Source of the DNA: Oscillospiraceae bacterium
GTDB lineage: Bacteria; Bacillota; Clostridia; Oscillospirales; Acutalibacteraceae
Direction of reading: 5' to 3'
Length of the DNA stretch: 64,000 nucleotides
Assembly (NCBI GenBank): GCA_015066405.1
Contig: SVOM01000003.1
Span: 1-64,000, forward strand
Of the stretch, positions 1-64,000 are shown in pieces. The notes below the pieces were generated by a model, which was not told the DNA's origin, ran no database searches, and was given only the letters and a program-made list of their open reading frames with translations. The position numbers and the translations under genes are program-made. The first letter of the stretch is position 1. Every line of letters begins with the position of its first letter.

Positions 1-204
1 GAAACAACCGAAATATTGGGTCTTGATATAGCTTCACTTACAATTCCCGTAAAGCCCGGTCGAAACCTCGCTGTTATAATTGAGGTTGCCGCTATGAACA
101 ACCGACAGAAAAAGCTCGGCTACAACGCCGCCGAAGATTTACTCAATAAACTCGGTATGGGCGATGGCACCGACAAATCGAACACAGAAGTTAAGGCATT
201 TTAA
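1..204 (+). CDS. hprK: HPr kinase/phosphorylase, C-terminal fragment (5' truncated by window)
   Basis: Open from base 1 in frame; [31 protein letters not shown] matches the HprK C-terminal motif. Confidence 0.88.
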
Positions 205-218
205 AGGAGAAGAAAATT

Positions 219-1166
219 ATGTATTGGTTAGGTATTGATTTAGGTGGAACAAATATAGCCACAGGTGTAGTGGATGAAAATTATAAAATTATCGGTCGCG
301 GTAAAATGAAAACGAATGCCGGCAGAGGTGCCGAGCAAATTGCCGATGATATAGTAACATCCATTGAAATGGCGATTGAGGATGCAGGCATTGATGCTAA
401 GGAAATCTCTTCTATCGGTATCGGTGTACCTGGTGCTATTGACCCCGCAAGCGGTGTTATTGTACGCGCCGAAAATCTTTATTTTAATAACGTTCCGTTA
501 TGCCAAATGCTAAAGGAACGCACCGGTTTTGATTTCCACGTTGAAAACGATGCTAATGCCGCCGCATACGGCGAACTACTCGCGGGTGCGGGCAAAGGCA
601 AAAAGCACTTGATTGCGGTAACCTTGGGTACCGGTGTTGGCGGCGGTATTATTACTGACGGCAAAATCTACTGGGGTCCGTTTGATGCGGGCGGTGAAAT
701 AGGACACACCACAATCGTTGTTGGCGGCGAGACCTGTTCTTGCGGCAACAAGGGATGTTGGGAAGCATACGCATCTGCCTCTGCCCTTATTCGTCAAACA
801 AAATTCGCTATGATTAGAAACAAAGACAGCGTTATGTGGGATATTGCAGGAACGCTTGAGAACGTTAACGGAATTACCGCTTTTGATGCAATGCGCAAGG
901 GCGATAAAGCAGGTAAAGAGGTTGTAGACCAATATATTGAATACGTTGCGGTTGGTGTTTGCAATATGTTTAACATCTTCCAGCCTGAAGTTATTTGTAT
1001 CGGCGGCGGTGTTTCAAAGGAGGGCGAGGTTTTGCTTGCTCCCATAAGAAAATACATTCTTGAAAACGGTTTCTCAAGCAGTGATAAGGTTGAGATTAAA
1101 GCTGCCGAGCTTGGCAATGATGCCGGTATTATCGGTGCCGCTTTCCTTTGTAATTTATATAAATAA
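219..1166 (+). CDS. glcK: ROK-family glucokinase
   Basis: GIDLGGTNIATGVVD, ENDANAAAYGE and CSCGNKGCWEAYAS (ROK zinc motif). Confidence 0.92.
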   Translation: MYWLGIDLGGTNIATGVVDENYKIIGRGKMKTNAGRGAEQIADDIVTSIEMAIEDAGIDAKEISSIGIGVPGAIDPASGVIVRAENLYFNNVPLCQMLKERTGFDFHVENDANAAAYGELLAGAGKGKKHLIAVTLGTGVGGGIITDGKIYWGPFDAGGEIGHTTIVVGGETCSCGNKGCWEAYASASALIRQTKFAMIRNKDSVMWDIAGTLENVNGITAFDAMRKGDKAGKEVVDQYIEYVAVGVCNMFNIFQPEVICIGGGVSKEGEVLLAPIRKYILENGFSSSDKVEIKAAELGNDAGIIGAAFLCNLYK

Positions 1167-1177
1167 CCGAGGTATTT

Positions 1178-2089
1178 ATGAAAACACAACTTATTTGTGA
1201 TTTTTTAACCCAACACAAATTAACATTTTTAATGAACGAACCAATGAGCCGCCATACCACTTTTAAGGTTGGCGGCAATGCTGCGTTTTTGGTTACTGCC
1301 GAAAGCGCTGATAACGTTATTGCCATTTTTGAGTTTTGCAAGCAAAACGACATACCCTTAACACTGCTCGGCAAGGGCTCTAACGTGTTAGTTTCGGATG
1401 AAGGCATTGATGGTATTGTTTTAAAGCTTTCTGAGCAACCGAACATAAGCGTAGCACCGGATGGCACTATTTGCTGCAATGCGGGTATGTCGCTGACGGC
1501 TCTTTGTGCGACCGCGCTTGAAAACGGACTTTCGGGTCTTGAATTTGCCTACGGAATACCGGGCAGCGTTGGTGGCGCAGTGTTTATGAATGCGGGTGCC
1601 TACGGCGGAGAAATCAAAGATGTTATCGTTTCTGCCACAGCTTTATATAATGGCGAAATCAAAGAAATTAATGCCGAAAATATGGCGCTCGGATACAGAA
1701 CATCGGTTTTCAAAACAAACGGACATATTATACTCTCGGCAAAATTCAAGTTAGTTGCCGATGAAAAAGAAAAAATTAAGGCGCGTATGACCGATTTTAT
1801 TACACGCCGCCGAGATAAGCAACCGCTCGATTTTCCTAGTGCGGGCAGTACATTTAAACGCCCCGAAGGTTATTTCGCAGGGGTCTTAATTGAGCAAAAC
1901 GGTCTTAAAGGCTACAGCATCGGTGGAGCCGAGGTTAGCGAAAAGCACGCGGGATTTGTTATAAACAAATCGAACGCTACAAGCCGTGATATAAAGCAGT
2001 TGATAAAGCATATTCAAGATACCGTTTATAAAAACAATGGTGTGAAACTAGAGCGCGAAGTAATATATTTAGGACGTGGGGAAAACTAA
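1178..2089 (+). CDS. murB: UDP-N-acetylenolpyruvoylglucosamine reductase
   Basis: LLGKGSNVLVSDEGIDG, YGIPGSVGGAVFMNAGAYGGE, PSAGSTFKRPEG. Confidence 0.96.
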   Translation: MKTQLICDFLTQHKLTFLMNEPMSRHTTFKVGGNAAFLVTAESADNVIAIFEFCKQNDIPLTLLGKGSNVLVSDEGIDGIVLKLSEQPNISVAPDGTICCNAGMSLTALCATALENGLSGLEFAYGIPGSVGGAVFMNAGAYGGEIKDVIVSATALYNGEIKEINAENMALGYRTSVFKTNGHIILSAKFKLVADEKEKIKARMTDFITRRRDKQPLDFPSAGSTFKRPEGYFAGVLIEQNGLKGYSIGGAEVSEKHAGFVINKSNATSRDIKQLIKHIQDTVYKNNGVKLEREVIYLGRGEN

Positions 2090-2986
2090 ATGTCTTTTTC
2101 GTACGATTCAAAGAAACAAATTTGTGATATTAAGGTGCCCGAATGTTGCCGCCGTGCAGTTTGCTACGGTATGATGCTTTTCGGGCATTTTTTAAAATAC
2201 GATAAAATTTCGGTGCTAACCGATAACCCTTTAGTTCAGAAAAACTTTGAATATTTAATAAAAAAATGTTTTGCAGTAACCCCCACCCTATCTTCTTCAA
2301 ACGGTAAACGGCCTATGTACAAGGCCGAAATTACCGACCCTGAAATTATCTCTTTTATTTTTTTAAAGTTAGGTATTACTGGAGATAATTTTATCAATGA
2401 AATGCTATTAAAACGCGACTGTTGCCGCGATGCATTTATACGGGGTGCCTTTTTATCGTGCGGTCAGTTTTCCGACCCAAACAAAGAATATCGCTTGGAG
2501 TTTCGCGTTAAAAATCCGCAGTTTGCCGATTTTTTGTACGAAATATTATCATCCCGAGGTGTAACACCCAAAAGAACAAAGCGCTCGGGCGCAGATATTC
2601 TTTACTACAAAAACAGCGAGCATATAGAGGACCTTGTAACCATTATGGGCGCAGGCAACATAACACTGCAAATTATTGACCTTAAAATTTTAAAGGAAGT
2701 TAGAAACAACATTAACCGCAAAAATAATGTTGATGATTTAAATTCCACCAAAACCATTGAAGCATCAATAACACAGCGCAGTGCTATAAAATATTTAATA
2801 GATAGCGAAAAGTTTGATGTTTTAGCGGATGATTTAAAGGAAATTGCTCTGCTTCGTATGGCAAACCCCGAGGCATCCCTTACGGAGCTTAGCCGACTTT
2901 GCAGTGTTTCCATCAGTAAATCGGGACTAAACCATCGGCTTAAAAAAATTGTAGAAATCGCTGATAATTTTAAAAACGGGAAGTGA
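2090..2986 (+). CDS. whiA: DNA-binding protein WhiA
   Basis: RDCCRDAFIRGAFLSCGQFSDP, NNINRKNNVDDLNSTKTIEAS and C-terminal ISKSGLNHRLKKI. Confidence 0.93.
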   Translation: MSFSYDSKKQICDIKVPECCRRAVCYGMMLFGHFLKYDKISVLTDNPLVQKNFEYLIKKCFAVTPTLSSSNGKRPMYKAEITDPEIISFIFLKLGITGDNFINEMLLKRDCCRDAFIRGAFLSCGQFSDPNKEYRLEFRVKNPQFADFLYEILSSRGVTPKRTKRSGADILYYKNSEHIEDLVTIMGAGNITLQIIDLKILKEVRNNINRKNNVDDLNSTKTIEASITQRSAIKYLIDSEKFDVLADDLKEIALLRMANPEASLTELSRLCSVSISKSGLNHRLKKIVEIADNFKNGK

Positions 2987-2991
2987 AAAAT

Positions 2992-5900
2992 ATGAGCTTT
3001 GTGCATCTACACCTGCATACCGAGTACAGTCTTTTAGACGGTAACTGCCGCATAAAGGACCTTGTTCGTGCTGCAAAAGAAAAGGGACAAACCGCTGTGG
3101 CTATCACCGACCACGGCGTTATGTATGGTGCGGTTGAATTTTATAAATGCGCAAAGCAAGAAGGCATTAAGCCAATTATCGGATGTGAGGTGTATGTTGC
3201 GCCGCGCACAAGATTTGATAAAGAAAAATTTTATGACAGTGAATATTACCACCTTGTTTTACTTTGCAAAAATGAAACGGGTTATAAAAATCTTATAAAG
3301 CTCGTATCTGCGGGCTTTACCGAGGGCTTTTACAGTAAGCCGAGAGTAGATAAAGAGCTTCTTGAACAGCATAGCGAGGGGCTTATTGCCCTATCGGCTT
3401 GCCTTGCGGGCGAGTTGCCGCGCCTTATTATGAAAAACGAGTATGCAAAGGCAAAGGAATCGGCACTTTGGTTCAAGCGTGTTTTTGGAGAAGGCAACTA
3501 TTATATTGAACTTCAAGACCACGATATTTTTGAGCAAAAGCAGGTAAATGCAAAGCTTATTCAGTTGTCGCGTGAAACCGCCATTCCGCTTGTTGCAACA
3601 AATGATGTGCATTATATCGAAAAGGCGGACAGTGAGGCGCATAAGGTACTGCTTTGCATACAAACGGGCAAAAAGTTAAATGATGAGGACACGCTCGAAT
3701 TTAAAACCGAAGAGTTCTACTTAAAAAGCGAAGAAGAGATGTTAAAAATCTTTTCCAATGTGCCCGAGGCCATACACAATACCGCAAAAATAGCCGAGAG
3801 TTGTAATTTTGATTTTGAGTTTGGTAAAATAAAGCTACCCTATTTTGATATAGGAGAGCAAGACCATTATGAATATTTCCGCAAAAAATGCTATGAGGGG
3901 CTATACAAAAACTATGGTAGCAACCCCGAGCAAAAGGTAATTGAGCGACTCGAATACGAGCTTGAGACCATAAACAAAATGGGCTATGTTGATTATTATT
4001 TAATCGTTGCCGATTTTGTTAATTATGCCAAAACACACGATATTCCCGTAGGTCCGGGGCGTGGTAGCGGTGCGGCAAGTATTGCGGCATACTGCGTTGG
4101 TATTACGGGAATTGACCCGATAAAATACAACCTGCTTTTTGAAAGATTTTTAAACCCCGAACGCATATCAATGCCCGACTTTGATATAGATTTTTGCTAT
4201 GTTAACAGGCAAAAGGTTATCGATTATGTAATAGAAAAATACGGTACTGACCGTGTAGCACAAATAGTAACATTTGGCACTATGGCGGCGCGTGCGGCCG
4301 TTAGAGACGTTGGCAGGGTTATGGATGTGCCTTACGCCGTTTGCGATAAGGTTGCAAAGCTTATTCCGCAGGAGCTTAAAATTACTATTCCTGCGGCACT
4401 TAAAAAATCAGCCGAGTTAAACTCACTTTACCAAAATGATGCCACTGTCAAAAAGGTTCTTGATATGGCGATAAAGCTTGAAGGCTCGCCACGTAATGCA
4501 TCAACTCACGCGGCAGGTGTTGTAATTTCCGACAAGGCGGTTGATACTTATGTTCCCCTTGCAAAAAACGATGAAGCCGTTGTAACCCAGTATACTATGA
4601 CTGCACTTGATGAATTAGGCCTTCTCAAAATGGACTTTTTGGGGCTTCGTAACATAACCATTATTGATGTTACCGAAAAGGCGATAAAAAAATTCAAGCC
4701 TGATTTTGACATAGAAAATATACCGCTTGATGATGCCGAGACCCTTAAAATGATGGCTAAAGGCTATACTGAGGGAGTATTCCAGTTTGAATCTGAGGGT
4801 ATGAAAAATGTTCTCAGACAATTTGTGCCCGAAAATATTGAAGACTTAATTGCAATACTTTCGCTCTATCGCCCGGGTCCAATGGACTCTATACCAAAAT
4901 ATATAAGCAACCGCCATAATCCGCAAAATGTAACCTATTTGCACCCGTTGCTAAAGCCCATACTTGAGGTTACCTACGGATGCATTGTTTATCAAGAGCA
5001 GGTTATGCAAATTTGCCGTTCCCTTGCGGGCTATTCCTTTGGCCGCGCCGATATTGTGCGCCGTGCAATGAGTAAGAAAAAGCACGATGTCATGGAAAAA
5101 GAGCGCAATGCATTTATCTATGGCGAGACCGACAGTAACGGAAATGTGATTTGTGAAGGTGCGGTAAAGCGCGGTGTGCCCGAAAATATAGCAAAAGAGA
5201 TATTTGATGATATGTCGGCTTTTGCTTCCTATGCGTTCAATAAAGGACACGCGGCGGCTTACGGCGTAATTGCCTATCGCACGGCATATCTTAAATGCCA
5301 CTACCCCGCCGTTTATATGGCTGCGCTGTTTTCAAGTATGCTTGACAGCACTGGTAAAATATCTCAATACAATTCCGAATGCAAGCGATTAGGGCTTAAA
5401 ATTTTGCCGCCCGATGTTAACCGCAGTTTTGCACTGTTCCACGGAAATAATGATGAAATACGCTTTGGACTTTGCGCTCTAAAAAACATCGGTATGGGGC
5501 TTATTGAGAAAATCATATATGAACGCGAAAGCGGTGGAGAATATACATCGATGTATGATTTTTGTTTGCGTAATGCATCGCGCGATTTTAACCGCCGTGC
5601 GCTCGAAACACTCATAAAAAGCGGCGCTATGGATTCGCTTGAAAAAACACGCAAGCAAATGCTTTATTCCATTGATACGGTGTTATCTGCAGTTGATAGC
5701 GAAAAGCGTTTTCGTATGGCGGGACAAATTAATCTTTTTGATGATTCAGCCACACCGACAGATTTTGCTTTGCCGGAAATAAGCGAGATGCCGCGCTCTG
5801 AACTGCTGCGGCTTGAAAAAGAGGCAACGGGTATGTATTTATCAGGACACCCCGTGGAAAACTATGAGGGCTTTGCAAGGCGCATAGGAGCGGCTAAAAC

Positions 5901-6435
5901 CGAAGATATCTTAGCTGGGAATTATAGAGACGGCCAGCGCGTAACGCTTGTGGCTTTGATTGAAAACATAAAGCCAAAGCTATTAAAAAGTGGACAAATT
6001 TTGTGCTCCGCCACCGCCGAGGACCTTTACGGAAGCATTGATTTAACCATCTTTAATTCTGCGTATATGCAGTATAAGCCTTTACTTACCGAAAATAATA
6101 TTTTGCTTATAAGCGGTAAAATTTCGGAGCGTGAGGACAAGCCTACCGAAATAGTGTGCGACAGCGTTTCGGTTATTGATGATGATAAGCTGATACCCCT
6201 ATCAAAGCGCGATAAAAAGGTTTATATAAAGGTGCCGTCAATAAACTCGGTGCAGGTTGCAAAAATCAAGGAATTATTGCCGCGTTACAAGGGCAACACC
6301 CCTGTTATTTTGTTCTGCGAGGATACAGGTAAACGCTTTGCTGTGCCCGATAGTATGAAAATTGACGATAAAAGTGAAATATACGCAAAAATTTCCGATA
6401 TTGTAGGTAATAATAATATAAAAACTGTTGAATAA
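2992..6435 (+). CDS. dnaE: DNA polymerase III subunit alpha
   Basis: PHP domain HLHTEYSLLDG, GPGRGSGAAS, PDFDIDFCY; ATG at 2992 preferred over GTG 2983 by RBS spacing. Confidence 0.96.
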   Translation: MSFVHLHLHTEYSLLDGNCRIKDLVRAAKEKGQTAVAITDHGVMYGAVEFYKCAKQEGIKPIIGCEVYVAPRTRFDKEKFYDSEYYHLVLLCKNETGYKNLIKLVSAGFTEGFYSKPRVDKELLEQHSEGLIALSACLAGELPRLIMKNEYAKAKESALWFKRVFGEGNYYIELQDHDIFEQKQVNAKLIQLSRETAIPLVATNDVHYIEKADSEAHKVLLCIQTGKKLNDEDTLEFKTEEFYLKSEEEMLKIFSNVPEAIHNTAKIAESCNFDFEFGKIKLPYFDIGEQDHYEYFRKKCYEGLYKNYGSNPEQKVIERLEYELETINKMGYVDYYLIVADFVNYAKTHDIPVGPGRGSGAASIAAYCVGITGIDPIKYNLLFERFLNPERISMPDFDIDFCYVNRQKVIDYVIEKYGTDRVAQIVTFGTMAARAAVRDVGRVMDVPYAVCDKVAKLIPQELKITIPAALKKSAELNSLYQNDATVKKVLDMAIKLEGSPRNASTHAAGVVISDKAVDTYVPLAKNDEAVVTQYTMTALDELGLLKMDFLGLRNITIIDVTEKAIKKFKPDFDIENIPLDDAETLKMMAKGYTEGVFQFESEGMKNVLRQFVPENIEDLIAILSLYRPGPMDSIPKYISNRHNPQNVTYLHPLLKPILEVTYGCIVYQEQVMQICRSLAGYSFGRADIVRRAMSKKKHDVMEKERNAFIYGETDSNGNVICEGAVKRGVPENIAKEIFDDMSAFASYAFNKGHAAAYGVIAYRTAYLKCHYPAVYMAALFSSMLDSTGKISQYNSECKRLGLKILPPDVNRSFALFHGNNDEIRFGLCALKNIGMGLIEKIIYERESGGEYTSMYDFCLRNASRDFNRRALETLIKSGAMDSLEKTRKQMLYSIDTVLSAVDSEKRFRMAGQINLFDDSATPTDFALPEISEMPRSELLRLEKEATGMYLSGHPVENYEGFARRIGAAKTEDILAGNYRDGQRVTLVALIENIKPKLLKSGQILCSATAEDLYGSIDLTIFNSAYMQYKPLLTENNILLISGKISEREDKPTEIVCDSVSVIDDDKLIPLSKRDKKVYIKVPSINSVQVAKIKELLPRYKGNTPVILFCEDTGKRFAVPDSMKIDDKSEIYAKISDIVGNNNIKTVE

Positions 6436-6488
6436 TTTTAAAGTTTGTTATATAATTTAATGTAGTTTGCAAAAAAGAGGTTGATATT

Positions 6489-7451
6489 ATGAAAACTATA
6501 GGAGTTTTAACCAGTGGTGGAGACGCGCCGGGTATGAACGCGGTTGTGCGTTCGGTTGTTAGAAGCGCGATTGCACTTGGAATGAATGTTAAAGGTATAC
6601 GCCGTGGCTATAACGGCCTTATTGAAGGCGATATTATTGATATGAATATTCGCTCGGTGTCTGAAATTATACACCGTGGCGGTACAATTTTATTTACCGC
6701 AAGAAGCCCCGAGTTCAAAACTGAGGAGGGTATAAAAAAAGCGGTTGAAACCTGCCATAGAGAAGGCATTGAAGGCATCGTTGTTATAGGTGGCGATGGC
6801 TCATTTAGAGGCGGTAGAGACTTATCTTTGCACGGTATCCCCTGTGTTTGCGTACCCGGTACTATTGATAACGATATTTCTTCTACCGAATATACCATCG
6901 GTTTTGATACCGCTATGAACACCGCAATGGAAATGGTTGACAAGCTGCGCGATACCACACAGTCTCACGAGCGTTGCAGTGTTGTTGAGGTTATGGGTAG
7001 ACACGCAGGCTGGATTGCACTTGAAACAGGTATTGCAGTTGGCGCAACATCTATTTTGGTGCCCGAGGTTGAATATGATTTACAGCGTGATATTATAGAT
7101 AAAATCAACCGCACAAAAGCCACCGGTAAAAAGCACTTTATTATCATTGTAGCCGAAGGTGTAGGCAAGGTTACCGAGCTTGCTAAAGAGATTGAGGAGA
7201 TTACCGGTGTTGAAACCCGCGCTACCATTTTAGGCCATGTACAGCGTGGCGGCTCTCCAACTCTTCGCGACCGCCTTTTTGCAAGTCTTATGGGTCATGA
7301 AGCTGTTAAACTGTTGAGCCAAGGTATCGGCAACCGTGTTATCGCCTACCGCGAGGAAAAAATTGTTAACTACGATATCTATGAGGCTCTCCAAATGGTT
7401 AAGCCCTTTGATATTGAGGCATACAATATAGCTAATGAAATCTCAATTTAA
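6489..7451 (+). CDS. pfkA: 6-phosphofructokinase
   Basis: GVLTSGGDAPGMNAVVR, GGDGSFRGG, PGTIDNDI. Confidence 0.97.
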   Translation: MKTIGVLTSGGDAPGMNAVVRSVVRSAIALGMNVKGIRRGYNGLIEGDIIDMNIRSVSEIIHRGGTILFTARSPEFKTEEGIKKAVETCHREGIEGIVVIGGDGSFRGGRDLSLHGIPCVCVPGTIDNDISSTEYTIGFDTAMNTAMEMVDKLRDTTQSHERCSVVEVMGRHAGWIALETGIAVGATSILVPEVEYDLQRDIIDKINRTKATGKKHFIIIVAEGVGKVTELAKEIEEITGVETRATILGHVQRGGSPTLRDRLFASLMGHEAVKLLSQGIGNRVIAYREEKIVNYDIYEALQMVKPFDIEAYNIANEISI

Positions 7452-7460
7452 ATAATTATG

Positions 7461-7487
7461 TAGTGTGGCAGTTTTTCTGTCACACTA
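7461..7487 (+). terminator. Hairpin between pfkA and alr (possible terminator)
   Basis: tagtgtggcag-ttttt-ctgtcacacta stem-loop. Confidence 0.5.
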
Positions 7488-7506
7488 TTTGTTAAAAGAG
7501 GTTTAT

Positions 7507-8640
7507 ATGGAATTTTTAAAAAGAACATGGGCGGAAATTGACACCGCGGCATTGTTACATAATCTTGAGGTCATAAAGAAAAATGCCGGCAATAAAGAAA
7601 TTATGGCTGTTATAAAAGCCGATGCATACTGCCACTCGGCTGAAACCGTTTCCAAGGTTTTGTGGGAAAACGGCATTCATAATTTTGCTGTTTCTAACAT
7701 TGATGAAGCGGTTGAGCTGCGAGAAATTGGTGTTGGCGGACATATTTTAATTTTGGGCTATACACCTACAGAGTGCGCTGACATATTAGTAAAGCACAAC
7801 ATTTCTCAAACCGTTTATTCCCTCGAATATGCAAAGGAATTATCGCTTGCCGCAGTAAAGTGCCGCAAAACCATTAACGTTCATTTAAAGCTCGATACGG
7901 GTATGGGTAGAATTGGTTTTGACTGCCGAGATGAAAACCTTGTCGGAATAAATGATGCTCTTGAGGCTGCCCGCCTACCCCATCTTAATGCCGAGGGTGT
8001 ATTTTCACACTTTGCCGTATCAGATAATATAAGTGAAGAAGCGCTTAGCTTCACAAAAAAACAGCAAGAGCTTTTTATATCGGCGGTTAATTTCCTAAAA
8101 AGGAACGGAATAGTTCCCCCTATGCGCCACACAAACAATTCCGCCGCATTGTTTACTGCCCACGATGACGGCACAAACTTTTGCCGACCGGGCATTGTGC
8201 TTTACGGCTTAACGGCTACAGGCGCCGCCGCGGCAGAGGAAGAGCTTATCCCTGTTATGACCTTTAAATCGGTTGTAAGCATGGTAAAAACGTTACATAA
8301 AGGCGATACTGTAAGTTACGGCAGGACCTTTACGGTGGATGGTCCCACAAAGGTTGCCACCGTTACTGCAGGCTATGGCGATGGGTATCCAAGGGCTTTA
8401 TCAAACAAAGGCGAAGTTATCATACACGGTAAACGCGCAAAAATTATAGGTCGCGTTTGTATGGATCAGTTTATGGTGGATGTAAGCGATATAGCCGATG
8501 TTAAACGTGGAGATGAGGTTGTACTTTTCGGTAAAAATCTTACCGCCACCGAAGTTGCCGATATTTGCGGTACAATTAATTATGAAATTATCTGCGGAAT
8601 ATCAAAGCGTGTGCCGAGAATAGCCGTGGAAAATAAATAA
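7507..8640 (+). CDS. alr: Alanine racemase
   Basis: RTWAEIDTAALLHNLE, AVIKADAYCH, GYGDGYPR, VCMDQFMVDVSD; ATG 7507 preceded by aaaagaggttt. Confidence 0.95.
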   Translation: MEFLKRTWAEIDTAALLHNLEVIKKNAGNKEIMAVIKADAYCHSAETVSKVLWENGIHNFAVSNIDEAVELREIGVGGHILILGYTPTECADILVKHNISQTVYSLEYAKELSLAAVKCRKTINVHLKLDTGMGRIGFDCRDENLVGINDALEAARLPHLNAEGVFSHFAVSDNISEEALSFTKKQQELFISAVNFLKRNGIVPPMRHTNNSAALFTAHDDGTNFCRPGIVLYGLTATGAAAAEEELIPVMTFKSVVSMVKTLHKGDTVSYGRTFTVDGPTKVATVTAGYGDGYPRALSNKGEVIIHGKRAKIIGRVCMDQFMVDVSDIADVKRGDEVVLFGKNLTATEVADICGTINYEIICGISKRVPRIAVENK

Positions 8641-8653
8641 AAAGGGGAAAATT

Positions 8654-9112
8654 ATGAAAAAGTTTTTAAACGAGTTTAAGGATTTCATTACCAAAGGCAA
8701 TGTGCTTGATATGGCTGTCGGTGTTATCATCGGTGCCGCTTTCAAGGACATCGTTACAAGTCTTACCAATAACATCATTCAGCCCATTCTCGACCTTATT
8801 GTTAAAACCGAATTTGGTGCAAAGCTTATGCTTAAAGCACCTGACGGCGAAATACCCGGTATATATCTTGAATACGGTCAATTCATTACAGCGGTAATTA
8901 ACTTTTTAATTATGGCTTTTGTAATTTTCCTTATTGTAAAGGCAGTTAAAAAAGCAGAAGAGCTTGGCAACAAGCTTGTAAAATTAGGCAAAAAAGATGA
9001 AGCCGCAGAAGAGCCCGCCGCTCCTACTATAAAAACTTGCCCGTTCTGCAAGAGCGAGATTGCTATTGATGCCACTCGCTGTCCGCATTGCACATCGGTA
9101 CTTGAAGACTAA
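8654..9112 (+). CDS. mscL: Large-conductance mechanosensitive channel with C-terminal zinc-ribbon-like CPFC...CPHC
   Basis: FKDFITKGNVLDMAVGVIIGAAFKDIVTSL; C-terminal TCPFCKSEIAIDATRCPHCTS. Confidence 0.95.
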   Translation: MKKFLNEFKDFITKGNVLDMAVGVIIGAAFKDIVTSLTNNIIQPILDLIVKTEFGAKLMLKAPDGEIPGIYLEYGQFITAVINFLIMAFVIFLIVKAVKKAEELGNKLVKLGKKDEAAEEPAAPTIKTCPFCKSEIAIDATRCPHCTSVLED

Positions 9113-9120
9113 TACATAAA

Positions 9121-9147
9121 CGAGCGTGAACGAAATGTTCACGCTCG
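9121..9147. terminator. Bidirectional terminator between mscL and eno
   Basis: cgagcgtgaac-gaaat-gttcacgctcg followed by T-run. Confidence 0.85.
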
Positions 9148-9152
9148 ATTTT

Positions 9153-10388
9153 TTATAACTCACTTTCAATAATCAACAATCGATTATATTTAGCCACGCG
9201 GTCGCTTCTGGCGGGTGCGCCGGTTTTTATTTGCCCCGCATTTGTGGCCACCGCAATATCGGCAATTGTTGTATCCTCGGTTTCTCCCGAGCGGTGCGAA
9301 ATTACAGGCTTGTAGCCGTGCTCCACGGCCATACGAACAACCCTCATTGTTTCACTTAAAGTGCCTATTTGATTTGGCTTTACGAGTATTGCGTTTGCTA
9401 CCTTGTTATCAATTCCGTAACAAAGCTTTACGGGATTGGTTACAAATAAATCGTCGCCTACAAGCTGCACCTTTTCGCCCATTCTATCGGTCATGATTTT
9501 CCAGTTGTCCCAGTCGTCCTCGCCCAGTCCGTCCTCAATAGAAATTATCGGATATTTATTGCAAAGCTCCTCATACATATTAATCAGCGCTTCCCCACTC
9601 ATATTAACCTTGCGTTTGGGCAAAAAGTATACGCCGTCCCCTTGATACCATTCACTCGAAGCAATATCGAGCGCTATTTTTATATCATCGGTAGAATATC
9701 CCGCTTTTTCTATCGCGGTGCAAATAATCTCAATCGCCTGTTCATCGCTTTGAAGGTCGGGTGCGAAGCCGCCCTCATCCCCAACACCCGTCATATTGTA
9801 TTTTTTGAGTAAAGAGCCCAGGGTATGATAAATTTCACTGCAACAACGAAGTCCATCGGCAAAAGAGTCGGTCTTTATGGGGGTAATCATAAATTCTTGA
9901 ATGTCGATATTATTTTTTGCGTGTGCGCCGCCGTTTAAAATATTCATCATAGGGCGCGGCAGCTTTGTGCCGTTTATACCGCCCAAATACTTATAAAGCG
10001 GCAAATTATAAGACATTGCGGCCGCCTTTGCCACCGCCAAGGACACTGCGAGCATTGCATTTGCGCCTATATTGCTTTTATTCTCACTGCCGTCTATTTC
10101 TATCATTTTATAATCAATTTCGGTTTGTTTATCGGCCGATAATCCCATCAAGGCGCCGTTTATAGCGGTGTTTACATTTTTAACCGCCTTTTTAACACCC
10201 TTGCCGCCGTATCTACCCATATCTTGATCGCGTAGTTCGTACGCTTCATAGGCACCCGTTGATGCGCCCGATGGCGACAAGGCAAAACCGCAGCTGCCGT
10301 CTGATAAACATACCTTAGCACCAACCGTTGGGTTGCCGCGAGAATCCATCATTTCGTACGCTTTAACGCTTTTAATTGTTCTATCCAT
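9153..10388 (-). CDS. eno: Enolase
   Basis: [64 protein letters not shown]. Confidence 0.97.
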
Positions 10389-10449
10389 AAAAATCTCCTT
10401 AAAAATTAAACTATGCTTTAATTGTTTGCAAATCCAATAAAATTATTAC

Positions 10450-10612
10450 ATAGGGTAACAAGAATAATCCGAACACGCCTAAAACGGCAACATTTCGGCA
10501 TCTTTTTACTCTTCGTCTTAGAAATACGAAAGGATTTACGAGTATTTTAACAAAATACGGGTAATAAATCCGCTTGTCCAAAATCGCGTTCGGATTATTC
10601 TTGTTACCCTAT
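10450..10612. mobile_element. 163-bp element with perfect 25-bp terminal inverted repeats (MITE-like or structured RNA)
   Basis: atagggtaacaagaataatccgaac / gttcggattattcttgttaccctat, plus internal hairpin ggattta..gtatttt-aac-aaaatac..taaatcc. Confidence 0.6.
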
Positions 10613-10674
10613 TGATTTTTTGTTGCTAAATAAAAATTTTTATGATACAATTAAAAAAAACGGAGAAGTGATTT

Positions 10675-11109
10675 ATGTTTGTTATGACAAATCCCACTAA
10701 CAAAGAAAAAGTGCGGGAAGCGTTGCTAAGAGAACTGCTTGCGGGTAAATGGGAAACCAACTTTTTCGCCGATTACCGTGTGTTAATAGATGACCTTTAC
10801 GAAAACGAGGAAAAAGCACGCGCTTCCTTCTTTTTCCCAACCGGCTTTTTTAAAGATAAAGATATCGTTAAAGAACTTTGTAAAAACTGCTTGCTTGAAA
10901 AAATTGATGACATTACCGAGTGGCTTTTTAAACCAAGTAGGTTTTTGCGGTTTAAATTTACATTCGATTATGATGTGGGCTTTTCTATATCTTCCGCAGA
11001 TGCTGAAAAAACGCCATCAAAAACTGTTACTTTGGTGCTTAGGCGTGAAAAGAAGGATGAAAAATCTACAAAATTCGGTTTTTACATTTCGCTTTTTGGT
11101 GTTGTATAG
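10675..11109 (+). CDS. Hypothetical protein (144 aa)
   Basis: Intact ORF preceded by ggagaagtg; no family recognised. Confidence 0.6.
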   Translation: MFVMTNPTNKEKVREALLRELLAGKWETNFFADYRVLIDDLYENEEKARASFFFPTGFFKDKDIVKELCKNCLLEKIDDITEWLFKPSRFLRFKFTFDYDVGFSISSADAEKTPSKTVTLVLRREKKDEKSTKFGFYISLFGVV

Positions 11110-11235
11110 TTTTTATAAAAACAGTTGTTGCACAATTTGTAACAACTGTTTTAATTTTCTATTAATTTACTCTTCATTTTTTCAAGTTTATATGTTATAA
11201 TATATTAAATATATAATTAGGGAGATTTTGGTTTG

Positions 11236-11988
11236 ATGGAAACAAATGAAAATTCATTAAACAGTAATATAATTTGCGGCAGGAACTCGGTGCTTGAGGC
11301 GATACGCTCGGGGCGTGAAATAGACCGTTTGCTTGTGGCTCACGGTGTTACGGGCGGCTCGGTAACCGCAATTATTGCCAAGTGCTCTGCCAAGGGGATA
11401 CTTATTAAGGAGGTTTCTCCGCAAAAGCTTGATTTCTTGTGTGGCGGCGCAAACCACCAAGGCGTTGCGGTTATGTTTTCGGCTCAGGAGTATTCCACGG
11501 TTGAAGATATACTAAAAACCGCCGAAGAACGACAGGAAAAGCCGTTCATCATTATTTGTGATGAGGTTGAAGACCCACACAACCTCGGCGCTATTATACG
11601 CTCAGCAGAAGCGAGCGGCGTGCACGGAATTATCATTCCAAAACGCAGAAGTGCTTCGCTCAATGCAACGGTTGCAAAAAGTGCGAGCGGTGCGCTTGAA
11701 TATATGAAGGTTGCGCGCGTTACTAATATTGCAAATGAAATCGAAAATCTTAAAAAGCAAGGTATTTGGGTTTTTGGAGCCGATATGGATGGCAAGCCCT
11801 ACACCGATTTTGATTATGATATGCCCGTGGCTTTAGTTATCGGAAACGAAGGCAAGGGTATCGGCAAGCTTGTGGCGCAAAAATGCGATGAAATTATCAG
11901 TTTGCCGATGAAAGGAAAAATCAATTCACTTAATGCCTCGGTTGCGGCAGGCATACTTATGTACGAAGTTGTACGAAAACGGGGATAA
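11236..11988 (+). CDS. rlmB: TrmH-family rRNA 2'-O-ribose methyltransferase (RlmB-like)
   Basis: ICGRNSVLEAIRSGREI, DEVEDPHNLGAIIRSAEASG, VIGNEGKGI, LNASVAAGILMYEV. Confidence 0.9.
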   Translation: METNENSLNSNIICGRNSVLEAIRSGREIDRLLVAHGVTGGSVTAIIAKCSAKGILIKEVSPQKLDFLCGGANHQGVAVMFSAQEYSTVEDILKTAEERQEKPFIIICDEVEDPHNLGAIIRSAEASGVHGIIIPKRRSASLNATVAKSASGALEYMKVARVTNIANEIENLKKQGIWVFGADMDGKPYTDFDYDMPVALVIGNEGKGIGKLVAQKCDEIISLPMKGKINSLNASVAAGILMYEVVRKRG

Positions 11989-12017
11989 TTACTTTTGAAA
12001 GGATATGAAGGATAACA

Positions 12018-14528
12018 ATGGGATTGTTTGGGACTAAGAAAAAAGGCAAGCATGCCGACAATTCTGATTACATACCCGAAGGGACCTCCGGACTTAAGGA
12101 TCCCTCTTTTATTCATACCGCTCCTTATGCCCTTACTGCCGATGAGGTGCTTGGAAATACAAGCACCCCAAAACGCAAAACACAGGACATATCTATGACA
12201 GGTGGCACATCGCCCTTGGAGGCACTTAAAAAGCGCGTTAAATCGAACGCAAAGCCATCTACCGATAAAAATGAAACTGTCGTTTCAAAAACCGAAACCG
12301 TTGTTCCAAGCGGCACTGTTAGTGTTAAAAAGGTTGATGACGGCAAGTCTCTACTCGATAAATGTATGCCCTATATAAACGAGGGCGGCGGTGTTGTGGG
12401 CGAAGATAAACCCGCATACACGCTCGAAAGCATTGAGAGTATTATCAGCACATCAGAACTTAAAGCCGCAAAATTGCTTGAACAGTTAAGCAATGTCGGC
12501 ACAGTTACCTACGATTCTCTAAAAAAAGGCGACAGTATCGAGATTGCAGAAAAGGTTGAAAAGAAAAATGAGGTTAAGGTTTCAACCGATACTATTGTTA
12601 TGGCGAAGGTTAATGATGACACAAAAATTCGCAAAATCTCTGATATCGATGCCGCTGATGGTGCTACCGATAAAACTATTACCTTTGATTCTGTAGCTTC
12701 TACCGAAAAAATGGAGGACATAACAAGCGGAACGCGTATTATAGACCTATCAACCGAAATGTTTGATAGCAAAGCGCCCGAAAACTCCACCTTGCTTGTT
12801 AACCCATTTATGCTTGAAGATGAAAATTTTGCGGTGGATGATGATTATATGAGCTTCCAAGATGCAAAGCGCATTGGCGGAGGTCTTATATCAAAGCTTA
12901 AAGGTGCAAGAATACGTGCGGTTATAACATTTTTGCTATTACTTGTTATGGCTTTACCATTATTGCCGTCCATCCACGATAAACTATATGTAAACCAGTC
13001 ATTTTTTGGCATTATAAGTGCTGCGGTGTTTGCAGTTGTCTGCCTTGTGAATTATGATGCTTTTTTAAGTATTCCATCACTTTTTCGCCGCCAACACATA
13101 GCTGAAAGCGTTACAGGTGTTTTGGGTGTTTCGGCAATAGTTTATGCAGTAACTGCACTGTTAACAAATAAAAACCCCTATTCTGTTTTATTGTTTGTGG
13201 CCGTTAACTTTATGTTTAAATGCGTTGCCGTTTGTATGCGCGCGGCTACTGTGCTTGGAAATTTCCGCATTGTAGCAAGCCGAAACAAAAAAATGGCGCT
13301 TGAATTTATTGATGATAGGCAAATAACCTTTGCTATGGCAAAAAATTCAGTTGAGGGCGATGTGCTTGTCGGTATTGATTCCCCATGCATAAACGTGCTT
13401 GATTTTATTAGAAATACCGAGATAGACAAGGTCTCTAATCGTAACTTCTCCCTATTTGCACTAATCGCTTCGGTATGCTCCGCCGCGTTAGGTGTTTTCT
13501 ATGGTGTTTATACTGAATCTCTACACGGATTTTTTATGGCATTCACTGTATTCTTAGGGCTTGCTTTTGCCCCCACCTTACTTTTTACTGATATACTGCC
13601 GCTGCGTGCAGCCTCCAAAAAGCTTAACAAAAAAGGCGCTATGATAACGGGCAGCACCGCTGCTAAAAAAATAGAGCTTGCAAATGCCGTTACCGTGCGC
13701 TCGCGCGATTTATTCCCCGATGGCACAATAACACTTTTCAACATACAGGCGCTTGATTCTAACCGAATGGACGAAACCCTGCTTTTCGCCGCGGCACTTA
13801 CAAAGCAAATCGGCAGTCCGTACGAATCAATTTTTGCCGATATTGCCGCCTCTTCGGGCGGTAAAATTCCCGAAGCCGATTCGGTAAAATACGAAGAACG
13901 GTTAGGCATTAGCGGTTGGGTTGGTAACCGCCATGTGTTTATCGGTAACCGTACCTTGCTTGAAGCACACGGAATTAAAACTCCATCGTTTGAAATTGAT
14001 AAAAAGATTTTACGAAACGGCTACTTCCCTGTTTATGTTGCAAGTGATGAAAAGCCCTGCGCTTTGCTTATGGTTAAATACAATGTAAAAACAAGCATTG
14101 CCAACGAATTGCAAAAGCTGTGCTCTACGGGTGTTACTTTACTTGTGAACACCTGCGACCCCAACATAACAAGCGAAATGGTTTGCGATTATTTCGGTCT
14201 TTATGAAGAATCGGTTTATGTTATGGGTGGTTCGGGTGCACAGTTGTATCAAAACAACGCAAAAATGAAGGATGATATATCTTCCTACGCCGCACACAGA
14301 GGCAACTGTGAAGCCTTTTTATCTATATTTAACTGTGCCGCAAAAATTAAACGCGGTATATCTACACTTCGCTTTTTCCATAATATTTCTTGGATTGTTA
14401 CCGCCGCCGTTTATATATACAGCTCGTATCTTAACGGATTATCGCCCATTGACTCGGGCACGGCATATCTTTATATTGGTATCTCATTTGCCATTTCCAT
14501 TATAATCCATTTGTTTAACAAACCGTAA
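12018..14528 (+). CDS. Large membrane protein with degenerate (pseudo) P-type ATPase architecture
   Basis: Multiple TM segments; GAMITGSTAAKKIELANAV, GISGWVGNRHVFIGNRTLLEAHGI match P1B-ATPase layout, but no DKTG or TGD motif. Confidence 0.65.
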   Translation: MGLFGTKKKGKHADNSDYIPEGTSGLKDPSFIHTAPYALTADEVLGNTSTPKRKTQDISMTGGTSPLEALKKRVKSNAKPSTDKNETVVSKTETVVPSGTVSVKKVDDGKSLLDKCMPYINEGGGVVGEDKPAYTLESIESIISTSELKAAKLLEQLSNVGTVTYDSLKKGDSIEIAEKVEKKNEVKVSTDTIVMAKVNDDTKIRKISDIDAADGATDKTITFDSVASTEKMEDITSGTRIIDLSTEMFDSKAPENSTLLVNPFMLEDENFAVDDDYMSFQDAKRIGGGLISKLKGARIRAVITFLLLLVMALPLLPSIHDKLYVNQSFFGIISAAVFAVVCLVNYDAFLSIPSLFRRQHIAESVTGVLGVSAIVYAVTALLTNKNPYSVLLFVAVNFMFKCVAVCMRAATVLGNFRIVASRNKKMALEFIDDRQITFAMAKNSVEGDVLVGIDSPCINVLDFIRNTEIDKVSNRNFSLFALIASVCSAALGVFYGVYTESLHGFFMAFTVFLGLAFAPTLLFTDILPLRAASKKLNKKGAMITGSTAAKKIELANAVTVRSRDLFPDGTITLFNIQALDSNRMDETLLFAAALTKQIGSPYESIFADIAASSGGKIPEADSVKYEERLGISGWVGNRHVFIGNRTLLEAHGIKTPSFEIDKKILRNGYFPVYVASDEKPCALLMVKYNVKTSIANELQKLCSTGVTLLVNTCDPNITSEMVCDYFGLYEESVYVMGGSGAQLYQNNAKMKDDISSYAAHRGNCEAFLSIFNCAAKIKRGISTLRFFHNISWIVTAAVYIYSSYLNGLSPIDSGTAYLYIGISFAISIIIHLFNKP

Positions 14529-14550
14529 TTATTGAAATCGGAGTATTTGT

Positions 14551-15762
14551 ATGAATAACAAAATTTTGAGAAGAGCCGATTTATCCGTTGATGAAAATGT
14601 GGTTTTTCTATCGGTTATAAGCATATTTTTGCCCTACTATTTAACAATACTTACCATTGCTTTTCTTGGTTTTTATGTGCTTTTTAAAACCGATATCAAA
14701 AAAACTGTTTTCTCGCATATGGGTTCATGGCTTGTTCCTCTTTTCTCGGTAGTAACACTTATTACCGCCATTTGCTACAAAAACACACTTGGTTTTTTCT
14801 GCTCATTGCTTTTCTTTGTTTTGTTTATATTGAGCTTTTACCTGCGCACCATAATGACAAACGAGCTTTTTGAAAAGGCGCTTGACCTTGTGTGTGTAAC
14901 CTCGGTTTTTGCAAGTGCGGTAGTGCTTTTAGAGAAACTAATATATATTTCCGCCAACTACCACCGCTGTTGCGGAGATTTCTTTAATAATTACTATTTT
15001 TCTTTCTATTTCCACCCCAACTATCTTGGCTCACTTATGGCAGCAGTTATACTTGTTTGTGCCTATAAAGTTGTTGTGAAAAAGAATGATAAAAAATATT
15101 ATTATGCCATAGCGGCCCTTTCTGCCATGACGGTTTTCTTTACAGAGAGTATGTTTGCGTGGATAGAGGTGCTTGTGGGACTTTCCATTTTGCTTTTACT
15201 CGCGCGACGTCATCAGCTGCTTAGTATACTTTTTATTATGGTAGCTTTTGCGGCGGCACTTTTATACACGGCACCTGAGCTTTTTGAGAAAATTTTGCCG
15301 AGAATAATTCACGCCGACGGCACATTTGATAACCGCGTGCTTATATGGGACTTTACGATAGACGCAATACGCAAAACGCCACTCTTCGGCCGCGGATTTT
15401 TTACTTATTATCAGGTAAGTGCCGGTAACCCATCCGCCTATCAAACAACACACGCACACAATATATTTTTAGAGCCCTTGCTCAGTTTCGGCATTATCGG
15501 TTCGCTTATACTTTTTGCCATGATTTTTATTTTGTTCTACCGCGTAGTGCTTTGTAAAAATCTTCTTAGAAAAAGCCAGATAACCATACTTATTTTTTCG
15601 ATTACTGCGGCAATTTTGATACACTCAATTATTGATATGACTATGCTTTGGGTGCAAACCGCAATGCTTTATTGCATTATTATGGGCGGCATCGGTGCTG
15701 ATGAGCAAAAGATTAAAAGCATATTCAAGGACCGATTTAAAAAGATTAATAAAGTAATTTAA
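14551..15762 (+). CDS. O-antigen ligase/polymerase-family membrane protein
   Basis: Polytopic hydrophobic protein; HPNYLGS, FDNRVLIWDFTIDAIRKTPLFGRGFFTY and THAHNIFLEPLLSFGIIG typical of Wzy/WaaL family. Confidence 0.8.
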   Translation: MNNKILRRADLSVDENVVFLSVISIFLPYYLTILTIAFLGFYVLFKTDIKKTVFSHMGSWLVPLFSVVTLITAICYKNTLGFFCSLLFFVLFILSFYLRTIMTNELFEKALDLVCVTSVFASAVVLLEKLIYISANYHRCCGDFFNNYYFSFYFHPNYLGSLMAAVILVCAYKVVVKKNDKKYYYAIAALSAMTVFFTESMFAWIEVLVGLSILLLLARRHQLLSILFIMVAFAAALLYTAPELFEKILPRIIHADGTFDNRVLIWDFTIDAIRKTPLFGRGFFTYYQVSAGNPSAYQTTHAHNIFLEPLLSFGIIGSLILFAMIFILFYRVVLCKNLLRKSQITILIFSITAAILIHSIIDMTMLWVQTAMLYCIIMGGIGADEQKIKSIFKDRFKKINKVI

Positions 15763-15783
15763 GTTCCATAAAGGAGAATAAAT

Positions 15784-17697
15784 ATGTCTGAAAATAGAAA
15801 ATTCTACATCACAACGGCTATCGCCTACACATCCCGTAAACCGCACATCGGCAACTCTTACGATATCGTGCTTGCCGATATGATTGCGCGTTACAAGAGA
15901 ATGATGGGTTATGATGTATATTTTATGACGGGTTCTGATGAGCACGGCCAGAAGATTGAAGATTGTGCTAAAGAGGCGGGTATCTCCCCAAAACAGTATG
16001 TTGACGGTGTGTCAGCCGAAATTCGCATGGTTTGGGACTGCCTTAATACAACCTACGATAAATTTATCCGCACAACCGATGAAGACCACGTGGATGCGGT
16101 TAAAAAGATATTTAAAAAGCTTTATGAGCAGGGCGATATATACAAGGGCCACTATGAAGGAAAATACTGTGTGCCTTGTGAGTCCTTCTTTACCCCATCG
16201 CAGCTTATTGACGGCAAATGTCCCGACTGCGGCCGTGATGTTACCGATTCGAAAGAAGAAGCTTATTTTTTAAAACTTGGAAAATATCAAGATAAGCTCC
16301 TCGAATACTATGAGCAAAACCCCGATTTCATTAAGCCCGAGTCCCGCAAAAACGAGATGATTAATAACTTCTTAAAACCCGGTCTTTCCGACCTTTGCGT
16401 TTCGCGTTCTTCGTTTAAATGGGGCGTACCGATAGATTTTGATGATAAACACATTATCTATGTTTGGATAGATGCGCTCTCAAACTATATCACGGGTATC
16501 GGTTATAACCCCGATGGCAGCAGTGAATTCTTTAATAAAAACTGGCCGGCCGATTTGCACGTTATCGGTAAAGATATTGTTCGTTTCCACACAATATACT
16601 GGCCAATTATACTTATGGCTTTAGGTCTACCCTTGCCAAAACAGGTACTCGGTCATCCGTGGGTATTATCGGGCGATGACAAAATGAGCAAATCTAAGGG
16701 CAACGTTTTATATGCGGATGAGCTTGTAAAGCGTTTCGGTGTTGATGCGGTTAGATACTATTTGTTATCGGAAATTCCGTACGCTAACGATGGCACCATA
16801 ACCTACGAAACCTTTATAAATCGCTTTAATTCCGACCTTGCAAATACGCTCGGCAACCTTGTAAACCGCAGTATTGCTATGACCAATAAGTATTTTGGCG
16901 GCAAGGTTGCAAAAAGTGATATAGAAAACGATGAGTTTGATAACGATTTAATTAAAACTGCCAATGAAACATTGGATAAATACTATGCGCTTATGGATTC
17001 TTATCACAATGCTGATGCGGCAGAGCTTATAATGAATTTTGCAAAGCGTTGCAACAAGTATATTGATGAAACTACACCTTGGGCTTTGGCAAAAGATGAT
17101 GCCAACAAGCCGAGGCTCCAAAAGGTGCTTTACAATTTGCTTGAATGCATCCGCCTTTTAGCTGTTATGTTGACACCCTTTATACCTGAAAGTTGCGAGA
17201 AGATTTTAGAACAATTAAATAGTAATAACCGCACTGCCGAGGTTTTTGCGGTTAAAGAATATTCGGTTAATGAGGCCACTGCCCTTTTTGCAAGAATTGA
17301 TTTGCAAAAAACACTCGATGAAATTGCAGCCGAAAACGAAGCAAAAGAAAAAGCTGAAAACGTGGTTACAATGGAGCAAATCTCCATTGATGACTTTGCA
17401 AAGGTTGAACTAATAACTGCCAAAATCACTGCTTGCGAGCCGATACCGAAAGCAAAAAAACTGCTCAAATTAACGCTTGATGACGGTAGCAAAACGCCGA
17501 GAACCGTAGCATCGGGCATTGCGCTTTGGTATAAACCCGAGGACCTTATAGGCCGCACAGTTATTATCGTTGCAAACTTAAAACCTGCCAAGCTTTGCGG
17601 CGTTGAATCGAATGGTATGATATTGGCTGCCGACTGTGAGGATGCGGCAAAGGTTATATTTGTTGATGATATACCTGCGGGAAGTAAAATAAGATAA
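15784..17697 (+). CDS. metG: Methionyl-tRNA synthetase
   Basis: ITTAIAYTSRKPHIGNSYD, FMTGSDEHGQKIE, KMSKSKGN; C-terminal tRNA-binding domain. Confidence 0.96.
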   Translation: MSENRKFYITTAIAYTSRKPHIGNSYDIVLADMIARYKRMMGYDVYFMTGSDEHGQKIEDCAKEAGISPKQYVDGVSAEIRMVWDCLNTTYDKFIRTTDEDHVDAVKKIFKKLYEQGDIYKGHYEGKYCVPCESFFTPSQLIDGKCPDCGRDVTDSKEEAYFLKLGKYQDKLLEYYEQNPDFIKPESRKNEMINNFLKPGLSDLCVSRSSFKWGVPIDFDDKHIIYVWIDALSNYITGIGYNPDGSSEFFNKNWPADLHVIGKDIVRFHTIYWPIILMALGLPLPKQVLGHPWVLSGDDKMSKSKGNVLYADELVKRFGVDAVRYYLLSEIPYANDGTITYETFINRFNSDLANTLGNLVNRSIAMTNKYFGGKVAKSDIENDEFDNDLIKTANETLDKYYALMDSYHNADAAELIMNFAKRCNKYIDETTPWALAKDDANKPRLQKVLYNLLECIRLLAVMLTPFIPESCEKILEQLNSNNRTAEVFAVKEYSVNEATALFARIDLQKTLDEIAAENEAKEKAENVVTMEQISIDDFAKVELITAKITACEPIPKAKKLLKLTLDDGSKTPRTVASGIALWYKPEDLIGRTVIIVANLKPAKLCGVESNGMILAADCEDAAKVIFVDDIPAGSKIR

Positions 17698-18464
17698 TGG
17701 GAAACGCATATATTTTTGATTCCCACGCTCATTATGACGATAAACGGTTTGATGATAATCGTGATGAAACACTCGCTAAAATGCCCGAAAATAACGTGTG
17801 CGGCATAATTAATTGCGGCACCGATATTTCCACATCAGAGTTTTCTATTGGCTTAGCGCAAAAATATCCTTTTGTTTTTGCGGCTATCGGTTATCATCCC
17901 GAAAGCGTTGATGATAACACTGTTTTTGAAAAAGAAAAGTTAATAGAACTTGCCGATAATAAAAAAGTGGTTGCTATTGGCGAAATCGGTCTTGATTATT
18001 ATTGGGATACCACCTTTAAAGCAAACCAAATTGACTTTTTTAAAAAGCAGTTGGAATTGGCAAGAGAACTAAATTTACCCGTGATTATTCACGACCGCGA
18101 TGCCCACGGCGATACGCTGGAAATTGTAAAGCAGTATAAACCCAAAGGTGTTTTGCACTGCTTTTCGGGCAGTATAGAAATGGCGAGAGAAATTATTAAA
18201 ATGGGTATGTATATCGGTGTTGGCGGAGTTGTAACCTTTAAAAATTCAAAAAAACTTACAGAAATTGTAAAAGAAATTCCGCTTGAACGTATTTTGCTCG
18301 AAACCGATGCACCCTATTTATCGCCCGAGCCGTACCGTGGAAAAACCAATAACTCGGCATACATTAAATTTGTTGCCGAAAAAATTGCCGAAATTAAAAA
18401 TCTAACAACCGATGAGGTTTTATCGGTTACAACAAAAAATGTTAAAACATTATTTAACATTTGA
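17697..18464 (+). CDS. tatD: TatD-family hydrolase
   Basis: DSHAHYDDKRF, GEIGLDYYWD, LPVIIHDRDAHGDTL, LLETDAPYLSPEPYRGK. Confidence 0.94.
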   Translation: MGNAYIFDSHAHYDDKRFDDNRDETLAKMPENNVCGIINCGTDISTSEFSIGLAQKYPFVFAAIGYHPESVDDNTVFEKEKLIELADNKKVVAIGEIGLDYYWDTTFKANQIDFFKKQLELARELNLPVIIHDRDAHGDTLEIVKQYKPKGVLHCFSGSIEMAREIIKMGMYIGVGGVVTFKNSKKLTEIVKEIPLERILLETDAPYLSPEPYRGKTNNSAYIKFVAEKIAEIKNLTTDEVLSVTTKNVKTLFNI

Positions 18465-18474
18465 TAAACAGTAT

Positions 18475-18521
18475 AATCACCTCCTATTTTGCTAACAATA
18501 ATAGCGAAATCGGAGGTGATT
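18475..18521 (+). promoter_or_regulatory. Long hairpin fully sequestering a strong Shine-Dalgarno; also resembles the tatD terminator
   Basis: aatcacctcc-t-attttgct / aacaataat / agcgaaat-c-ggaggtgatt: 10+8 bp stem with one mismatch, 9-nt loop, followed by tttaatg. Confidence 0.75.
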
Positions 18522-18525
18522 TTTA

Positions 18526-18648
18526 ATGGATAACAATCAGAACAAAAACAATCAAAATAATCAAAACAAGAACGACCAAAACAAAAATAATCAAAATAAA
18601 AACAAGCAGAACGACCAAAACAAGAATAACAACAACTACAATAGATAA
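18526..18648 (+). CDS. 40-aa low-complexity peptide MDNNQNKNNQNNQNKNDQNKNNQNKNKQNDQNKNNNNYNR
   Basis: ATG preceded by ggaggtgat; ends TAA before a strong hairpin; absent from the supplied ORF track because of length. Confidence 0.6.
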   Translation: MDNNQNKNNQNNQNKNDQNKNNQNKNKQNDQNKNNNNYNR

Positions 18649-18649
18649 C

Positions 18650-18688
18650 AACAAAAACGACCGATTTCTCGGTCGTTTTTGTTATAAT
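18650..18688. terminator. Bidirectional terminator
   Basis: aacaaaaacgaccga-tttc-tcggtcgtttttgtt. Confidence 0.85.
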
Positions 18689-19464
18689 ACCTTTGATAAA
18701 AAGTCTTTAAGACGCTCGCATTTCGGATTTTCGAAGAACTCTTTAGGTGGTGCCTCTTCCATAATGATACCGTCATCAATAAACAGTACCCTATCGGCAA
18801 CCTCTCTTGCAAATCCAATTTCGTGGGTAACAACAACCATTGTCATACCATCATTTGCAAGCTCCTTCATAAGCTCAAGCACTTCCCCTACCATTTCAGG
18901 ATCGAGCGCGCTTGTCGGCTCATCAAAAAGGATTACATCGGGATTCATAGCAAGAGCTCTTACTATCGCAACACGCTGCTTTTGTCCGCCCGATAGTTGG
19001 GAAGGATAAGAATCGGCCTTTTCTTCAAGACCTATTCTTTTAAGCAGTTTCATGGCGTTTTCCTTTGCCTCTGCCTTAATTTGCTTTTTAGTTTTTATCG
19101 GCTCGTTATTTGGATTTTTAAAACGTAATTTGCTCATACGCTTTGTTTCAACATATATAGGAGCCAGCATAATATTTTCAATAACCGTTTTGTTGTTGAA
19201 CAAATTAAAGTGCTGGAAAACCATACCCATTTTTTGACGATGAATATTAATATCTACCTTCATATCGGCAATATCAACACCGCCAAAGAAAATATTGCCC
19301 GAAGTTGGGTCTTCCATACAGTTAAGGCAACGAAGGAAGGTCGATTTGCCCGAGCCCGAAGGGCCGATAACAACAACCTTTTCGCCCTTTTTGATGGTAA
19401 CATCAATGCCGTTCAAAACGTTGTTTTTTCCAAAGGATTTTTTGAGATTAACGACTTCTATCAC
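18682..19464 (-). CDS. Polar amino-acid ABC transporter ATP-binding protein
   Basis: Walker [10 protein letters not shown], signature [17 protein letters not shown], Walker [16 protein letters not shown]; about 20-aa insertion after [12 protein letters not shown]. Confidence 0.94.
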
Positions 19465-20158
19465 TTTTTCTCAAACTCCTTTCCATAACCTTAACAAGTC
19501 CGCTTATAATCAGTACTAATACAATATAAATCAACGCCATAACAAGATACGGCACCATAAATTCATAACTGTTTGAGCCAATGCGGTTAAACGCTACATA
19601 CAAGTCAAGCGCGCCAACAAAGCTTACAACTGATGTCTCTTTAATAAGCGTTATAAACTCATTACCCAAAGTGGGTAAAATATTCTTTACCGCCTGCGGA
19701 ATAACGATAGATAGCATCGTTTTCGAGAACGGCAAGCCCATTGCTCTGCCGCCTTCCATTTGCCCGGGGTCAACCGACATAATACCGCCACGCATAATTT
19801 CTGATATGTATGCGCCCGAGTTTAAGCCAAATACTGCAGTTGCAACCGTTACTGACGGCAAATTTATACCCATAAGCGGCAGTGCTACATAGTAAGACAA
19901 AAGCAGCTGCACAACCATAGGTGTACCGCGGAAAAATGCCACATAAAATGTGCATATTCCGTTGAGTACCCTCGGTAAAAGCTTGTATTTAGGCAATACC
20001 CTTACAACTGCTATCAAGGTACCTATAACGATACCGATAATAAGACCGATAACTGCGATTTTTAGGGTGTTTTCAAGCCCCGTTAGAACCTCTTTATATC
20101 CGCCTTTATCAATAAAGACTTCAATAAAACGGTTTATTTTTAAACCAAAATTTCCCAT
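19448..20158 (-). CDS. Polar amino-acid ABC transporter permease
   Basis: [49 protein letters not shown]-like EAA loop. Confidence 0.93.
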
Positions 20159-20181
20159 AATTTATTTCCTTAAAAGAACAC

Positions 20182-20209
20182 AATAGCCTCACCTTGCGGT
20201 GAGGTTATT
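20182..20209 (-). terminator. Intra-operon hairpin between substrate-binding protein and permease genes
   Basis: aatagcctcacc-ttgc-ggtgaggttatt. Confidence 0.6.
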
Positions 20210-20231
20210 GCTATAATTATATTTTTTAAAC

Positions 20232-21077
20232 TTATGCTACTTCGTTAATAGCATCAACAATGAATTTAGCGGGGTCAGAGTCGATAATAACATATTTGAT
20301 GTTACCATTGATAAGGTCCTGAACAGCCAAAGAACCTGAACCATAGCCCTTACCTTCTACATCGTAACCATCAAAGCCCCACTCAGCATCGCCTTCAACA
20401 TAAAGGCCGCCTGTGGTACCATTCTGATAACCGATTTTTGTGGTTTTATCAAGACCTTTGAGAATTGCTACAACATCATCGGTTGTTTTGCAAGCATCAA
20501 ATGTTGTGTCATCGCCCTTAACGATAAGCTTCTGGTTTGCTTTGTAGTATGAGGTTGAGAATGTTACATACTCTTCTCTCTCTGCGTTTACTGTAAGACC
20601 TGCCATAGCGATATCGCATTTGTGCTGACCAACTGTTAAGCAAACAGCATCAAATTCCATATCTTTAATTACAAGTTCTTTGCCGAGATAGTCAGCAAGA
20701 AGCTTTGCAATTTCCATATCAATACCATAGAAGCTGTCGCCCTCTTTATACTCAAAAGGTGCAAACTGTGCATTTGTTGCAACTACAAGTTGGTCCTTTG
20801 AAGCATCCTCAGCAGCCGACTTAACAGCTGTGGGCTCGCCATCGCCGAAATACTTATCGCAGATGGTATCAAATGTGCCGTCTTTTTTAATTTTATCAAC
20901 AAACTCGTTAACCTTAGTGAGTAATTCGGGCTGATTTTTATCAACACCGAAAGCGTAATCTTCCTCAGTTAAGTTGATGTCAATAATCTTTACCTTTGCA
21001 GTTTTTGTTCCGCCACAAGCAGCAAAACAAGTGATAATCATAAGAAGTGCTAAACTAAGTGCTAAAATCTTTTTCAT
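20232..21077 (-). CDS. Amino-acid ABC transporter substrate-binding lipoprotein, apparently circularly permuted
   Basis: Lipobox ITCFAAC; LVVATNAQFAPFEYKEGDSFYGIDMEIAKLLAD; the usual C-terminal segment EEDYAFGVDKNQPELLTKVNEFVDKIKKDGTFDTICDKYFG is at the N-terminus. Confidence 0.9.
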   Translation of the reverse strand: MKKILALSLALLMIITCFAACGGTKTAKVKIIDINLTEEDYAFGVDKNQPELLTKVNEFVDKIKKDGTFDTICDKYFGDGEPTAVKSAAEDASKDQLVVATNAQFAPFEYKEGDSFYGIDMEIAKLLADYLGKELVIKDMEFDAVCLTVGQHKCDIAMAGLTVNAEREEYVTFSTSYYKANQKLIVKGDDTTFDACKTTDDVVAILKGLDKTTKIGYQNGTTGGLYVEGDAEWGFDGYDVEGKGYGSGSLAVQDLINGNIKYVIIDSDPAKFIVDAINEVA

Positions 21078-21111
21078 TATTTTTCCCTCCGAAAAATTAT
21101 TTGGTATACAT

Positions 21112-21140
21112 ACTATAGCACCAAATTAATAAAAATGCAA
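21112..21140 (-). promoter_or_regulatory. Sigma-A-type promoter of the amino-acid ABC operon
   Basis: Minus strand TTGCAT-17 nt-TATAGT. Confidence 0.65.
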
Positions 21141-21210
21141 GTGTTTTTACATATTTTTTTAAAATTTGTGAAAAATATGCAAAAATTAACCGTTATAATG
21201 CATTTTTATT

Positions 21211-21253
21211 CATTATGTGTGCATAATGCGGTAAAATATGCACATATTTTACC
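21211..21253. promoter_or_regulatory. Two adjacent operator-like palindromes
   Basis: CATTATG-TGTG-CATAATG and GGTAAAATATG-CA-CATATTTTACC. Confidence 0.5.
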
Positions 21254-21332
21254 TTATTGCATAAAAAATAATATTATGATAAAATTATATTTACATTATA
21301 AAAATAGACTTATGGGCTTATGGGGATTTTTT

Positions 21333-23363
21333 ATGCTTTCTTTTAAGAATATCAAGGGCTTTATAAAATTAAACAAACAACAACTGATTATAAGCATTAT
21401 GTCGCTTCTTTTGGTTGGGTGCATTATTATCGCCGCTATAATAATCGCTAAATCCCCAAATGAAAATACGGCTGCTGTATCATCATCAAGCTCCGATGTC
21501 TCCTCTCTTGTTTCGAGTGTCGAGCCGGAACCGGAACCTGAACCGGAACCTGAACCCGAACCTGAGCCCGAGCCCGAGCTTATTATCGCATCCCCAACGG
21601 CTGACAGTTTTACAACAACAAAGCCCTCTACAGTTTTTGCGGGCAGCTCTATACCAAATTTGCCGCTCACTATAAATGGCAAGGAAATAGAACGCGACCA
21701 AAACGGTATGTTTTCACATACCGTAACACTTTCCCCCGGCAAAAATACCGTTACTGTTATAAACGGGGACACAACAAAAACATTTACTGTTACTTATAAA
21801 TATGTTGTAATTGAAAGTTATACGCCCAAAAAGGCTCAAACCTATAGTAGCGGTTCCACCTTTATAGTAAATGTAACCGCGCGTGCGGGAAGTAAAGTTA
21901 CCGCCACCTTTTCGGGTAAAACCATAACCCTTACTAAGCAGGATAAACAGGATGAAGAACTGAAGGGCGATGATACCTTTTCGGTATTCTCGGGCAGCTT
22001 CACATTACCCAAAGACAAACGCACCGATACAAATATGGGCGTTGTTAAATTTAAAGCCACATATAACGGCATTACCGAGGAATACTCTTCGGGCAAAATA
22101 ACCGTTAAAAAGAGCAGTTCTATAAAGGATAGCGACCCAGCGGTAACACCACAGGGTGGTAGATATATTGATGTTGGCTCGGGCATTGTTGCAACAATAG
22201 TTAATACCTCGGCCGAAACCTTTAACGGCAACACAACCGATGACTATTCACGTCCGACTAACAACTATTTACCCAAGGGCACTATGGACTACTGCGCCGA
22301 GGGTACAATAATTGATAACAATAATGAATATGTACTGCTTCGTTGCGGCAGGCGTGTATATCTCAACACCTATGTGGGAAAAAGCTACAAAAGAGCCGTT
22401 ACAAAAACGGCACCTGGCTCACTGCCCGACCATAATGAAATTACAGTATCGAATGTTGATACCGCTGAGCGTTATACATATATTAAGCTTGACTGTTTAT
22501 GGAAAGCTCCATTCTATTTTGATATACTTAATCAAAGCTACAACAGTGAGCGCTATCAAGATTATGCGTTTGATACCGTTACATATTCGTATATTGATAT
22601 TACTTTTTGCTATGCAACCGTGTTTACGGGTACGGTAGAAATACCCGCCGACCACCCGCTTTTTGCATCGGCAGAGATTATCAAAAATGAATATGATTAC
22701 ACCCTTAGACTGCATTTAAAGAAAACGGGTGCATTTTACGGCTGGGATGCTTTTTACGATGAAGACGGCAAACTTACCTTTAAATTTCTAAACCCCGTAA
22801 AACTCGAAAATCAGGATTCCCTTAACGGTGCGTGCATATTCATTGACGTTGGCCACGGCGGCACCGATGGCGGCGCAACGGGTTTGTCGTATGCCAACCG
22901 AGAAGCCGTTTGCAATTTAAGATTAGCAAATAAATTAAAAGAAAAGCTTGAAGCACTTGGTGCTACAGTTATTATGTCGCGTACCGATGATTCTACGGTA
23001 GACCCACCCGATAAGCAGGAAATGTTACGCGCGGCAGATGCCGATTACTGCATAGCCATACATCACGATTCCGGCACAACACAAAGCGGTTTCGGTGCAT
23101 ATCACTTCACACCGTTTTCTAAAACAGCGACCGATTTTATCGATGTGCGTATGGATAATACCGATGTTTTTATACGCGACTGGGACGTGCGATTCCATTA
23201 CTACTTTATGGCGCGTATGACCTACTGTCCTGTTGTTCTTACCGAAAACGGCTTTTTGACAAACGCGCATGACTACAATACAACCATTGAGCCCACCGCC
23301 ATAGAACAAAAAGCGCAGGCGCTGACTGACGGTGTAGTCGATTATTTCCGTTCTATACAGTAA
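21333..23363 (+). CDS. N-acetylmuramoyl-L-alanine amidase (Amidase_3) with membrane anchor and (EP)n linker
   Basis: IFIDVGHGGTDGGATG, VIMSRTDDST, ADYCIAIHHDSG; N-terminal TM; start codon uncertain (21312 or 21333). Confidence 0.85.
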   Translation: MLSFKNIKGFIKLNKQQLIISIMSLLLVGCIIIAAIIIAKSPNENTAAVSSSSSDVSSLVSSVEPEPEPEPEPEPEPEPEPELIIASPTADSFTTTKPSTVFAGSSIPNLPLTINGKEIERDQNGMFSHTVTLSPGKNTVTVINGDTTKTFTVTYKYVVIESYTPKKAQTYSSGSTFIVNVTARAGSKVTATFSGKTITLTKQDKQDEELKGDDTFSVFSGSFTLPKDKRTDTNMGVVKFKATYNGITEEYSSGKITVKKSSSIKDSDPAVTPQGGRYIDVGSGIVATIVNTSAETFNGNTTDDYSRPTNNYLPKGTMDYCAEGTIIDNNNEYVLLRCGRRVYLNTYVGKSYKRAVTKTAPGSLPDHNEITVSNVDTAERYTYIKLDCLWKAPFYFDILNQSYNSERYQDYAFDTVTYSYIDITFCYATVFTGTVEIPADHPLFASAEIIKNEYDYTLRLHLKKTGAFYGWDAFYDEDGKLTFKFLNPVKLENQDSLNGACIFIDVGHGGTDGGATGLSYANREAVCNLRLANKLKEKLEALGATVIMSRTDDSTVDPPDKQEMLRAADADYCIAIHHDSGTTQSGFGAYHFTPFSKTATDFIDVRMDNTDVFIRDWDVRFHYYFMARMTYCPVVLTENGFLTNAHDYNTTIEPTAIEQKAQALTDGVVDYFRSIQ

Positions 23364-23388
23364 ACAAAAAAATACCGCAAAATTCCCC

Positions 23389-23417
23389 TTGACTTTTTAA
23401 AAAATTTGTGGTATTCT
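23389..23417 (+). promoter_or_regulatory. smpB promoter
   Basis: TTGACT-17 nt-TATTCT. Confidence 0.7.
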
Positions 23418-23451
23418 CAATTTCCTAAAATCTACGAAAGGAGGCATTTCG

Positions 23452-23910
23452 GTGGATAACACAAAAACAATAACTACTAATAAAAAAGCGTTTCACGAGT
23501 ATTTTGTGGTGGAAAGCTTTGAAGCCGGAATTTCTCTTTTCGGCACCGAGATAAAGTCTATCAGAGCCGGCACAGTTAATTTAAAGGATGCTTGGTGCAG
23601 TGTGGATGATGGCGAGCTTATTTTAAAGCAAATGCACATAAGCCCGTATGAGCAGGGCAATATATTTAACAAGGACCCAATGCGGCCGCGCAAACTGCTT
23701 ATGCATAAGCGTGAGATAATTCGCCTTGGCGGACTTGTACAGCAACAGGGTTTAGCACTCGTTCCCCTATCGCTTTATTTTAAGGGCTCGCGTGTTAAGG
23801 TGCAGGTAGGTCTTTGTAAAGGTAAAAAGCTATATGATAAGCGCGCCGTAGCCGCAAAACGCGATGCCGACCGTGATATAGCCAGGGCGATTAAAGAGCA
23901 AAATCATTAA
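23452..23910 (+). CDS. smpB: SsrA-binding protein
   Basis: NKKAFHEYFVVESFEAGISLFGTEIKSIRAG, LKDAWC, ALVPLSLYFKGSRVKVQVGLCKGKKLYDKR; GTG start with aaaggagg. Confidence 0.97.
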   Translation: MDNTKTITTNKKAFHEYFVVESFEAGISLFGTEIKSIRAGTVNLKDAWCSVDDGELILKQMHISPYEQGNIFNKDPMRPRKLLMHKREIIRLGGLVQQQGLALVPLSLYFKGSRVKVQVGLCKGKKLYDKRAVAAKRDADRDIARAIKEQNH

Positions 23911-23986
23911 ATTTTATAGATACGGGATGTCGTAAATGCCATCCCCTACCTATTACTTCTTCACTATTACTTATTACTTTAAATAT

Positions 23987-24333
23987 GGGGGCGTAAAGGT
24001 TTCGACAGGGATTTTGAACCAAGATAAGCGAGTAGCGGTGCGGAACCGCTCTAAAAGCCGCAAATTATAAATTAAGTAACAATAATAAAGTTGCACTTGC
24101 TGCCTAATTAGGCAGCCATCCGAATAGGAAGTTCCGCGGTCCTATGAGGGTGTCGATTAGCGGAGAACGTGAATATCTGAGAGTCCTGTAAGATATCACG
24201 GTTTAAAGGGCTACCAAATCGGCCAGTCTGATGTTTGACGGACCGATTTGGGAAATCAAATAAACATCTGCACTCGGAGAAAGTTTTGGGAATTGATTTT
24301 TGGACACGGGTTCGACTCCCGTCGCCTCCACCA
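23987..24333 (+). ncRNA. ssrA: Transfer-messenger RNA; predicted tag ANYKLSNNNKVALAA
   Basis: Acceptor stem ggggg-cg / cg-cctcc-acca, 5' gtaaaggtttcgac, 3' ggttcgactcccgtcgcctccacca, ORF gca aat tat aaa tta agt aac aat aat aaa gtt gca ctt gct gcc taa. Confidence 0.95.
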
Positions 24334-24334
24334 G

Positions 24335-24375
24335 AAAAGAACCCACATTTGTCTACGACAAGTGTGGGTTCTTTT
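24335..24375 (+). terminator. ssrA terminator
   Basis: aaaagaacccacatttgtc-tac-gacaagtgtgggttctttt. Confidence 0.9.
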
Positions 24376-24380
24376 CAATT

Positions 24381-24556
24381 AAATAAATCCCTTGCGGGAT
24401 TTGCGAAATACGCTTCGCGTGTGAAATATTGCTTCGCAATGTGAAATGCATGCGGGCGTGAGGGGATTTATTTCATTTCACTTGATGCGGAAGCATCAAA
24501 TTTCGCAATTTACGGAGTAAATTATTTCACCGTGAGCGTTAGCGAACGATTCCACT
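24381..24556. repeat. Hairpin array with gtgaaat/atttcac spacers (intergenic palindromic repeat)
   Basis: Consecutive stem-loops aaatcccttgcgggattt, acgcttcgcgt, attgcttcgcaat, ttgatgcggaagcatcaa, aatttacggagtaaatt. Confidence 0.75.
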
Positions 24557-24708
24557 AAAATTTATGGGACTTCAAAGTCATACGCAAAACTATCTAAAAT
24601 ATCTTTTTTCGTAGCCATAGCTAAAAAGCATCATCAACCGCTTTTTATTGACTTAAAAAGACAAATAATTTATAATATAAATAATATTTATACAAAGGAT
24701 GTGTTATT

Positions 24709-26769
24709 TTGGACGCTAAGTATGAATCTCTATTTACCCCTTGGAAAATCGGCGATGTTGAAATCAAAAACCGAATCGTAATGTGCCCTATGGGCGGTAC
24801 ATCTCTTTTTGGTTGGTTTGAACTAGGCGGTTGCCATTTTGACAAGGAAGCCGCCAAGCTTTTCTTGGAAAGAGCAAACAACAACGTTGGTCTTATCATC
24901 CCCGGTATTGCGCCGCTTCGTGATACGTTTTGGGGCAAGTGGCTTTGGCAGAATCCCAAGATGTTTGAAGAACTAAAAGAGTTTATGGATGAAATCCATA
25001 AAACAGGTGCGAAACTGTTTATACAGTTAACGGCGGGTATGGGTCGCAGCTGGGCTATTACTGAGCTTGTAGCGCCCTTACATAAAAATAAAATCACACG
25101 TGCTATTGTTAAACCGATAATTGATACTTCCCACGAACTTGCGTCTCCAAGTGAGCAACCGTCCCGTTGGGCGCACGATATTATATGCCCTGAAATGACT
25201 GTTGAGCAAATTCACGAGATTATCGAGGCATTTGCAAAAACCGCAAAGCTTTGTATGGATGCGGGTGTTGATGGTGTTGAGGTACACGCCGTACACGAGG
25301 GCTATTTGCTTGACCAGTTTGCCATTGAATTTTTCAACAAACGTACCGACAATTACGGCGGCAGTTTCGAAAACCGCTACCGCTTTGCAACTGAGGTTGT
25401 AAAAGCAATAAAAGAGACTTGTGGTGAATCCTTCCCCGTTTCGCTTCGCTACTCGGTTGAATCTAAAATGAAGGGCTTTTGCGAGGGTGCTATGCCGGGC
25501 GAACCTTATGTAGAGGTTGGTCGCTCAATGGTAGAATCGGAATTGGCCGCAAAATATTTACAGGATGCGGGCTACGATATGCTTAACTGCGACAACGGCA
25601 CTTACGACTCTTGGTACTGGGCGCATCCGCCTATGTATATGCCCGAAAACTGCAACCTTGAAGACGTTGCGCACATAAAGAAGTATGTTGATATACCCGT
25701 TGTTTGCGCGGGCCGTATGGACCCCGAAATTGGCGCAAAGGCGGTTGCCGATGGTGCTATTGACGGTGTTGGTATAGCTCGTCAATTCCTTGTTGACCCC
25801 GAGTGGATAACCAAGCTTATTGATGACCGCTTAGAAGATATTAAGCCTTGTATTTGTTGCCACAGCGGTTGCTTTAATTTCTCTTCCTCAAAGGGACACG
25901 CCAACACACAAGACTTAACAGATACTATGGGACTTGCACGTTGCGCGCTTAACCCTAAAACAATGCAGTCTAAAAAGTACAGTATAACCCCCGCAAAAAA
26001 AGCCAAAAAGGTTGCCGTTATCGGCGGCGGTATAGGCGGCATGGAGGCGGCTATTGTGTTGGCTTAGCGCGGACACAGTGTAACGCTTTATGAAAAGAGC
26101 GATAAATTGGGCGGTGTGTTTATTGCCGCTGCGGCTCCGTCTTTCAAAGAAAAGGACCGTGCGTTAATCGCTTGGTATATCAGAGAAATCGGTAAGTATC
26201 CGATTGATGTTAAATTAAACACCGAGGTTACCGATATAAAGACACTGGGTGCTGATGAAATTATTATCGCAACGGGTGCTACTGCAAAACGCATCCCCGT
26301 AAAAGGTGCCGATACTGCAATTGAGGCTATCGACTACCTACTCGGTAACAAAACCGTTGGCGAGAACGTTACTGTTATCGGCGGCGGACTTACAGGTTGC
26401 GAAATCGCATACGACCTTTATTTAAATGGCAAAAAGCCGACCATTATTGAAATGCAGGACGACCTAATTACAACAAAAGGTATATGCCTTGCAAACACAA
26501 GCTATCTTCGTGATTTCTTTAAAACAAACGCTGTTCCTGTGCATCTTGAAACCTCACTTTGTGAGATAAATGACGGCTCGGTTACAGTAAAAGATAAGGA
26601 CGGCAATACGTTTGAAATACCCACCGACTCGGTTATTTTATCGGTTGGTTACAACCCTGCTCCCCTTGCGAAAAAGAGTGGAAAAGTACACGTAATCGGC
26701 GATGCCGACAAGGTTGGAAACTTACGCACAGTTATTTGGGGTGCTTGGGACGTTGCTATGAAAATTTAA
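24709..26769 (+). pseudogene. 2-enoate reductase/OYE-type NADH:flavin oxidoreductase interrupted by an in-frame TAG at 26065-26067
   Basis: Two ORFs in the same frame (24709-26067, 26107-26769); IGGGIGGMEAAIVLA*RGHSVTLYEKSDKLGGVF is continuous across the stop. Confidence 0.88.
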
Positions 26770-26786
26770 GGAAAGGAAGCACTTAA

Positions 26787-28061
26787 ATGATTTTAACTAA
26801 AGAACAACAAGCAATACTTGATGGCGAAAAGGGCGAAACCTTAGCCCGAGTTATGAAAACAATGGTTAAATACGGCGAGGCCTTTGGTGCTGAAAAGATG
26901 GTGCCCGTAAGCAGCAAATACAACCACTTGGTAACATCGTTTGGTCTTAAAATGATGACACCTGTTTTTGACCTTATGCAACAGCTTATTGATGCTGATG
27001 CTGTGTCTACCCAAAAATTCTCGGTTGACCCACGTCCGCTCGATAAAAACGTACCTTCTAACTTTTTGCAAAACTTTATTTTTAATAATTTTATGTATGC
27101 TTCACAAGGCAGTTACGAAAAGCAATTAAACAAATTAGGCCTTATGAATGACGATGCCTTTACCTGCACCTGCTATATGGATGAGGTTGGCAACAAGCCG
27201 CAAAAGGATGAAATTTTATCTTGGGCGGAATCCTCTGCCGTGGTTTATGCAAACTCGGTGCTTGGTGCTCGTTGTAACCGAAACTCAGGCATTATCGATA
27301 TTATGGGCTCGGTTGTAGGTTATGTGCCTTACTTTGGTTTGCTTACAGATGAGGGAAGACGTGCTACTTGGATAGTAAAAATCGAAACCACCAAAAAGCC
27401 CGAGGCACAGCTACTTGGCTCGGCTATCGGTATGAAGGTTATGGAAGACGTACCGTATGTTATGGGCCTTGATAAATGGATTGGCGACGAGCTTAATGAT
27501 TCTGCTTGCACCTATCTTAAAGATTTTGGTGCCGCTACCGCATCAAACGGCGCTGTGGGACTTTATCACATTGATAATTTAACCCCCGAAGCCAAGGAGC
27601 AAGGTACGGCTCTTATATCAGAAAATGCAAAAGAATATATCATTGATGACGCCGAGCTTGAGCGTGTATATAAAAGCTATCCTGTTATTTGGAAAAACAA
27701 GGATGCCAAGCCCAAGCTTTGCTTTATGGGTTGCCCTCATATGAGTTTGCAACAGCTTAAAGACTGGACCGATAAGGTTGAAACATCACTAAAGGCGGCA
27801 GGCAACAAAAAGGTTGTAATACCCACTGTATTTACCGCCGCCCCCGCGGTGCTTAAGGAATTCCAAAAAACCGAGTATGCCGAGCGCCTTCGTGCCACGG
27901 GTGTTATAACTTCCTACATTTGTCCGCTTATGTATATGAATAACCCACTTTGCGGAAAAATGCCTGTTATAACCTCATCAAACAAGCTTCGCACTTATAC
28001 CTCATCCCGTTATTATACCGATGATGAGATACTTGAGCAAATCACAAAGGGAGGTAAATAA
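26787..28061 (+). CDS. Aconitase X large (catalytic) subunit
   Basis: LTKEQQAILDGEKGE, AESSAVVYANSVLGARCNRNSG, MGCPHMSLQQL. Confidence 0.88.
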   Translation: MILTKEQQAILDGEKGETLARVMKTMVKYGEAFGAEKMVPVSSKYNHLVTSFGLKMMTPVFDLMQQLIDADAVSTQKFSVDPRPLDKNVPSNFLQNFIFNNFMYASQGSYEKQLNKLGLMNDDAFTCTCYMDEVGNKPQKDEILSWAESSAVVYANSVLGARCNRNSGIIDIMGSVVGYVPYFGLLTDEGRRATWIVKIETTKKPEAQLLGSAIGMKVMEDVPYVMGLDKWIGDELNDSACTYLKDFGAATASNGAVGLYHIDNLTPEAKEQGTALISENAKEYIIDDAELERVYKSYPVIWKNKDAKPKLCFMGCPHMSLQQLKDWTDKVETSLKAAGNKKVVIPTVFTAAPAVLKEFQKTEYAERLRATGVITSYICPLMYMNNPLCGKMPVITSSNKLRTYTSSRYYTDDEILEQITKGGK

Positions 28062-28062
28062 A

Positions 28063-28506
28063 ATGAGAGAATTTAAAGGTCGCGTAATCGCCTCGGGCAC
28101 AGTAACAGCCGAGGCAGTTGTATCACACGGCGGACTTAACACACTCGCCTCCTTCCAGAAAGCGTTGCAGTTTGGCGACAAAAATGCCACCTGCGGAGAC
28201 CAGAACAACCCCGATTTATATAACAAGCAAATGGCGGGCAAAGCCCTTTGTTTGCCGCAAACCATCGGCTCAACAACGGGTGGACTTGTGCTTTACTGCG
28301 CTTGCGCTATGAAAAGACAACCCGCTTGTATGCTTTTTTCAAAGCCGATAGATTCTTTAGCGGCGGCGGGCAGTATCTTAGCAGACGTGTGGCTTGATGA
28401 CGTTACAATGCCTGTTATTGACAACTTGGGAGATGAATTCTTAGAGTATGTCAAAGACGGTATGAAAATTACCGTAAAAGAAGATGGCACGGTAATAGCT
28501 GAATAA
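28063..28506 (+). CDS. Aconitase X swivel (small, DUF126-type) subunit
   Basis: FKGRVIASGTVTAEAVVSHGGLNTLASF, GKALCLPQTIGSTTGGLVLY; ATG 28063 with gggagg. Confidence 0.87.
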   Translation: MREFKGRVIASGTVTAEAVVSHGGLNTLASFQKALQFGDKNATCGDQNNPDLYNKQMAGKALCLPQTIGSTTGGLVLYCACAMKRQPACMLFSKPIDSLAAAGSILADVWLDDVTMPVIDNLGDEFLEYVKDGMKITVKEDGTVIAE

Positions 28507-28518
28507 TTATTGCAAACA

Positions 28519-28548
28519 AAAACACCGCAGTTTTCACTGCGGTGTTTT
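28519..28548. terminator. Bidirectional terminator between AcnX operon and tsf
   Basis: aaaacaccgcag-ttttca-ctgcggtgtttt. Confidence 0.88.
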
Positions 28549-28560
28549 AATTTGGTTGAA

Positions 28561-29472
28561 TTATTTCACCATGTTAGCAACTTCGGAAGCGAAATCGTCA
28601 ACACGTTTCTCAATGCCCTCGCCCTTTTCAAAACGAACGAAAGAAGCAATTTTGATATCGGTGCCAAGTGCTTTAGCAACCGACTCAACGTATTTACCAA
28701 CGGTTAAATCGCCATCGATAACGTACTGCTGCTCAACAAGGCAATTTTCCTTGTAGTATTTGCCGATTTTACCCTCAACGATTTTGCCGAGAACTGCATC
28801 GGGCTTGTTAGCCATTTTAGGATCTTCCTTCATTTGAGCGATAAGGATTTCTTTCTCCTTATCAAGCACCTCTGCCGGAACAGAAGCAGGATCAAGATAT
28901 CCGGGGTTCATAGCAGCAATTTGCATTGCTACGTTTTTACCCATTGCTACAAAGTCAGCATTGTCAGCATCCAAATCGGTATCAAATGTAACCATAACGC
29001 CGATTTTGCCGCCGCTGTGGATGTAGGATACCATTTTGCCCTCAAAACGCTGGAAGCGGCGAATTTTGATGTTTTCGCGAATAGCAAGGAAAAGTTCCTG
29101 TACCATCTCTTCAACAGTCTGGCCGTCCTTTGTGCATTTGAGAAGAGCATCTAAATCGGCAGGATTCTGCTCAATAACGATGTTTGTGATTTTTTCAGCC
29201 AACGCCTTGAAGGGTTCGCCGTTAGCAACGAAGTCGGTCTCAGCGTTCATTTCGAGAACTGCACCAACATTACCCTTAACGATAGCGCAAACTGTACCTT
29301 CAGCAGCAATTCTGCCTGCTTTTTTAGCTTGAGAAGCAAGACCTTTCTCTCTGAGAAAATCTATTGCTGCATCCATATTGCCGTCACACTCGGTAAGTGC
29401 CTTTTTGCAGTCCATCATACCGCAGCCGGTCTTTTCACGCAAAGCTTGTACGTCTTTTGCTGTAAAAGCCAT
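28561..29472 (-). CDS. tsf: Elongation factor Ts
   Basis: VQALREKTGCGMMDCKKALTECDGN, ETDFVANGEPF. Confidence 0.97.
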   Translation of the reverse strand: MAFTAKDVQALREKTGCGMMDCKKALTECDGNMDAAIDFLREKGLASQAKKAGRIAAEGTVCAIVKGNVGAVLEMNAETDFVANGEPFKALAEKITNIVIEQNPADLDALLKCTKDGQTVEEMVQELFLAIRENIKIRRFQRFEGKMVSYIHSGGKIGVMVTFDTDLDADNADFVAMGKNVAMQIAAMNPGYLDPASVPAEVLDKEKEILIAQMKEDPKMANKPDAVLGKIVEGKIGKYYKENCLVEQQYVIDGDLTVGKYVESVAKALGTDIKIASFVRFEKGEGIEKRVDDFASEVANMVK

Positions 29473-29506
29473 AATATATTCCTCCTAAAAATAGTGTTAT
29501 ATTAAA

Positions 29507-30253
29507 TTATTCAGCGTCTTCAGTAGCTTCTTCCACTACTACTTCTTCAGTAGCTGCTTCTGTGCCCTGTTCGCCCTGACGAGCTTCGATAACGGCCGAA
29601 GCGATAGTTTCAGCGATGAGTTTTACAGCGCGGATAGCGTCATCGTTACCGGGGATAACTGCGTCAACTTCATCAGGATCACAGTTGGTATCGCAAATAG
29701 CGATAATCGGAATGCCAAGCTTCTTAGCTTCGGCAACTGCAATTCTTTCTTTGCGGGGGTCAACGATGAATAATGCACCGGGGATCTTGGTCATATTCTC
29801 GATACCGCCAAGGAATTTCTCGAGTTTTTCGATTTCGAGCTTAAGTGCTGCAACTTCCTTCTTGGGAAGAAGATCGAATGTGCCGTTCTCTTCCATCTCG
29901 CGAAGCTGTTTTAAACGTCTGATACGGCCACGGATTGTGGTGAAGTTTGTGAGCATACCGCCGAGCCAACGAGCGTTTACGAAGGGCATTTCGCAGCGGA
30001 TAGCTTCTTCTTTAACAGAATCCTGTGCCTGCTTTTTGGTACCTACAAAAAGAATATCGCCGCCGTTTGCTACGATATCACGTGCAAAGGTGTAAGCCTC
30101 GTTAAGCTTCTTAACGGTCTTCTGAAGGTCGATAATGTAGATGCCGTTGCGCTCTGTAAAGATATACGGAGCCATTTTGGGGTTCCAGCGTCTTGTCTGA
30201 TGTCCGAAGTGAACACCTGCTTCAAGCAACTGTTTCATTGATACTACTGCCAT
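29507..30253 (-). CDS. rpsB: Ribosomal protein S2
   Basis: [36 protein letters not shown]; start MAVVSM at 30253 rather than the ORF-track start. Confidence 0.97.
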
Positions 30254-30385
30254 TTGTTTTTCCTCCTGAGGTTCTTCCTCCATCCCGTTTAGGTTTCGGG
30301 AATGCCGTGTAGTGCCGACATCACCTGCCCGTTCAACAAACGGAATGTGTGTAATATTTTTGCAGGGCATAAGCCCAGCCGATAA
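30254..30385 (-). promoter_or_regulatory. Structured 5' leader of rpsB (candidate S2 autoregulatory leader)
   Basis: Long untranslated leader with hairpins GGGC-UUAU-GCCC, CCGUU-UGUUG-AACGG, CCCG-AAACCUAAA-CGGG before the SD. Confidence 0.45.
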
Positions 30386-30414
30386 ATTATAACACAAACA
30401 TATTATAATTGCAA
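30386..30414 (-). promoter_or_regulatory. rpsB promoter
   Basis: Minus strand TTGCAA-17 nt-TATAAT. Confidence 0.75.
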
Positions 30415-30459
30415 GTACTTTTTTGCTATTTTTTATTATAATCTTTTATCGCATTTTTC

Positions 30460-30488
30460 TTGACTTTAAGCGGATTTAGAGATATAAT
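30460..30488 (+). promoter_or_regulatory. guaB promoter
   Basis: TTGACT-17 nt-TATAAT. Confidence 0.75.
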
Positions 30489-30523
30489 TTTCTTAATATA
30501 TTTTTATAAAAAGGAGAAAAAAT

Positions 30524-32029
30524 ATGGCTTACTATTTTAACGACGTTTCACACACCTTTAATGAGTATTTGTTGGTACCGGGATATTCTTCAAGCGAATG
30601 TATCCCCGCCAATGTTAGTTTAAAAACTCCGCTTGTGAAATTCAAGAAGGGCGAGGAACCCGAAATTTCACTTAACATACCTATGGTTTCTGCTATAATG
30701 CAGTCGGTATCGGGCGAAAAACTGGCGGTAGCATTGGCTCGTGAAGGCGGTGTTTCTTTTATATACGGCTCACAAAGTGTTGAGGATGAGGCCGCTATGG
30801 TAGCGCGCGCTAAAAACTTTAAAGCAGGCTTTGTCGTAAGTGCTTCCAACATCCGTCCCGACCAGACCTTAGCCGATATTTTAGCACTTAAAGCCGAGAA
30901 CGGTTTTTCAACTGTTGCCGTAACTGATGACGGCACACCCAACGGCAAACTTTTAGGTATTGTTACAAGCCGCGATTATCGTGTAAGCCGTATGGACCCT
31001 AAAACCCCCGTTAGCGAGTTTATGACTCCTTTTTCAAAGCTTATATACGCTTATGATGATACTTCTCTTAAAGAAGCCAACAACATTATTTGGGACAACA
31101 AATTAAACGCCCTACCCATTATCGATAAGGACCAAAACTTAAAATCCATCGTTTTCCGCAAGGACTATGATTTGCACAAGGCAAATCCACTTGAATTACT
31201 TGATAAAAACAAGCGTTACATTGTGGGTGCGGGTATTAACACACGCGACTATGCTGAGCGTGTTCCCGCCCTTGTAGAAGCAGGTGCAGACGTACTTTGT
31301 ATTGACTCTTCGGAGGGCTTTTCCGAGTGGCAAAAGCTCACTATCGAGTGGATACGCGAGCGTTACGGCGATACCGTAAAGGTTGGCGCCGGTAACGTTG
31401 TTGATGCCGAGGGCTTCCGTTTCTTAGCCGACTGCGGCGCTGACTTTATTAAGGTTGGTATCGGCGGCGGTTCGATTTGTATCACACGTGAAACCAAGGG
31501 TATCGGCCGCGGACAAGCAACCGCGCTTATTGATGTTTGTAAAGCGCGTGATGAATACTTTAAAGAGACAGGTGTTTATGTTCCTGTATGCTCGGACGGC
31601 GGTATCGTATTTGACCACCACATGACCTTAGCACTTGCTATGGGCGCCGATTTCCTTATGCTCGGCCGCTATTTTGCCCGTTTTGATGAAAGCCCTACAA
31701 ACAAGCTTATGATAAACGGCAACTATGTTAAAGAATACTGGGGCGAAGGTTCTAACCGCGCTCGCAACTGGATGCGTTATGACTTAGGCGGCGATAAGAA
31801 GTTATCGTTTGAAGAAGGCGTTGACTCTTATGTTCCTTACGCAGGCTCACTTAAAGACAACGTTGGTATAACTCTTGCCAAGGTACGCTCCACAATGTGC
31901 AACTGCGGTGCACTTACAATTCCCGAGCTTCAAAAGAACGCAAAATTAACCCTCGTTAGTGCCACAAGTATTGTTGAGGGTGGCGCACACGACGTTATCC
32001 GAAAGGACACATCTGCATCGGTTAAATAA
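30524..32029 (+). CDS. guaB: IMP dehydrogenase
   Basis: CBS-type region, [48 protein letters not shown]. Confidence 0.92.
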
Positions 32030-32047
32030 AATTTTAGGGGTTTTATT

Positions 32048-33664
32048 ATGAACGATTTAATTGTTTTATCTTCACTCGCTAAGGTTTATACCGATATGCC
32101 GCTTGATTTATCACACATTATAAAAAGCGGCACAATGCTTATAAACGACACCTATCATTTTCAGGTGGCGTTTAAAAGCCAAAAGGGGTATAACCAGCTT
32201 GATACGGTTGAAGTATTAAGTGATTTAGGCGATGCTGTTAGTGTCCGTTACGTTGACTACGTACCCTGTGATATTACGGTTGAGGTGCCAAATCACGATA
32301 CCTGTGAGCATCCCGCTCCAGGGCTTTTCCCCGATATATTAAAACCGCTACCCCAAAAAGTGTGGACATACCCTGATATGTGGCGCGCATTTTGGATTAC
32401 TATTGACGGCTCCAAAAAAGATTTAAAGCCCGGTAAATACCCTATTACTGTTAACGTTACTTGCGGTGGTGTGGTAGATACTGCCACATTTAATCTTGAG
32501 GTTTTACCCGCAAGGCTCGATGAGCAAACCTTACCCGTTACCAACTGGCTACATTGCGACTGCATTTGCCAATACCACGGCGTAGATTTTGCGAGCGAGG
32601 AATTTTGGGCGATACTTAAAAATTACCTTACCGCTGCGGTTAAAAACGGAATCAATATGATTTTAACCCCCATCTTTACCCCGCCGCTTGATACGGCTAT
32701 TGGCGGAGAGCGTTTAACCACACAATTGGTTGATGTTACCGTGGCTGGCGGTACATATTTATTCAACTTTGATAACCTTGTACGATTTATAAACCTTTGC
32801 CGTGAATGTGGGGTTAAGTATTACGAGATTTCTCCCCTATTTACACAGTGGGGCTGCAAATATGCACCTAAGGTTATGGCTACGGTTGACGGCGAATACA
32901 AAAAGCTTTTTGGTTGGGAGACTGAGGGCTTTGGTAAGGAATATCTTGGTTTTTTAGGCGAGCTTTTACCGCTTTTGGTTGCAAAGCTAAAGGAATTAGA
33001 TGCTTTTGATGCTTGCTATTTCCATATTTCCGATGAGCCGACACCCGATGTGATTGATAACTACAAAATTTGTGCCGACTTTATAAAGGAGCAAATTCCG
33101 TCAGATAAATTTATTGATGCTATGCGCGCTCCCGATTTTTATAAAGAAGGCTATGTTACGGTTCCCGTTGCGGCGCTGCTTAATATGGAAGCCTTCTTGC
33201 CCGAAAAAATCGACAACCTTTGGGGTTACTACTGTTGTTGCGAACAGCGTACTGCAAACCGCTTACTTGCACACGCATCCTACCGCAACCGCGTGCTCGG
33301 TCTTGTGCTGTTTAAGCATAATATTAAGGGCTTTTTACAATGGGGACTTAATTTCTATAACTCCCGCCATTCACGTGAGCCAATTAACCCCTACGCTACA
33401 TCAACCGCTTACGGTTGGGTACCGGGTGGAGACGCATACGTGCTCTACCCGAATGATGACGGCACAGTTACCGAGTCGCTTCGTATTTGCGTGTTTGCCG
33501 ATTCAATTCGCGACTTTACAGCACTTAATATGCTGCTTAAAAAGTACACTCGTGGGGAATTAGTTAGTATGTTGGGCTTTGAAGATTTAACCTTCTTTAC
33601 CTTCTTGCCACCTTACAAATTGCTCGAAATCAGAGAAAAAATCAACCGCATGCTTTGCGAATAA
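32048..33664 (+). CDS. DUF4091-type putative glycoside hydrolase
   Basis: CYFHISDEPTPD, LGLVLFKHNIKGFLQWGLNFYNS, WVPGGDAYVLYP. Confidence 0.75.
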   Translation: MNDLIVLSSLAKVYTDMPLDLSHIIKSGTMLINDTYHFQVAFKSQKGYNQLDTVEVLSDLGDAVSVRYVDYVPCDITVEVPNHDTCEHPAPGLFPDILKPLPQKVWTYPDMWRAFWITIDGSKKDLKPGKYPITVNVTCGGVVDTATFNLEVLPARLDEQTLPVTNWLHCDCICQYHGVDFASEEFWAILKNYLTAAVKNGINMILTPIFTPPLDTAIGGERLTTQLVDVTVAGGTYLFNFDNLVRFINLCRECGVKYYEISPLFTQWGCKYAPKVMATVDGEYKKLFGWETEGFGKEYLGFLGELLPLLVAKLKELDAFDACYFHISDEPTPDVIDNYKICADFIKEQIPSDKFIDAMRAPDFYKEGYVTVPVAALLNMEAFLPEKIDNLWGYYCCCEQRTANRLLAHASYRNRVLGLVLFKHNIKGFLQWGLNFYNSRHSREPINPYATSTAYGWVPGGDAYVLYPNDDGTVTESLRICVFADSIRDFTALNMLLKKYTRGELVSMLGFEDLTFFTFLPPYKLLEIREKINRMLCE

Positions 33665-33668
33665 AATT

Positions 33669-33696
33669 AAATGCCTTGGCTTTGGCCAAGGCATTT
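33669..33696. terminator. Terminator
   Basis: aaatgccttggc-tttg-gccaaggcattt then T-run. Confidence 0.88.
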
Positions 33697-33781
33697 TTTA
33701 TTTTATAATTTGTATTAACAAAGTAAACATTATCGGTATTGTTATAACGCAAAGTGTGTGGGAAAGTAGTGCATTAATGCA

Positions 33782-36529
33782 CTACTTTGACGTCTCTCTA
33801 AAAATTCTAATTGCCTCGCTAATGCCGCCGCCTTTACCGCCTGCTTTTTCGACATAGGTTAAAATACGAATTTCCTTTACCGAATCACTGTAGGACTCTA
33901 AATTAACTTTAATTTCTCCGCCGTGAATAGCCGAATCGCAATTATAAACCTTTTTGCCATCGATATAAATTTCTATTAAATCGGTATAAACATTTGGCAA
34001 GGACAAAACATATTTACCCTTAGCAACAGTAGGTCTTGCGCGATAAATACGCCATTTTTCGTGGTAATCGGTTTGATATAGCCCCTCGCTAAAGCCAACA
34101 GCCATAAATGAGTTCATATTATCATCGTTAAGTTTGATTAAGGGGTCGGGACGCACCCAAGAAATATCGGACATAGTAACGCCACTGACATCATTGTTTT
34201 GCGCACCAAAAATGCAGTTAGGGGTAGGAACTGATACTACATCTAAATCAATTTCGGCGCTCTCAAGGCCCTTAGCGGTTGCTATAACCTTTATATTTTT
34301 AGCACCGATTTTGGACATAACAAGTGCTTGGCACCAGCCCGCAAATAAATCACGCTCGGGTAATACATCCGACTCGTGCGAATTGGGGTTGCCGTTGCCG
34401 ACACCTCGAATAATACCATCCCCGATAACCTCAAATTTTAAATGATTATCGGCAGTCGGCACTACTCTACCCCGTTTATCGACAACACAGAAATTAAGTA
34501 TGGCGGTATCGTGGCCGTCATTTTTAATGCTACTGCTAACAGGACATATCTTTATAGCATAGGGCTTGCCGGTTGTTTTATTTTCAGCCTTTGCCACGCA
34601 TTTGCCGTTTTTATATGCCTTAGCCGTTATTTTACCGGGAACAAAATCTATCAGCCACTCAGGGTTAGCGCAAACGTCAGCCGCTTTGCGACCAAGCGAT
34701 TTGCCGTTCAAGAACAGTTCAACCTCATCACAGTTGCTTACTGCCATAACGCGCACCTGTTCCCCCTTTTGCCAATTCCAATGCGGTAGTAAATGCACCA
34801 TCGGCTTATCTGTAAAGCAAGCCTTATTTTGATAGAAAGAATCCTTTGCAAAGCCACAAGTATCCATTATGCCAAACTGCGAAGATACGCTCGGCCACTT
34901 AAACGGCGATGGCTCTCCGCGATAATCAAAGCCGGTCCAAATAAATATGCCTGCGAACCACTCGCGGTTTCTTACAAAATCCCAGGTTTCGTGTATAGTT
35001 TGTCCCCACGGCACCTTTTCTTCATCGTAATTACTGAGCACCTGTTTGTCGGTATAGTCCGATTTATAGCAGCCGCGTGTTGTAACAGCACTATTGTTTT
35101 CAGAGCCTAACAAACACATTTCGGGGTGGAATTTGCGCATTGTATCAATGGCCGATATGGCATAGTTAATACCCGTGGCATCCATATAAAGCCCCGCGCC
35201 CTCGGCATTACCGTTTATGGCGCCCATAATAATACGAGTATCATCTAATTGCTTTACTTTTGCATACATACGCCTAAATATTCTCGCACCCTCATCGGTG
35301 TTTTGAAGCGGCTCTTCATTAAAGAGCGAATAGAACATAACTGACGGATGATTACGGTCGCGGCGCACCATTATATCAAGATAGCGAAGCACCTCCTCGC
35401 GCGTTTCAAAACGGCGATTTTCATCCATAACTATAAGGCCCAACTCATCACACGCATCAAGTATCTCTTTATTAGGCAAATTATGCGAGCAACGGTAGGC
35501 GTTTGTGCCCATTTCTTTAAGTCGCTTTACTCGATAATACTGCACCGAATCGGGCACGGCAACACCAACACCCGCGTGGTCTTGGTGGTTACAGGTGCCC
35601 TTTAAAAGCACCCTTTTATCGTTCAGGAAAAAGCCCTTGTCCTTGTCGATATAGAAGGTGCGGAAGCCTATGCGCAGGCTCTCGCTATCGGTAGTTTCTC
35701 CGTTTTTAATAACGTTTACCTTTAATGTATAAAGCTTGGGATTATCTACGTCCCAACGAATGACGCGGCCAACCGAAAATTTATTTTTTATAACCGTGTT
35801 GGCTGAATATCCGCACGTAAGCGTTTTAGATGTGCCGCTCGCTATCAATTTATCCCCATCAAAAAGCTGGGCCGACACATACGCCTCGGCATCCTCATAA
35901 GCACTGTTTTGCAGTGTGGTTTCAAGCTCAATTTCCCAACTGTTTTTTGTGCCTTTTTTTAATACGGGTTTTGCAAAAATACCATTGTGTGCGATATGTA
36001 AATCTTCTTTAACGTAGAGCTTTACGTGGCGGTAAATTCCTGCGCCCTCATACCACCAGCCCTCGGTCTCGGTGCCCTTAATATACACCGCCAAGGTGTT
36101 AACACGCTCGCCAAAATAGGCGCGGTCGGTAATATCAAATACCGTTTCGGTGTAGGCACTAAAGGAGCGCTCCATAATAGAACCGTTAAAGTAAAATTCG
36201 GCATTTACAGCCGTACCCTCAAAGCACAAAAGCAAATGCTTATTCTTTAATGACTTGTCTAACTTAAAGCCCTTGCGGTACCACGCGTTGCAACGCTCAC
36301 GATAGCCGTGCGAGTGCAAATTTTCGGGTGCAAAAGAACTCTCTGCAAAATAATCGTGCGGCAAATCAACCCGTCGCCAACCGCTATCATCATAGGTTTT
36401 TGAGCCAACGCCCACTACGTTACCCGACTTACACGCGGCATAAATATCATCGTGTCCCGTGCCCGCTTTGAAATCAACATCGCCACGGTGGAACTTCCAA
36501 TCAAAGTCCATATTATAAACAACGCTCAT
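33782..36529 (-). CDS. Glycoside hydrolase family 2 protein (beta-galactosidase-like)
   Basis: DLPHDYF, GAGIYRHVKLYV, LKGTCNHQDHAGVG, RCSHNLPNKEILDACDELGLIVMDENR, SLFNEEP, IFIWTGFDYRGEP. Confidence 0.92.
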   Translation of the reverse strand: MSVVYNMDFDWKFHRGDVDFKAGTGHDDIYAACKSGNVVGVGSKTYDDSGWRRVDLPHDYFAESSFAPENLHSHGYRERCNAWYRKGFKLDKSLKNKHLLLCFEGTAVNAEFYFNGSIMERSFSAYTETVFDITDRAYFGERVNTLAVYIKGTETEGWWYEGAGIYRHVKLYVKEDLHIAHNGIFAKPVLKKGTKNSWEIELETTLQNSAYEDAEAYVSAQLFDGDKLIASGTSKTLTCGYSANTVIKNKFSVGRVIRWDVDNPKLYTLKVNVIKNGETTDSESLRIGFRTFYIDKDKGFFLNDKRVLLKGTCNHQDHAGVGVAVPDSVQYYRVKRLKEMGTNAYRCSHNLPNKEILDACDELGLIVMDENRRFETREEVLRYLDIMVRRDRNHPSVMFYSLFNEEPLQNTDEGARIFRRMYAKVKQLDDTRIIMGAINGNAEGAGLYMDATGINYAISAIDTMRKFHPEMCLLGSENNSAVTTRGCYKSDYTDKQVLSNYDEEKVPWGQTIHETWDFVRNREWFAGIFIWTGFDYRGEPSPFKWPSVSSQFGIMDTCGFAKDSFYQNKACFTDKPMVHLLPHWNWQKGEQVRVMAVSNCDEVELFLNGKSLGRKAADVCANPEWLIDFVPGKITAKAYKNGKCVAKAENKTTGKPYAIKICPVSSSIKNDGHDTAILNFCVVDKRGRVVPTADNHLKFEVIGDGIIRGVGNGNPNSHESDVLPERDLFAGWCQALVMSKIGAKNIKVIATAKGLESAEIDLDVVSVPTPNCIFGAQNNDVSGVTMSDISWVRPDPLIKLNDDNMNSFMAVGFSEGLYQTDYHEKWRIYRARPTVAKGKYVLSLPNVYTDLIEIYIDGKKVYNCDSAIHGGEIKVNLESYSDSVKEIRILTYVEKAGGKGGGISEAIRIFRETSK

Positions 36530-36654
36530 ATTACTTGGCTCCTTTTATTTTCTACCAATACAGTATATTTCAAACCTATTGAAAAGTCAACAAAATACGC
36601 AGTTTTTGTTGACTTATTGCACCATTTATTTTATTATATTTTCGGAGGGATTTT

Positions 36655-37197
36655 ATGAAATGGTTTATTGCTTCTGATATACACGGCTCCGCCTATTTTT
36701 GCGAAAAATTAATTGAGCGATACAAGGCAGAAAAAGCCGATAAAATATTACTGCTCGGCGACATACTTTACCACGGACCAAGAAACGATTTACCGCGCGG
36801 CTATAACCCCAAAGCAGTAATTGGTTTATTAAATGAACTTAAAAACGATATACTTTGTGTGCGCGGCAACTGTGATACCGAGGTTGACCAAATGGTGCTC
36901 CACTTTCCCATACTTGCCGATTATTGCATTATAACCCACGAAACAAAGGTTATTTATGCTACACACGGGCATATTTTTAACAAGGAGCATTTGCCGCCGC
37001 TTAATAAGGGCGATATACTGCTTCACGGACATACACATATTCCCGTTTGTGAGCAATATGATAATTTTACCTATATAAATCCGGGGTCGGTATCAATACC
37101 GAAGGAAAACAGCCACCACGGTTATATGATTTTTGAGGATGGCGTATTTTATTGGCGCGACCTTGACGGTAACGTTATAAATGAATATAAAATATAA
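36655..37197 (+). CDS. YfcE-family phosphodiesterase
   Basis: ASDIHGSAYFCEKL, LLLGDILYHGPRN, VRGNCDTEVDQ, GHTHIPVCE. Confidence 0.9.
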   Translation: MKWFIASDIHGSAYFCEKLIERYKAEKADKILLLGDILYHGPRNDLPRGYNPKAVIGLLNELKNDILCVRGNCDTEVDQMVLHFPILADYCIITHETKVIYATHGHIFNKEHLPPLNKGDILLHGHTHIPVCEQYDNFTYINPGSVSIPKENSHHGYMIFEDGVFYWRDLDGNVINEYKI

Positions 37198-37200
37198 AAA

Positions 37201-37231
37201 AATCAACCGACAAACTGTCGGTTGATTTTTT
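37201..37231. terminator. Bidirectional terminator
   Basis: aatcaaccgacaaactgtcggttgatttttt. Confidence 0.85.
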
Positions 37232-37233
37232 GT

Positions 37234-38469
37234 TTACTCATAAATCGGGAATTTTTCGCAAAGTGCCATAACCTCACGGGAAATCTCATCCTTTGAGTTT
37301 TCAAAATCGGTAACAACGCGTTTTATCCAGCCTGCGATAAGCTTCATTTCATCCTCTTTAAAACCGCGAGAGGTAACTGCTGGTGTACCTATTCTTACGC
37401 CGCTTGTAATAAAAGGACTTTGCGGATCGTTAGGAATTGCGTTTTTATTTACGGTAATATGCACCTCATCAAGTCGCTTTTCAAGTTCTTTACCCGTAAT
37501 GTCAAATTTACGTAAATCAAGCAGCATCAAGTGGTTATCGGTACCATCCGATACCAAATCAAAGCCCTCGGCTTTAAGGGCTGCTGCCAAGGCTGCGGCA
37601 TTTTTAACGATTTGCTTTTGATACTCTTTAAACTCGGGCTTTAACGCTTCGCCGAAAGCTACTGCTTTTGCCGCAATTATATGCATTAAAGGGCCGCCCT
37701 GAACACCTGGGAAAATCGCCTTATCTACTTGCTTTGCAAGTGCCTCACGGCAAAGAATCAAGCCGCCACGCGGACCGCGGAGAGTCTTATGAGTTGTGGT
37801 GGTTACTACATCGGCATACGGCACGGGACTCGGATGAAGGCCTGCCGCTACAAGACCTGCAATATGGGCTATATCTACCATTAAGTAAGCGCCTACCTTA
37901 TCGGCAATTTCGCGCATACGCTTAAAGTCGATTACCCTCGCATACGCACTTGCTCCCGCAACAATAAGTTTGGGCTTACATTCTAATGCTATTCTCTCCA
38001 TCTCATCATAATCGATAACGTGGGTATCATCGGTAACGCCGTAAGGCACGATATTAAAATATTTACCCGAAATATTTACGGGTGAGCCGTGAGATAAATG
38101 TCCGCCGTGGGCTAAATTCATACCCATAACGGTGTCTCCAGGCTGCAAGAGCGCAAAGAAAACCGCAAGGTTTGCGTTAGCACCGCTGTGGGGCTGAACG
38201 TTGGCGTGCTCTGCGCCGAAAAGCTTTTTAGCACGCTCTCTCGCAATATCTTCAACTACATCAACATACTCGCATCCGCCATAATAACGGTGTGCGGGAT
38301 AACCCTCGGCATATTTATTTGTAAGCACGCTGCCTGCCGCCAATAATACCGCTTTTGATACTATATTCTCCGATGCGATAAGCTCGATATTATGGCGTTG
38401 TCTTGTAAGTTCATCGTTGCACGCTGCAAATACCTCACTATCGAATTTTTCAAGCTCATTAAAAAACAT
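37234..38469 (-). CDS. glyA: Serine hydroxymethyltransferase
   Basis: [52 protein letters not shown]. Confidence 0.97.
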
Positions 38470-38481
38470 TTTTACATCCTC

Positions 38482-39894
38482 CTATATCGTTTCAATCTTG
38501 ATTAGATTTGTATTTCCTGATTTACCGTTGGTAACACCGCCCGTGATAACTATTTTATCATCCGTTTTAAGCGGTAATGTGCTTTTGGCGAGCTTTAGCG
38601 CGGTATAGAAAAGCACATCGGTTGATGGAAGTTCTTCGCACAATAGCGGTATAACACCCCAAGAAAGCGATAACTTATGCCACGTTTTTTCGTTGGTAGT
38701 AATACCAAGTATATCTACAGGTGGGCGAAAACGCGATACCATACGCGCCGTCATACCCGTTCTTGAACATACCGCAACTGCCTTAGCATCTATATCTATC
38801 GCCATACCGCAGGTTGCGTGGGAAATGGCATCAACTGTATTGCGAATAGAAAATTCGCTGTTTGCAAAGCGTTTTTTGTAGTTTATATGAAGCTCGGTGC
38901 TTTCGGCTATTTTTGACATCGTTTCTACCGCCAATACGGGATATTTACCCGCCGCAGTCTCACCCGACAGCATTATAGCGCTTGTGCCATCATATACGGC
39001 GTTTGCAACATCGGAGATTTCGGCTCTTGTCGGTCTTTTATTGTATATCATAGATTCGAGCATCTCGGTAGCTGTAATTACACGTTTTCCGAGCATACGG
39101 CATTTTGTGATAAGCCGTTTTTGAACGGCGGGCAGTTCTTCAAACGGGATTTCAACACCCATATCTCCCCTGCCTATCATAATACCTGTGCACTCGTTGC
39201 ATATTTCCTCAATATTATCGATACCCGACTGATTTTCAATCTTTGCGATAAGGTCAACATCGTTAATATCGTTCTCGGCTAAAAACTTTTTAACCGATTT
39301 TAAATCTTCAGCGCACGATACAAAGGAGCAGGCAATTAAATCAATACCATTGCTCACCCCAAATAAAATATCTTGCTTGTCCTGTTCGCTTAAAAACTCT
39401 TGCTTTAAAACCTTATTGGGAAAGCTCATACTCTTACGATTTGAAAGTTCGCCACCCGTGATTACCTTGCACACAACATCATCTTCGGTAATTTCGGTAA
39501 CCGAAAATTCAAGCAAACCGTTATTTACCAAAATTCTGTCGCCTACATCCAAATCATTTGTTAATCCCGTATAGCTTACCGAAACTCTATTTTTGTCTCC
39601 AACAACGTCCTTTGTTGTAAACCTAAAAACATCGTTTTCCTTTAAAAGGATTTTGCCATCGGTAAATGTTTTGATACGATACTCGGGGCCCTTTGTGTCA
39701 AGCATTATGGCAAGTGGTATACCGAGTTTCTCTCTTACCTTTTTTATGGTGTTTATGCGCTCCAGCTGATCCTTGTGTGTGCCGTGAGAAAAGTTTAGGC
39801 GGGCTACATTCATACCCGCGAGGCACATTTTTGTTATGGTCTGCTCATCGCTTGAGGCAGGACCTAAAGTACAAACGATTTTTGTTTTACGCAT
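38482..39894 (-). CDS. pyk: Pyruvate kinase
   Basis: KIVCTLGPASS, MNVARLNFSHG, IGRGDMGVEIPFEELPAVQK, MLSGETAAGKYP. Confidence 0.97.
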   Translation of the reverse strand: MRKTKIVCTLGPASSDEQTITKMCLAGMNVARLNFSHGTHKDQLERINTIKKVREKLGIPLAIMLDTKGPEYRIKTFTDGKILLKENDVFRFTTKDVVGDKNRVSVSYTGLTNDLDVGDRILVNNGLLEFSVTEITEDDVVCKVITGGELSNRKSMSFPNKVLKQEFLSEQDKQDILFGVSNGIDLIACSFVSCAEDLKSVKKFLAENDINDVDLIAKIENQSGIDNIEEICNECTGIMIGRGDMGVEIPFEELPAVQKRLITKCRMLGKRVITATEMLESMIYNKRPTRAEISDVANAVYDGTSAIMLSGETAAGKYPVLAVETMSKIAESTELHINYKKRFANSEFSIRNTVDAISHATCGMAIDIDAKAVAVCSRTGMTARMVSRFRPPVDILGITTNEKTWHKLSLSWGVIPLLCEELPSTDVLFYTALKLAKSTLPLKTDDKIVITGGVTNGKSGNTNLIKIETI

Positions 39895-40002
39895 AAAAAG
39901 ACTTCCTTTGAAAAAATATATAATCTATTATACTATAAAACCAAGGCACTTGCAACAAGCTTTGTTTAAAATAAGATAAAATATTATTAAATAAAATAAA
40001 TA

Positions 40003-40032
40003 TTGACAAAAGCAGTGGTTTCGTGTGATAAT
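40003..40032 (+). promoter_or_regulatory. Promoter upstream of rsmD
   Basis: TTGACA-18 nt-GATAAT. Confidence 0.6.
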
Positions 40033-40061
40033 ATAAGCAAGTGTAAATATGGGTGATTTAA

Positions 40062-40604
40062 ATGAGAGTTATTACCGGTAGTGCCAGAGGCCGCCGCCTT
40101 CAAACGCTTGAGGGCAACGATGTTAGGCCCACGACCGATAAGGTAAAAGAGGCAATATTCAGTTCGATACAGTTTGATATTGAGGGTAGAAGAATACTCG
40201 ATTTATTTGCGGGCTCAGGCCAGCTTGGTATTGAGGCATTAAGCCGTGGTGCTGAAAGCGCTACCTTTGTTGACCTTAATCCTGAAGCTATAAATGTTAT
40301 TAAATCAAACATAAAAGCCACGGGCTTTGACAGTGTATCGAAAGTTTTACGGGCTGACTGTTTTTCTTTTATAGCATCCACAAAGGATGAATTTGACATT
40401 GTCCTGCTTGACCCACCCTACCGCGAGGGAATACTCGAAAAAACACTCACAGCTGTTACAAATATTATGAGCGACTACGGTATTATTATTTGCGAAAGAC
40501 CGTCAGACATCGCTTTGCCGCAAACCGTTGGCGGCTTTTTTGAGAAAAAGCAATTAAAATTCGGTAAGATTTTAGTTTCGATTTATCGGAAAGAAAGTGT
40601 TTAA
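40062..40604 (+). CDS. rsmD: 16S rRNA (guanine966-N2)-methyltransferase
   Basis: MRVITGSARGRRL, RPTTDKVKEAIFS, LDLFAGSGQLGIEALSRGA, DIVLLDPPY. Confidence 0.95.
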   Translation: MRVITGSARGRRLQTLEGNDVRPTTDKVKEAIFSSIQFDIEGRRILDLFAGSGQLGIEALSRGAESATFVDLNPEAINVIKSNIKATGFDSVSKVLRADCFSFIASTKDEFDIVLLDPPYREGILEKTLTAVTNIMSDYGIIICERPSDIALPQTVGGFFEKKQLKFGKILVSIYRKESV

Positions 40605-40605
40605 T

Positions 40606-41085
40606 ATGAACAAGTGTGTTATATGCCCAGGTAGTTATGACCCCATAACTCTCGGCCACATAGATATAATAGAACGTGCCGCTTCCCTTTTTGATAAGGT
40701 TATCGTTGTTGTTATGATAAACTATAAAAAGAAATACAGTTTTTCTGTGGAAGAACGCGTAGAAATGATAAAGAAATGCGTATCGCACCTTAGTAATGTT
40801 GAGGTTGATTTTTCCGATGGTCTATTATCGGAATATGCAAAAGAGAAAAACGCTTACGCAATTGTTAAGGGTTTACGTGCTATGTCGGATTTTGAATATG
40901 AATTCCAAATGGCACTTGCCAATAAAAAAATGAACAAATCTATCGAAACCTTGTTCCTTACAACAAATGCTGAATTTATGTATTTAAGTTCGAGCATGGT
41001 TAAGCAAATCGCCAGTATGGGTGGAGATATTTCGGATTTTGTTCCTAAAGCAATCCATAAAGATATTATCGAAAGGTTAAAATAG
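40606..41085 (+). CDS. coaD: Phosphopantetheine adenylyltransferase
   Basis: CPGSYDPITLGHIDIIERA, KGLRAMSDFEYEFQMALANKKM. Confidence 0.96.
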   Translation: MNKCVICPGSYDPITLGHIDIIERAASLFDKVIVVVMINYKKKYSFSVEERVEMIKKCVSHLSNVEVDFSDGLLSEYAKEKNAYAIVKGLRAMSDFEYEFQMALANKKMNKSIETLFLTTNAEFMYLSSSMVKQIASMGGDISDFVPKAIHKDIIERLK

Positions 41086-41099
41086 AAAGGAAGAAAAAA

Positions 41100-41567
41100 A
41101 TGAGCATTGAAGAATTACTTGAACAGTTTGATGAGGCACTTGAAACCGGCATTAAAATGCCCGGCAAACGCACCGTTGTAAACGCTGAAAAGCTTAGAGC
41201 TGTTATTGACGACATCCGTCTTAACATCCCGAGTGAAATCAAGCAGGCACGCGGCATCGTTGCTGACCGTGCCGACATCATCAACAACGCAAAACGCGAG
41301 GCTGACGGAATTATCCGCAACGCTGAGGAACGTGCCAATGCAATGGTTTCTCAAGAAGAAATCACAAAATTAGCACGTGAGAAGGCGGCTGAAATTATTG
41401 CTGACGCTCAGGCCAAAACACGCGAAATGCGTAAAGCCGCTCAGGAATTTGTTGATGACATTATGCGCCGCGCCGATGAGGGTCTTACAGCTAACCTTAA
41501 TGAAGTTCGTAAAACACGTGCTTCTCTTAAGGCTCAAATGCCCCACCAGGCCACTAAAAACGACTAA
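41100..41567 (+). CDS. Coiled-coil protein (ATPase/DivIVA-like helical), function unknown
   Basis: Charged Ala-rich coiled coil; AREKAAEIIADAQAKTREMRKAAQEFVDDIM. Confidence 0.7.
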   Translation: MSIEELLEQFDEALETGIKMPGKRTVVNAEKLRAVIDDIRLNIPSEIKQARGIVADRADIINNAKREADGIIRNAEERANAMVSQEEITKLAREKAAEIIADAQAKTREMRKAAQEFVDDIMRRADEGLTANLNEVRKTRASLKAQMPHQATKND

Positions 41568-41581
41568 TTTTTAAAAAAATA

Positions 41582-41604
41582 AAGCGAGGAAAATTCCTCG
41601 CTTA
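41582..41604. terminator. Bidirectional terminator
   Basis: aagcgaggaa-aa-ttcctcgctt then T-run. Confidence 0.85.
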
Positions 41605-42126
41605 TTTTTTTTGCATTTTTTTAATAAACCCAAAGGTTTCGGACTCTCCCTTTTCGGAAAGCATTGTAAGTAGTTTTTCTAAAAGGTCGGAAGACTCGGT
41701 GTGTATTACCCTTGTAGGCTTGCCCTTTAAAAAATACTCCAACGGGTGCTTATCGGTGTATTTTTTACCCTGATAGATTTTGCTTGCCGCAACCCTATCG
41801 CAAAACATTTCTATTACATACTTTGTGGGCATTTTTACTGGGCGTATTTGTTTTGTGGCGGGGTTATAATCGGTCCAATATTCAAAGTGGTGGCGGTTTC
41901 TTCCCTTATGGTGCAGCCACGCCGATGAATAGCCAAACAGCTCGCGTTCCTTTTCGTTGGGACTGCGGTTACCTTGATAGTATTTAGCGCCTGCCAAAAA
42001 CTCGGCGGGGGTGTATTTTGATAAATCGTGGAAAAGACCTTGCCAGCCGATACCCGCTTTGAAACAATGGGCAACCACCTTATGCCTATGTTTAGTTATT
42101 GTGCAAAAATGCTTTAATGCTTTCAT
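41602..42126 (-). CDS. DUF5662-type protein
   Basis: HKVVAHCFKAGIGWQGLFHDLSKYTPAEF, AWLHHKGRNRHHFEYWTDY. Confidence 0.75.
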   Translation of the reverse strand: MKALKHFCTITKHRHKVVAHCFKAGIGWQGLFHDLSKYTPAEFLAGAKYYQGNRSPNEKERELFGYSSAWLHHKGRNRHHFEYWTDYNPATKQIRPVKMPTKYVIEMFCDRVAASKIYQGKKYTDKHPLEYFLKGKPTRVIHTESSDLLEKLLTMLSEKGESETFGFIKKMQKK

Positions 42127-42584
42127 ACAACCGCCCTGTCCTTTAAATATTTTAAAAATGCGGTGCAGCCCGATAGCACATCGCGATAGGTATCATCAAA
42201 ATTACCTGTATACCACGGGTCAGCAATATCGCCGCCATCAGCATAGTCTTTAAGGCGCGTGATTTTTTGCTCACCGTCTTCCCCTATTATCCTTAAAAGC
42301 CCGCGGATGTTAGCGTTCTCCATTACGAGAATATAATCATACTCATTATAGTCTTGTGTTGTAAATTTTCTTGCGGCGCGCCGTGTAAAAGGGATGCCCT
42401 GCTCACGAAGTTTTTGCTTTGTGCCATAATGAATATCATTGCCCGCCTCTTCACTGCTGGTAGCCGATGAAGATATTAAAAACATATCGGTGAGTCCGTT
42501 TTTACTAACCAAATCTTTGAATACAAATTCCGCCATTGGAGAGCGGCATATATTACCAAGACACACAAACATTACTTTTATCAT
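42123..42584 (-). CDS. Low-molecular-weight protein-tyrosine phosphatase
   Basis: VMFVCLGNICRSPMAE P-loop, DPWYTGNFDDTY. Confidence 0.93.
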   Translation of the reverse strand: MIKVMFVCLGNICRSPMAEFVFKDLVSKNGLTDMFLISSSATSSEEAGNDIHYGTKQKLREQGIPFTRRAARKFTTQDYNEYDYILVMENANIRGLLRIIGEDGEQKITRLKDYADGGDIADPWYTGNFDDTYRDVLSGCTAFLKYLKDRAVV

Positions 42585-42593
42585 ACTTTTTCC

Positions 42594-44129
42594 TTATTCA
42601 GTAACCCAGATAACTGTGGCATTGTTATCATAAAGTTTTTCTTTTATTGCCTTTTTTACATTTTTATCGAACATTATTTTTTGGGTGGTTTTGCCATTTT
42701 CTCCCAAAAGCTGATTTTCGGTTTGTATATAAATATTTGAATCATATTTTGCGCCGTCAGTGTTGCCACTCCAGCTTTGCACTAAGTACGCCTTTGACAT
42801 AGCAAACAAATTATTTGTTATATTATAATAGCCTCTATGATAATTGGTATTGTGTTCCCACGATTTTATATGCGCATCCTGGCCTTGGCCATAACGCTTA
42901 AAGCAATAGCCCTCGCCTGTATACCACATAAGATTATTGGCTATTGTTATATTCTCTATAAAACTGTTATCTCCGGAAGTCAAAAAGTACTCAACCGAAT
43001 ATGTACAGCGCTCTATTACGTTATCTACAAAATTAACGTTTTTGATACTTGTCTCGGGTGCGGGGCTGGTTGAAGTGCTATACTGGAAGGTCATAGCCGC
43101 ATCATAAATATCATAAAAATAGCTGTTTTTTATGGTAAAATTCTCGGTGGCTCCCCAAATTTCAACACCGTTACCGAAGCGTATTGCCCAACCGTTTCGG
43201 TCAGAGTGTACCGCGCCGCCTATGAAACCGATTTCACAGTTTTGAATTGTGAGGCCCGTATGTCCGTCCGAAGAACCCACACCGTGCGAGCCGCCATATT
43301 TTATGCAAAGGTTATCAAGCGTTATATCGTTTGCCCTTACCGAAACAATGGTGCCTGCAAGATTTAGTTCAATTCTATCGTATATTTCGCCGGGGTTACC
43401 GCTACATTTGAAATATAATTTTCCTGTTTGTTTATCGTGATAAAAATACAGATTTTTTGTTATGTCTTTGTAACCGCTAAACTGTTTGCCCTCAAAAATA
43501 CCGTTAGAGCCAACCGCAATTTTTGTGGCACTTGTTCTCTCATTTAAAATAATTGCGCCTACATCTTTAAAGAAATGTTCGGTACAAACGTAAACACCTT
43601 TTTTGTCAGTTTCTTGCCAATACTTAGGGTCGGCATAGTTATCTATCGACCCATAGAACTCGGGCTTTTTGCCTTCGCCGTAAGCCGAATAGGTAACGCC
43701 ATCCACCATAGCGGTCCAGGTGCCTCTAAACACGCTTCCGCGCTCAAAATAGACAACATCTCCCGCCGTTAGCTTTACCTTGCCTAAATTATAAACCGAA
43801 GCCAAGGGTGTTTCGGGAGTGAGACCATCATTTGCAGAATTTCCCTTGTTTGAAACATAATATGCCGTACCGCCCTTTATTGGCTTTACTGTAGTTTCGG
43901 TTGTACGAATGTCGTAAATGCGCCAATCGGTATGAGGGCGATAAAGCTCCTCCATTTTTTCAAATGTTAAGGTTGCATCCACTCTTGCGGGCATATCGGA
44001 TTTTTCTACCTTTTCCCACTTATCTGATGCACCATACGGCGCTATATCATCATTATCATTACTCTTACAGCCGCAAAGCGCAAGAAAAACAGTTGCAACA
44101 AGTACAGTTGCAATTATTTTGTTTTTCAC
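42594..44129 (-). CDS. Right-handed parallel beta-helix lipoprotein (paralog 1)
   Basis: Lipobox LALCGC; PHTDWRIYDIRTTETTVKP, TAYYVSNKGNSANDGLTPETPL. Confidence 0.82.
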   Translation of the reverse strand: MKNKIIATVLVATVFLALCGCKSNDNDDIAPYGASDKWEKVEKSDMPARVDATLTFEKMEELYRPHTDWRIYDIRTTETTVKPIKGGTAYYVSNKGNSANDGLTPETPLASVYNLGKVKLTAGDVVYFERGSVFRGTWTAMVDGVTYSAYGEGKKPEFYGSIDNYADPKYWQETDKKGVYVCTEHFFKDVGAIILNERTSATKIAVGSNGIFEGKQFSGYKDITKNLYFYHDKQTGKLYFKCSGNPGEIYDRIELNLAGTIVSVRANDITLDNLCIKYGGSHGVGSSDGHTGLTIQNCEIGFIGGAVHSDRNGWAIRFGNGVEIWGATENFTIKNSYFYDIYDAAMTFQYSTSTSPAPETSIKNVNFVDNVIERCTYSVEYFLTSGDNSFIENITIANNLMWYTGEGYCFKRYGQGQDAHIKSWEHNTNYHRGYYNITNNLFAMSKAYLVQSWSGNTDGAKYDSNIYIQTENQLLGENGKTTQKIMFDKNVKKAIKEKLYDNNATVIWVTE

Positions 44130-44131
44130 GA

Positions 44132-44833
44132 TTATAATACCTCTTTTTTTGATTTATAAACATCAAACACTTTACTGTTTGGTGCCGATAAGACTATTTT
44201 TAATTGCTTTGTGTATGCGTGCTGTTTTATAACACCAAGTATAGCATCAGCCACCCTCGAACATAAAACTGCATTTTCTATGTTTGGTAAAGTAAGCACT
44301 AAGGTTTTTAGCTTATTATTCATTGCAACGTCCAAGGCAAATATATACTTATCGGTTATTTCCTTTAAAATTACCGATGTGAGTTTTAAATCAATGCTCG
44401 GAAGTTGTGCACTGATAACACCGCTAAACTTTACATTGTTTGCCTTGGTAACCGCTATATCTTTGCCGCTTATTGCGTGAGCCACGGCGGTTTTGAGCCG
44501 CGTTCCGCCATAAAGATATATGCTTTTATCGCTACCATCGTTTAAAAACGAGAGCACCGCATCGGCACTAAAAAAAGCCGCTTTGTTTTGAGACACTGTG
44601 ATAAGAGCATCTAAACCTTCCACCGATACAATTTCTTCTTTTTGCAAGGTATCGGCAAGATATACATCCTCTATTTTCAAAAAACTCTCATTAATATACT
44701 GCGGGGGCAATTTGTTAATTGCCCCTTTGTAGTATTCAAAACGTTCTTTTTCATCAGTTGGAACAGGTGTAATAAGCGCACAATTTTTTTGCAAAAACGA
44801 CAATAGAATTTGAGATTTATCCATTTCAGTCAC
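44132..44833 (-). CDS. Degenerate zinc-type macrodomain-like protein
   Basis: FEYYKGAINKLPPQYINESFLKIEDVYLADTLQKEEIVSVEGL resembles the N-terminus of Zn-macrodomain hydrolases; catalytic/Zn motifs absent. Confidence 0.55.
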   Translation of the reverse strand: MTEMDKSQILLSFLQKNCALITPVPTDEKERFEYYKGAINKLPPQYINESFLKIEDVYLADTLQKEEIVSVEGLDALITVSQNKAAFFSADAVLSFLNDGSDKSIYLYGGTRLKTAVAHAISGKDIAVTKANNVKFSGVISAQLPSIDLKLTSVILKEITDKYIFALDVAMNNKLKTLVLTLPNIENAVLCSRVADAILGVIKQHAYTKQLKIVLSAPNSKVFDVYKSKKEVL

Positions 44834-46604
44834 TCACAATATGTATTACTTTAGCGTTATTATCTCGGAATTCCTGCTTGATAAGCTCCTCCACGCTGTC
44901 CGTAAATCTTAACGGGTACTTGTTTGAAGCATTTTGACCTAAATATTTAGTAACGCTCTGGATATAGATATTGGAATCATACTTCGCACCGACTGCCGTT
45001 ATATCATAGGTTTGAGATAGATAGCGTTGAGCCAAGCAAAATAGGTTGTTTTTGATATTAAAATATCCGCGAATTCTATTTTGATGTAACCACGATTTTA
45101 TATGTGTATTTTCCGTTTTATCGGGACGTTGTGAGCAAAAGCCCTCGCCTGCATACCACATTAAATTATTTGAAATCGTAAAGTTTTCGATATAACTGTT
45201 ATCAGTTGAAGTTAAAAAATATTCAATCGAATAGTTGCAGTATTCCATAACGTTATCAGAAAAATCAATATTGCTCATAATAACTTGTGGGCGGTCCTTC
45301 TCACCCGATTTATACTGAAAAGTAGCACCCGCATCATAATTTTGATAAAAGTAACAATTTTTAACAGTAAAATCTTTGGCACTGCCCCAAATTTCAACAC
45401 CGTTACCAAAACGGGTGGGAATACCGTTGTTAACCATTTGTACCGCGCCGCCTATCCAACCGAACTCGCAGTTTTGCACAGTAAGGCCCACTCTTTCTCC
45501 CGAGCTTATACCGTGAGAGCCAACATACTTAACACAAAGGTTATCTATTGTAACATTATCGGCTCTTACCGAAAAGCCGTGTCCTTTGACGTTTAACTCA
45601 ATGCTATCGAAAATCTCACCCGGATTTCCTGCATCACATCTTAAATACAGTTTTCCGGTATTTGAATAATCGTGATAGAACTGTAAATTTTTCTTTAAAT
45701 CGCGATAATTGGTAAAACTGCTTTTATCACTATAGTTATACGTGTCTCCCGAATCTCTGTAAGCGAGCAACACTTTAATAGCACACTTTTCATCATCGAA
45801 AACGATAGTTCCTATATCACTGAAAAATCTATCCGCACAAACATATACATTTGGCACATCGGTTTCTTCCCAAGCATCAACACCGGTATAATTTTGCGGC
45901 GAACCGTAAAATTCGGGTTTTTTGCCTTCACCGTACGCCGAATATGTAACGCCTTCTACCAAAATCGTGAAATTTCCGCGGAATACACTACCGCGCTCAA
46001 AGTATACAACGTCGCCCGCTTTCAGCGGCAGATTGCCTATTTGTGAAACGTTTTTAAGAGGCGTTTCGGGGGTCTTGCCATCGTTATTAACCTTTCCCCT
46101 ATTTGACACATAATAAGCCGTACCGCCATTTGTGGGTTTAACCGTTGTTTCGGTTGTACGAATTTCGTAAATACGCCAATCGGTATGTGGACGGAAAAGC
46201 TCCTCCATCTCTTTTTGGGTCATACTATCGCCCGAAATGATATTTGGCATGGTGGCTTTTGCCACCTTTTCCCAACTACCCGGATTTAATAGTTCCCCCG
46301 CAAAGCTGCCATTACTGTTGCTATTACTACTATTACTGTTGCTATTGCTACTATTACTGTTGCCGCTACCACTTGTATTTGAGGAGTTTTCATTTTTGTC
46401 GGTAGAGCTTACAAAACCACCATTTCCCCCAACACTCGGCAATAAGCTGCCGCCAAGCTCTTTATTAATAAGCGGCAAGCACAAAGCAACGGTTGCTGCT
46501 ATAATAGAAATAGTGAGAACGCCGCTTATTACACAAACTGTTGCAATTTTTCGGTTTTTATTTCCGAATAACGCTTTGCCTATTTTTTTAAAAAAGGTTT
46601 TCAT
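44826..46604 (-). CDS. Right-handed parallel beta-helix protein with TM anchor and N/S-rich linker (paralog 2)
   Basis: N-terminal TM, (SNSNS)n linker, PHTDWRIYEIRTTETTVKPTNGGTAYYVSNRG. Confidence 0.82.
   Translation of the reverse strand: MKTFFKKIGKALFGNKNRKIATVCVISGVLTISIIAATVALCLPLINKELGGSLLPSVGGNGGFVSSTDKNENSSNTSGSGNSNSSNSNSNSSNSNSNGSFAGELLNPGSWEKVAKATMPNIISGDSMTQKEMEELFRPHTDWRIYEIRTTETTVKPTNGGTAYYVSNRGKVNNDGKTPETPLKNVSQIGNLPLKAGDVVYFERGSVFRGNFTILVEGVTYSAYGEGKKPEFYGSPQNYTGVDAWEETDVPNVYVCADRFFSDIGTIVFDDEKCAIKVLLAYRDSGDTYNYSDKSSFTNYRDLKKNLQFYHDYSNTGKLYLRCDAGNPGEIFDSIELNVKGHGFSVRADNVTIDNLCVKYVGSHGISSGERVGLTVQNCEFGWIGGAVQMVNNGIPTRFGNGVEIWGSAKDFTVKNCYFYQNYDAGATFQYKSGEKDRPQVIMSNIDFSDNVMEYCNYSIEYFLTSTDNSYIENFTISNNLMWYAGEGFCSQRPDKTENTHIKSWLHQNRIRGYFNIKNNLFCLAQRYLSQTYDITAVGAKYDSNIYIQSVTKYLGQNASNKYPLRFTDSVEELIKQEFRDNNAKVIHIVSD
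46318..46359 (-). repeat. 21-nt tandem repeat (2 copies, 1 mismatch) encoding N/S linker
   Basis: ttgctattactactattactg / ttgctattgctactattactg. Confidence 0.8.
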
Positions 46605-46614
46605 AGTTTTTCCT

Positions 46615-48132
46615 TTATTTCGAAATTTTGATTATTGTTGCGTTTTTATCTCTTAAGTATGTTTTTATATTGCTTTCAACCTTGCTGTCCATTTTGAAAT
46701 AGTCATCAAGTCCTGTATTAACCGCAACACGTTTACCCTCGGTTTGTACATAAACGTTGCTATCATAATCGGCGCCAACACCTGTGGTATCCAACGTTTC
46801 ACAAAGCTGACGAACACCTAAAGCAAAGAAGTTATTGGTAATCTTGATGGGGTTGGCCAACGGGTTTTGATGTCCCCAAGATTTAATGTGGTTTGAGCCC
46901 GAGCGGTCATCACGCTGAGCGCAAAGTCCATCTCCCGCATACCAGAAAATATTACCGTCAATTTCAAAATCGGTAATCTTTTCATCGCCCGGAATGGTTA
47001 TAAAATACTCTATCGAATAGTTGCAATATTCAAACACATTGTTGTTGAACTTAACATTATCAACCTTAACATCTTGGACTTGGGAACTGAACTGGAAGGT
47101 AGCACCTGCATCATAGTTTTGATAAAAATAGTTGTTTTCTACAGTAAAGTTAACTGCGCCACCCCAAATTTCAACGCCGTTACCGTAACGGGTTGTTTCG
47201 GTAATGCCGCCCTGTCGGCCGCCGCCTATCCAACCAAACTCACAGTTGCGAACAGTAAGACCATCACAGGTAGAAGAACTGATACCGTGTGCACCTGTAT
47301 ATTTTACGCAGATGCCATCAAAAGTTACGTTATCGGCGGTAACTCTGAAAACGTGCTTGGACACGTTGAATTCAATGTTTTTGAAGCGGTCTGAGGGATT
47401 GCCCTCGGTGCTGCAAAGATACACTTTATAAGTTTTTACATCGTGATAGAGCTGTAAATCTTCTTTTAAGTTTTTGTATGAATTTACAAGCTTTGTAGAT
47501 TTACTGTCGGTCATATCGGCAGTTGTATATGTAGATTTATAGGTGCACTCTTTATCATCAAAAATAATTGCGCCTACGTCGTCGTTAAATCTATCTTTAT
47601 ATTCATAAACGTTCGCTACATCTGTTTCTTTCCAATAACCATCGCCCGAGCCGTTCTCTGGGGATGCATAAAATTTAGGTGCTTTACCTTCTCCATATGC
47701 GGCAATGGTTAAACCATCGGTTGTAATTTCGTTTGTGCCGCGCCATACACCGCCGCGCTCAAAATAAATCACATCTCCGCTTTTAAGCCCCTTCATTTTA
47801 GCGCCCGCGTAGTCCTTTAACGGATTTTCGGGGGAAAGTCCATCGTTATTATTGTTACCGCTGTTTGATACATAGTAAGCTGTACCACTGCCTACAGGTT
47901 TAACTGTTGTTTCGGCAGTGCGAATTTCGTAAATACGCCAATCGGTATACGGGCGATATTGCTTTTCGAAATCGGCAAGTGCCATTGTGCCGCTTTGGTA
48001 AGAGGGCTCTTCTACCTTATCAACCTTTGCCCAAAACTTTCCGTCATCGGCGCCACTTTTCTTACATGCGGCAAAGCTTAACACCATAGCCGCTATAAGA
48101 AATATGCTTATTACTCTAACTGCTTTTTTCAT
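46615..48132 (-). CDS. Right-handed parallel beta-helix lipoprotein (paralog 3)
   Basis: Lipobox LSFAAC; PYTDWRIYEIRTAETTVKPVGSGTAYYVSNSGNNNNDGLSPENPL. Confidence 0.82.
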   Translation of the reverse strand: MKKAVRVISIFLIAAMVLSFAACKKSGADDGKFWAKVDKVEEPSYQSGTMALADFEKQYRPYTDWRIYEIRTAETTVKPVGSGTAYYVSNSGNNNNDGLSPENPLKDYAGAKMKGLKSGDVIYFERGGVWRGTNEITTDGLTIAAYGEGKAPKFYASPENGSGDGYWKETDVANVYEYKDRFNDDVGAIIFDDKECTYKSTYTTADMTDSKSTKLVNSYKNLKEDLQLYHDVKTYKVYLCSTEGNPSDRFKNIEFNVSKHVFRVTADNVTFDGICVKYTGAHGISSSTCDGLTVRNCEFGWIGGGRQGGITETTRYGNGVEIWGGAVNFTVENNYFYQNYDAGATFQFSSQVQDVKVDNVKFNNNVFEYCNYSIEYFITIPGDEKITDFEIDGNIFWYAGDGLCAQRDDRSGSNHIKSWGHQNPLANPIKITNNFFALGVRQLCETLDTTGVGADYDSNVYVQTEGKRVAVNTGLDDYFKMDSKVESNIKTYLRDKNATIIKISK

Positions 48133-48146
48133 AATTTTTTCTCCTT

Positions 48147-49697
48147 TTAATCAGTTATATAAACTACCTTGGCGTTTTTATCCGCCATGGATTTTTTAAT
48201 AAATTCTTCGATATTTTCATCAAATCTAACCATTTGGTTTTTATCTAAGACTTGACCGAACATTTTGCCCTTTTTATGTACAAACACGTTGCCGTTCATC
48301 TCGGGTAAATCGCCCGAGCCCGAGGACAAGTTTACAAGCTGAATTTTTGAAAGTGCGATTACATTATTTTCTATTTTGAAATACCCCGTCAACCGATTCA
48401 TAAAGCCGCCCGAGGTTAAATTAATGGTGCCTCTTTGCTCAGGACGTTGTGCACCCATACCGTAGCCTGAGCGGATGAGCAGGTTATCGGCAATTAAAAA
48501 GTCTTTTATATCACTGCCTGTAGCTCCGCCCGACCAATACTCAATGCACGAGGTTGCTTTATCAATAATGTTATTTGTAAAATTGACAAAGTGCATATTG
48601 CTTATTTCTTCGCCCCTATATTGAAAGGAAACGGCGCTATCATAAACCTGGTAAATATAATTGTTATGCACTGTAAAGTTTTTGGCACTGCCCCATATTT
48701 CAATGCCGTTGCCGAAGCGTGTAGTATCCTGCCAACCGCTTTGAAGCGAGCCGCCTATCCAACCTATCTCACAATTTTGAACGGTGAGACCGTCTGTGTC
48801 ATCGGCACCAATACCGTGCGCACCGCCGTATTTAAGGCATAAATTATCAATAACGATATTATCGGCAGTTACGTAAATTATGTGCCGACCGACATTAAAC
48901 TCGATTTTTTGAAACCGAGCCCCAGGATTGCCGAGCTTACTGCAAAGATAGATTTTTCCATCCATAAAATTATGGAAAAACTGCAAATCGTTTGTTAAAT
49001 CTTTATATGTATTAACATATCTGCCGGTAGTGCTATTTCCAATATCGGTTTTTTTATATAGTGATTTAAAAGCCCACTGCTCATCATCAAAAATAATTGT
49101 ACCGACATCCGCCGATATACGAGTATCAAACACCCATACATTTTCGGCATCGGTTTTTTGCCAAAAATCAGGATTAGCACCATTTTTTACCGACATATAG
49201 AACTCGGGCTTTTTGCCCTCTCCGTAGGCCGAAAGTGTAACACCGTCAACCGTAAGATTAATTTGCGAGCGCCATACGCCGCCGCGCTCAAAATAAATCA
49301 CATCGCCGCTTTTAAGTCCTTTTTTTGCAACACCGACATAATCGGCAAGCGGGGTGGATGGGGTTAACCCATCATTTGCGTTGTCGCCGTCATTTGATAC
49401 ATAATACGCGGTGCCGCTACCTTTGGGCTTAACAGTTGTAGCTGTTGTGCGGATTTCGTAAATTCGCCAATCGGTATAAGGCGAAATTAAATCTAAAAAT
49501 TCTTTTTCGGTAAGTGCGCCGTTTTGAAATTTTGGCATATCTGCCGCGGCAACCTCAGGCCACTTCTTGTTGGAATTATCATACCCGTAAACATCAGTCT
49601 CGACAATTTGTTGTTTTTTACACCCTACAAATATTAACATAAGTGATATAGACAAGAGAACTGCTGTAATTCTTTTAAACATTTTGCTTACAAACAC
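48147..49697 (-). CDS. Right-handed parallel beta-helix lipoprotein (paralog 4)
   Basis: Lipobox LIFVGC; PYTDWRIYEIRTTATTVKPKGSGTAYYVSNDGDNANDGLTPSTPL. Confidence 0.82.
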   Translation of the reverse strand: MFVSKMFKRITAVLLSISLMLIFVGCKKQQIVETDVYGYDNSNKKWPEVAAADMPKFQNGALTEKEFLDLISPYTDWRIYEIRTTATTVKPKGSGTAYYVSNDGDNANDGLTPSTPLADYVGVAKKGLKSGDVIYFERGGVWRSQINLTVDGVTLSAYGEGKKPEFYMSVKNGANPDFWQKTDAENVWVFDTRISADVGTIIFDDEQWAFKSLYKKTDIGNSTTGRYVNTYKDLTNDLQFFHNFMDGKIYLCSKLGNPGARFQKIEFNVGRHIIYVTADNIVIDNLCLKYGGAHGIGADDTDGLTVQNCEIGWIGGSLQSGWQDTTRFGNGIEIWGSAKNFTVHNNYIYQVYDSAVSFQYRGEEISNMHFVNFTNNIIDKATSCIEYWSGGATGSDIKDFLIADNLLIRSGYGMGAQRPEQRGTINLTSGGFMNRLTGYFKIENNVIALSKIQLVNLSSGSGDLPEMNGNVFVHKKGKMFGQVLDKNQMVRFDENIEEFIKKSMADKNAKVVYITD

Positions 49698-49799
49698 CTC
49701 TTAAATCTTAATAAGTGTATACATAATATTTATACCATTTTTTTATCATTTTTTCAACAGTATATTTATGTAGTTTGTCTCTGAAATTTATGTGTTTGG

Positions 49800-49828
49800 T
49801 TGACAATTCGTGCCTTATATACTATACT
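49800..49828 (+). promoter_or_regulatory. birA promoter
   Basis: TTGACA-17 nt-TATACT. Confidence 0.8.
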
Positions 49829-49844
49829 TTTTATCGGTGATAAT

Positions 49845-50804
49845 ATGAATATTACAAACAAATTACTGTATATGCTTGAAAACTGCGATATCTCGCTATC
49901 GGGCGAGCAAATAGCACGGGAGCTAAATGTCAGCCGAAATGCAGTTTGGAAGGCCGTGAACTCTTTAAGACAAGAGGGCTTTATCATAGATGCGGTTACA
50001 AACAAGGGGTATTCTATTTCGAAAAACAACACGCGTTTTTCGAAATATGGCATAGAAAAGCACCTAAAACACAACTGTGATATAAATATTTTTGAAACAC
50101 TGCCCTCTACCAACATTACAGCAAAAGAGTTGGCAACCAATGGCGCCAACGAGGGCACTATAATTATAGCGCGCGAACAAACAAACGGCAAAGGTCGACT
50201 CGGCCGACATTTTTCATCGCAATATGGCGGACTTTATATGAGCATTATACTGCGCCCCGATACTACTGCCTCTGCCACTACACTTATTACCGCCGCCGCG
50301 GCAGTGGCCGTATGCCGTGCGGTAGACAAGGTTTGCGATGTAAATACGGGTATTAAATGGGTTAACGATATATTTTTAAACGGCAAAAAAATATGCGGCA
50401 TTTTAACGCAGGGCTCCGTATCGCTTGAAAATAATTGTGTGGACTATGCCGTGCTTGGCATTGGCCTTAATATCAACCGCCCGAAAGGCGATTTCCCCGA
50501 AGAATTACGAGATATTGCCGCGAGTATTTTTGATATTCCTTGCAATTCCGACACACAAAACCGCCTTATTGCCGAGATTTTGAACGAGTTTTTCAACATT
50601 TATAAATCATTACCAAGCACTGCATTTATGGAGGAGTATCGCACGCGGTCTATTATAATAGGGACCGAAGTTTTATGTGTTGATGCACAAAACGAATACC
50701 CCGTAACAGTTGATAACATTGATGATAACGCGCATTTGCTTGTAACCACAAAAGACAACAAAAAATTAACGCTAAACTCGGGAGAGGTTAGAATAAAAAT
50801 ATAA
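49845..50804 (+). CDS. birA: Biotin--[acetyl-CoA-carboxylase] ligase with N-terminal HTH (BirA)
   Basis: SGEQIARELNVSRNAVWKAVNSLR, EQTNGKGRLGR, IKWVNDIFLNGKKICGIL. Confidence 0.94.
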   Translation: MNITNKLLYMLENCDISLSGEQIARELNVSRNAVWKAVNSLRQEGFIIDAVTNKGYSISKNNTRFSKYGIEKHLKHNCDINIFETLPSTNITAKELATNGANEGTIIIAREQTNGKGRLGRHFSSQYGGLYMSIILRPDTTASATTLITAAAAVAVCRAVDKVCDVNTGIKWVNDIFLNGKKICGILTQGSVSLENNCVDYAVLGIGLNINRPKGDFPEELRDIAASIFDIPCNSDTQNRLIAEILNEFFNIYKSLPSTAFMEEYRTRSIIIGTEVLCVDAQNEYPVTVDNIDDNAHLLVTTKDNKKLTLNSGEVRIKI

Positions 50805-50819
50805 AAACCGATCAATTCA

Positions 50820-50852
50820 AAAGGATCGATAACACTGCGTTATCGATCCTTT
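50820..50852 (+). terminator. Terminator after birA
   Basis: aaaggatcgataac-actgc-gttatcgatccttt. Confidence 0.88.
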
Positions 50853-50905
50853 CTTATTTAACACTGTGGTAATAAAATCATATACTGAATAACGGAGTGA
50901 AGTAT

Positions 50906-51154
50906 ATGATTTTAAGTGATACCTTACCTTATAAACACTATATTGTAAATAAAGTTACGCATAAAGACAATGAGCTTAGGCGCATTTTAGATATGGGCAT
51001 AATTTCGGGAACTAAAATTGTAAAGCTTTTTAGCAGTCCCTTTGGCGACCCCACTGCTTATGAAATAAAAAACTCTGTTATAGCGCTCAGAAAGACTGAC
51101 AGCGATAAAATCTTTGTTGAAGATGCGGGTGATAATATTGGGCCTCAACCGTAG
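50906..51154 (+). CDS. feoA: FeoA-family protein
   Basis: Small SH3-like protein ELRRILDMGIISGTKIVKLFSSPFGDPTAYEIKNSVIALRK immediately upstream of feoB. Confidence 0.85.
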   Translation: MILSDTLPYKHYIVNKVTHKDNELRRILDMGIISGTKIVKLFSSPFGDPTAYEIKNSVIALRKTDSDKIFVEDAGDNIGPQP

Positions 51155-51158
51155 TTCT

Positions 51159-53219
51159 ATGGGAATTAACTCTATAACTGAAAAAACATTAAACAAGGAG
51201 CGCCCATCGGATATTGTTGTAGCACTTTCGGGCAACCCTAATGTTGGTAAAAGCACGCTGTTTAATGCTTTAACGGGTTTAAATCAACACACGGGCAACT
51301 GGACGGGCAAAACGGTTGAAACGGCGCGCGGCTCTTTTTTACATAACGGTCGGCGGATTATTTTGGTAGATTTGCCGGGCAGTTATTCCCTGCTTTCTCA
51401 CTCGGATGAGGAGCGTGTTGCCGAATCGTTTATACTGTTTGGAGGCGCGGATGTTAACCTTGTTGTGTGCGATGCCGTAGCACTCGAGCGCAACCTAAAT
51501 TTGCTTTTGCAAATAACCGAAATATCGCCAAAAACTGTACTGTGCGTTAATTTAATTGATGAAGCCGCTAAAAAAGGCATAAAAATTGATACCGAAAAAT
51601 TATCGCGCCGCCTTAACATCCCCGTAATACCTACCACTGCCCGAAGCGGAGAGGGGCTAAAGGATGTTTGTGATGCTATCATTGAAGCTGCCGACAGTAA
51701 TAATAGTACCGCCAAGGTGCCACAATATGATAGCCACACTGAAAAACACATAGCGGAAATTACCAACATATTGCCAAAAGACCTACAGGTAAGCCCACGC
51801 TTTGCCGCTATCAAAATACTCAGCAAAGATACTGTGTTTTTTACGAATTACCAAAAAAAATACGGCGCAGACCTATCGGTTTTGGCTAATAGCTGCGACA
51901 CAATCGGCGCTGAAAAAATAGTTGGTGGTATTATAAAAACCGCCGAAAAGTCAGCCGAGGGCTGTATATCATACACGCCAAAAAAACGCCGTTTTGATGA
52001 CCACAGTGCCGACCGCATAATAACAAGTAAAATTTTCGGCATCCCCCTAATGATACTGCTTTTCGGCATTATTTTTTGGATAACGATAAGCGGCGCTAAC
52101 TATCCATCAAATATGCTAAGCTCTTTTTTTGGCAGTATTGAAATGCCTTTTTACGAATTCCTTAAATCTATTGGCGCACCAAGCTTTATATGTGAGCTTT
52201 TGGTTTTCGGCGTATATCGTGTTGTAACCTGGATAGTATCGGTAATGCTGCCGCCTATGGCAATATTCTTCCCGCTTTTTACATTGCTTGAAGATTTAGG
52301 ATACCTACCGCGACTCGCCTTTAACCTTGATAAAGGCTTTCAAAAATGCCGCACCTGCGGAAAGCAAGCACTTACCATGTGTATGGGCTTTGGGTGTAAC
52401 GCGGCAGGTGTTGTTGGGTGCCGAATTATAGACTCTCCGCGTGAAAAGTTAATTGCAATTCTTACCAACAGTTTTGTGCCATGCAACGGACGTTTCCCCA
52501 CAATTATTACCTTAATAACGATATTTTTTGTCGGTATTGGCTCGGTATTTTCAAACTTTGGAGCAGCACTTATACTGTGTTTTTTCATAATTTTGAGTGT
52601 GCTGCTTACCTTTCTTGCTTCTAAAATTTTATCGGCAACACTGCTGAGCGGCGTCCCCTCATCCTTTACCTTAGAACTGCCTCCATACCGCCGACCACAA
52701 ATTTTAAAGGTTATCGTGCGCTCGGTGCTTGATAGAACATTGTTTGTTTTGGGGCGGGCTATTATAGCCGCAATCCCCGCCGGATTTATTATATGGTTTG
52801 CGGCCAACATAAACTTGGGCGATGTTTCTCTGCTTCAATATGCGGCAAATTTGCTTGACCCCTTTGCCAAAGTGCTCGGCCTTGATGGTGTTATACTTAT
52901 CGCTTTCATTTTAGGACTGCCCGCAAATGAAATTGTGCTACCTATAATAATTATGGCGTATTCCAGTGGTTCGGCTTTGAGTGATACGGGCAGCTTAACG
53001 GTCATTAAAGATTTGCTGGTTTTAAACGGTTGGAATATACTCACCGCCACAAATGTAATAGTTTTCTCCCTTTTCCATTGGCCGTGCGCCACCACACTTT
53101 TAACAATTAAAAAGGAAACCGGTAGTGTTAAATGGATGATACTTTCAGCGCTGCTCCCCACCGCTTTTGGTATGATAATTTGTGCTGTTAATAATTTAAT
53201 TTTCTCTCTTTTTATATAA
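51159..53219 (+). CDS. feoB: Ferrous iron transport protein B
   Basis: ALSGNPNVGKSTLFNALTG, HTGNWTGKTVE, VDLPGSYSLL, Gate/NFeoB architecture; ATG 51159. Confidence 0.95.
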   Translation: MGINSITEKTLNKERPSDIVVALSGNPNVGKSTLFNALTGLNQHTGNWTGKTVETARGSFLHNGRRIILVDLPGSYSLLSHSDEERVAESFILFGGADVNLVVCDAVALERNLNLLLQITEISPKTVLCVNLIDEAAKKGIKIDTEKLSRRLNIPVIPTTARSGEGLKDVCDAIIEAADSNNSTAKVPQYDSHTEKHIAEITNILPKDLQVSPRFAAIKILSKDTVFFTNYQKKYGADLSVLANSCDTIGAEKIVGGIIKTAEKSAEGCISYTPKKRRFDDHSADRIITSKIFGIPLMILLFGIIFWITISGANYPSNMLSSFFGSIEMPFYEFLKSIGAPSFICELLVFGVYRVVTWIVSVMLPPMAIFFPLFTLLEDLGYLPRLAFNLDKGFQKCRTCGKQALTMCMGFGCNAAGVVGCRIIDSPREKLIAILTNSFVPCNGRFPTIITLITIFFVGIGSVFSNFGAALILCFFIILSVLLTFLASKILSATLLSGVPSSFTLELPPYRRPQILKVIVRSVLDRTLFVLGRAIIAAIPAGFIIWFAANINLGDVSLLQYAANLLDPFAKVLGLDGVILIAFILGLPANEIVLPIIIMAYSSGSALSDTGSLTVIKDLLVLNGWNILTATNVIVFSLFHWPCATTLLTIKKETGSVKWMILSALLPTAFGMIICAVNNLIFSLFI

Positions 53220-53220
53220 C

Positions 53221-53528
53221 AAAAACCGCGGAATTTAGGGAACTGCGATTAGGGACGAAATCGGTTTTGGAACCAAATTTTGCCCCACCGCCTTGCCTTT
53301 CCCCCTTGTAAGACACAAAGTATTACTGCGTGGAAAACGCTTCGCGGTGAAACAAAATTTTCGGTTACAAAACTGCTCGCACCTGAAAAAGATAAATTTT
53401 TAGTGGAATAACAGACAAAAAGCCGTGGTAACGCTGACGCGTACCACGGCTTTTTAACACATTAGGCCACAAAAATTTGCTTTTTTAGGCGGTTTATCCC
53501 TAACCGCAACTCCCTGGCCGCGGTTTTT
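53221..53528. repeat. About 308-bp element bounded by imperfect terminal inverted repeats
   Basis: aaaaaccgcggaatttagggaactgcgattaggga vs reverse complement aaaaaccgcggccagggagttgcggttaggga; contains hairpin at 53417-53455. Confidence 0.6.
53417..53455. terminator. 14-bp perfect hairpin, terminator-like
   Basis: aaaaagccgtggta-acgctgacgcg-taccacggcttttt. Confidence 0.75.
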
Positions 53529-53529
53529 C

Positions 53530-53930
53530 TTACTTATGATGCATAGAGCGGTATTTATATGGCGATACACCGCAGTATTTTGAAAAAACATAATTCATAT
53601 ACGACTGGGTTTCAAAGCCACATAAATCGGCTATTTGATTTATCGGAAAATCGGTGTTTTCAAGGTATGCCTCGGCCTTTCTAATCCTTATTTCCAACAA
53701 ATACTCGTGCGGGCTTCTGCCTACGAGTTCTTTAAAAACAATTCTAAAAAAATTGGGGCTTAGATTTACCTCGGCGGCAACTGTCGGCAAAGTTATTTTT
53801 GTGCCGTAGTTTGTTTCGAGATAAGTTTTTGCCTTTACAATTTCGCTTAAATAACGCGAATGTTTTGAGGTTTTATTTTCTCCAAACGGATAAATCATAT
53901 CGTTAAGCACCGCAACAAGCTGTAAAAACG
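53530..53930 (-). pseudogene. AraC-family regulator, N-terminally truncated (DNA-binding domain only)
   Basis: LPTVAAEVNLSPNFFRIVFKELVGRSPHEYLLEIRIRKAEAYL...IADLCGFETQSYMNYVFSKYCGVSPYKYR; coding-like TFLQLVAVLNDM continues to the junction with the next gene. Confidence 0.8.
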
Positions 53931-54622
53931 TGCGTATGAGCTACTGTGTTGCAGGCTGGGGTGGCGGACATTATACAGGGAATAAATTCCTTAGGTATGG
54001 TGGCGGTGCGGGTGCTTGGCACTCTTGCGATAAAATGATATTTGACCACTGCTATTTCTATCAGCAGTTCGACTCGGGTGTATCACCCCAGTATCATTGG
54101 CGTGATACCGACGCATCGGTTTTCAAAGATTTTATAACCTACAACTGTTTATTTGAAACCACCGAATATACGCTTGAATATTTTTCAACTCAAAACACAT
54201 CTGATGACAACCGCTATGAAAATATGTATTTCGGCTATAATTTGTGCCGACTCGGCGGCTACGGATACGGCGATAAGACCGAACAATCACGCTATGTTAA
54301 ATCTTGGGGGCACGAAAATCCGTGTTATGACTGTAAATTTGAGTATAACATATTTGATAGAGCCGCCGATGTAAGCTTGGAAATTATCGGTCATGCACCC
54401 ACTCTTCGCGGCAAGCATGTAAGTTATGACCATATACCGAAAATGAATAACAACATTTACATTGAGCCGAAAGACAAGGTTTTCGCGAATATTAATCACA
54501 TCATGTACAAGTTTAACGAAGCATCGCACATAACGCTCGAAAAACTCGGTGTTGAGAAAGGTGCTGTATACGTTTTCTGCGATAAAAAAGATGATGAGGT
54601 AATACTTGCTGAAGCTAATTAA
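53930..54622 (+). pseudogene. Beta-helix paralog, N-terminally truncated
   Basis: MSYCVAGWGGG...CYFYQQFDSGVSPQYHW...KSWGHENPCYDCKFEYNIFDRAA aligns to the C-terminal half of the 55916-57442 protein. Confidence 0.85.
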
Positions 54623-54711
54623 CCATGTCGTGAAAATCTATATTTTAATACTATTATTTTGACAAGCGCAAAAATAATGTTATAATAAACTTACAAAAAG
54701 GAGAATGAACT

Positions 54712-55885
54712 ATGAAAAAACTATTGCCTTGTAGTGTTGCTCTTGCTCGTATCCTGCTGCCTTATCGCAGCATTTCCGACAAGTGCAACCGACATTAATT
54801 TCGACGATTTCGATATAATTGATGGTGTAATTATCGAGTATTTGGGTGAAGGCGGAGACGTTGTTGTTCCGTCTATTGATGCTGACGGAAACCCCGTAAC
54901 ACACATTGACTCGCGCGCATTCCGCCAGAATACCGATGTTACAAGTGTTATTATTTGTGAAGGTATTGAAACAATGGGTAGCGAAGTATTTGAGCACTGC
55001 GAGAATTTAAGCGAAGTATCTCTACCCTATTCTCTTACCGAAACGGGTTATTCGGTGTTCCGTAATTGCAATCTTTATTCACTTGTAATTCCCGGCAATT
55101 TGAAAGTTATTAACAGTGACTTCAACGTAGGCGGTCCGATTACCGATATCGTTATCTCCCCCGGTGTTGAAGAGCTTAACACAAACTGCCTATATGGTCG
55201 ATTCACTGAACTCATTTTGCCCGAATAAGTTTACATGGCCGCCGGTGTTTTCCGCGGCGGTATGAGCGTTCAAGTAAAAGAATGGAGTCTTTACATACTT
55301 AACCCCGACTGTGAACTTGGTTCAATAGGTTCAAAAAGCAGTTTATATGAAACCTACGGCAGTGTCGGACCGCTTACCTACGGTTATCCAGGCTGCAAGT
55401 GCAAAATTAAGGTTTACGGCCTTAAAGATTCTCCGATTAAAGAGTATGTAAACGAATATATGGTTGACAAAATGGGTACCGTAACCGCCCGTTTTATCGG
55501 TATTGAACAGGATAAGATTGATGAGTTACAGGCGCAGTGTGAAGAACGCGGCATTACGAAACCCACTGCAAATACTATGGGTGATGATGGTTCTGTAAAC
55601 ACCGGAAACGGCGGAAATAATACAAACAACACTACCAGTGGAAACTCTTCAAACGGCGATAACAACGGCGCCGCAACTAATAATGGTGGCGATAGCGGAC
55701 TTTTGCAAACCATTATAATTGCCGCAACAGTTTTGATAGTTATTCTTATAATTGCAGTTGTTGTAATAGTTGTTACAAGCAAAAGCAAAAAAAAGAAAAA
55801 GAAGAAAAAGAAAGCCAAAAATGTTGAAGAAACAGTAGACGAAGTAGTTGAAGAAACAACCGAAGAAAAAGGCGAAGAAGAATGA
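54712..55885 (+). pseudogene. Secreted BspA-like leucine-rich-repeat protein with C-terminal TM and poly-Lys tail; frameshift near start and in-frame TAA at 55226
   Basis: Signal-peptide-like VLLLLVSCCLIAAFPTSA out of frame with ATGAAAAAAC; FTELILPE*VYMAAGVFRGGM same-frame continuation. Confidence 0.75.
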
Positions 55886-55915
55886 TTTAAAATCCCCTAT
55901 TTCAAGGAGAAAACA

Positions 55916-57442
55916 ATGAAAAGAATTTTATGTATTTTGTTAGTAGTGGTGCTTTGCATCGGCTTCACAGGTTGCAAAAAGAATGGGGATGACTATGTTG
56001 TCCCCGATAAAATAATGACAACCGAGGAATACCATGCAGCACTTGACAGTTTGCTTAAAACACAAAATTTTTCTAATGCCGATGAAGCATTTTACAAAAA
56101 ACTTGATGATTTGACATTAGAACTTAAAAATATTATCGTTTACAACTCCAATGACCTTACAACCGATAAGGGTACCACCTACTATGTATCAAATAGCGGC
56201 GATGACAAAAACGATGGTAAAACTCCCGAAACTGCATGGGCAACTCTTAAAAAGGTTAATGAATATATATTCGAAAACGGCGACCTTGTAGTTTTCGAGC
56301 GCGGCAGTATGTGGCGCGGATATTTATCGGTTAAAAGCAATGTGTCATACTCGGCTTACGGCGAAGGTCCGAAGCCAAAAATATGGACCTCATACGATGG
56401 TTTAACCCACGGCGAATGGAAGGCAACCGACACACCGAACGTATGGGTGCTTGATAAAAAAATCACTCAAACCGATTTAGGCCTTATAGTATTTAACGGC
56501 GGCGAAAATTACGGCGAAATTAAGCGTAAAAAAGCACAGTTAAAGCAAAACTTTGATTATTATTTTGGTAATTCAATAGTTGAAGATGACGGCAGGCAAG
56601 ATTTTAAGGTTTATCTTTATTACGATGGCGGAAACCCTGCCGAAAAATTCGATGCCATTGACCTTTGTATGGATACAAAAATCATAACCAACACCGCAAA
56701 AGGTCTTACCAACGTGCATATAAACAACCTTGAACTGCGCTACGGCAGAGGTCCCTTCTGGGCGGGTTGGTCTAAAGACCTTAAAATGAGTTATTGTGTA
56801 TGCGAGTGGTCGGGCGGATTTGCCAGTAGCGTACAGCCCAGAATGGGCGGCGGTAGCGGTTGCTATGGCTCCTGTGATGGCTTTGAGTATGATTTTTGTT
56901 ACTTTAACCAACAGTTCGACTCGGGTGTTTCTCCCCAGTATGATTACGAGGATAAAGATCCCGTTATACACAAAGATTTTATCACTACAAACTGCTTATT
57001 TGAAAATGTGGAATACACTCTTGAATACTTTAACTCGCAGGAAAACACCCTCGAAAACCGCTATGAAAATATGCAGTTTAAGTATAATATCTGCCGCCTT
57101 GGCGGTTACGGTTTTGGCACAAAGGCATCGGTTTCGGCATATATTAAGTCTTGGGGACACGAAAACACCTGTTATAATTCTGAAATTTCTCATAATATTT
57201 TTGACCGCGCTGCCTCTCTCACCTTACAAATTAACGGTTACGAGCAAGCGGCTACTGGCAACAACTTGAGTTATGACCGCATACCCGAGCTTAAAAACAA
57301 CATTTACATCCAAAAGAAAGACAAGAAGTTTGCCGAAATTAATAAAACGACCTATAAATACAACGAACAAACATACAACACACTTGAAAGCTTAGGTGTT
57401 GACGAAGGCTCCGTTTACGTATATGGAGACTATGAAGAATAA
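55916..57442 (+). CDS. Right-handed parallel beta-helix lipoprotein (paralog 5)
   Basis: Lipobox IGFTGC; TTYYVSNSGDDKNDGKTPETAWATLKKVN, VFERGSMWRGYLSVKSNVSYSAYGEGPKP. Confidence 0.82.
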   Translation: MKRILCILLVVVLCIGFTGCKKNGDDYVVPDKIMTTEEYHAALDSLLKTQNFSNADEAFYKKLDDLTLELKNIIVYNSNDLTTDKGTTYYVSNSGDDKNDGKTPETAWATLKKVNEYIFENGDLVVFERGSMWRGYLSVKSNVSYSAYGEGPKPKIWTSYDGLTHGEWKATDTPNVWVLDKKITQTDLGLIVFNGGENYGEIKRKKAQLKQNFDYYFGNSIVEDDGRQDFKVYLYYDGGNPAEKFDAIDLCMDTKIITNTAKGLTNVHINNLELRYGRGPFWAGWSKDLKMSYCVCEWSGGFASSVQPRMGGGSGCYGSCDGFEYDFCYFNQQFDSGVSPQYDYEDKDPVIHKDFITTNCLFENVEYTLEYFNSQENTLENRYENMQFKYNICRLGGYGFGTKASVSAYIKSWGHENTCYNSEISHNIFDRAASLTLQINGYEQAATGNNLSYDRIPELKNNIYIQKKDKKFAEINKTTYKYNEQTYNTLESLGVDEGSVYVYGDYEE

Positions 57443-57443
57443 C

Positions 57444-57478
57444 AAAAATGCCGTGAAGTTTAACTTCACGGCATTTTT
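57444..57478. terminator. Bidirectional terminator
   Basis: aaaaatgccgtgaagtttaacttcacggcatttttt. Confidence 0.88.
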
Positions 57479-58395
57479 TATTTTATTTCCTTAATATCAT
57501 AAGGGGTTGTTTGGTATACAAAGTAGTTAAGCCAGTTGGAATAAAGTAGGTTTGCGTGTGAGCGCCAGGTAACAAGCGGTGCGTTTTTAGGGTTATTATC
57601 GGGGAAATAGTTTTCGGGGATTTCTATCTCCTTGCCCTCCCCTAAATCGCGCAAATATTCTTTATTTAAAGTATCGGCATCGTACTCCGAATGTCCCGTT
57701 ATAAAAATTTGTTTGCCTTGGTCGGTGGCGATGGCATAAACGCCCGCTTTCTCCGATACCGAAAGAAGTTTTAGTTCAGGAACGGCTAAAACATCTTTGA
57801 GTTTTATGGTTGTATGGCGTGAATGCGGCACCATAAACACATCATCAGAACCGCGGAAAAGCATTGAGCTTTTGTGAGCGACAGTATGTGGGAACACGCC
57901 GAAAAGCTTTTTATCGAGCGAATATTTTTTAATTCCGTAGTGATAATAAAGTCCCGCTTGAGCGCCCCAACAAATATGGAAGGTGCTGTGCACGTGAGTC
58001 TTACTCCACTCCATTATTTCACACAGTTCTTGCCAATATTCAACCTCTTCAAACTCCATTTTTTCAACCGGTGCGCCTGTGATTATCATACCATCAAAGG
58101 TATCGTTTTTAACATCATCAAAGGTTTTATAAAAAGCAAATAAATGCTCCGCTGGCACATTTTTTGAAACGTGGCTTTTGGTGTGCATAAGCACAAGCTC
58201 CACCTGAAGCGGCGAGTTACCGAGAAGCCGAGATAATTGTGTCTCGGTTTCTATCTTTTTGGGCATCAAATTAAGAACCAGTATTTTTAGCGGGCGTATA
58301 TCCTGCGTTATGGCTCTGGTTTCGGTCATTACAAATATATTTTCATCCGTAAGGGTTTTTACTGCCGGTAAATCGTTTGGTATTTTAATTGGCAT
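57478..58395 (-). CDS. metA: Homoserine O-acyltransferase (MetA family)
   Basis: [72 protein letters not shown]. Confidence 0.95.
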
Positions 58396-58423
58396 ATTTT
58401 ATTCCTTTTCCTTTAAAAAATCA

Positions 58424-58453
58424 AGAGTGGCAAGTAAATTAACTTGCCACTCT
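58424..58453. terminator. Hairpin terminator between metY and metA
   Basis: agagtggcaagt-aaatta-acttgccactct. Confidence 0.8.
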
Positions 58454-58469
58454 ATTATATACTTTTGAC

Positions 58470-59749
58470 TTAAATATTGTCAAGTGCCTGCTTGATATCA
58501 GCGATTAAATCTTCGGCATCCTCAATACCACAAGAGAAGCGAATAAGGTCGGGGGATATACCTGCCGCTGCCAACTCATCATCATTCATTTGTCTATGAG
58601 TTGCATTTGCGGGGTGCAAGCAACAGGTTCTCGCATCGGCAACGTGTGTTTCGATAGCGGCAATTTTTAAGTTTTTCATAAAACTTTCAGCCGCTTTTCT
58701 ACCGCCCTTAACACCAAAGCTTACAACACCGCAGGTGCCGTTTGGCATATACTTGCTCGCCAAATCGTAGTATTTATCGCCCTCAAGCCCCGGGTAAGTA
58801 ACCCAAGCGATCCTATCATCATTTTTCAAGAACTTAGCAACTGCAAGACCGTTCTCACAATGCTTTTTCATACGAAGATGCAGGCTTTCAAGACCTAAGT
58901 TTACATAGTAAGCGTTTTGGGCGACTGAATGCTACCAAAATCGCGCATAAGTTGTGCGGTTGCCTTTGTGATATACGCACCTGCAAGACCGAAACGCTCG
59001 GTATAGGTAACACCGTGATAGCTCTCATCTGGTGTGCAAAGGCCCGGGAATTTATCGGGATAACGGGTCCAGTCAAAATTACCCGAATCAACAATACAGC
59101 CACCTACCCCACTGCCGTGGCCATCCATATATTTGGTTGTTGAATGGGTTACGATATCAGCACCCCACTCAAACGGGCGGCAGTTAACGGGAGTTGCAAA
59201 GGTATTATCTATAATAAGCGGAACGCCGTGGGCGTGAGCAGCATTGGCAAATCTCTCAATATCAAGAACAGCGAGAGCGGGGTTTGCAATAGTCTCGCCA
59301 AAAACGGCTTTGGTATTCTTGCGGAATGCCGCATCGAGCTCCTCATCGGTGCAGTCGGGAGATACAAATGTAAACTCAATGCCCATGCGCTTCATAGTAA
59401 CGGCAAAAAGGTTATATGTGCCGCCATAAATCGCCGATGAACAAACGATATGGTCGCCACAGGATGCAATGTTGAAAATTGAGAAGAAAGATGCCGCTTG
59501 ACCTGATGATGTCAGCATAGCGGCGGTACCGCCCTCAAGCTCGCAAATTTTTGCGGCAACAGTATCACAAGTGGGGTTTTGAAGGCGTGAATAAAAATAT
59601 CCGCTCGCTTCCAAATCGAACAGCTTGCCCATATCTTCACTTGTGGCATACTTAAATGTTGTACTCTGAATTATCGGTACCTGACGCGGCTCTCCGTTAC
59701 CGGGAGTATAACCGCCCTGTACACATTTTGTTCCTATACGCTTACTCAT
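58470..59749 (-). pseudogene. metY: O-acetylhomoserine aminocarboxypropyltransferase (MetY/Met17), split by a 1-nt frameshift
   Basis: ORFs 58901-59758 and 58470-58871 cover N and C parts; IQSPKTLTM* vs expected IQSPQNAYYVNLGLESLHLRMKKHCENGL. Confidence 0.88.
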
Positions 59750-59750
59750 T

Positions 59751-60560
59751 TTAATCACCTATATTAAATAATTTTTTGGCATTCAAACTGAAGATTTTTT
59801 GATAATCCTCATCCGTTAAATTCAGCTTAAATAAGCTTTCAATTTCACTTTTGGGGTCCCACATAGGATAATCGGTGCCGAAAAGCACGCGGTCCGCACC
59901 ATAACGGGCAATTATCTCACATGTCTTATCACTACTAATATACGGCATACTGGACGAACAGTCAACATAAAAATTTTGGATGCCTGCAAGTTTTTCTGCC
60001 GCCTCATCCCATATAGACCATCCGCCGAAATGCGCACCGATAACGGTAAGACCCGTATAAATTTTGAGCACAGGCAATAACCTATTGGGGTTTGAATAAT
60101 CATATCGATTATCTCCCGTATGCATAAGCACTGGGAGATTTTCTTTTTCGCACTGCTCATAAATTTTTAGACAGCGGTAATCATCTATCTTAAATGCCTG
60201 AATATCGGGGTGTAGCTTTACACCTTTAAGACCTAATTCCTTTAAATGCTCAATATCGCCCGATAAATCGGCTGTATCGGGGTGTAATGTGCCAAGACCG
60301 ATAAATTTACCACCTGAAGCTTTAACGCTTTCAGCGATAAAATTATTGATGCTCATAACCTGATGCGGAGTTGTTGCAACCGACTGCACGATAAATTTAT
60401 CAATGCCTGCCGCACCGCCCACTTCCATAAGGTCGGCCACAGTACCCTTTGCGGCAAAAGGTTGGTTGTAGAAATTGCTTGTTCCTGCAACCGCCCTTTC
60501 GGCGATTTTATCGGGGTAAATATGACAGTGTGCATCTATTACATAATAATTGTTTACCAT
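59751..60560 (-). CDS. Amidohydrolase family protein (TIM-barrel metal-dependent hydrolase)
   Basis: VIDAHCHIYPDKIA, GVKLHPDIQAFK, VLMHTGDN, RVLFGTDYPMWDP. Confidence 0.9.
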   Translation of the reverse strand: MVNNYYVIDAHCHIYPDKIAERAVAGTSNFYNQPFAAKGTVADLMEVGGAAGIDKFIVQSVATTPHQVMSINNFIAESVKASGGKFIGLGTLHPDTADLSGDIEHLKELGLKGVKLHPDIQAFKIDDYRCLKIYEQCEKENLPVLMHTGDNRYDYSNPNRLLPVLKIYTGLTVIGAHFGGWSIWDEAAEKLAGIQNFYVDCSSSMPYISSDKTCEIIARYGADRVLFGTDYPMWDPKSEIESLFKLNLTDEDYQKIFSLNAKKLFNIGD

Positions 60561-60561
60561 T

Positions 60562-63063
60562 TTAATTCTTCTTTAAACCTAATTTTTCTGCGGCTTCTTC
60601 GCGCATTTTATATTTAAGAATTTTACCCGCAGCATTCATTGGGAATTCTTTTACGAATTCGATATAACGGGGCACCTTATGTCTTGCCATATGCGCCGCA
60701 ATATACGCCTTCATTTCATCCGCCGTCATACTGCCCTGCTCTTTAAGAATTATGCAAGCCATAATCTCCTCACCGTACTGCTCATCGGGTACACCGATAA
60801 CCTGAACATCACGCACCTTATCACAGGTGTAGATAAACTCTTCTATCTCTTTGGGATAGATATTTTCTCCGCCACGGATAATCATATCCTTAAGTCTACC
60901 TGTAATACGGTAGTTGCCATCACTGTCTCGGCACGCAAGGTCGCCCGTATGGAGCCAGCCATCCTTATCAATGGCTTCGGCTGTTGCTTCAGGCATTTTG
61001 TAATAGCCCTTCATAATATTATAGCCACGGGCTACAAATTCGCCGTTAACACCGTCAGGGCAGTCAAGACCTGTTTCGGGGTCAACAATTTTGCATTCTA
61101 CATTAGCAAAAGCACTGCCTACCGTTTCGGTACGAACTGTGAGTGAATCATAGTAGCTACTCATAGTGCAACCGGGGCTTGCCTCAGTTTGACCGTAAAC
61201 CGACACGATTTCCTTCATATTCATAACCTCGGTGGCCTTTTTCATAAGGTCGGCAGGACAGTTTGCGCCCGCCATAATGCCAACGCGCATATATGAAAAA
61301 TCGGTTTTTGGGAAATCGGGGTGCTGCATCATTGCAATAAACATGGTGGGCACGCCGTTGAAAGCCGTAATATGCTCGTTATGAACGCAAGAAAGCGCAG
61401 GCTTTGGAGAAAAATACGGCAGTGGGTACATAGTGGTGCCGTGGGTCATGGATGCCGTCATAGAAAGCACCATACCAAAACAGTGGAACATAGGCACCTG
61501 TATCATCATACGGTCGGCTGTGGATAACTCCATGTGGTCGCCGATATATTTACCATTATTAACTACGTTGTAGTGGGTAAGCATAACGCCTTTGGGGAAG
61601 CCCGTTGTACCCGATGTATACTGCATATTACAAACATCATCCTTGTGCACCTCGGCCGCCATACGATAAACTGTTTCCACCGGCACCTGATTTGCACGCT
61701 CGAGCGACTGCTCCCAGTTAAGACAACCCTTCATATTAAATCCGACAGTAATTACATTGCGAAGGAACGGCAGGCGTTTGCTATGAAGCGGCGAGCCCGG
61801 AACTGTGTTTGAAAGCTCGGGACAAAGCTCTGCTATAATTTCGCCGTAATTACAGTCCTTTGCGCCCTCAACCATAACAAGCGTTTGTGAGTCGGACTGT
61901 CTTAAAAGATATTCAATTTCGTGAATTTTGTATGCGGTATTAACGGTTACAAGCACCGCGCCGATTTTAACAGTTGCCCAAAATGCGATGTACCACTGTG
62001 GCACGTTAGAAGCCCAAACGGCAACGTGTGTGCCCGCCTTAACACCTAAAGATATAAGAGTGCGCGCAAATGTATCAACATCATCGCGGAACTCACTATA
62101 CGTTCTTGTATAATCGAGTGTTGTGTATTTAAAGCAATACTGGTCGGGGAAAAGCTCAACCATTTTATCAAGTACTTCGGAGAAAGTTAAATCAATAAGG
62201 CGGTCCTTTTCCCACACATATTTGCCCGTATGTGCGCGGTTGAAATACAGTGCAGGCTCATTTTTGGATGTATCGCCAAACTGCTTCATAAAGTTTACAA
62301 ACTGTGAGAAAATAATCTCCATATCATCAAGCTCTTCACACCAAGAGGGGTGCCACTCTAGTGATATAAAGCCATCAAAGTTTACTGAGCGCAATGCCGC
62401 CATCATATCGCCAACAGGTAAATCGCCTTCGCCAAGCAAGCAATACTCATAACCATTTTGGTTTTTAACGGCATCCTTTATATGCACGTGTTTGATATAT
62501 GCTCCAAGATTTTTGATGGTATCCTCGGGTTGCTCTTGAGCACTTAAAAACGGAGAAGCCATATCCCAAAGTGCCGCTAAATTATCGTGTGCAAAGAGAT
62601 TAAGCACATCGCGGAGTTTATCGGTGGCGGCAAATATACCCGTTGTTTCAAGCAAGAGTGTAACGCCTGCTTTTTCGGCCTCGGGCAACACCTTTTCGAT
62701 AACCTTTATTACATTTTCGGTGCTGTTTTCCCCATTATCTGCCGCGTGAATACGGATATAGGGAATGCCGAGCGCCATACTGATATCAATACATTTTGAT
62801 ATTTCTTCCACACTCTTTGTATATGCCGCTTCATTTGCGGGGTCGCAAATTGTATCGATACAGGGGATGGAAAGCCCCATCTCGAAAAGCTTTCTTTTGG
62901 TGGCGGCGGCAGTGTAATCGTGGAATGCGCCATCCTTATCGGTAAAAAGGCGGTTATATATATTGTGTAATTCAATTCCGTCAAACTTGAGTTCTTTTGC
63001 TATATCGCAAAACTCGTGAAAAGAATTATCATGCCAACCTTTTGTTGAAAATGATAACTTCAT
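60562..63063 (-). CDS. Fusion: N-terminal sugar-phosphate isomerase/epimerase-like TIM barrel + C-terminal AMP-binding acyl-CoA synthetase
   Basis: N-term FDGIELHNIYNR...YIKHVHIKDA...GDLPVGDMMAALRSVNFDGFISLEWHP; C-term MQYTSGTTGFPKGVMLTHYN, GWLHTGDLA, GRLKDMIIRGGENIYPKEIE. Confidence 0.9.
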   Translation of the reverse strand: MKLSFSTKGWHDNSFHEFCDIAKELKFDGIELHNIYNRLFTDKDGAFHDYTAAATKRKLFEMGLSIPCIDTICDPANEAAYTKSVEEISKCIDISMALGIPYIRIHAADNGENSTENVIKVIEKVLPEAEKAGVTLLLETTGIFAATDKLRDVLNLFAHDNLAALWDMASPFLSAQEQPEDTIKNLGAYIKHVHIKDAVKNQNGYEYCLLGEGDLPVGDMMAALRSVNFDGFISLEWHPSWCEELDDMEIIFSQFVNFMKQFGDTSKNEPALYFNRAHTGKYVWEKDRLIDLTFSEVLDKMVELFPDQYCFKYTTLDYTRTYSEFRDDVDTFARTLISLGVKAGTHVAVWASNVPQWYIAFWATVKIGAVLVTVNTAYKIHEIEYLLRQSDSQTLVMVEGAKDCNYGEIIAELCPELSNTVPGSPLHSKRLPFLRNVITVGFNMKGCLNWEQSLERANQVPVETVYRMAAEVHKDDVCNMQYTSGTTGFPKGVMLTHYNVVNNGKYIGDHMELSTADRMMIQVPMFHCFGMVLSMTASMTHGTTMYPLPYFSPKPALSCVHNEHITAFNGVPTMFIAMMQHPDFPKTDFSYMRVGIMAGANCPADLMKKATEVMNMKEIVSVYGQTEASPGCTMSSYYDSLTVRTETVGSAFANVECKIVDPETGLDCPDGVNGEFVARGYNIMKGYYKMPEATAEAIDKDGWLHTGDLACRDSDGNYRITGRLKDMIIRGGENIYPKEIEEFIYTCDKVRDVQVIGVPDEQYGEEIMACIILKEQGSMTADEMKAYIAAHMARHKVPRYIEFVKEFPMNAAGKILKYKMREEAAEKLGLKKN

Positions 63064-63066
63064 ATT

Positions 63067-64000
63067 TTACGCCTCCTCGTAAACTATCTTATTTACAGCG
63101 TTAATATAAGCGCGAATACTTGCTCCCAAAATATCGGTGGAAATACCGTTGCCCGAGTATACACGGCCATCGGCACGCAGTTTTACAACGGCGCTACCCA
63201 TTGCCTCCTTGCCCTCGGTAACCGACTGAATTTGGAAATCATCAAGCTCAAAATGTCTGCCAATAACCTGCTCTATCGCCAAGAAAGCGGAATCAATAGG
63301 GCCATTACCCATACTAATACCCTGTATGTCCTTGCCATCCTTAGAAACGGTAATTTGCGCTGATGCGTTTATAATATTACCTGTATTAATAACATAGCTT
63401 ATGAGCTTATATGTGGGTTCAACCTGCAAAGCAACGCTTGCAATGATAGCATCCAGCTCTTTAACGCCTACTGTCTTTTTATCGGCAACACGCAAAAACT
63501 CCTCGTATACCTTGGCGCTATCATCCTCCGATAAATCGTAGCCCAAATTTGCGGCGGCTACCATTACATCGTTTTTGGTGTCGTTTTTATCAAGGCGGAT
63601 GTTTCCGTCATCCGAAGTGCCTACGGCTAATGCCTTTTTATCATCCTTGACATTATCAATAATTCTGGTAATTTGCTTGATTATGCGGAAAAGCTCGGTG
63701 TATTTAATACCCGATGAATACCCATTACTCTCGCCACAGTTTTTAATAACATCGGCCAAAGCCTCAAGCGGAATTTCCTCGCCGCCAACGCTTGTTTTAA
63801 CGCCGTCAGCCGCGCCGCCAATAGCCAATACCGCACTGCCAAGGGACAGTGAATATTTATTATTAACGGCTATGCTAAGGGTTACACCCTGCTCTTTAAA
63901 GTTGGCAAAAGCATTTATAAACTGTGCAAATTTATCGGGCATAAGTATAGCCGCGGTATCACATATTGTTATGGTTTTGGCACCGTTTTCTACTGCGGCA
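63067..64000 (-). CDS. 2-isopropylmalate synthase-like enzyme (HMGL-like + LeuA allosteric-like domain), N-terminus beyond window
   Basis: Reads AAVENGAKTITICDTAAILMPDKF from the right edge; C-terminal LeuA dimer-like domain SAVVKLRADGRVYSGNGISTDILGASIRAYINAVNKI. Confidence 0.82.
   Translation of the reverse strand, partial: AAVENGAKTITICDTAAILMPDKFAQFINAFANFKEQGVTLSIAVNNKYSLSLGSAVLAIGGAADGVKTSVGGEEIPLEALADVIKNCGESNGYSSGIKYTELFRIIKQITRIIDNVKDDKKALAVGTSDDGNIRLDKNDTKNDVMVAAANLGYDLSEDDSAKVYEEFLRVADKKTVGVKELDAIIASVALQVEPTYKLISYVINTGNIINASAQITVSKDGKDIQGISMGNGPIDSAFLAIEQVIGRHFELDDFQIQSVTEGKEAMGSAVVKLRADGRVYSGNGISTDILGASIRAYINAVNKIVYEEA

Follow-up and report, generated by a model that had tools for sequence, protein, structure and literature searches.

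Repeated natural circular permutation of the amino-acid-binding lipoproteins of ABC importers in Clostridia

The window analysed here, a stretch of 64,000 nucleotides from an Oscillospiraceae bacterium (contig SVOM01000003.1), carries on its minus strand the gene for a substrate-binding lipoprotein, followed downstream in the same operon by a polar-amino-acid (PAAT) permease and an ATPase, both of which are ordinary. The binding protein can be divided into three segments: N, which normally forms the N-terminal half of lobe 1 together with the crossing strand; M, which is lobe 2; and C, which comprises the last lobe-2 strand, the hinge crossing and two lobe-1 helices. The canonical order of these segments in the family is N-M-C, whereas in the window protein it is C-N-M. 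The features of the locus are as follows.

20232–21077, minus strand: the entire gene, for an amino-acid-binding lipoprotein in circularly permuted (C-N-M) form; 281 aa, colinear in at least 80 other loci and modelled with AlphaFold
21015–21077, minus strand: residues 1–21, the signal peptide with the lipobox as far as its lipid-modified cysteine; MKKILALSLALLMIITCFAAC, C21 invariant
20841–20993, minus strand: relocated C-terminal segment C, residues 29–79; matches the C-terminus of AncQR (4zv1), 179–233
20793–20840, minus strand: linker from the old C-terminus to the old N-terminus, residues 80–95; 14–26 aa across the permuted homologues measured
20517–20792, minus strand: segment N, residues 96–187; PF00497 SBP_bac_3, E = 1.1e-31, AncQR match from its residue 11
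20235–20516, minus strand: segment M, lobe 2, residues 188–281; AncQR match to its residue 171, D266 invariant
19448–20158, minus strand: polar-amino-acid ABC permease, same operon; PF00528, E = 4e-23, HEQRo_perm_3TM over its cut-off
18682–19464, minus strand: GlnQ-like ABC ATPase, same operon; ABC_tran PF00005, best NCBIfam model GlnQ with E = 2.2e-92, under its cut-off

A gene divergently oriented to the permuted one (21135–23363) codes for a 742-aa cell-wall amidase-like protein with a CwlD-like C-terminus and, towards the N-terminal end, a Pro-Glu repeat (EPEPEP...). Further along, an ORF named SmpB-like from its sequence (23452–23910) has a tmRNA gene directly after it (23987–24333; tag ANYKLSNNNKVALAA). 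A sister species within the window's genus has a binding protein of a third segment order, M-C-N, beside the same kind of amidase gene (L094; G003:C63). Compared with 18682–23363 of the window, its permease and ATPase also look different, so the whole operon at that site appears to have been exchanged for another.

Read from its N-terminus, the window protein passes from the signal peptide and lipobox through KIIDINLTEEDYAFGVDKNQPELLTKVNEFVDKIKKDGTFDTICDKYFG, the linker and LVVATNAQFAPFEY... to YVIIDSDPAKFIVDAINEVA, and it ends with a helix after the conserved Asp266, followed by the stop. The initial annotation had read this gene as a circular permutation in which the usual terminal segment sits right after the lipobox, the old N- and C-termini are joined by a linker, and the stop falls where the moved segment would normally follow. 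The open reading frame bears out the last two of these points: residues 80–95 lie as a linker between segments C and N, and a counterpart of segment C is absent from the protein's own C-terminus. The first is correct in that the C-terminal ~50 residues have been moved behind the lipobox, but they are not literally flush with it, as about 8 residues separate the first strand from the lipid cysteine C21.

Comparison with solved proteins shows the two halves in reversed order, with window residues 96–270 corresponding to AncQR (4zv1) 11–171 and residues 25–79 to AncQR 179–233; the small piece alone matches AncQR 179–233 with E = 4.6e-07. Searching the family profile against PDB sequences gave the same reversed-order matching, and none of the best 60 PDB sequence matches was a solved structure of permuted order. 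Pfam assigns the protein to SBP_bac_3 (PF00497) over two stretches (E = 1.1e-31; score 109.8 bits, cut-off 26.4), and therefore to the type II fold. It has the same segments as its relatives, cyclically rotated and each homologous to its counterpart, so that with its C-N-M order it is a permuted variant of the family and not a canonical member. In a 51-member alignment the lipid cysteine C21, Gly160, Thr162, Arg167 and Asp266 are invariant, and the last four align by sequence with G68, T70, R75 and D157 of GlnBP. The conserved contacts of SBP_bac_3 proteins to the alpha-amino and carboxylate groups are present in the window protein, including D266, the equivalent of GlnBP D157, which we take to be a ligand contact. 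G68, T70 and R75 of GlnBP contact the ligand (PMC7400645).

Structure prediction, which the initial annotation had suggested as a check, was confident. AlphaFold2 run on the 51-sequence alignment gave a mean pLDDT of 92.7 and a pTM of 0.83, with a well-ordered N-terminal segment (block pLDDT 97–99 across residues 31–70) in which segment C contributes strands at residues 29–32, 39–41 and 44–46 and helices at 50–65 and 68–77. A Foldseek search of the model against the PDB retrieved type II amino-acid-binding proteins, mostly over ~180–190 aligned columns with a TM-score by target of ~0.7. Alignments of this partial length are expected when a sequential aligner meets a permuted chain, and among the top 50 no full-length match in permuted order was evident. 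The circular permutation that had been proposed is therefore upheld by the reversed-order homology, by the well-ordered N-terminal segment of the model and, as described below, by the retention of the order in about 80 other genomes and by syntenic orthologues within one genus. The rotation is real; what the initial annotation missed is that the order is widespread, that there is a second permutation and that permutation has arisen repeatedly. We conclude that the product of the gene is almost certainly a naturally circularly permuted binding lipoprotein belonging to an ordinary ABC importer for polar amino acids. The protein would fold as a normal type II binding protein, capturing an amino acid in its cleft and then delivering it to the permease.

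The second permutation is found in the same genome, where C35:1208–1987 (L093) codes for a 259-aa SBP_bac_3 protein whose order, by sequence reading, is M-C-N. This protein starts inside lobe 2, ends after the crossing strand and adjoins a canonical membrane-anchored binding protein (2148–2915). M-C-N proteins are widespread in the family, and when the fetched proteins were classified with three segment profiles, 147 were C-N-M, 41 N-M-C and 28 M-C-N (redundant loci counted). In four loci (L106, L107 and L108, 510–530 aa; L074, 565 aa) a permuted binding protein is fused in frame to a permease; such fusions occur in both permuted orders and were read directly in L074 and L108.

After rotation of 79 sequences to one common segment order, the tree required three changes for C-N-M and three for M-C-N, all forced by its starred branches, and the 5–95% bootstrap range was 3–3 for either order. 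Approximately unbiased (AU) tests rejected a single clade of C-N-M proteins (p = 3.5e-5) as well as a single clade of M-C-N proteins (p = 5e-7). There have been at least six separate permutation events in Clostridia, in two cut regions. Identity to the nearest canonical relative is 72% for L007, 77% for L152, 79% for L187 and 68% for L098; in the window's own clade it is only 49%, for which reason the permutation there is probably older.

Both forms are found at a single locus in g194, the genus of G309 (Clostridia), where 78 species were searched. A canonical orthologue is carried by about 50 species and a permuted one by 19, with one form per genome. Binding protein, permease and ATPase genes stand together in all 40 of the 40 loci whose neighbourhoods were read, upstream genes are shared in 25, and in many of the 40 the gene order is alike around canonical and permuted forms. 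The orthologues of the two forms are about 80–88% identical, occupy the same locus and have closely similar permeases. Comparison of the DNA of a canonical locus (L276) with that of a permuted one (L254) shows three stretches that align in place, namely the upstream genes together with the signal peptide (73.6% over 3.3 kb), N and M (83.8%) and the stretch just past the stop (84.7%), with the C block at 3980–4129 aligning to 3263–3412 (80%). A block of ~150 nt is shifted from the end of the gene to just behind the signal peptide and lipobox, and both flanks are where they were. The linkers of the permuted proteins of the genus retain fossils of both former ends, KYIP..G from the old C-terminus and FTTIE.G, before KLIM, from the old N-terminal spacer.

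The likely origin of such genes would be a tandem duplication whose copies were fused in frame and later trimmed of their redundant ends; alternatively, the C block may have been inserted directly into the spacer. Duplication-fusion-trimming and cut-and-paste are both among the routes to permutation that have been discussed (PMC3320104), and the block relocation and linker fossils of g194 fit the two alike. Duplicated-segment intermediates (CNMC, MCNM or NMCNMC) were absent from the fetched proteins, a query-driven sample, and the route of origin is thus unproven.

In the rotated tree of g194 binding proteins the permuted proteins form one clade (92/87), but in the trees of the permease and of two flanking genes canonical loci (L276, L277, L281; L279, L280) sit among permuted species, so that across L254–L293 both of these trees conflict with that of the binding protein. 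L276 and its nearest permuted neighbour have permeases that are 94% identical and binding proteins that are 83% identical. The simplest reading of these sequence comparisons is that the gene has been exchanged between species, canonical and permuted alleles alike, although the conflict may instead reflect repeated permutation or reversion. Exchange would mean that one and the same transporter appears to work with either form, and, as related species seem to exchange them beside permeases up to 94% identical, the order of the segments appears to be close to functionally neutral.

In GlnBP the large domain consists of residues 5–84 and 186–224 and the small domain of residues 90–180 (PMC7400645; PMC13229503). 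By alignment, the C-N-M cut maps to about 169–172 and the M-C-N cut to about 94–110, both within the small domain, and in the permuted chain the large lobe is contiguous in sequence. On this mapping the lipid anchor would be carried by the small lobe and no longer by the large one: the C-terminal ~50-residue block now occupies the spacer that follows the lipobox, a linker of 14–26 residues bridges the old termini, which both belong to the large lobe, the new termini are in the small lobe, and the membrane tether would run through that lobe. In both permuted orders the linkers measured have a median of 17–19 aa, while the spacer from the lipid cysteine to the first segment has a median of 9–10 residues in permuted proteins against 18 in canonical ones.

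This geometry allows for the possibility, which we regard as somewhat doubtful, that permutation is adaptive, the altered tether geometry having been selected repeatedly because it moves the anchor to the small lobe or alters the order of folding or export. Two different cuts, each with about three origins, map without exception to the small lobe of GlnBP, linker length is convergent, and permuted forms persist across many families of Clostridia. However, the apparent exchange of both forms at one locus in g194 suggests near-neutrality, and the small lobe may simply be where cuts are tolerated. It is a shade more speculative still that Clostridia convergently permute these proteins because a small-lobe tether is useful, related species swapping canonical and permuted alleles as a selectable tether switch; if so, such a tether would be useful for permease docking, folding during export or ligand release.

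Near-neutral order with repeated gain of permutation has also to be weighed against a single ancient permutation per order followed by many reversions to the canonical arrangement. Change counts by themselves cannot separate gain from loss, and alleles do seem to switch within g194, but N-M-C is the order of the solved family members and the permuted clades are nested, with starred support, within canonical ones. The M-C-N clades, moreover, have different breakpoints, a 'DDL' stretch being C-terminal in the L097 group and N-terminal in the L098 group, which supports multiple origins and leaves reversion on this scale improbable.

Much less probable is that an unrelated domain supplies the N-terminal segment, or that this segment is what remains of a tandem, GlnPQ-like fusion of binding proteins. 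The tandem GlnPQ structure 6h30 likewise reads C-linker-N and is colinear with the window protein, but the AncQR match given above is to the C-terminus of a single-domain protein, and a tandem remnant sits poorly with the lack of a second copy of segment C at the window protein's own end. Nearly all permuted frames are of single-domain length (~250–340 aa), those of 510–565 aa that were examined being permease fusions, and frame length thereby rules out a tandem remnant.

The C-N-M order is, finally, well conserved among homologues in related genomes, as the initial annotation had proposed checking. In a scan of ~85,000 species genomes at least 80 loci match the window protein colinearly, most of them over residues 1–281, with 58–92% identity; their hosts belong to Lachnospiraceae, Oscillospiraceae, Ruminococcus and Eubacterium and include the isolates Eubacterium ruminantium FB3002 and Lachnospiraceae C6A11. 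When 391 Clostridia genomes were searched with the family profile, the permuted order turned up in several families and in the single-contig genomes G342, G370 and G495, and with a C-linker-N query at least 57 of the 391 gave junction-spanning matches, counted as those beginning no later than query residue 10. Thus neither chance nor misassembly accounts for the order, and although the window and many of its relatives are metagenome assemblies, the independent colinear loci in isolates and single-contig genomes, the open frames, the conservation of the binding residues and the intact operon rule out, for practical purposes, a fault of assembly or binning as well as a pseudogene produced by rearrangement.

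A natural circular permutation is, as a rule, an ancient and solitary event whose causes are hard to tell from its consequences. The orthologues of g194 are natural matched pairs that differ mainly in chain order, and with them it can be asked how permutations arise, what part chain order plays in folding and export, and whether it matters to an ABC importer which lobe carries the anchor. There is a warning for annotation as well: the Pfam and NCBIfam models searched score the window protein as an ordinary member and do not name the permutation.

In the open-access literature we found neither a permuted type II amino-acid-binding protein nor a description of repeated origin or of coexistence with canonical orthologues at one locus, and the only natural permuted binding protein found there was Tp0684 (MglB-2) of Treponema pallidum. 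Tp0684 is a type I glucose-binding protein, naturally permuted and proposed as 'Type Ic', with homologues in Gram-positive gut bacteria; its describers also allow that the permuted part was acquired from a different gene (PMC4990184). Tp0684 and the window protein are alike as naturally circularly permuted ABC binding lipoproteins, but the former has the type I sugar-binding fold, which the latter, as a type II SBP_bac_3 protein, lacks, and the passages of PMC4990184 consulted mention no canonical counterpart of near-identical sequence at its locus. Permutations and duplicated intermediates are documented for DNA methyltransferases (Jeltsch 1999 and Bujnicki 2002, as cited in PMC3320104); these are enzymes of another fold, whereas here canonical and permuted orthologues occur at one locus within one genus. 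GlnPQ (6h30) resembles the permuted proteins in that an old C-terminus is joined to the next N-terminus by a short linker, but it has two complete canonical domains, and the permuted protein is one domain, comparable to a single tandem period in shifted register. With the SBP_bac_3 proteins themselves (GlnH/GlnBP, HisJ, ArtJ and AncQR 4zv1) the window protein shares all segments, the equivalents of Arg75 and Asp157 and the operon partners; it differs from them in its C-N-M order, in its linker-joined old termini and in an anchor that would be carried by the small lobe.
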